Positions 1 to 27,645 of a stretch of 27,645 nucleotides of DNA are shown one piece after another. Within the stretch, counting starts at the first letter, position 1; the number at the start of each line of letters is the position of its first letter. The stretch is taken from the IMG/VR virus record IMGVR_UViG_3300006026_000074, positions 1 to 27,645 of that record, one strand, 5' to 3'. The notes beneath the pieces were generated by a model. It ran no database searches. It was given only the letters and a program-made list of their open reading frames with translations, and was not told the origin of the DNA. The position numbers and the translations under genes were made by a program. The stretch comes from a virus.

Positions 1-255
1 CGGGACGACGTGTGGACACTCCGCCTCCGGTCCGCCGTGTCAGACGGCGACGCCGCACTACTTGCCAGCGCCCGCAGGCTGTGCGAGACGGTCGTGGCGC
101 AGGCCGAGGAGATCGAGCGGCTGCGGGCCCTGTCCGTCGACTCGCTGTCGACGTGGCCGTCAATCTGGCAGTGCCCTGCGTGCGGCACGCTGCATATCGA
201 GGCGCCAGCATCGTTCAAGTGCCCGTGCGGGACGCACCGCGTGCGGAGAGCCTGA
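1..255 (+). CDS. Small zinc-ribbon protein, 5' end probably outside window
   Basis: The reading frame is open from base 1. A GTG at 10 could be a start, but no ribosome binding site is visible in the first nine bases, so the gene probably begins upstream. Counting from that GTG, residues 15-45 form a charged helical stretch of coiled-coil type, and a C-terminal CxxC...CxC cluster (C55, C58, C71, C73) looks like a metal-binding zinc ribbon. This is seen directly; the target is unknown. Small zinc ribbons are common among phage accessory proteins and may bind nucleic acid or a partner protein. It is followed after 22 bases by another small gene with a strong ribosome binding site. Confidence 0.6.
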   Translation, partial: RDDVWTLRLRSAVSDGDAALLASARRLCETVVAQAEEIERLRALSVDSLSTWPSIWQCPACGTLHIEAPASFKCPCGTHRVRRA

Positions 256-277
256 CCGGAGTGACCAAGGAGGAGCG

Positions 278-559
278 ATGACCGACCTGAGCGAACAGAT
301 GCTCGACGACTACGAGGCGCACCAGGCGCCGGAGGTTCACCTCGTGCTGGACGCCTCGCAGCGGGTAGTGGCGCCGGTGCCGCAGAAGTTGGTGGTCGGC
401 GAGGACACCTACCTGTGCCTGCTCGAGGAGGACTACCACGCCCTGAAGCAGCTTGCGGCGCGTGCGTCGGAGGCAGAGGCGGTGCTGCAGGACGAGCGGC
501 GCCGGCGCATCGAGGCAGAGGACGAGCTCGGGCGGAGGCGGGCGGAGGCGGGGGAGTGA
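278..559 (+). CDS. Hypothetical protein, 93 aa, C-terminal coiled coil
   Basis: I do not recognise this family. The ATG at 278 was chosen because AAGGAGGAG lies at 268-276 just before it. The first half is a mixed acidic segment with alternating hydrophobic residues (about 18-45). The second half (about 47-93) is rich in Glu, Arg and Ala and predicted to be one long amphipathic helix or coiled coil. Its TGA stop overlaps the GTG start of the next gene (GTGA), so the two are likely translated together. No enzymatic motif is visible. Confidence 0.6.
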   Translation: MTDLSEQMLDDYEAHQAPEVHLVLDASQRVVAPVPQKLVVGEDTYLCLLEEDYHALKQLAARASEAEAVLQDERRRRIEAEDELGRRRAEAGE

Positions 560-777
560 CCCCCGACGAGCTCGACCGCGGACGCCGAGCCGTTGCGCTG
601 GTCGGGCGGGTGGCGGTGGTCCGTCACATCCTCGGCCCGTCCGCCATCTTCGCGTTCCGGGTCGACCGCGTGTCGGCTGCCGGCGAGCGGTTCGAGGTGG
701 CGTGGGCCGGCGACAGTCCGTGGTTCGTCGTCGGAGGCAGGGACTGGGTCGGCTGGGCGGACGAGGTTTGCGACTGA
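556..777 (+). CDS. Hypothetical protein, 73 aa
   Basis: An unrecognised small protein beginning at a GTG that overlaps the stop of the preceding gene by four bases (GTGA). The start is inferred from this coupling and from strong G/C third-position bias in this frame. The sequence suggests a compact, mainly beta fold with many Val and Trp residues in the C-terminal half and no cysteine cluster or signal peptide. It ends two bases before the stop codon of the leftward DUF6321-type gene, so the two converge tail to tail with no room for an ordinary terminator. Confidence 0.55.
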   Translation: MTPDELDRGRRAVALVGRVAVVRHILGPSAIFAFRVDRVSAAGERFEVAWAGDSPWFVVGGRDWVGWADEVCD

Positions 778-778
778 C

Positions 779-1066
779 CTACCACTTCACCTTGTTCGCC
801 CAGTAGGCCGCCGACAACTTGCCCTTGTCGATGTTGGCCTTGTGGCGGGCCTTGAACGACTTGCGCCTGGCGGCGTCGGCCTTCGACTCGCTTTTCTTGG
901 CCGGCGAGCCCGACACGCCCTGCTGGCCGAACCGGATGGTCTTGACCTTGTCTCCGTCCTTGGCGACGACGACGTGCGACTTGGTGGGGTGGTTCGGCGT
1001 GCGCTTGGGCTTGTTGAAGCCGGACACTCCGACCCGCTTCAAGCGAGGGTCTTTCTTGCTGGACAT
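779..1066 (-). CDS. DUF6321-type small basic phage protein, 95 aa
   Basis: I recognise the conserved pattern of the DUF6321 family, found in many marine and freshwater phages: an N-terminal Gly-Phe-Asn-Lys-Pro-Lys-Arg-Thr-Pro motif with His-Pro-Thr-Lys (about residues 16-28), a central IRFGQQGVSGSP block, a Ser/Lys-rich stretch with RRKSFKARH, and the C-terminal AAYWANKVKW. The molecular function is unknown; the many Lys and Arg residues suggest nucleic acid contact, which is inference. The ATG at 1066 was chosen because the family begins here and a GGAGT ribosome binding site lies just upstream. The longer upstream-open frame is antisense to the next gene and was rejected. It is one of only three leftward genes. 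Confidence 0.85.
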   Translation of the reverse strand: MSSKKDPRLKRVGVSGFNKPKRTPNHPTKSHVVVAKDGDKVKTIRFGQQGVSGSPAKKSESKADAARRKSFKARHKANIDKGKLSAAYWANKVKW

Positions 1067-1101
1067 GCAGACTCCGGTGTGTTGGCGGACTGTACTCTGA
1101 A

Positions 1102-1130
1102 TTGCCGAATGCAAGGCGACGCTGTACGGT
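1102..1130 (+). promoter_or_regulatory. Candidate promoter P1 (TTGCCG-N17-TACGGT)
   Basis: In the 84-base gap between the divergent genes at 1066 and 1151, TTGCCG (1102-1107) is followed after exactly 17 bases by TACGGT (1125-1130). The same spacing is seen in the other large intergenic gaps. Predicted transcription would begin near 1137 and drive the small basic protein and terminase block. It is the least conserved copy in the spacer, sharing mainly TTGC and a CAAG at spacer positions 5-8 with the copy at 14748. Confidence 0.45.
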
Positions 1131-1150
1131 CGAAGAGGAAGGACCGCCAC

Positions 1151-1417
1151 ATGATGGACCTGGACACCGTTCTCTGCTTCACCGACGACAACGGGTGCGC
1201 CGTCAAGGCCCGCCCTACGGTCTGCCACCCCGAGTGGGCCCTGGTGTTCGGCCAGCAGGTTGCATGGCCGCTGGAGCCCGGTGCGGTCGTCTACGCTGCC
1301 CTCCCTAGTGGGAGCCGTCGCTTGGTGTTCAACGGCACCAGCCAGCCTGCCCCCCCGGCCGCCGAAGCGTCGGCCAAGAAGCGCGCGCCCCGGAAGCGGG
1401 CTGCTCGCAAGAAGTAG
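1151..1417 (+). CDS. Hypothetical protein with Lys/Arg/Ala-rich tail, 88 aa
   Basis: Family not recognised. The ATG at 1151 is preceded by AGGAAGGA (1136-1143) at good spacing; an earlier ATG at 1109 lies inside the candidate promoter and was rejected. Residues 1-62 look like a small beta domain. After a Pro/Ala linker, the last 15 or so residues are almost entirely Lys, Arg and Ala, like the disordered basic tails of small DNA-binding proteins. A DNA-binding or DNA-compacting role is possible but only inferred from charge. The stop abuts the GTG of the next gene directly (TAG then GTG), so translation is probably coupled. Confidence 0.65.
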   Translation: MMDLDTVLCFTDDNGCAVKARPTVCHPEWALVFGQQVAWPLEPGAVVYAALPSGSRRLVFNGTSQPAPPAAEASAKKRAPRKRAARKK

Positions 1418-2272
1418 GTGTCCCCGCCGCGGCCCATCTGGCGAACCCACCACGCCTTCGCGACGGAGGAGGATCGGTTCGCCTGGGAGCTCAACTGCCT
1501 CAAGGGCTGCAACCGCGGCGCCTGGACCGATGCCCGGGGGAACTGGGTGTCAGGTCAGCCGATCCCCCCCGGCGTGCAGGTCTTCCGCGACTACAGCGGC
1601 AAGCGCGCGTTCACCGCGGCTTCGGAGGAGGGGTTCATCGCCCCCCGGGTCGTCGCAGTTGTGGCCGATGAGGACGACGTCGAGTCCATCCGCGACCGCA
1701 TCAGGAACGACCAGGGCCGATGGTGCCGCGGGGTCGTTATCCACACGGCGCGGCGCAAGCGCGGGTTCATCTGGCAGGTCACGAAGGTCATGCACATCGG
1801 TGTGGTCCGGCGGTTCCTCGATGAGGAGTTCGGGCTGCCGGCGCCGAACCTGGGCATGGACCTCGACGAGTTGGTGCGCCTGAGTCGGAACAAGAACCCG
1901 GCGCACCGGCGGCGTCAGCGGCGACCCGAGCGCGTGGAGCGGTACGCAGCCTGCCAGGTCGAAGTCGAGGAGATGACCGATGAGTGGCGACGCGAATCCG
2001 AGGCGCAGGGGGCACGCGAAGAACCGCAACCGAGGGCCGAAGCCGTCGAACACGCCGAAGGACGCCAGCGAGGTCGAACGGGCAGAACTCGAGTTGACCA
2101 GCGGACGGCACCGCGACTTCCGCACGTTCGCCGAGAGCTACCTGCAGATTCAGACGAAGCGCGGGTCATTCCAGCACCTGCGCCTGAACAAGAGCCAGGA
2201 GTTCCGCGAGTGCCTGCTCGAGGAGATGGAAGAGGCTGGCGTGCCGCTCTGGGTCTGGGAGGCCAAGGCTAG
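1418..2272 (+). CDS. Hypothetical protein before terminase; 3' third overlaps terL
   Basis: A GTG start directly follows the preceding stop codon; no strong ribosome binding site is visible, so coupling is likely. Family not recognised. The first 187 codons have clear G/C third-position bias and plausible protein: a Trp/Arg-rich start, a VVAVVADEDD strand-turn, a basic CRGVVIHTARRKRG stretch, then an acidic helix. After about 1980 the bias in this frame collapses while that of the terminase frame rises, yet the frame stays open to 2272, overlapping terL by 293 bases. A one-base indel just upstream would give a normal four-base ATGA overlap, so the real end may be near 1983. Position suggests a small terminase subunit, but I see no helix-turn-helix, so I do not call it that. 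Confidence 0.6.
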   Translation: MSPPRPIWRTHHAFATEEDRFAWELNCLKGCNRGAWTDARGNWVSGQPIPPGVQVFRDYSGKRAFTAASEEGFIAPRVVAVVADEDDVESIRDRIRNDQGRWCRGVVIHTARRKRGFIWQVTKVMHIGVVRRFLDEEFGLPAPNLGMDLDELVRLSRNKNPAHRRRQRRPERVERYAACQVEVEEMTDEWRRESEAQGAREEPQPRAEAVEHAEGRQRGRTGRTRVDQRTAPRLPHVRRELPADSDEARVIPAPAPEQEPGVPRVPARGDGRGWRAALGLGGQG

Positions 2273-4004
2273 GCAGCTGGGCTGCTCGACCCACATCCAG
2301 GGCCGCATGGCCCACAGGTGCTTCACGAACCGGGACGAGTCGGCATTGATTGCCGCCCACGAGAGCGGGCCGGCAGAGGAAATCTTCAAGAAAATCAAGC
2401 TGTTCTACGACAACATGCCGTCGGGCATGAAGCCCCTGCAGAAGTACAACAACCGCGCGGAGCTCGACCTGCGCGCTCCGTCGGGTCCTTACGGGCTGCG
2501 GTCGAAGGTGTCGATCGTCACCGCCCGCAACAAGGAGTCGGCCCGAGGTGTGACGGCCCGGCACATCCACCTGTCGGAGTTGGCGTTCTACCCGGACCCC
2601 GAGGGCTTCCTGCTCGGCACGCTGCAGACGGCACCTGGTCTGCCGGGGACGATGGTCTACGTCGAGTCGACGTGCCGCGGCGCCGGTGACTACCACCACA
2701 CGCAGTACCTGGCGGCCCGAGTCTGGTGGCAGGACGAGAACGGCGACCCGGACCCGCCGCCGTGGATGAAGCTGAAACAGCGCCACCCCGGCAACCCGGA
2801 CAACAAGTTCTACGCGCTGTTCACGCCGTGGTTCCTAATGGACGAGTACCAGTCGCCGCTGCGGCTGACGGAGCAGCAGTTCAAACTGTCGTTCGACCCG
2901 CTCGAGCAGCGGCTGTGGGAGGAGTTCTCCGAGTACCTGACGCTGGAGCACCTGCAGTGGCGGCGGGAGACGATCGCGGCGAAGTGCGGCGGGAGCGTCA
3001 AGCGGTTCCAGCAGGAGTACCCGGCGACGGACGAGGAGGCATTCGCCCACACGGGCATGCTGGCCTTCGACCGGGACGGCGTCGCCCGGCAGGAGCGCAA
3101 GCACAGTTGCTACTGCTCGGTGTGCCGGCCATCGACGGGCGAGCCGAGCCCGCCGGACAACGACTGCCCGCCGCACCAGTTCTACGAGCTCTACGACGGC
3201 TCCATCTCCGACGACAGCCGCCGCCGGGTCTGGCGGCAGATGACGCCGCAGTTGGTGGAGATGTCGCCCGGGGAGGGCCGACTGTCGGTGTGGCGGCAGC
3301 CGATCCGCGGCCGCCGGTACGTCGTCTGGGCGGACGTGTCGAAGGGCGCCATCGGGTCGGACTTCGACCACGCGGTGGTGATGGACGTCGGCAACTTCGA
3401 GCAGGTCGCTGAGTGGCGCGGGCAGTTGCGGCAGGACGAGTACGCGACGGTGCTCATCCTGCTGTCGATGTTCTACAACGACGCCCTGCTGGCCGCCGAG
3501 GTGACCGGCGTGGGCGCCGGCCTGGCGGTGATGCTGGAGCAGTCGCACTACCCGTACTTGTACAAGCGCAGCACGCAGGCGAGTGGGTACGGGCGCGGGC
3601 CCCAGAGCCTGGTGACGGGCTGGAGCACCGACGCGGCGACGAAGCCGGCCATGGTCACGAACATGGACAGCGGCATCAAGCACGACGAGCTCAAGATCCG
3701 CTCGCGCATCGGCATCACCGAGATGGGCGCCTACCGGATGATGGTGCTGCACAGCCCGGACGGCGCGGAGTCCAACCGCGCGCGCTGGGGAGCGCCGAAG
3801 GGCAAGCACGACGACGCCTGCATGGCGCTGATGGGCGCGTTCCTGCTAGCGAAGTACCAGCCCGGCGCCGGCCGCAAGGGCCTCGTCCCGACGGTGCGGG
3901 ACATGGGTCGTCCGCACGACGAGTGGACGGAGGCTGACTGGAAGAAGTACGAGCGGCAGCTCAGGCGCGAGGCGCGCGCACGTTCGGGGGTGCGGCGCCA
4001 GTAG
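1980..4004 (+). CDS. terL: Terminase large subunit (packaging ATPase and nuclease), 674 aa
   Basis: This is the motor that translocates phage DNA into the prohead through the portal and cuts concatemers. The ATPase half has an adenine-binding-type Asn-Lys-Ser-Gln segment (about 69-72), a variant Walker A KARQLGCST (96-104), a Walker B-like HLSELAF segment (about residue 197) and an EST coupling motif (about residue 228). The nuclease half has an RNase H-like triad: D452 in ADVSKG, E507 in AAEVTGVG and D611/D612 in KHDDAC. The ATG at 1980 is supported by GAGGAGA at 1966-1972. The basic N-terminus (residues 4-30) is longer than usual and overlaps the previous gene. The last 44 bases overlap the 3' end of the leftward zinc-ribbon gene. 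Confidence 0.95.
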   Translation: MSGDANPRRRGHAKNRNRGPKPSNTPKDASEVERAELELTSGRHRDFRTFAESYLQIQTKRGSFQHLRLNKSQEFRECLLEEMEEAGVPLWVWEAKARQLGCSTHIQGRMAHRCFTNRDESALIAAHESGPAEEIFKKIKLFYDNMPSGMKPLQKYNNRAELDLRAPSGPYGLRSKVSIVTARNKESARGVTARHIHLSELAFYPDPEGFLLGTLQTAPGLPGTMVYVESTCRGAGDYHHTQYLAARVWWQDENGDPDPPPWMKLKQRHPGNPDNKFYALFTPWFLMDEYQSPLRLTEQQFKLSFDPLEQRLWEEFSEYLTLEHLQWRRETIAAKCGGSVKRFQQEYPATDEEAFAHTGMLAFDRDGVARQERKHSCYCSVCRPSTGEPSPPDNDCPPHQFYELYDGSISDDSRRRVWRQMTPQLVEMSPGEGRLSVWRQPIRGRRYVVWADVSKGAIGSDFDHAVVMDVGNFEQVAEWRGQLRQDEYATVLILLSMFYNDALLAAEVTGVGAGLAVMLEQSHYPYLYKRSTQASGYGRGPQSLVTGWSTDAATKPAMVTNMDSGIKHDELKIRSRIGITEMGAYRMMVLHSPDGAESNRARWGAPKGKHDDACMALMGAFLLAKYQPGAGRKGLVPTVRDMGRPHDEWTEADWKKYERQLRREARARSGVRRQ

Positions 4005-4590
4005 CGGTCGGGTAGCCGACGTAGGAGTAGCGGCCCTTCGACGGGTTGGCGAGCGGGCCGCCCTCGGCCTTCAGGCGGTAGCAGGCCTGGCGCACGGCGC
4101 TGACGGACAGGCCGGTCTTGCTGGCGATCTTCTTCGCCGACGCCGGCTCGCCGTAGAGCTCGAGCCAGGTGACGACCTGCTTCTCGGACGGCTTCTCGGG
4201 GCGCACGAGTTCGGTCAGCTTGCCGTCGACCATGATGTGCTTGACGGCGCCGGGGTTGCGGCTGCCGCCCTGGTAGTCGGACCGGCTGTCGTCGATGACG
4301 GTGCCGACGGAGTCGGTCATCCGGTCGCGCTCCTCCTTGCCGTAGTACATCTTGCCCTTCAGCCCGGGCGAGTTCGTGCGTCCGAACGTGCCCTTCGGGG
4401 TGATGTCGTGCGGCATGGAGCCGGGGCCGAACCACCGCTTCGCGCCCATCCGTCCGCAGCGCGGGCACTCGATGTCCTTGAACTGCCGAGCCCGGGACTG
4501 CTCGTACTGGTAGAGGTTCATGTACTTCTCGAGCGGGAAGGGGCGGCCGCAACCGCGCTCGTGGGCACACTGGAAGGTGTAGAGCGGCAT
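3961..4590 (-). CDS. FmdB-like zinc-ribbon and winged-helix protein, 209 aa
   Basis: The N-terminus MPLYTFQC with C8, C14 and CPRC (C42, C45) resembles the FmdB-type putative regulatory zinc ribbon. The middle is Gly/Lys-rich and low in predicted order. About residues 136-175 resemble a winged helix-turn-helix, with AKKIASKTGLSVSAVRQA as helix-turn-helix and RLKAEG following. Together they suggest a DNA-binding protein, perhaps a regulator or a packaging accessory, but the role is inferred. It lies eight bases downstream of the portal gene on the same strand and has a good ribosome binding site (GAGGAGA just upstream of the ATG at 4590), so it is probably co-transcribed with portal. Its last 44 bases overlap the terL 3' end in antisense. 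Confidence 0.75.
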   Translation of the reverse strand: MPLYTFQCAHERGCGRPFPLEKYMNLYQYEQSRARQFKDIECPRCGRMGAKRWFGPGSMPHDITPKGTFGRTNSPGLKGKMYYGKEERDRMTDSVGTVIDDSRSDYQGGSRNPGAVKHIMVDGKLTELVRPEKPSEKQVVTWLELYGEPASAKKIASKTGLSVSAVRQACYRLKAEGGPLANPSKGRYSYVGYPTATGAAPPNVRAPRA

Positions 4591-4598
4591 GTCTCTCC

Positions 4599-6503
4599 TC
4601 AGGTCAGGTTGCCGGGCGTGTTGTTCGGCCCGGCCAGGGCACCGCCCGAGGGGTCCATCCCTCGGCCGTCGATCTCGTCAGGGGCCACCTCGCCGCCGCC
4701 ACCGCCGAACCCGCTGCCGAGCAGGGAGTTCAACTGGGCCAACGGTCCGATGAGTTCGCGCTTGTCCTGGTTCCACACCTGCATGGCGCGGTCGAGGAAG
4801 TTGGCGATGACCTTCTCATCGGCGAGCCCCAGCTGCGCGAGGCCCTGCAGCGTCGGCAGCATCTGGTTGATGGTCTGCAGCAGGCCAATGAAGGCGTTCT
4901 GCTCGGCCGCGGGGTCGATGGGCTGCAGCGTGCCGGCGGCGACCTCGATGTCGTAGAAGCCCTTGATGTCTTCCGAGGAGAACTGCTCGAAGCCGTCCTC
5001 GCCGTTGGGGCCCTGGCCGGCGATGCGGATGAACCGCGGCTGGTCCCAGAACTGCCGCATCACCGAGATGTAGCGGCGCCCGACCGAGGCGACAAAGGCC
5101 TCCGTCTCAGTGCGGCGGATCCCCGCGCGCCCCGCGGACGCATCGGCGGCGATGGCGGCCTCGGTCGCCGTGGTGCCCTTCCGACCAACGCCACCGCGCT
5201 GGTAGGTGGTGACGCCGCTGATCTCGTACATCATCTGCTGGAGCATGCGCTGCACGAACGGGGTGTCGGAACTCGGCGGGGCCTCGGGCAGCAGGGCGAC
5301 CGCGGCGCGCGCATCGACGAGCCCGGGGATCGCCGCGTACGCCATGTCCTCGTCGGAGGAGAACAGCTGGTCGACAGCGCCCTCCTCATCGAGGTCGGCG
5401 GAGATGATGTACTTGCGCCGGGAGTTCAGCCGCTGGTGGCGCATGCTGTAGGCGAGGGAGTCGTTCAGCCGCTCGGCGATGGGCTCGATGGCGGCGAGGT
5501 CCGCGACCTGCGTGCTGTAGAACTCGCCGGGCACGTCGACGAACTTCAGCGTGTCGTAGGGATAGCCCTTCATCTCGAGCGGGTCGACGACGTGCCGCAG
5601 CACCTTGTGCTGGACGGTGTCGGTGGAGGCGTTCGTCAGGTAGAGCAGCCGGCGCTCCATGCCGCGCTTCGTCTTTTCCCAGTAGCGGATCTCGTAAACG
5701 AGGATGTGCTTCTGACGGCTGTCGTCGCCGCTGCGGTATCGCTCCATCTGCGTCTCGACGTGCAGGCGGGACTTGAGCTCGTAGTTGGCCTCGATGCTGC
5801 TGTCCACGCGGTAGAGCGGGTCACGCTTGATGTCGTCGAGCGGGTAGGGGATCTCTTCGCAGATCCACGGCATCTGGTTGATTTCGGTGTAGCCCTGGGG
5901 CACGAGGAACCGCTCGATGGGCACGCGAAGCAGCCGCGGGTTGTCCTGCGGGTCGCCGGCGTCCAGCAGCACACCATCGCCGACTGCCTTCTGCAGTTCG
6001 CGCTGCTGCTCGGGGGTGAGGCGGTCGGGGTCCTCGTCGATCTTCTCCGGGCCGTCGTCGAAGTCCTCGGGGGTCAGGGCTGCGCCGCCGGAGTCGTAGA
6101 CCGTCTTGCCGATCCCGACACCGAACAGCAGCGTGTCGAGGACGATCTTCTTGACGGTCTTCGTCGTGTCGGACTCGCGCCAGGCGTAGTTGACGGCGTT
6201 CTGGGTCTTGCTGGCGGAGTCGCGGTCTTCGCCGCGCCGAGGCCGCACGCGGATGGCGGGGTGCGCGTTGATGACCGACGGCAGGATGGTGTTGGCCGTC
6301 GACAGGATGAAGTTGAAGTGGATGTTCTCGCCGACTACGTCCGGATTGACGTCGATGGCGTTCTCGGGGCGGATCGCGGAGTAGGACTGGAACACCCGCT
6401 GCCAGTACGGCAGGTGGTCGGTGTCCCGCCGCTTGCGCGCGTCGTCGATGCGCCGCAGCCACATCAGGATGTCGTCGTCGGAGATGGGAATCTTGCGGCT
6501 CAT
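4599..6503 (-). CDS. Portal (head-tail connector) protein, 634 aa
   Basis: This dodecameric ring protein sits at one capsid vertex and is the channel for DNA packaging and ejection. Features typical of podovirus portals are an N-terminal helix with a YWQR motif (about 33-36), an IHFNFILSTANTILPS segment, repeated strands with Arg/Tyr clusters, and a late helical region with TTATEAAIAADASAGRAGIRR followed by a long amphipathic helix, as expected for stem and crown. The C-terminus has a GGGGG linker and a disordered Gly/Pro tail. The length fits the family. The ATG at 6503 has AAGGA upstream at good spacing; an earlier in-frame ATG at 6566 lies within the divergent control region. It is unusual that portal is transcribed opposite to terminase and capsid. 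Confidence 0.85.
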   Translation of the reverse strand: MSRKIPISDDDILMWLRRIDDARKRRDTDHLPYWQRVFQSYSAIRPENAIDVNPDVVGENIHFNFILSTANTILPSVINAHPAIRVRPRRGEDRDSASKTQNAVNYAWRESDTTKTVKKIVLDTLLFGVGIGKTVYDSGGAALTPEDFDDGPEKIDEDPDRLTPEQQRELQKAVGDGVLLDAGDPQDNPRLLRVPIERFLVPQGYTEINQMPWICEEIPYPLDDIKRDPLYRVDSSIEANYELKSRLHVETQMERYRSGDDSRQKHILVYEIRYWEKTKRGMERRLLYLTNASTDTVQHKVLRHVVDPLEMKGYPYDTLKFVDVPGEFYSTQVADLAAIEPIAERLNDSLAYSMRHQRLNSRRKYIISADLDEEGAVDQLFSSDEDMAYAAIPGLVDARAAVALLPEAPPSSDTPFVQRMLQQMMYEISGVTTYQRGGVGRKGTTATEAAIAADASAGRAGIRRTETEAFVASVGRRYISVMRQFWDQPRFIRIAGQGPNGEDGFEQFSSEDIKGFYDIEVAAGTLQPIDPAAEQNAFIGLLQTINQMLPTLQGLAQLGLADEKVIANFLDRAMQVWNQDKRELIGPLAQLNSLLGSGFGGGGGEVAPDEIDGRGMDPSGGALAGPNNTPGNLT

Positions 6504-6516
6504 CAGGCAGTCCTTG

Positions 6517-6545
6517 TTGCAAATGTCAGTTGCTGCAGGTTGCTT
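6517..6545 (+). promoter_or_regulatory. Candidate promoter P2 (TTGCAA-N17-TTGCTT)
   Basis: TTGCAA at 6517-6522 is followed after 17 bases by TTGCTT (6540-6545), which runs into TATAAA (6545-6550). Bases 6517-6531 match the copy at 23438-23452 at 14 of 15 positions (TTGCAAATGWCAGTT). It lies in the 107-base gap between the divergent portal and scaffold genes and would drive the head/tail operon. TATAAA is an alternative -10 element. Confidence 0.5.
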
Positions 6546-6548
6546 ATA

Positions 6549-6572
6549 AACGCCTCGTGACTGCAAGGCGTT
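6549..6572. repeat. 7-bp inverted repeat in the divergent portal/scaffold region
   Basis: AACGCCT (6549-6555) and AGGCGTT (6566-6572) form a perfect seven-base inverted repeat with a ten-base loop. It overlaps the TATAAA sequence and predicted start of the rightward transcript. It could be an operator for a dimeric regulator or a short hairpin at the mRNA 5' end. There is no T-tract, so it is not a convincing terminator. Confidence 0.45.
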
Positions 6573-6610
6573 GTTTCACAATGTCACGGCAGCACGACTT
6601 GGAGGATTCG

Positions 6611-7441
6611 ATGCTGGACGACACCACCAACTCGGAAGGGACCGTCGACGACGGCAACCTGGACGAGAGTGGCGCGTCGGTGATCGAGCAGCCCGCCGAG
6701 CCCGCCCTGGCCGATGCGCAGCCCGAGGACCCGACTGCCAACCTGCAGACGCTGGACGACTGGATGGCCAGTGCCCCCGAGCACCTCCGCGAGGAGTTGG
6801 AGGGAGGCTTCCTGCGGGGCCGCGACTACACGCAGAAGACGCAGTCCGTCGCCGAGGAGCGGCGTCGGCTGGAGGCCGAGTACCAGGCCCGCCTTGCGGC
6901 GCTTCCGCAGCAGCAGGAGCCCCCGCAGGCCGAGCCGGCGAAGTCGTGGACGCCCGACGACATCAGGGCGAACCCGGTCGGGTACATGGATCACCGCGTC
7001 GAGGAGCGCGCGTCGGCCATCGTCGAGGAGCGGCTCGCCGCCCTGGGCCTGAACGACGTCAAGCCCGCCCTCGACAAGATCCGCTGGGAGGGCAGCATCC
7101 GCAGTGCCTTCCAGAACTACCTGAGCGCGGACCCGGCTCGCGCGGCCATCCGCGGGCTGGGCGACAGCATCGCCGAGGTCATCGGCAGTGACCCGTCCCT
7201 ACGCGCTCTGGCCGACTCGAACCCCGACGCCGCCGTGGCTGCCGCTGGCAGCGTCGCGATGGCCCGCCGCGCCGAGCAGCAGGCCGCGTCGAAGCTGGCG
7301 CAGATGCGCAAGACGGCGGTCGCGAAGCGCGAGGCCGCGCCCCTGTCCACCCAGGCTGGGGCTCCGACCCCGCCGCGAAGCTCGCAGACCGACATCGAGG
7401 TGGCGAACGCCGCCCTCGCCGAGGCCTTCGGAACCAACTAG
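6611..7441 (+). CDS. Capsid scaffolding protein, 276 aa
   Basis: This is called from position (between portal and major capsid gene) and composition. The first 50 residues are strongly acidic and disordered, followed by a helical region with a DYTQKTQSVAEERRRLEAEY coiled-coil segment, a Gln/Pro-rich hinge, a second long helical part with many Ala and Glu, and a basic helix (about 220-250) before the C-terminus. Helical, charged scaffolds with a basic capsid-binding end are typical; it would guide prohead assembly and then leave or be degraded. The ATG at 6611 was preferred because GGAGGA at 6601-6606 precedes it; the in-frame ATG at 6581 is an alternative giving ten more residues. Confidence 0.8.
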   Translation: MLDDTTNSEGTVDDGNLDESGASVIEQPAEPALADAQPEDPTANLQTLDDWMASAPEHLREELEGGFLRGRDYTQKTQSVAEERRRLEAEYQARLAALPQQQEPPQAEPAKSWTPDDIRANPVGYMDHRVEERASAIVEERLAALGLNDVKPALDKIRWEGSIRSAFQNYLSADPARAAIRGLGDSIAEVIGSDPSLRALADSNPDAAVAAAGSVAMARRAEQQAASKLAQMRKTAVAKREAAPLSTQAGAPTPPRSSQTDIEVANAALAEAFGTN

Positions 7442-7467
7442 CCCGGTAGAGGGCTCAGGAGAACGAC

Positions 7468-8559
7468 ATGACCCAGTCGATCACCATCGACCCGCTCAAC
7501 CGGGTCTACACGACCACCGCCGAGCACCGGAAGAAGGAGGTCGTGTTCGACATCGTGCAGGCGTCGCCGACGCTCATGCACATGTTCAACCAGGGCGCCT
7601 ACAAGCTGGTCGGCGGCACCGAGGTGAAGTGCCCGGTCGTGCTGAAGGAGTCGAGCAACGTGCGCTCGATCTCGAAGTACGAGACGCACACCTCGGCTCC
7701 GCAGGACGCTCCGCAGGAGGCCCGGTACGTCGGCTGGTACAAGCTCTGGGGCGGCATGGTCTTGGACAAGACCGAGATGTCGGAGAACGCCAAGGCCGGC
7801 GGCGCCCAGGTCGTCTCGCTGGTCGAGACGCACGAGACGCAGATGTGCATCAGCGTCAAGAACGACATGTCCCGCCAGTTTTTCGCCGACAACTCGTCGG
7901 CCGCGAAGGACCTGAACGGGCTGGAGTCGCACCTCGACTTCGACACGACGGCGAACCAGACCCGCACGGTCGGCAACATCCCGAAGGCCGGCGCCGCGTC
8001 CAACGCGTACGCCAACTGGGTCAACCAGTTCGGGCAGATCACCGCGTTCGGCACCGACGGCCTCGAGGTGATGGAGGAGGTTTACATGGACGCCTCCGAG
8101 CTCGGCACGCACCCGGACATCGGCCCGTGCGACCCGGCCGTCTACCGCTTCTACAAGGAGACGGTGGCGCCCAACCAGCGCGAGCGGGACAAGAAGCTCT
8201 GGGACCAGGGCTTCCTGAACCTGATGTTCAACGGCATGGCTCTCGTCCCCGAGCACCAGCTGAAGAACACCGGCAAGCTGTTCATGCTGACCACGACCGG
8301 CCGCCGCAAGGTCGACGACTACAACCTGTCGGCGTCCGACTTCGAGGGCCCCGACGCCCTGCGCGGCCCGATGGGCAAGGCCACCGGCATCGGCTTCCAG
8401 CTGTACTTCCTGCGGGACGACTTCTTCCGCTTCACGGACTTCATGACGCCGCCCAACGCCGACGTCGCGATCCGTAACATGTACTGCTCGTGGGTCCTCG
8501 GCAACGCCTCGCAGCGCCGCCAGGGCTGCATCAACTTCAGCGGCACCGTCCAGTTCTGA
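7468..8559 (+). CDS. Major capsid protein, HK97-like fold, 363 aa
   Basis: This is the main shell protein. It follows the scaffold by 26 bases with a strong AGGAGA ribosome binding site. Its size and layout fit HK97-fold capsid proteins: an N-terminal arm, a strand-rich region with KYETHTSAPQDAPQEARYVGWYKLWGG (E-loop-like, about 71-97), a long spine-like helix around ETHETQMCISVKNDMSRQFF (about 125-144), and a C-terminal A-domain with strand-rich segments such as FQLYFLRDDFFRF. Identity rests on gene order and these general features, not on an exact family match. No N-terminal protease or long processed delta domain is evident. Confidence 0.82.
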   Translation: MTQSITIDPLNRVYTTTAEHRKKEVVFDIVQASPTLMHMFNQGAYKLVGGTEVKCPVVLKESSNVRSISKYETHTSAPQDAPQEARYVGWYKLWGGMVLDKTEMSENAKAGGAQVVSLVETHETQMCISVKNDMSRQFFADNSSAAKDLNGLESHLDFDTTANQTRTVGNIPKAGAASNAYANWVNQFGQITAFGTDGLEVMEEVYMDASELGTHPDIGPCDPAVYRFYKETVAPNQRERDKKLWDQGFLNLMFNGMALVPEHQLKNTGKLFMLTTTGRRKVDDYNLSASDFEGPDALRGPMGKATGIGFQLYFLRDDFFRFTDFMTPPNADVAIRNMYCSWVLGNASQRRQGCINFSGTVQF

Positions 8560-8581
8560 GCAACTGGAGAAGGAGAACATC

Positions 8582-9049
8582 ATGTCCCAGTTCGGCGGAT
8601 ACCCGGAGGTCGTGGACATCGGCGCGAAGGTCGGCCAGTCGGCCGGCGTCGCCCCGGGCGACCTCGTCCTCATCGACCTGACGAGCGACGACGGCTACAC
8701 GACCGTCGACATCTCGGCACTCAACACCGGCGGCGAGTGGTTCGGCGACTACGGCGTGGTCCTCGGCCGCGGCACGGAGAAGATCGGCGAGGGTGAGGAC
8801 GTCATCGTCCGCATCCAGGGCCCCGTCGACATCGCCGCCGTCAACGGCACCATCGCCATCGACGACTACCTGACGCCCAACTGGGCGGGCCCGGCCAACA
8901 ACCTCGTCGTGAGCGCGGCACTGACGGTCCCCCCGACCACGGTGGCGCACCTGGTCCTCCTCGACCAGGTGATCGGCAAGGCCGAGGCCGCGAACGCCTC
9001 GGGCGACGGCACCATCAAGGTCATCCTGTTCGGCCGCCGCGGCCGCTGA
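8582..9049 (+). CDS. Capsid cement/decoration protein, 155 aa
   Basis: It lies directly after the major capsid gene with AAGGAGAA ahead of the ATG. The sequence is a run of short beta strands with the order seen in DUF2190-like cement proteins: GVAPGDLVLIDL, a YGVVLGRG strand, VIVRIQGPVDIAA, AIDDYLTPN, and near the end VIGKAEAANASGDGTIKVILFG, where a Gly-Lys-Ala-x-x-Ala motif precedes the last strand. Such beta-barrel proteins bind the outside of the expanded shell and stabilise it. The family call is based on pattern recognition and position; it could instead be a head fibre base. Confidence 0.65.
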   Translation: MSQFGGYPEVVDIGAKVGQSAGVAPGDLVLIDLTSDDGYTTVDISALNTGGEWFGDYGVVLGRGTEKIGEGEDVIVRIQGPVDIAAVNGTIAIDDYLTPNWAGPANNLVVSAALTVPPTTVAHLVLLDQVIGKAEAANASGDGTIKVILFGRRGR

Positions 9050-9072
9050 CCCCAACCTGAAGGGAGGGCGCC

Positions 9073-9522
9073 ATGGCCTCGCTCGGCGTCGACATCCGCA
9101 AGTACCCGCAGTTGGGCCTGCGCCACCCGCTGGCGTCCATCCGCGAGCGCGTCTCGACCTTCATCGGGACCACCTCGACCAACACGGGGTTCATCGCTAT
9201 CGCCATCGCCATGGAGAGCGATGTCGAGATCGTCGACATCTACGTCGTGTCCAGCGCGACGGTGGCGGCGAGCGGCACGAACTACTGGGCCATCGACTTC
9301 CAGGCGAAGGGGTCGGCCGGCACGGCGACCACGAGCCTGTTCTCGTCGGCCCAGGACACCCAGACCACCGGGTTCACCGCCAACGTGCCCCGGCAGTTCA
9401 CGCCCGACCAGAACCAGCGCATCGCGCAGGGGACGGAGCTCGCGGTGAAGTTCACCAAGGCTGCCTCGGCCCCCAACCTCGACGACCTCGCGGTCGTGGT
9501 GCTCTACCGCGCCAACGCCTGA
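9073..9522 (+). CDS. Putative virion structural protein, 149 aa
   Basis: Family not recognised. It has a GGGAGGG ribosome binding site upstream and lies between the cement and head-tail adaptor genes, so it is very probably in the virion. After about 30 residues the protein is beta-rich: a strand EIVDIYVVSS, a Thr/Ser/Ala-rich middle (WAIDFQAKGS onward), and a final pair ELAVKFTKA and LAVVVLYRANA. This pattern suggests a small jelly-roll or beta-sandwich, of the sort seen in head decoration or trimeric appendage proteins. The protein encoded at 23513 has a similar size and style, but I cannot show homology by eye. Confidence 0.6.
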   Translation: MASLGVDIRKYPQLGLRHPLASIRERVSTFIGTTSTNTGFIAIAIAMESDVEIVDIYVVSSATVAASGTNYWAIDFQAKGSAGTATTSLFSSAQDTQTTGFTANVPRQFTPDQNQRIAQGTELAVKFTKAASAPNLDDLAVVVLYRANA

Positions 9523-9550
9523 GCCCGCGCCCGCCCTGGAGGGCTGACCG

Positions 9551-10801
9551 ATGAACCTTTCCGAAGGCCGGTCGGCCCTCCAGCGGCGCCGGTCGGACGG
9601 GTCCTACCGGACCTCCGACCTCAACGCGTTCCTGCTGCAGGCGGAGCTCGACATCTACAGCCGCACGACGTGGGCGTTCCTGCGTCGCACGCACTTCGCC
9701 CGCACGTTTGCGACGGCGACGACGGCGGACGTCTCTGCCAGCACCAACAGCGCAGACCTGACCTCGTCGACGGGCTTCTTCTTCCCGACGTCGACGGGGA
9801 AGCGCGTGGTCGTGGGCGGCTACCTGTACCGGGTGGTGCGGCAGACGGGCACGCAGGCGGTGCGTCTCGACCGCCCGTTCCAGGGAACGACGGCGACCGA
9901 CCTGAGCCTCGTGACCCGCTTCGACGAGGTCTGCCTGCCCCGCGGCGCGTCGTCGCAGTTGCAGGCGGTGATGGTGCAGTCGAGCCCGTCGGTGACGCAC
10001 CTGCAGCCGATGAGTGCGCTCGAGATGAGCCGCATGAACCCGGACAGCAGCGGGATGCCGTCGCACTTCAGCGTGGACCGGATCGCGCCGTTGGCGCCGC
10101 CGAGCGTGCCGTTCCCGACGATGTCGGACAGCACGGGCGGTTCGGGCCCGGGGGCTGCGACGTACCAGTACTGGTACTCGTACTACGACAAGCAGACGGG
10201 GCAGGAGTCCCAGTTGTCGTCGTCACTGTCGGTGGCGATCGGCAACAGCAACATGTGGCAGGCGACGTTCAACAAGAACTTCGCGGCGGGCGACCACGTC
10301 CCCGGCGGCTACCTGGTGCGGGTGTACCGGAGCAAGGCGAACGGCAGCACGCCGTACCTGTGCAAGGAGGAGGACCCGACGGTGGTCTTCCCGACGTCGT
10401 ACACGTTCCAGGACGACGTGCCGGACCAGCTGCTGGGCGACCCGCCGGCCGACGGCGCCGGCAACATCGTGGTGCGGCTGTGGCCCTACCCGGACACGAC
10501 CTACCAGTTGCAGTTCGTGTACACGATGGAGCCCCGCGGGATGCGGGAGGACAACGACACGCCGCTGATGGACGCCCGGTGGCACCACGTCGTGCTGGAC
10601 GGCGCCGAGGCGTTGATGCTCGAGGCTGCCGATGAGCAGGGCCGTGCGAACCAGGCGCGTGCTCGGTTCGAGGCTGGCATCGCCCGGATGCTGCGTGCGC
10701 AGAAGCCGAACCGGCAGCGGGTCGGGGTGATGGGTGGCCGCGGCGCCCGTCTGGTGCGCGACCCGAAGGTGGCTGCCGACTGGATGTGGACACCCGGCTG
10801 A
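9551..10801 (+). CDS. Head-to-tail adaptor (T7 gp11-like) with inserted FN3-like domain, 416 aa
   Basis: Residues 1-175 and about 300-416 have the look of podovirus adaptor rings that join portal to tail: an N-terminal helix (AFLLQAELDIYSRTTW), strands with CLPRG near 140, and a C-terminal RWHHVVLDGAEALMLEAADE helix followed by a long amphipathic helix. Between them, about residues 178-300, is an inserted beta domain with YQYWYSYYDKQTGQES (205-220) and VRVYRSKANG. The neighbouring nozzle protein has a similar inserted domain. The ribosome binding site is GGAGGG. Its TGA overlaps the next ATG by one base (TGATG). The adaptor call is from layout and family resemblance. Confidence 0.72.
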   Translation: MNLSEGRSALQRRRSDGSYRTSDLNAFLLQAELDIYSRTTWAFLRRTHFARTFATATTADVSASTNSADLTSSTGFFFPTSTGKRVVVGGYLYRVVRQTGTQAVRLDRPFQGTTATDLSLVTRFDEVCLPRGASSQLQAVMVQSSPSVTHLQPMSALEMSRMNPDSSGMPSHFSVDRIAPLAPPSVPFPTMSDSTGGSGPGAATYQYWYSYYDKQTGQESQLSSSLSVAIGNSNMWQATFNKNFAAGDHVPGGYLVRVYRSKANGSTPYLCKEEDPTVVFPTSYTFQDDVPDQLLGDPPADGAGNIVVRLWPYPDTTYQLQFVYTMEPRGMREDNDTPLMDARWHHVVLDGAEALMLEAADEQGRANQARARFEAGIARMLRAQKPNRQRVGVMGGRGARLVRDPKVAADWMWTPG

Positions 10802-12777
10802 TGGCTAAGAATGCCCAGGGTGCGGGGTCTGTCTGGTTCCCGGCGAACACGGCGGGGATGGACGATCGGATCTGGCAGGGCGAGGGCACCTCGTCCGACA
10901 CCGACGGCGTGCTTTTCACGCGCCGCGGCGAGGTCATCAAGCAGCCAGGCGCCGCGGCGTTGGTGGACTGGACGGACCCGAGCGGGCCGTTCACCGGCGG
11001 TCGGCCGTGGTCACTCGGGACCTACGCCCGGGACGGCGTGACCGAGCTCGTGATGAGCCGCGGCGGCAAGGTGTCCGTGCTGCGCGGCAACGCGGTGTAC
11101 GACATCGCCTCTGGTCGGCAGACAGCTGCCCAGCCCATCGAGGCGGACCGCTTCCACCAGGTCAACGAGATCCTGCTCATCTGCAACGGGCGCGACCCGA
11201 ACCTGAAGTGGGACGGCCGGAAGACGACTCCCATCGGGATCGCGGCTGCCCCGACGGCTCCGCAGGTGTACCGGCTGCAGGACCAGTCGTCGACGCAGGG
11301 CGACGGCATGTTCAGTGGCGGGTCGATCAAGAAGACGGCCACCGACTTCGACTACCAGTTCGGCTACACCTGGGTGAACGAGCGCGGGCAGGAGTCGGAG
11401 ATGAGCCCGTTGAGCGAGGTCGTCTCCGACGAAGACCTGACTGCCGGCGACCTGTACGGGTTCCTGGTGGTGTGCGACGGAGAGCCTCCGTCGGACGACA
11501 TCGTGGCCAAGAACGTGTACCGCACGGTGGACGGGGGCGCGTCGTTGCAGTTCCTGCGCCGTGTGCCGGGCACGCTGTCGACGCACTACTGGTCGGGGGA
11601 GGAGCCTGGCGAAGAGGGCAACCTCATCTTCGGGGCAGACGGAACTCAGTCGGCGCCGTCGATCGCGGAGTGGTGCTTCGGGTTCCGCGGGCGCGTCTAC
11701 TACAAGCCGGCCGGCGACGTGTCGCTGGTGGAGTACAGCGAGCCGAACCAGCCCGAGCGGGTGCCGGTGCAGAACGTGCTCGAGGTGGGCGCGGGGGACG
11801 GAAGCCGGGTGACTGGCTGGGCGACCGGGCAGGACTACGCGGTGCTGTTCAAGGACCAGTCGGTTCACATGCTGACGCAGGACAAGGACGGCAACCCGCT
11901 GTTGCGGCCGGTGTCGGACAGTGCGGGGGCGGTGAACGACCTGGCGATCGCATCGTTTGAGGGTCGCGTCTACTTCCTCGGCGAGCAGGGGTTCTTCGTG
12001 TTCGACGGCGCGCGGGTGCGGCCGCTGTCGGACCAGATCAACGGCATGGTGGCGCTGCTGCCCCGGGCGCACCTCAACCGCTCCTTCGCGTGGGTGGACC
12101 GTGTGGAGCGCCGCGTGATGCTGGCGGTGGCTGCGGGTCCGGGCGTCGAGGTCAACGAGCTCTGGGCGATCCACATCGACTCGGGGGCGGTGACGCGGTC
12201 GACGGGGTGGGACCTGTCGTCGGCGGTGGAGTACGAGGGTGAGATCATTCTCGGCGCCACCTACGAGGCCAGCGGACAGGACGTCCACGACCTCGCACTG
12301 TACGGCGCATCGGACTCGGCCTTGGGGGCGAACAACAACGGGCTGTGGCGTCCGCGCTGGATGTTCCTGTCGGACCCGGACGCGGACAAGACGTTCACGC
12401 GGCTCGACCTGCACTACGTCCAGACGGGCGACATCACGGTGCAGGTGGTGTGGTACCTCGACTGGGACGAGCGGACGAGCGTCAACAGCGTCACGTTCAA
12501 GGCCCGGGACCCGGACTTCGCGTCGTCGCTGTGGAACCAGGGGGATTGGGGCGAGGGCGTCTGGGACGAGCGCCGCGTGCGTACGAAGCGCATCGACCTG
12601 AGCCGGCGGGAGACGCCTGGCGCGGAGGCCTCGCCGTCGCGGGTGACGGGAAAGGCACTGGGTCTGCAGATCGGCACGGTCGCGCAGAATGCGCCCTGGC
12701 GCCTCGTCGGGTTCCGGCTGTACTACGAGAGCCATGGGCAGCGCAACCAGGGGACGGACGTGGAGGCTGAGTCGTGA
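10801..12777 (+). CDS. Tail nozzle / stabilisation protein, beta-propeller type, 658 aa
   Basis: It resembles the nozzle/tubular proteins of short tails (P22 gp10 or T7 gp12 role), which form a hexameric tube under the adaptor and carry fibres. Visible features are a start with WFPANTAGMDDRIWQGEG, blade-like repeats (LVMSRGGKVSVLRGN, AVLFKDQSVHMLTQDKDG, GRVYFLGEQGFFVFDGARV, ELWAIHIDSGAVTRSTGW) and a C-terminal strand-rich domain ending in FRLYYE. Residues about 150-270 hold an FN3-like insert with YQFGYTWVNERGQES (185-199) and NVYRTVDGG, matching that of the adaptor. The ATG at 10801 overlaps the previous stop. The GTG at 10786 is possible but less likely. Confidence 0.75.
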   Translation: MAKNAQGAGSVWFPANTAGMDDRIWQGEGTSSDTDGVLFTRRGEVIKQPGAAALVDWTDPSGPFTGGRPWSLGTYARDGVTELVMSRGGKVSVLRGNAVYDIASGRQTAAQPIEADRFHQVNEILLICNGRDPNLKWDGRKTTPIGIAAAPTAPQVYRLQDQSSTQGDGMFSGGSIKKTATDFDYQFGYTWVNERGQESEMSPLSEVVSDEDLTAGDLYGFLVVCDGEPPSDDIVAKNVYRTVDGGASLQFLRRVPGTLSTHYWSGEEPGEEGNLIFGADGTQSAPSIAEWCFGFRGRVYYKPAGDVSLVEYSEPNQPERVPVQNVLEVGAGDGSRVTGWATGQDYAVLFKDQSVHMLTQDKDGNPLLRPVSDSAGAVNDLAIASFEGRVYFLGEQGFFVFDGARVRPLSDQINGMVALLPRAHLNRSFAWVDRVERRVMLAVAAGPGVEVNELWAIHIDSGAVTRSTGWDLSSAVEYEGEIILGATYEASGQDVHDLALYGASDSALGANNNGLWRPRWMFLSDPDADKTFTRLDLHYVQTGDITVQVVWYLDWDERTSVNSVTFKARDPDFASSLWNQGDWGEGVWDERRVRTKRIDLSRRETPGAEASPSRVTGKALGLQIGTVAQNAPWRLVGFRLYYESHGQRNQGTDVEAES

Positions 12778-12977
12778 CCGACGTGCTGCTTCGTCGTCTG
12801 GGCGCCGCGTTGGCGGACTCTCCGGCGCCGGTGTCCGACGGGGAGTTCGCCGCCGATCCGTTGCGCGCACTCAACTCGGTGCTCGCGCAGATGGGTGGCG
12901 CGCCGGTGCCGTCACTGGACGACGAGCCGGCGCTGCTGCGCGCCGTGGTGTTCCTCGAGGACTGGGCGGAGGACTGA
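12774..12977 (+). CDS. Hypothetical small helical protein, 67 aa
   Basis: Starts at a GTG overlapping the nozzle stop by four bases (GTGA), and its own TGA overlaps the next ATG by one base. The product is acidic and predicted mostly helical (LLRRLGAALAD, LRALNSVLAQMG, LLRAVVFLEDWAED). No family recognised. The strict coupling on both sides suggests it is made in proportion to the nozzle and the following beta-rich proteins, perhaps as a small tail-assembly factor or chaperone. Confidence 0.6.
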   Translation: MTDVLLRRLGAALADSPAPVSDGEFAADPLRALNSVLAQMGGAPVPSLDDEPALLRAVVFLEDWAED

Positions 12978-13579
12978 TGCACTACCGCCCGAAGTACCAG
13001 CCGCACGACGGCTACATCGCCGACGCGAACCTCGTGATGGAGGAGCTTCATCGCGCCGAGGACGTGCTGCGCAACCTCGACCAGAACAACATCGCCGAGG
13101 GCGTGGTTGCGACGTCCGATGCTGCGAAGCCGTCGACGGACATTGAGACGGTGACGGTGACGCACTCGTCCGGCTCGCTGCTGTTCGAGGAGTTGGCGAA
13201 CGCCTGGACGATGCCGAGTGCCGTGGACGACAAGCGGTGGCGGACGTTGGTCGACGGGGTGTCCGGCGACGAGCTTGAGTTGACGTTCACGACGGTGCAG
13301 CCGCTGGACCTCGAGGTCGACCTGAACGGCACCTACGCCAGTGTGGCCTCGTCGGCGACGGTGGAGTTCCGGCTGCTGGTGGACGGGGAGCCGAGTGCGA
13401 CCCGCTGCAACAAGGCCATTGTCCGCAGCGCGGGCACGGCGAAGCTCGTGTTCCACGTCACGGCGTCGTTCTTCCTGCTGCCGGGGAACCACACGGTGCG
13501 GGCGCAGGTGCGGGAGTGGTCGAACCAAGGCGGCACGGTTGAGTCCGCGTCGATGTTGGGGCGGGGGTTCGCGGCATGA
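12977..13579 (+). CDS. Candidate tail appendage protein 1 (helix plus jelly-roll), 200 aa
   Basis: First of three consecutive proteins with the same overall plan. Residues about 10-45 form a helix (NLVMEELHRAEDVLRNLDQNN) of the type used for trimerisation or docking. The remainder is beta-rich with a Val-Asp-Gly turn (LLVDGEPSATR) and LLPGNHTVRAQVREW near the end, suggesting a TNF- or jelly-roll-like sandwich. The same His-Thr-(Val/Leu) strand and C-terminal pattern recur in the next protein. The ATG overlaps the preceding stop (TGATG) and its stop overlaps the next start (ATGA). Function as a tail fibre or spike is inferred from location after the nozzle. Confidence 0.6.
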   Translation: MHYRPKYQPHDGYIADANLVMEELHRAEDVLRNLDQNNIAEGVVATSDAAKPSTDIETVTVTHSSGSLLFEELANAWTMPSAVDDKRWRTLVDGVSGDELELTFTTVQPLDLEVDLNGTYASVASSATVEFRLLVDGEPSATRCNKAIVRSAGTAKLVFHVTASFFLLPGNHTVRAQVREWSNQGGTVESASMLGRGFAA

Positions 13580-14097
13580 GCCTGACCGACCGGATCCTGC
13601 CGGGCGACGCGCGCGACGCCACGCCCCTGCAGAACAACTTCAACGGGCTGGACACGCTGACGACGGCGATCGACAAGCGCCGTGTCCGCAGCGGCTCGTT
13701 CGATGCCTACCACCTGGCGTCGACGGCGGGTGCCTATTGGAAGCAGTTGGACTCGGCGTTGGCAGCGGGACCGACGGCGGCGCCGGCGGCGGGCACCAAC
13801 CTCGTGAGCATCTCCAACCTGCCGTGCGAGGTGGGGGAGGCGGTCTTCGTGCGCGCGCATCTGCAGGTCGACGCGACGGGCGCCGGCCACGAGACGACGC
13901 TCGGGATCGCGGTGGACGCTGGCGGCCGCAACGGCGTGCGGACGGTGCAGTTCGACAGCGGCGAGTCTGACCACATCACCCTCATCTGGGCGTTCGTCGC
14001 GACGTCGACCACGCACACGCTGCATCTGCAGGCGGGTACCCACACCAACGACTCGCTGACGAACATGCGGATCGAGGCCATGGCGGTGCGGCGATGA
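13576..14097 (+). CDS. Candidate tail appendage protein 2 (helix plus jelly-roll), 173 aa
   Basis: Begins at an ATG overlapping the previous stop (ATGA). The N-terminus has a short helix with NNFNGLDTLTTAIDKRRV, a pattern seen at the base of phage fibre and head-fibre trimers. From about residue 80 the sequence is a series of strands: EAVFVRAHLQVDATG, TTLGIAVDAGG, ITLIWAFVATSTTHTLHLQAG and a final MRIEAMAVRR. I do not recognise a named family. The fold pattern and gene context argue for a virion surface appendage, related in plan though not obviously in sequence to its neighbours. Confidence 0.6.
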   Translation: MSLTDRILPGDARDATPLQNNFNGLDTLTTAIDKRRVRSGSFDAYHLASTAGAYWKQLDSALAAGPTAAPAAGTNLVSISNLPCEVGEAVFVRAHLQVDATGAGHETTLGIAVDAGGRNGVRTVQFDSGESDHITLIWAFVATSTTHTLHLQAGTHTNDSLTNMRIEAMAVRR

Positions 14098-14747
14098 GTG
14101 CCTACACCCCACCGACGTTCGCCGGCACCTGCGACCCGCAGGACTTCCGCGACGGGCTGACGGACCTGGCGACTGCGGTGAACGGCGCGGTCGACGGGAC
14201 GAACCTGACGGCGACCGACGAGTTCGTGTCCCGCAACTTCCGCCGCGGCGCGAACGTGGAGACGTGGCGCGAGGGCAGCGACCAGTTGTCGACGTTCTTC
14301 AACGCCGTCTTCAACACTGCTGCTGCGCCTCCGTTGGGGTCCTACCAGAACCAGTACTGGGTCGACGGGTGCGGGGTGCGCTTCTACCTGCACGAGGACG
14401 CCCTGCAGCTGACGGTGCGCTCGAGCGTGGCGTTGACGTTCCCCAAGAGCCTGTGGGTGACCGGGGCGGTGACGGTGTCCTGGGACGTGCGTGCGCGGAT
14501 CTACGTCGACGGCATCGCGGTGGGCACCGAGGCGAAGCGGGTGATGACGCAGAGCACGGGCGAGAAGCTGTCGATCTCGTTCGACCTGAGCATCGAGTTG
14601 ACCTCGGGCGTCTTCACCTCGTCGGGGTGGCACGAGGCCGCGGTGCTGCTGGACTTCAGTAATTCGACGACGTCGCTGGCCACCTCGGAGAGTGCGCAGT
14701 TCAACTGCGGCGGCCGCGGAACTCTGGTCCGCGCGGTGTACGGTTGA
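14094..14747 (+). CDS. Candidate tail appendage protein 3 (helix plus jelly-roll), 217 aa
   Basis: Third member of the series, starting at an ATGA overlap. The N-terminal helix (DPQDFRDGLTDLATAVNGAV) is followed by two more short helical segments and then, from about residue 95, strands with a Val-Asp-Gly turn (ARIYVDGIAVGTEAKR) and a closing WHEAAVLLDFSN ... LVRAVYG. The alternation of strands and the position of the VDG turn echo the first of the trio. It ends the head/tail operon; the next candidate promoter begins one base after its TGA. Function is inferred from context only. Confidence 0.6.
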   Translation: MSAYTPPTFAGTCDPQDFRDGLTDLATAVNGAVDGTNLTATDEFVSRNFRRGANVETWREGSDQLSTFFNAVFNTAAAPPLGSYQNQYWVDGCGVRFYLHEDALQLTVRSSVALTFPKSLWVTGAVTVSWDVRARIYVDGIAVGTEAKRVMTQSTGEKLSISFDLSIELTSGVFTSSGWHEAAVLLDFSNSTTSLATSESAQFNCGGRGTLVRAVYG

Positions 14748-14776
14748 TTGCTCCTGTCAAGTCCGCGGAGTAGGTT
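14748..14776 (+). promoter_or_regulatory. Candidate promoter P3 (TTGCTC-N17-TAGGTT)
   Basis: TTGCTC (14748-14753), a 17-base spacer containing TGTCA at the same offset as in P2, then TAGGTT (14771-14776). It occupies nearly the whole 35-base gap before the ejection-protein genes. A start seven bases after the -10 element would fall at or beside the ATG at 14783, giving a leaderless or near-leaderless message. Confidence 0.5.
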
Positions 14777-14782
14777 TAGTTC

Positions 14783-15271
14783 ATGAGCGTCCTGCAGTCC
14801 CGACTTCAGCAGTTGTTCGCCGGCGACGAGGGCGAGTTCGATCGCCGCTTCGGCCAGGTGTTTGACGAGCAGCAGCGCGCCCTGCAGATGCTGGGGCAGT
14901 TGCGGCTGTCGCGGGAGGCGGAGGCGATGCCGATGGACGCCGGCTCCGGCGCGCGCGGGGTCGACTTCGGTGCTCTGGGCCAGTCGCAGGGCCGTCGCTC
15001 TGGGGCGGCTGGGCAGTTGGTATCCGACGTGGATACCGCTGTGGGCCAGCGCCGCGACCAGGAACTCGCCCAGTTCATCCAGGCGCGCGATGCAGAGCGG
15101 GCTCGGGTGGCTGATCAGATCCGCCGCGCCGCTGCGGGCATCACCGAACTCGGGGTGTCGCAGGGCATGAACCTGGCGAACGTCGGGGTGCAGGCGAAGC
15201 GGGACAAGGACCGCGCTGCGCGGGACGATGAGACGATCGCCATGCTGCGCAGTCTCCTAGGAGGTGGGTGA
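14783..15271 (+). CDS. Putative internal virion (ejection) protein, 162 aa
   Basis: A mostly helical protein rich in Arg, Gln, Ala and Asp, with an N-terminal coiled-coil (LQSRLQQLFAGDEGEFDRRF), a Gly/Ser-rich flexible middle (about 50-75) and a second long helix (about 80-125) before a short helix and Gly-rich end. It is first in a four-gene block that ends in a giant protein, the arrangement of podovirus ejection proteins, which are stored in the capsid and form a conduit at infection. No ribosome binding site at normal distance is visible before the ATG; GGAG at 14767-14770 is twelve bases away. Function is inferred from composition and context. Confidence 0.6.
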   Translation: MSVLQSRLQQLFAGDEGEFDRRFGQVFDEQQRALQMLGQLRLSREAEAMPMDAGSGARGVDFGALGQSQGRRSGAAGQLVSDVDTAVGQRRDQELAQFIQARDAERARVADQIRRAAAGITELGVSQGMNLANVGVQAKRDKDRAARDDETIAMLRSLLGGG

Positions 15272-16071
15272 TGTCCAACGGCGACGGCTTCGGCTTTTCC
15301 GACCCGGCGTCTCGGACGCGGCAGGTGTCGACTCGTGATCGACTGCTCGACCCGGACCTCGTGTCGGACGACGACTTCGTCCGCATCATGGGGCGCGACG
15401 ACTCGCAGTTGCTGCGGCAGCAGATCAGCGCCCAGGACATCTTCGACCGCCGCGTGCTTCCGGGCATGCGGGCGGACCTGCGCGGGGACCTGCGCGCCCA
15501 GACTGGCGCGGCGCAGCGAGCGCAGCGGCTCGAGGCGCAGCGCGCCGGGGACACCGCCCGTCAGGCTGGCCGCTCGGGCACGCGGTTTGAGGAGGCCCTC
15601 GACCTCGGCCGGCAGGCGGGACTGCGGTCCGCGCTCGCTCGTGCGCAGCGCGACCGTCGCGCTCAGTTCGCGGAGGACGTGATGGGCGAGCCGGGCAACC
15701 GGCTCATCCGCCGGACCCAGCAGGCGGCGAACGCCGCGGAGGACCGCCTGGAGGAGATCGGCCGGACTGTTGCTGCGGGCGTCGACACGCTGATGCAGAT
15801 GGGCATTGGCCTCGGCGGCATGACCGAGGGTGGCGGCGGTGGCGGTGGCGGCGGTGGCGGTGGATTCCTGAGCCGCCTTGTGGACGTCGCGTCGGCTCCG
15901 CGGCGCGACCGGATGGACGCCTCGTTTGACCCCGGGCAGGTCGACCGGAAGTTGCAGGACGTTCCGGCGATGCAGTCGCTGCAGTCGCTGCAGACGTCGG
16001 TACCCTCGACGGAGGCTAGCGAGGACCGCTTCGTCCGGCTGCTGCTGGCCGCCCTGAACTCGGAGCCGTAG
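15271..16071 (+). CDS. Putative internal virion (ejection) protein with poly-Gly run, 266 aa
   Basis: The ATG at 15271 shares a base with the preceding TGA and has AGGAGGTG at 15257-15264; the GTG at 15268 is less likely. The protein is helical and Arg/Gln/Ala-rich up to residue 165, then has a short Met/Gly-rich hydrophobic stretch (TLMQMGIGLGGM), a run of twelve glycines, and FLSRLVDVAS. A nine-base tandem duplication at 15973-15990 encodes a repeated Gln-Ser-Leu. The hydrophobic stretch and glycine hinge could let the protein unfold and enter a membrane during ejection, which is inference. No family recognised. Confidence 0.6.
   Translation: MSNGDGFGFSDPASRTRQVSTRDRLLDPDLVSDDDFVRIMGRDDSQLLRQQISAQDIFDRRVLPGMRADLRGDLRAQTGAAQRAQRLEAQRAGDTARQAGRSGTRFEEALDLGRQAGLRSALARAQRDRRAQFAEDVMGEPGNRLIRRTQQAANAAEDRLEEIGRTVAAGVDTLMQMGIGLGGMTEGGGGGGGGGGGGFLSRLVDVASAPRRDRMDASFDPGQVDRKLQDVPAMQSLQSLQTSVPSTEASEDRFVRLLLAALNSEP
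15829..15864 (+). repeat. Twelve-codon glycine repeat (GGT/GGC microsatellite)
   Basis: Thirty-six bases of GGT and GGC codons, ending in GGA, encode twelve consecutive glycines. The units are arranged partly as GGTGGC pairs. Such a run is prone to slippage in whole codons, so the length may vary between related phages. Confidence 0.85.
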
Positions 16072-16073
16072 CC

Positions 16074-17729
16074 ATGGCCCTCCCGACGGACAATCTGAGC
16101 GACGTCGCAGGCGCGAACGTGCTGACGGGCATCCTCCAGGGTGCGCTGCAGGGCGTTCAGGTCGGCGACCAGTTGATCTCCAACGCCCAGCGTCGGAACC
16201 TCGCCGAGCGCCGCACGCGCCTCGCGGAGGAGGCCGGCGCCCGGCAGCGGGAGATGCACGATCAGCGGATGGCTGCTGCGGCAGGCGCCCTGACCTCTGC
16301 CCTGTTCGGCGACGAGTCGGTCGACGAGGGGCTCGGCGGTGCGGGTGCGGCCCGTGGCTCGCGCGGGACTCGTGGTGCAGCACCAGCTGCTGCGCCCGGG
16401 CGTGACGACCTGCGTTCGGCTGCGGCCGCGGTCGACGCCATTGGTCGGGCGGAGCAGGCGATCCAGGCGGCCGACGCCGCCCGTGCTGCCGAGCAGGGCC
16501 GTGGGCCTGTGGCTGCACTGACCTCGGCATTGGGTGGCGCGACGCGCCGTGCTGCCGAACTCGGCGGTGTGGACATGGCCGCGCGCGAGGCCCTCGGCTC
16601 GATGCTGGTGCCCGACCCGGACATCATGGAGGGCGCGCCTGCCTACGGTCGTGGCGGTGCCGGCCGCAGCCGGGAGCACGCCGCGCTGCTGCAGGCCGCG
16701 GAGGGCGGGCGTCTCGACCTCGGCACCGACGACGGTGTCGGGCAGGCGTTCGGGACCTTCGAGAAGCCGCAGGGGGCACTGGTCCCGGGTCGCGCGCCGA
16801 CCAGCCCGGACTCGTTCGGCGGGATGCTGAACCCGGCCGCCGCGGCCCTGGGGCTGGACCCGTCGACGGTCGTCGACCCGGGCGCCCTCGCGACGGCGGT
16901 GGAGGCCTACCGCCGCGGCAACCCAGCGGCCCTGCGTGCCATCTCCCGCCGCATTGGCCGAGACGACCTGACCGCCGACGCCCTCGATGGCCTGGCTGCC
17001 GACGTGAACCTGTTCAACTTCCGGGCCCGCGAGCACCTGCGTGGGCTGGCGGCTGCCGAGCAGCGGAGCGTGGAGGACGCCCAGGACTTCACCGACACGT
17101 TCATCCAGTTCCTGCCGCGGGTCGGGCTGACGGACGAGGAGGCCTCGGAGTTCGCGCCGGAGTTGGCGAAGCTGTACACGGCCGACCCGAAGAACGCCGG
17201 CAAGATGCTGGACGCGCTGTCGACGCTGGCGTCGAAGGGCATCGACCTCGAGGTGGCGAAGGTCGGGAAGAAGCCGACGGTCCGGTACACCTACCAGAAG
17301 GGCGACGAGTTGGACCGCCAGATGCGGACCATCAACAGCCGCCTGTCGGACGTGAACGACTCGCTGGACGCACTGCGTCGGAACCCGCCGAAGCGGCCGA
17401 AGTATCGGGAGGGGTATCAGGACCAGATCGACTCGCTGGAGGCCGAGAAGTCGCTGTACCAGACCCAGCTCGACACGCTTGTGACGACGGGCAAGTACAT
17501 TCCACTCGACGTCGTGCGCCGGGAGTCCGGCACCCCTGCGCCGGGCAGGGCGTTCAGCCTGACGTCCGAAGTGAACCGGATCCAGGCGGAGTTCTCGTCT
17601 CGGGAAGAGCAGGCGGGCGAGGTGCGTCGGATGTTCAACGCTGGTGAGATCAGCAAGAAGCAGGCCGACGAACTCGTTGTCGCGTTCAAGCGGCGTGGTG
17701 CGGACAACACGGCACAGGTTCGGAACTGA
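16074..17729 (+). CDS. Putative internal virion (ejection) protein, 551 aa
   Basis: Third gene of the ejection block, two bases after the preceding stop, with GGAG about ten bases upstream. The first 35 residues have a small hydrophobic/Gly segment (VLTGILQGALQGVQVGDQL) of the type common at the start of ejection proteins, then a Lys-poor, Arg/Glu coiled coil. Residues about 85-200 are Ala/Gly/Arg-rich and low in order. From about 250 on it is helical, with a charged coiled-coil (LDRQMRTINSRLSDVNDSLDAL) around 405-435 and a short helical C-terminus (ISKKQADELVVAFKRRG). No transglycosylase motif is evident. Its TGA overlaps the next ATG by one base. Confidence 0.62.
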   Translation: MALPTDNLSDVAGANVLTGILQGALQGVQVGDQLISNAQRRNLAERRTRLAEEAGARQREMHDQRMAAAAGALTSALFGDESVDEGLGGAGAARGSRGTRGAAPAAAPGRDDLRSAAAAVDAIGRAEQAIQAADAARAAEQGRGPVAALTSALGGATRRAAELGGVDMAAREALGSMLVPDPDIMEGAPAYGRGGAGRSREHAALLQAAEGGRLDLGTDDGVGQAFGTFEKPQGALVPGRAPTSPDSFGGMLNPAAAALGLDPSTVVDPGALATAVEAYRRGNPAALRAISRRIGRDDLTADALDGLAADVNLFNFRAREHLRGLAAAEQRSVEDAQDFTDTFIQFLPRVGLTDEEASEFAPELAKLYTADPKNAGKMLDALSTLASKGIDLEVAKVGKKPTVRYTYQKGDELDRQMRTINSRLSDVNDSLDALRRNPPKRPKYREGYQDQIDSLEAEKSLYQTQLDTLVTTGKYIPLDVVRRESGTPAPGRAFSLTSEVNRIQAEFSSREEQAGEVRRMFNAGEISKKQADELVVAFKRRGADNTAQVRN

Positions 17730-20700
17730 TGGCGGATGGGCAGGCCACTGGAGTCGACCCGTTCGACGAACTCGCCGAGACGTTGGCAGCGCCAACTGCG
17801 ACGTCTGCGGTCGATGCCGTCGATCCGTTCGATGTCCTGTCCAGTGAGTTGTCCACAGCAGCCCCTGCCGACGACCGGCCAGATGAAGCAGTGCCTGCTG
17901 GCGCGGATCCGTTCGACGACCTGCTTTGGGGTGCGCTCGAGCCAGACCTGATGCCTTTCCAGCGGGAGCTCCGCTCGCTGGGCCAAGATGCGTTCCGCGG
18001 CGTGCCTCCCGAGAAGCTCCCGCGGGTCATCGAGATGTGGGACGAGTACGCGGCCTTGGCGTCGACGCCTGGCCGCACCCCCGAGGAGATGGCCGAGGAC
18101 AACGAGCGGCTGGTCGAGCTCATGGAGTTCGCCGGGCTGCACGACGAGGTGCGGAAGGCGAGCAAGGAGTCCGGGTACATCATGACCGGCGTCTCGGCGC
18201 TCGGGGAGGCGTTCGACAAGCTCGTCGACCGCCCGACGCGCGCGTGGATGCGGACGCTGTGGGACACGCGGCGGACGGCGCTGGAGAACGACGAGCCGAT
18301 GGGGCTGGGCGCCGCCGACCGTGAGCGCCTGAGCGGGATGTTGCTGCAGAACTACGAGGACAAGGCCCCCGGCGGCCAGGTGCTGCGCGACATGGTCGCC
18401 TACGTCCAGTCGTTTGGCACCACGGCCGAGGCCCTCAAGGACATGCGCCAGAAGCGCGCCGCGGCCCTGATGATGGGCGGCGCGTTCGACAAGCTGCGCG
18501 GCGTCGTTGGCGCCGGCCTGGCGTCGACCTCCGACCCGATGGGGCTGTCGGACGTGGTGCTCGGAACCGGCGGCGAGTCTGACGAGCGGACGCTGGCCCT
18601 GCGGGACGCGGTGAAGAACGCCGAGTCGTTGGCGGACCTGTTCGTCGGGGAGTCGGCGCGCGCGGCCACAGACGTCGGGTACGGAGCCGTGGGGGCGCAG
18701 CAGGCCCTGGCGAACCTGCTGCTGCACGGGTCGACGACCGAGGCGAAGGAGGCGTGGCGGGACGCGATGCGGGCGTCCGAGGAGGCGAAGGACGCCGGGG
18801 CCGTCGGCGGTCTGCAGGCTCTCGACTTTGCCGGCGAGGCGGCGATCAGCCCCTTCAACCTGCTGAACCCGACGAAGACCGTCGCGGCCGGCGTGAAGTT
18901 GACGAAGCAGGGCGACGACATCGTCCGGTCGCAGATCGCGAAGGCGGGCGAGGGTCTGTCGGGCCGGGCGCAGATCGACGCCGAGCGGGCCGCGACGACG
19001 GCGTTCGTCCAGTCTGTCGATGCGGCGTGGAAGGGCGAGTACCGGAACCTGCTGCGCGCGCCAGAGCACCTCGAGTTGCATCAGCATCTGCGGGGCGCGC
19101 TGCACGACGACGTGGCCGACGAGGTGTGGGAGCAGGCACTACGGACGGACGCTGCGCGCGGCGTGGTGACGACGGACCTTCTGGTGCGACCGGAGGCCCT
19201 GGCCCTGGGGCCGGACGGCCGCATGGTGCTGACGCCCGACGCCAAGGTGGACTTGTACGCGGACCTCGCCGACGAGGTGCTTGACGGGCCGGCGATGCGG
19301 GGCGCCCGCAAGGAGTACGCCCGACTGGTCAAGGAGGGCGACGAGGCTGCGGTCGACACGTTCCTGACCGAGCAGGCAAACCTCGGCGTGCGGCTGATGA
19401 ACGAGGCTGCGCGCCTCCCTGAGGCGGGCCGGGCGGCGGCGCGTGAGGCCGTGAAGCGCCAGCTGCGGCGCGGCGAACAGGCCCGCCCGACCGGCGTCGC
19501 CGACCGACAGGCCCGCTGGGTGACCCGGCAGGCGACCGACGCCGACGCGCAGATCATCTCCGACCTCGACGCGGCCGGGTTCGCGGCCCAGGTGCTGCTC
19601 GCCCAGCGGCTGCCGGACGAGGTGCTCGGGCCGTGGGACTTCGTCCGCACCCAGGTCAACACGCTGGGTCGGCCGGACAGCACCCCGACGCTGCAGCGCG
19701 GCGGTCGGGCGGCGAACCGGCACCCGGCGTCCTTCGCGGCGGCCGAGCGCCTGCGGAAGCGGGACGCGACCCGGAAGGCCATGCAGGGCGTGGTCCGGGC
19801 GCGCGTGCTGGAGACGCTGCAGCGAACGACCCGCAGTGCGTCGGAGCGGCGGGCGGCGATGGACGTGCTCGAGCACGGGTTTCTCGACCTTGCGACCGAG
19901 CAGGAGTTGGCCGCCGTGTCGGGCCTGCGGGAGATCGAGGAGGCTCTTGCCGGTGGTCAGTTGCCGACGGGCGGCCCGGAGGCCCAGCGACTGGCAGCCG
20001 CCCGTCAGGCACTGGCTGACGCCCAGGGCGAGGTGGAGGGCGCCAACGAGGCCCTGCGCGCCTTCGACGAGTCTGTCGCCTCGATGTCGGCCGCCGGTCG
20101 GCCCCGGGGCGATGTCGTCAAGGAGGCACGCGCGAAGGTTCGGGCTCTGCGCCAGTCGAGCCAGCAGGTCGTCGAGCGGGAGTTGATCGCCCAGGGCGAG
20201 GCGCGCGCCATCGCGGAGTCTGCTGCCGAGACGGCTCAGATCGCCGAGGCCAACGCCCTGCTCAAGCGGGTGGAGGAGGCGCAGGCCGAGGGCAACCCAA
20301 GCATCAAGGTGGGCGAGTCGTGGCTGTCTCGGTCGGATGCGCGGAAGGCTGCCTACGCGGCCCGCAACGAGGCCCAGGGCATCATCGACGCGCGAGTTGC
20401 CGAGTACCGCCGCGGCGCCCGGGAGTTGGCGAAGCAGGCTGGGCTGCGGGCGGAGGAGGCGGTGGTGTCGGGCAGACGATCCGCCGACGAACTGGCCGGC
20501 GCCGACGCCGACCTCGCCGCCCTGAGCGACGAACTCGGCGGCGACCTCCGCAAGCACCGGGACGTGCAGGCGGCCCTCAGGGAGGCCCGCGACTCGTTCG
20601 GCGCCAACCAGAAGGCGGTCGAAGTGGAACTGCAGGGCGCCCGCGAGGCGTACCGTCGCGCGGAGTCGGCGAGGGCCCTTGAGGGGCTGAGTCGCACCGA

Positions 20701-23434
20701 GCGGCTCCGGGTCGAGCGGATCCTCAAGAACCCCGACCTGCACAGCGAGTCGGCCATGCGGCGCGCCCTGCGCGACTTCGACGAGGAGGCCCAGGGCCGG
20801 GTCCTGGAGGCGGCGCGGTTCCTCAAGGCGTTCTTCGATGACTACTACAAGCAGTTGCGGCGCGACGGCTACCTGACCGAGCACGACAAGGAGGCGTTCT
20901 TGACCCGGGTCGCGATCGGCGACTACGTCCCGGCACTGGTGCGCGAGTCGGAGACGGCGGCACTCAAGGCGATGTTCGGCGGGCAGATGCCGAAGTTCCG
21001 CGACCCGGTCAAGTTCCGGGCGCACGCGGGGACGATCAAGCTGCGGAACGAGTCGAAGCGCCGTGCGGTCGCTCGCCGCCTGGTCCTGCACCGGGCGCAG
21101 GTCGGCGAGTACGGAGACGCCTTTGTCGGGCGCAAGGACGCCCAACTCACCCAGGCGCTGCAGGATGCCGGCATTGATGTCGCCGACGAGGCGGGTCGAA
21201 TCGCGAAGGAGGAGCTCGCCGACTGGGAGTGGCTGGAGACGGACCCGCTGCTCATCGCCGAGCGGTACGCCGCGAAGACGGACTCGACGCTGGCGACGAA
21301 CCGCTATTTGTTGGACATGATCGACTTGTTCCCGCAGGGCCGGCGGTTCGGTCAGGAGATGGTGGCGGCTCGCAAGGTCCCCGGCGACAGGGCTCGCTCG
21401 GAGGCCGAGTTGGAGGTGGCGGCGCGGGCCGAGCGGGCTGGCTTCAAGAGGGTGTCGACCAGCAACTACTTCCAGGCGGTGCTGGGCAGCCGGAAGGCGC
21501 GCAAGTACCCGACGGAGTTGCTGGACTACGCGCGCGGGCTCATCGCAGACGGGCGCAGCACGCTCGAGGTAGCCGAGAAGCTCGCGGAGAAGGGTGTGAA
21601 CCTGACCCGCGGCGAACTCGGCGCACTGAAGGCCCTGGAGAATCAGCCGCTGTTCCTCCCGGCTCCGGTGGTCGACTACATCAATTTCCGGTCGTCGTCG
21701 GCGCCGAAGTGGATGGCGGACATTGCCGACGTCGTCGGGGCAAGTTGGGGCGGGTTGCACTCGCTACTGAAGTCCTTCTCGACGATTGCCGCGATGGCCC
21801 ACATTTCGGTCAACGTGATCGGCAACCTCTACAGCATCGGCCAGACGACGCTACGCGGGCTCGCCAACCCGGTGAACCACACGAAGGCGATGCTCATCTC
21901 GCTGGTGGAGCCGGGCTCTCCGCTGATGAAGCGGCAGGTCAAACTCGGCCGCTACGAGATGTCGATCGAGGAGTGGCAGGACTTCTTCAACGAGGTCGCC
22001 ATCACCGAGGCCGGGGCGAGCACTGGATTCCTCGAGGAGCAGGTCGGCGCCGGGGCCGCCCGTGAGGGCGGGCTGAAGGACACGACGACCCGGGTCGCAA
22101 CGGCGGCACTTGGTGGCGTTCTCGGGTTCAGTGCGGGCGGCCCTGCTGGCGGCATGCTGGGGGCCATGACGGGCGCGAGTGCGGGCGGTCTGCTCAATCG
22201 CCGACGGGCGGTGGGCCGCGCCGTGCCCGAGTGGGACGAGTTCCTGGCGCGCGTCAAGGAGGACCCGGTCACCGCCCTCAAGGGTCTGCAGCTGGGCACC
22301 CGCGGCGTCGGCACTGTGACGGGTGCCGTCATCGGGTCGGCCGTCGGAGCGCCGGCTCAAGGGGCGGCCCTCGGCGCGGCCATCGGCGGCGGGGCGACCC
22401 CCGGCTACATGAAGATGATGGCCGGCGTGAACCAGGCCGCGGAGTCGCAGGCGCGGGCCACGCTGGCTGTGGCGCTGCTCGAACAAGGAGTCCTGCTCGA
22501 CGACGTCCCCATGCAGGTTGCTTGGGCTCTGCGCGACTACTCCAACCTGAACGAGTTGGAACGCAACGTGCTGCGTCCGCTCTCGTTCTTCTACACCTGG
22601 TCCGCCGGCAACCTCCGGTTCCAGGCGAAGTGGGCACTGGAGAACCCGCGCGAGGCCCGCATGGTCGCCGCCATGTTCAACGGGCTCTACAACATGCAGT
22701 TCTCCGAGGACGAATTGCGCCAGATCCCCGAGAACTACCGGCACAACCTGCTCCTGCGCGTCGCCGGGACCCGGGTCATGCGGATGCGCGGCAACCCGTG
22801 GGACGACCTTGTCGAACTCTTCCGGACGGACGGCATGGTGCCGGTCGGTGCACTGACCCGGATGCACCCCGCCATCCTCAGTGGCGTCGAAGCGTGGACG
22901 GGGCACAGTTTCTATTTCGACCGCCCGATCGAGGACATGACCAACGGCGCCTACTACAAGAACGCCCCGCCGGCGCTGAAGAAGTGGCTGGGCGTCTACT
23001 CGATGCCCGCCGAGGTCTTCGACGAGGAGGGACCGACTGGCGAGCAGGGCGTGAAGTGGAAGATCGACCGACCCGACCGCGCTTGGTTGCTGTCGAAGCT
23101 GCCTGGCACGCGACTGCTCGCCATCCTGCAGCAGGCGGTCGCTGAGTCCTACGCGCCGGCGTACGTCGAGACGGGCGAGGCGGGTCCGCCGGTGTCTGGT
23201 GCGGAGCGGCTCGCGACCATCGTGGGTGGGCAGCGGATCTCCGACGTTGGCCTCGGTACGGCTGATGCGGCGCGGCGTGTCGAGCGGAAGTTCGAGGAGT
23301 TGCTGCTCGAGGAGTTGGCCCGGAAGAACCCGGACATCGTGCGGCAGTTCCGGCAGTTGCGCCCCGAGGCGTTCGACGAGCCCGACGACCCCGAGAACTA
23401 CATCGAGATCCTGCGGTCTGTGCTGGGCGAGTAG
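17729..23434 (+). CDS. Giant internal virion / ejection protein, 1901 aa
   Basis: One 5.7-kb gene. The N-terminus carries three DPFD motifs (residues 10-13, 32-35, 60-63) in an acidic, disordered region. Residues about 650-1050 are long charged coiled coils. A hydrophobic stretch near 1345-1385 (FSTIAAMAHISVNVIGNLYS) and two glycine-zipper segments (about 1452-1490 and 1519-1557) could cross or line a membrane. Around 1595-1640, LRDYSNLNELERNVLRPLSF then FYTW resembles a conserved C-terminal block of the phage large polyvalent/DarB-like virion proteins. I infer it is stored in the head and ejected to form the DNA channel. No peptidoglycan hydrolase or protease motif is visible to me. Confidence 0.78.
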   Translation: MADGQATGVDPFDELAETLAAPTATSAVDAVDPFDVLSSELSTAAPADDRPDEAVPAGADPFDDLLWGALEPDLMPFQRELRSLGQDAFRGVPPEKLPRVIEMWDEYAALASTPGRTPEEMAEDNERLVELMEFAGLHDEVRKASKESGYIMTGVSALGEAFDKLVDRPTRAWMRTLWDTRRTALENDEPMGLGAADRERLSGMLLQNYEDKAPGGQVLRDMVAYVQSFGTTAEALKDMRQKRAAALMMGGAFDKLRGVVGAGLASTSDPMGLSDVVLGTGGESDERTLALRDAVKNAESLADLFVGESARAATDVGYGAVGAQQALANLLLHGSTTEAKEAWRDAMRASEEAKDAGAVGGLQALDFAGEAAISPFNLLNPTKTVAAGVKLTKQGDDIVRSQIAKAGEGLSGRAQIDAERAATTAFVQSVDAAWKGEYRNLLRAPEHLELHQHLRGALHDDVADEVWEQALRTDAARGVVTTDLLVRPEALALGPDGRMVLTPDAKVDLYADLADEVLDGPAMRGARKEYARLVKEGDEAAVDTFLTEQANLGVRLMNEAARLPEAGRAAAREAVKRQLRRGEQARPTGVADRQARWVTRQATDADAQIISDLDAAGFAAQVLLAQRLPDEVLGPWDFVRTQVNTLGRPDSTPTLQRGGRAANRHPASFAAAERLRKRDATRKAMQGVVRARVLETLQRTTRSASERRAAMDVLEHGFLDLATEQELAAVSGLREIEEALAGGQLPTGGPEAQRLAAARQALADAQGEVEGANEALRAFDESVASMSAAGRPRGDVVKEARAKVRALRQSSQQVVERELIAQGEARAIAESAAETAQIAEANALLKRVEEAQAEGNPSIKVGESWLSRSDARKAAYAARNEAQGIIDARVAEYRRGARELAKQAGLRAEEAVVSGRRSADELAGADADLAALSDELGGDLRKHRDVQAALREARDSFGANQKAVEVELQGAREAYRRAESARALEGLSRTERLRVERILKNPDLHSESAMRRALRDFDEEAQGRVLEAARFLKAFFDDYYKQLRRDGYLTEHDKEAFLTRVAIGDYVPALVRESETAALKAMFGGQMPKFRDPVKFRAHAGTIKLRNESKRRAVARRLVLHRAQVGEYGDAFVGRKDAQLTQALQDAGIDVADEAGRIAKEELADWEWLETDPLLIAERYAAKTDSTLATNRYLLDMIDLFPQGRRFGQEMVAARKVPGDRARSEAELEVAARAERAGFKRVSTSNYFQAVLGSRKARKYPTELLDYARGLIADGRSTLEVAEKLAEKGVNLTRGELGALKALENQPLFLPAPVVDYINFRSSSAPKWMADIADVVGASWGGLHSLLKSFSTIAAMAHISVNVIGNLYSIGQTTLRGLANPVNHTKAMLISLVEPGSPLMKRQVKLGRYEMSIEEWQDFFNEVAITEAGASTGFLEEQVGAGAAREGGLKDTTTRVATAALGGVLGFSAGGPAGGMLGAMTGASAGGLLNRRRAVGRAVPEWDEFLARVKEDPVTALKGLQLGTRGVGTVTGAVIGSAVGAPAQGAALGAAIGGGATPGYMKMMAGVNQAAESQARATLAVALLEQGVLLDDVPMQVAWALRDYSNLNELERNVLRPLSFFYTWSAGNLRFQAKWALENPREARMVAAMFNGLYNMQFSEDELRQIPENYRHNLLLRVAGTRVMRMRGNPWDDLVELFRTDGMVPVGALTRMHPAILSGVEAWTGHSFYFDRPIEDMTNGAYYKNAPPALKKWLGVYSMPAEVFDEEGPTGEQGVKWKIDRPDRAWLLSKLPGTRLLAILQQAVAESYAPAYVETGEAGPPVSGAERLATIVGGQRISDVGLGTADAARRVERKFEELLLEELARKNPDIVRQFRQLRPEAFDEPDDPENYIEILRSVLGE

Positions 23435-23437
23435 CCC

Positions 23438-23466
23438 TTGCAAATGACAGTTCGCCCGGGTTCTCT
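23438..23466 (+). promoter_or_regulatory. Candidate promoter P4 (TTGCAA-N17-TTCTCT)
   Basis: TTGCAAATGACAGTT (23438-23452) differs by one base from P2. A TnnnnT hexamer (TTCTCT, 23461-23466) follows TTGCAA after 17 bases. It begins three bases after the stop of the giant gene and would drive the fibre/lysis operon with a leader of about 40 bases. The -10 match is weak, so conservation of the upstream half is the main evidence. Confidence 0.5.
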
Positions 23467-23512
23467 GGGTGTGCGACGCCCCGGACAGCGTCGGTAACCA
23501 CGAGGTCCACAC

Positions 23513-23902
23513 ATGGCTCAGTTCCGCCACACCTTCATCCAGCCCGAGCTCGCTGCTGCCATCGAGGCAGGCAACGCCACCGAGTCCGCCGTGCAGACGG
23601 TGCGGGTTCTGGGCGACACGAGCGGCGACGGCATCCAGCGTGGCGCGCTTCTCGGGGCCACGATCAAGTGCGACACCGCGGACACCATCACGATCCGCTT
23701 CTACAACGACAGCAGCAAGACCATCATGCTGGGCGAGATCGATGCGGTCATCGCCGCGGTCAACACCTGGAAGGGTGCGCAGTTCGCGCAGCCGATTCCC
23801 TTCTGGGCTGGCTTGTTCTGGACCGCCGAGGCGGCTGGCGGAACGGGTCGTGACGTGCAGGTGTACCCGATGCTTCAGGCCATCGCGGGCACGGCGGGGT
23901 AG
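23513..23902 (+). CDS. Putative small virion structural protein, 129 aa
   Basis: First gene after candidate promoter P4, with GAGG eleven bases before the ATG. Residues 1-25 are a helix; then a beta-rich core with TIKCDTADTITIRFYND, a Lys-Gly-Ala-Gln-Phe turn, and PIPFWAGLFWTAEAAGG, closing with VQVYPMLQAIAG. The plan resembles the small beta-sandwich protein at 9073, suggesting another decoration or fibre-base protein. Family not recognised. Confidence 0.55.
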   Translation: MAQFRHTFIQPELAAAIEAGNATESAVQTVRVLGDTSGDGIQRGALLGATIKCDTADTITIRFYNDSSKTIMLGEIDAVIAAVNTWKGAQFAQPIPFWAGLFWTAEAAGGTGRDVQVYPMLQAIAGTAG

Positions 23903-23905
23903 CCG

Positions 23906-24733
23906 ATGTCGGCGACCATCATCAGCCCGGTCCCGCCGACGCCAGCCAACAGCGCGACCATCATCAGCCCGGTGCAGCCCAACCAGGACGGCGACTCCGA
24001 CGCCTTCCTGACAGCTGTGCTGGCCATCTCCGGCCTGCTGTACATCTACCAGCCGCCGGATTCGGTGGGTTCGCTGTCGTCGGGCAACGACTCGATGGTG
24101 GACCGCCAGGAGACGGGGACGACGGGCACTGTCGGCACGTCGGCGGCTGATGCGTCGATCGTCAACTCGGGGTTCTCGACGGACTCGCTGTCGCGCGCAC
24201 TCGTCCGCGACGCTGGCGCAGCTGCGAACGGCACGAACCCGGCACCGGCCTTCGGTGTTTCGGTGGGGCTCTCGGGGCCGACCGAGGGGACGTGGGTGCT
24301 GGTGCTTCAGGGCGACGTGGACTTCGCCGGCACCCGGAACGTGCTGACTTTCGACAACTCGGCGCCGTCGACAGACTTGAACCGCCGGGTGCTGCTGTCG
24401 ACGTCGGGGGCGAACATCACGGCCCAGTACCGCGGCTCAACGCCGAACTCAACGATGACGACGGCGGACTTCAAGGCGTCTGGGGCGGTGTTGATCATCA
24501 CGCGCGATGCGACCAGCAGCGAGCTCGGCTGCTGCCTGGTGGCGGCTGGCGGCACGGTTTCGGTGACGACGGCGACTGTCGGCACGCTGAACTGGGACGG
24601 CGGCGTCATCATGGTCGGCAACGCGGGCATCACGCCGGCGTCGTTCGCGGAGTTCGGCGTGGCTGCGGCCGTCGTGTACGACAACGTCCTGAGCACCGCC
24701 GACCTGCAGACCATCGTCGACGCCGTCGCGTAG
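23906..24733 (+). CDS. Putative tail fibre/adhesin with LamG-like domain, 275 aa
   Basis: The N-terminus repeats SATIISPV twice (residues about 2-9 and 16-23), then a short hydrophobic helix (FLTAVLAISGLLYIY, about 34-48). From about residue 70 the sequence is Ser/Thr/Gly-rich beta structure with FGVSVGLSGPTEGTWVLVLQG, NRRVLLSTSGANITAQYRG and a closing VVYDNVLSTADLQTIVDA. A last strand followed by YDxxLSxxxLxxI is characteristic of LamG/concanavalin-like lectin domains, which bind sugars or surface polymers. It is probably a host-binding or virion-surface protein. The ATG lies three bases after the previous stop. Confidence 0.62.
   Translation: MSATIISPVPPTPANSATIISPVQPNQDGDSDAFLTAVLAISGLLYIYQPPDSVGSLSSGNDSMVDRQETGTTGTVGTSAADASIVNSGFSTDSLSRALVRDAGAAANGTNPAPAFGVSVGLSGPTEGTWVLVLQGDVDFAGTRNVLTFDNSAPSTDLNRRVLLSTSGANITAQYRGSTPNSTMTTADFKASGAVLIITRDATSSELGCCLVAAGGTVSVTTATVGTLNWDGGVIMVGNAGITPASFAEFGVAAAVVYDNVLSTADLQTIVDAVA
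23912..23973 (+). repeat. 20-bp direct repeat in the fibre gene 5' end
   Basis: GCGACCATCATCAGCCCGGT occurs at 23912-23931 and again at 23954-23973, 42 bases apart, so in frame (14 codons). It encodes the duplicated ATIISPV peptide. A related peptide, ATVISPL, occurs near residue 41 of the protein encoded at 25230. Confidence 0.85.
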
Positions 24734-24741
24734 GAGTGCAG

Positions 24742-25230
24742 ATGTCCTTCTCCCAGACCAGCATGGACCGCCTGAGCACCTGCCACCCGGACCTGCGGGT
24801 GCTGTTCATCGAGGTCGACGCGATGGGGTTCGAGTGCTCGATCCTGTGCGGCGAGCGCGGCGAGGAGGCGCAGGACAACGCCGTGGCGAGGGGGGCGAGC
24901 CAGACCCCGTGGCCGAAGTCGAAGCACAACAACCCCGAGGTCAACGGGGTGAAGCGCCACCCTGAGGGCGTGCCGGCTGTGGACGCGGCGCCGTGGTACA
25001 GGGACACGAAGATCCCGTGGAACATCGACGCGCGGACGGCGGAGGGTCGAGAGAACCTGCGTCGGTGGTACTTGTTCTGCGGCTTCGTCCGGGCGACGGC
25101 CGAGTGCCTGTACCGCGAGGGCAAGATGCAGCACCGGGTGCGTGGTGGCCACGACTGGGACGGGGACATGACGTTCAGTGACCAGCGGTTCCACGACCTG
25201 CCGCACTGGGAACTCATCGGGGTGAAGTGA
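24742..25230 (+). CDS. Endolysin, M15-family zinc peptidase, 162 aa
   Basis: This enzyme would cut peptidoglycan stem peptides at lysis (M15 phage enzymes are L-Ala-D-Glu or D-Ala-type endopeptidases). Conserved features in order are S7xxxL11...CHPDL (14-18), a Gly-x-Arg (37-39) followed by Q44, the SKH zinc ligand H62, the AVDAAPW zinc Asp D81, a HDWDGD block (137-142) and the HDLPHWEL end with D152 and zinc ligand H155. The spacing between H62 and D81 is longer than the usual SxHxxGxAxD. There is no signal peptide or separate cell-wall-binding domain, so export would need a holin. The ATG at 24742 has GGAGTG upstream; its stop overlaps the next ATG. Confidence 0.85.
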   Translation: MSFSQTSMDRLSTCHPDLRVLFIEVDAMGFECSILCGERGEEAQDNAVARGASQTPWPKSKHNNPEVNGVKRHPEGVPAVDAAPWYRDTKIPWNIDARTAEGRENLRRWYLFCGFVRATAECLYREGKMQHRVRGGHDWDGDMTFSDQRFHDLPHWELIGVK

Positions 25231-26843
25231 TGGCGCGCGAGGCCACCGAAGAGGAGAAGCAGACCGCCCAGCAGCGCCGCATCGCCAACGCCCTCGAGTC
25301 GATCGACAACCGAGACAAGGTGACGGTCGATGCAACCGGCGGCGCGCTGGCCACGGTCATCAGCCCGCTGACGGGGTTCGGCGAGGTCCGCGTTGCAGTG
25401 CAGTCGCCGATCGCGCAGATCGACGCGGTCTACGGTCTGCTGGACAACGTCGAGACTCGCACTTCCACTGGCGGCTCCGTCGGCGTGACCGATGGGAACT
25501 TCGTCTGCCAGACGGGGACCAGCGTCGGGGGCTACGGCCTGATCCGCACCCGCCGCGCCGTTCGCTACCGCCCGGGACAGGGGTCGCTGTTTCGGTTCAC
25601 GGCGCTGTTCGACGACAAGAACGCGACGGCCCTGTCGCTGCAGGCAGCTGGCCCGTTCAACAGCGTCAGCGGCTTCTTCGTCGGCTACAACGGCGCCGAC
25701 TTCGGGGTGATGCACCGCACCGGCGGCTACCACGAGACGCGGACGCTGACCATCAGCGTGGCCGCGAGTGGCAGCGAGACGTTGAGCCTCCAGTTGAACG
25801 GGGTGACCTACGCCATCCCGGTCACGTCTGGCACCGTGGCGCACAACACCTACGAGGTGGCCGAGTGGCTGTCGAACCCGGCCAACCAGACCGTGTGGGA
25901 CGCCTGGCAGAACAACGGCACTGTGGTGCTGTTCGCTCGAAACGTCGGTCCTCTCAGCGGCGCGTACTCAGTGGCCAACGGCGGTGGCGGCGAGACGATC
26001 GCCGGCAGCATCGCCCAGGACAAGGCCGGCGTGGCGAACACGGAGACGTGGTCCTACCCCGACGCGACCTGGGTCGACAAGCTCGACGGAACGGGCCCCA
26101 GTGGCATGACGCTCGAGCCCGGCAAGGGCAACGTGTTCGAAGTCGACGTCACCTACCTCGGGTACGGCGACGTGGTGTTCCGCGTGGAGAACCCGGCGAC
26201 GGGTCGGTTCACCACCTTCTACCGCTTCCAGTTTTCCAACTCGCGGACGACCCCGACGATGACCAACCCGACGATGAAGGTCGGTTGGATCTCCGCATCG
26301 CGGGGGTCGAGTGCGAACTTGACCGTTCGTGGCGCATCGGCCCTCGGTGGCGTGGACGGCGTGCTGCATTCGTTTCGGCGTCCGCGCAGTTTCTCGAGCC
26401 AGCGCGTTGGTGTCGGTGGAACGCTGACCAGCATCTTTGCCATTCGGGTGCGCAGTGTGTTCCGCGGCGTCGCGCAGCTGGTGGAGTTGCTCCCGAAGAT
26501 CGCGTTCGTCTCGCCGGCCGGCAGCAAGCCCTGCGTGGTGCGGCTGCTCCTCAACCCGACGTTCGACACTGCGGCCTCAGAGCCCAACTGGCTGTACGTC
26601 GATGAGACGAACTCGATCGTCGAGTACGACACCGCAGGCACGACCTTCACCAGCAACGGCACCGAGCTCGCCGGTTTCACTGTGGCTGGTGGGTCGAACG
26701 CTGCACTGAAGTTCGTTGACCTGACGGAGGAGAGCATCAGTCCCGTTCACATGGAGCGTGGGGACGTGCTCTGCATCGCCGCATCGATCTCCGGCGGCGG
26801 CGGCAGTGATGTCGCAGCGTCGTTGACGTGGCTGGAGGACTAG
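25230..26843 (+). CDS. Phage virion surface/fibre protein, 537 aa
   Basis: The ATG at 25230 overlaps the endolysin stop (TGATG); GGGGTGA precedes it. Residues 1-27 are a charged helix, followed by ATVISPL. The middle holds a pattern I recognise from a widespread phage structural family: RYRPGQGSLFRFTALFD, GYNGADFGVMHRTGG, then DKLDGTGPSGMTLEPGKGNVFEVDVTYLG, GDVVFRVENPATG and a NPTMKVGW closing strand. The C-terminal third is a separate beta-rich part with several Ser/Thr-rich strands and ends in a Gly-rich loop. The protein is probably on the virion surface, but the exact role (head fibre, tail fibre) is not known to me. Confidence 0.65.
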   Translation: MAREATEEEKQTAQQRRIANALESIDNRDKVTVDATGGALATVISPLTGFGEVRVAVQSPIAQIDAVYGLLDNVETRTSTGGSVGVTDGNFVCQTGTSVGGYGLIRTRRAVRYRPGQGSLFRFTALFDDKNATALSLQAAGPFNSVSGFFVGYNGADFGVMHRTGGYHETRTLTISVAASGSETLSLQLNGVTYAIPVTSGTVAHNTYEVAEWLSNPANQTVWDAWQNNGTVVLFARNVGPLSGAYSVANGGGGETIAGSIAQDKAGVANTETWSYPDATWVDKLDGTGPSGMTLEPGKGNVFEVDVTYLGYGDVVFRVENPATGRFTTFYRFQFSNSRTTPTMTNPTMKVGWISASRGSSANLTVRGASALGGVDGVLHSFRRPRSFSSQRVGVGGTLTSIFAIRVRSVFRGVAQLVELLPKIAFVSPAGSKPCVVRLLLNPTFDTAASEPNWLYVDETNSIVEYDTAGTTFTSNGTELAGFTVAGGSNAALKFVDLTEESISPVHMERGDVLCIAASISGGGGSDVAASLTWLED

Positions 26844-27455
26844 ATGACCGCCATCATCTCGCTGCTGCTGTTCACGTTCCTCGCGTTCGGCATTCTCTGC
26901 CTGGCCTGCTACAGCCTGACCGAGGTCTGGAAGGTGGTGTACCTGAAGCCTCGCTACGAGGATCGGTACGGCGTTGACGAGGTCAACGACAAGGAGAGCC
27001 GGCCGGTGCCGGTGGGCCGGCGTCGCTACGTCACGGCAGTTCGCACGATGCCCAATGTCATCGGCCTGGTCGCCGGCGGCATGCACTGGCTGGTTTACCT
27101 GCTGGCGCTGGCTGTGGCCCCGCTACTGCCTGAGGGCGCTGTGGCTATCGAGACTGTGGCCGACCACATGCAGCCGTGGCCGAGTGGGCTGCAGCCGTTT
27201 GCGGAGCCGCTGCTCGGGTTGGCGGCCGGCGGGCTGGCCATCGCTGTCCACAACGCAGTGGGCGAGTCACTGAACGAGGCGACCCGTGCGTTCATGCTGC
27301 GGTTCGTCAGCATGGTGACGCCGGGTGGCAAGGAGCCAAAGGGCGACTGGCAGTACCCGGGCTCAGAGTCTTCGCGTGGGTCGACGCTCGACGCCTACGC
27401 CGACGGGACGCTGACGAGCCAGCACAACGTGTCCGCGGTGGAGGAGAAGCCATGA
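26844..27455 (+). CDS. Membrane protein, candidate holin, 203 aa
   Basis: The ATG directly follows the previous stop. Residues 3-24 are a strongly hydrophobic N-terminal membrane segment (or signal anchor); after a charged loop, about 72-94 (MPNVIGLVAGGMHWLVYLLAL) is a second, and about 122-142 (LLGLAAGGLAIAV) may be a third, shorter one. The C-terminal 40 residues are hydrophilic. Location two genes after the M15 endolysin, which has no signal peptide, makes it the best holin candidate in the window, though it is larger than many holins and has no recognised family. Its stop overlaps the ATG of the receiver-domain gene (ATGA). Confidence 0.6.
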   Translation: MTAIISLLLFTFLAFGILCLACYSLTEVWKVVYLKPRYEDRYGVDEVNDKESRPVPVGRRRYVTAVRTMPNVIGLVAGGMHWLVYLLALAVAPLLPEGAVAIETVADHMQPWPSGLQPFAEPLLGLAAGGLAIAVHNAVGESLNEATRAFMLRFVSMVTPGGKEPKGDWQYPGSESSRGSTLDAYADGTLTSQHNVSAVEEKP

Positions 27456-27645
27456 CCCGCCGTGCGATCGTGGTCGAGGACCAGCCCCATGTGCTGGCCG
27501 GGCTGGCGCGCCTGCTGTCCGACGTGCTGGGCTACAGCGTGGCGCCGGAGGACCAGTGCTCGACGCTGGAGGAGGGGGTTGCGGCCCTTTCCCGTGCGCC
27601 CATCCCGGCGTTGGTCATCTGCGACGTGTACATCCCGTCGAAGGA
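27452..27645 (+). CDS. Response-regulator receiver-domain protein, partial (3' end outside window)
   Basis: Sixty-four complete codons are present before the window ends. MTRRAIVVEDQPHVLAGLA has the classic receiver start: a hydrophobic strand followed by the acidic pair E9-D10. A helix, a second strand region and then LVICDVYIP give the phosphoacceptor D58 at the correct distance, with the usual D(x)xxP turn. In receiver domains the acidic pair binds Mg and the later Asp takes phosphate from a histidine kinase. GGAGGAGAAG ends just before the ATG, which overlaps the stop of the membrane protein gene. Whether an output domain follows cannot be seen. Confidence 0.8.
   Translation, partial: MTRRAIVVEDQPHVLAGLARLLSDVLGYSVAPEDQCSTLEEGVAALSRAPIPALVICDVYIPSK

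Follow-up and report, generated by a model that had tools for sequence, protein, structure and literature searches.

Why does a phage encode a two-component receiver domain among its fibre and lysis genes? The question is raised by a 27,645-nucleotide stretch of viral DNA (the window), which is the whole of IMG/VR record IMGVR_UViG_3300006026_000074, a 27.6-kb phage contig whose end truncates the receiver gene. An earlier note, made from the sequence alone, had read this partial gene as a receiver domain within a phage fibre/lysis operon. Our analysis confirms that reading and provides moderate evidence that other phages have recruited such genes separately into the same kind of neighbourhood.

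The receiver gene and its operon

The receiver reading frame starts with the ATG at 27452 and occupies the final 194 bases of the window. The 64-residue fragment that they encode, MTRRAIVVEDQPHVLAGLARLLSDVLGYSVAPEDQCSTLEEGVAALSRAPIPALVICDVYIPSK, starts with MTRRAIVVEDQ and ends with LVICDVYIPSK, and its translation bears out the earlier placement of E9-D10 and D58 at receiver positions. By itself the fragment scores 20.6 bits (E 5e-4) against the Pfam family Response_reg (PF00072), below the family cut-off of 30.2 bits. The remainder of the gene lies in a second viral record, IMGVR_UViG_3300025610_000037 (50,073 bp; L002 below), which is 100% identical to the window over positions 1-24212 (24,212 nt) and again over 26849-27645 (797 nt). 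These overlaps at both contig ends imply a circular phage map of about 52.7 kb, and the DNA past the window end, which the earlier note had allowed might be host chromosome, is phage DNA. A third record of the same phage (IMGVR_UViG_3300007346_000092; 99.98% identity) stops short of the receiver region, so that three IMG/VR records, 99.98-100% identical, represent the phage. It may be temperate, since one of its contigs carries a serine recombinase-like gene (Table 1).

The complete receiver has 152 residues and matches Response_reg with 45.6 bits (E 9e-12, residues 6-125), well past the cut-off. In addition to the acidic pair E9/D10 and the phospho-acceptor D58, alignment to other receivers identifies S91 in strand 4 and K114 in strand 5, the two residues on which the earlier note had staked its reading of the continuation, as well as Y111 and P115. 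The receiver fold is likewise borne out by structure prediction: an AlphaFold model from a 15-row alignment has a mean pLDDT of 87.2, with strands and helices in the canonical (beta-alpha)5 order and a disordered tail of about 20 residues from approximately residue 131 (a model built without an alignment, with a pLDDT of 53, was discarded). Foldseek matches the model to the structures of CheY, PhoB, KdpE and HK853-RR468, with TM scores of about 0.8 by target length for CheY and PhoB; among viral structures, it is matched best by the PT11-V22 receiver, from an Alteromonas phage. Pfam detects no output domain in the 152 residues, and between the receiver portion (to residue 130) and the tail there is neither room for nor a profile match to the C-terminal winged helix of DNA-binding PhoB/OmpR-type regulators. 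The protein is thus organized as a single-domain, CheY-like response regulator, and its residues and fold predict a complete, phosphorylation-competent, stand-alone receiver.

Nor was a histidine kinase found, which the earlier note had considered as a possible companion: G000 and G001, which jointly span the circular map of the window phage, yielded no HATPase_c or HisKA domain, and thus no cognate kinase with which the receiver could form a complete two-component system. Searches with the full-length receiver found no relative in genome_contigs and, at a threshold of E 1e-3, none in the phage collection, and neither a diverged homologue of it nor diverged relatives of its phage were found. 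An apparent second viral locus (L003), which matched the fragment with 45% identity over 39 residues, encodes no receiver.

The receiver is tightly embedded among phage genes (Table 1). Its ATG overlaps the TGA of the upstream membrane protein gene by four nucleotides (ATGA), the coupling that the earlier note had described, and its own TGA overlaps the GTG start of the downstream gene in the same manner (GTGA). The GC content (0.68) and GC3 (0.88) of the receiver gene match those of the phage genes, and the receiver would be expressed late, together with the fibre/lysis operon. The upstream membrane protein is a candidate holin, although no protein of the window phage could be recognised as the holin by a family match and the endolysin lies three genes upstream of the receiver. 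The downstream protein consists of a coiled coil followed by a single C-terminal transmembrane (TM) segment, N-in, as judged from hydropathy, flanking charges and heptad signal (p 0.02). Beyond it, the second contig encodes a protein of 137 aa, several small TM proteins and one with a signal peptide, and then genes on the opposite strand; farther upstream, the window encodes a terminase, the capsid and a 1901-aa virion protein.

Table 1. Features of the window phage, in window positions unless another contig is named
Feature	Position	Strand	Remarks
Major capsid protein	7468-8559		Weak likeness to the Myxococcus phage Mx9 counterpart (22.7%, E 9e-8), its sole match in the annotated phage collection
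275-aa protein, function unassigned	23906-24733	+	First gene of the late operon's fibre/lysis part
Endolysin	24742-25230	+	phrog_465, E 8e-17; no Pfam match
Virion structural/fibre protein, 538 aa	25227-26843	+	C-terminal half is phrog_1645; 31% identity to cyanophage virion structural proteins
Membrane protein, 203 aa	26844-27455	+	N-terminal TM and 1-2 further hydrophobic segments; no family match
Stand-alone receiver, 5' part	27452-27645	+	64 codons of 152; whole gene in the identical overlapping contig at L002:604-1062
Anchored coiled-coil protein, 143 aa	L002:1059-1490		Directly downstream of the receiver
Serine recombinase-like gene	G001 reverse complement 17119-17814		
Open reading frame	G001 reverse complement 6525-7886		Opens with a long Ala-Thr low-complexity repeat

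Receivers in the lysis modules of other phages

The earlier note had called receivers uncommon in phage structural or lysis operons. They are indeed rare overall, but they recur in Alteromonas phages and are present in at least three further lineages, the window phage included. A survey by similarity, for which the PT11-V22 gene and genes related to it served as seeds, recovered stand-alone receivers in lysis modules of some eight further phage lineages. Most of these are Alteromonas phages, with L062/L071 and L076 in addition, and the receivers lie directly beside, or at most two genes from, holin, spanin or endolysin genes. In the myovirus PT11-V22 the order is fibre, chaperone, amidase, coiled-coil protein, receiver, Rz-like spanin and two-TM protein; PT15-A5 (Schitoviridae) has the same core, including the spanin, together with an endolysin. 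The siphovirus R9Y1 has a fibre gene, a TM plus coiled-coil protein, the receiver and a GH108 lysozyme, and the Autographiviridae phages R8W and H4/4 have a fibre gene, a class II holin, a single-TM protein, the receiver and a membrane protein. Similar arrangements occur in PB15 (fibre-like gene, XhlA-like protein, receiver, M15 endolysin), in L035/L036 (fibre chaperone, TM plus coiled coil, receiver, Amidase_3), in L062/L071 (two-TM protein, TM plus coiled coil, receiver, Amidase_2) and in L076 (two-TM protein, receiver, one further gene, M15 endolysin). Nine other phage records with such receivers carry exactly one receiver per genome, and none of the nine has a HATPase_c match over the family cut-off.

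Placement beside lysis genes is frequent and not a rule, as receivers are located elsewhere in several phages (L037, L063, L075, L079, L080/L081 and L083). Lysis placement was found in 9 of 16 lineages (binomial p 1e-5 to 1e-3 at an assumed background of 11-20%), or in 5 of 11 when related receivers are merged (p 0.004 to 0.05 at the same background), figures that are only illustrative, since they assume both a background rate and independence and come from a homologue-seeded search. Alteromonas phage PT11-V19 encodes a degenerate receiver (L042:4001-4453) that has lost the phospho-acceptor Asp; it adjoins a single-TM protein and has no recognised lysis genes beside it. The L037 gene (L037:2600-3223) encodes a 207-aa protein, a receiver with a Cys-rich C terminus, between portal/protease-like and capsid-like genes on an HK97-like phage contig.

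Several candidates were left uncounted: the majority of the 'phage' records that receivers matched, which are unannotated fecal, Listeria, Staphylococcus or Salmonella contigs resembling host DNA; L061, L077 and L084, which appear chromosomal; L078, where an OmpR/kinase pair lies at the edge of a prophage; and L074:749-1144, a stand-alone receiver at a contig edge, on the strand opposite to an Rz/GH19-like/holin-like cassette. The L074 gene is convergent with its lysis cassette and may be a moron or host flank.

These loci have a common feature: in all nine that were scored (eight lysis-module loci, the window's included, and PT11-V19; L076, whose receiver has a two-TM protein as its upstream neighbour, was left out), the receiver adjoins a gene whose small helical product is rich in charge and spans the membrane once. 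Such genes make up 10 of 18 receiver-adjacent genes, compared with 2 of the 74 remaining genes of these stretches (Fisher p 3e-7), a descriptive figure since the thresholds were chosen after the set had been seen. In the window phage this neighbour is the anchored coiled-coil protein. The anchor is N-terminal in most partners and C-terminal in those of the window phage and PB15, and the charges flanking the TM segment predict a cytosolic helical part in both arrangements. Coiled-coil character was judged from composition and heptad signal, the latter significant in only some of the partners. The partners have diverged so far in sequence that they give no family match to one another, and they were therefore compared by topology alone.

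Origin of the receivers and likeness to known systems

In a maximum-likelihood tree the Alteromonas-phage receivers form a group (92/76), whereas the window receiver is placed with cellular ones and has a Microvirga receiver as its neighbour (87/66). A single clade of the window receiver and the Alteromonas set is rejected (AU p 0.023), as is a single clade of all lysis receivers (AU p 0.007). Most Alteromonas-phage receivers also have a C-terminal extension after alpha-5, which is absent from the window receiver. Because one clade is rejected, the lysis receivers appear to have been recruited convergently into the same kind of neighbourhood; the branches are long and the constrained groups were named after the tree had been seen, so that the evidence for this is only moderate. 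The earlier suggestions of a host-derived accessory gene and of a gene that tunes lysis timing are compatible with each other: in the tree the receiver groups with cellular ones, and in the genome it occupies a position common to the lysis-module receivers of other phages.

With CheY and other single-domain response regulators the window receiver shares the fold, the acidic pair, the phospho-Asp, the Ser/Thr, Tyr and Lys residues and the lack of an output domain. In contrast to CheY, it is encoded by a phage in a late fibre/lysis operon, has no chemotaxis or kinase partner that we could find, and ends in a disordered 20-residue tail. A parallel in arrangement is ORF30 of vB_AmeM_PT11-V22, likewise a stand-alone protein of about 150 residues that follows fibre genes and adjoins an anchored coiled-coil protein. 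ORF30, which is annotated as a hybrid sensor histidine kinase - response regulator, also adjoins the Rz-like spanin; it is only about 24% identical to the window receiver, has the C-terminal extension, and has its partner upstream rather than downstream, and the tree rejects a clade that unites the two. R8W gp48 and H4/4 gp44 are also stand-alone receivers, with 4-nt overlaps with a single-TM protein and a class II holin ahead of them. They differ in belonging to Autographiviridae phages, in being related to the R9Y receivers and not to the window's, and in having been published as a phosphate auxiliary metabolic gene (AMG). R8W gp48 (L039:3995-4456, MW043865) and its counterpart in L040 are annotated as DNA-binding response regulators, and the R8W paper names gp48 PhoB and proposes a role in phosphate adaptation (PMC8228385); we take gp48 to be a receiver without a DNA-binding domain, because its 153 residues leave no room for a winged helix. 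The R9Y paper does not mention that phage's receiver (PMC9430817).

The cREC domain of jumbo phages is likewise a phage-borne, receiver-like domain with catalytic Asp residues, but it is linked to NAD+ and cyclic nucleotide processing genes (PMC7824862). The neighbours of the window receiver are membrane and lysis genes, with fibre, endolysin and membrane proteins in place of NAD+/ADP-ribose or RNA-repair enzymes. The pinholin gp63 and lysis regulator gp62 of phage N4 are single-span, N-in proteins with a cytosolic helical timing domain, the topology of the window phage's anchored coiled-coil protein; N4, however, has no two-component receiver, and the 'Receiver domain' described there merely names a regulatory region of gp63 (PMC12642591). 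XhlA-type hemolysin/holin-associated proteins also have a coiled coil followed by a C-terminal TM segment and lie beside endolysins. The PB15 partner matches this type (phrog_937, E 2e-16), whereas that of the window phage has no match below E 0.01 in Pfam or PHROG, and hence neither an XhlA nor a class III holin profile. In a search limited to papers available without subscription, no published account of receivers among phage lysis genes was found, which leaves novelty unproven.

Possible function of the receiver

Our preferred reading, held with somewhat less than even confidence, is that the phage-borne receiver is an input switch on lysis that acts through the partner or the upstream membrane protein. 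D58 would receive its phosphoryl group from histidine kinases of the host or from small phosphodonors, for example acetyl phosphate; the receiver, in its phosphorylated or unphosphorylated form, would bind the cytosolic coiled coil of the anchored partner, the upstream membrane protein, or both; and this binding would alter when or whether the holin-like proteins trigger. Intact catalytic and switch residues in an intact fold, a phage in which no kinase was found, the 4-nt overlaps at both ends and the recurring neighbourhood all favour this reading, and the control of N4 lysis timing by the cytosolic parts of single-span lysis proteins is a precedent (PMC12642591). Against it we count the receivers located away from lysis genes, the loss of the Asp in PT11-V19, the distant endolysin, the holin without a family match, the missing C-terminal extension and the failure to find a diverged homologue. 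The more general proposal, that a receiver with an anchored coiled-coil protein is a repeatedly invented lysis-control module, sited among lysis genes and not described before, by which kinase-less phages read host phosphosignals to set the time of lysis, is advanced more tentatively still.

Few molecular handles outside T4 and N4 exist for asking whether lytic phages sense host physiology in timing lysis, and through which molecules. If lysis-gene receivers act on holin-like proteins, two-component phosphorylation would be such a handle, the cultured Alteromonas phages R8W, H4/4, PB15, R9Y1, PT11-V22 and PT15-A5 would offer immediate test systems, and the annotations 'PhoB, phosphate AMG' and 'hybrid histidine kinase' would need correcting. 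Since unrelated phages have placed similar switches at the same kind of site, some phages may use host signals as a cue for lysis.

The main rival to a switch on lysis is that the receiver serves as a phosphate sink or decoy, drawing phosphoryl groups away from the kinases of the host at a late stage of infection and muting a host response, for instance to the envelope stress caused by lysis proteins; closeness to lysis genes would then reflect late timing only. Such a role, which we consider somewhat unlikely, would suit a stand-alone receiver without an output domain in a phage that yielded no cognate kinase, and phages do target host kinases by other means, as in the binding of FleS and PilS by the phage protein PIT4 (PMC10714779). 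It leaves unexplained, however, why the gene is repeatedly coupled directly to a small membrane-anchored helical protein and why it is sited in the lysis module and not among early takeover genes.

Slightly less probable is a host-derived accessory gene with no fixed lysis role, inserted recently at a tolerant spot between the fibre and downstream genes. The fibre/lysis boundary is a common spot for extra genes, and both the position near the Microvirga receiver and the rejection of one clade with the other lysis receivers fit a separate acquisition from a host. A recent insertion is harder to reconcile with overlaps at both ends, with base composition matching the phage genes, with retained catalytic residues and with the same neighbourhood in several other phage lineages.

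We regard as improbable that the receiver, instead of acting on lysis, regulates the assembly of virions or fibres, or acts by way of FliM-like targets on motility or an envelope process of the host: such a role could draw on the fibre gene two positions upstream and on the CheY-like fold, but the tight neighbours of the receiver in other phages are membrane and lysis genes, not fibre genes. Finally, contamination or mis-assembly, in which a host receiver was fused to a phage contig, is scarcely credible in spite of the receiver's location at the contig end, since it is already contradicted by the second contig, which is 100% identical, holds the receiver inside phage sequence with overlapping reading frames, and closes a consistent circular map.
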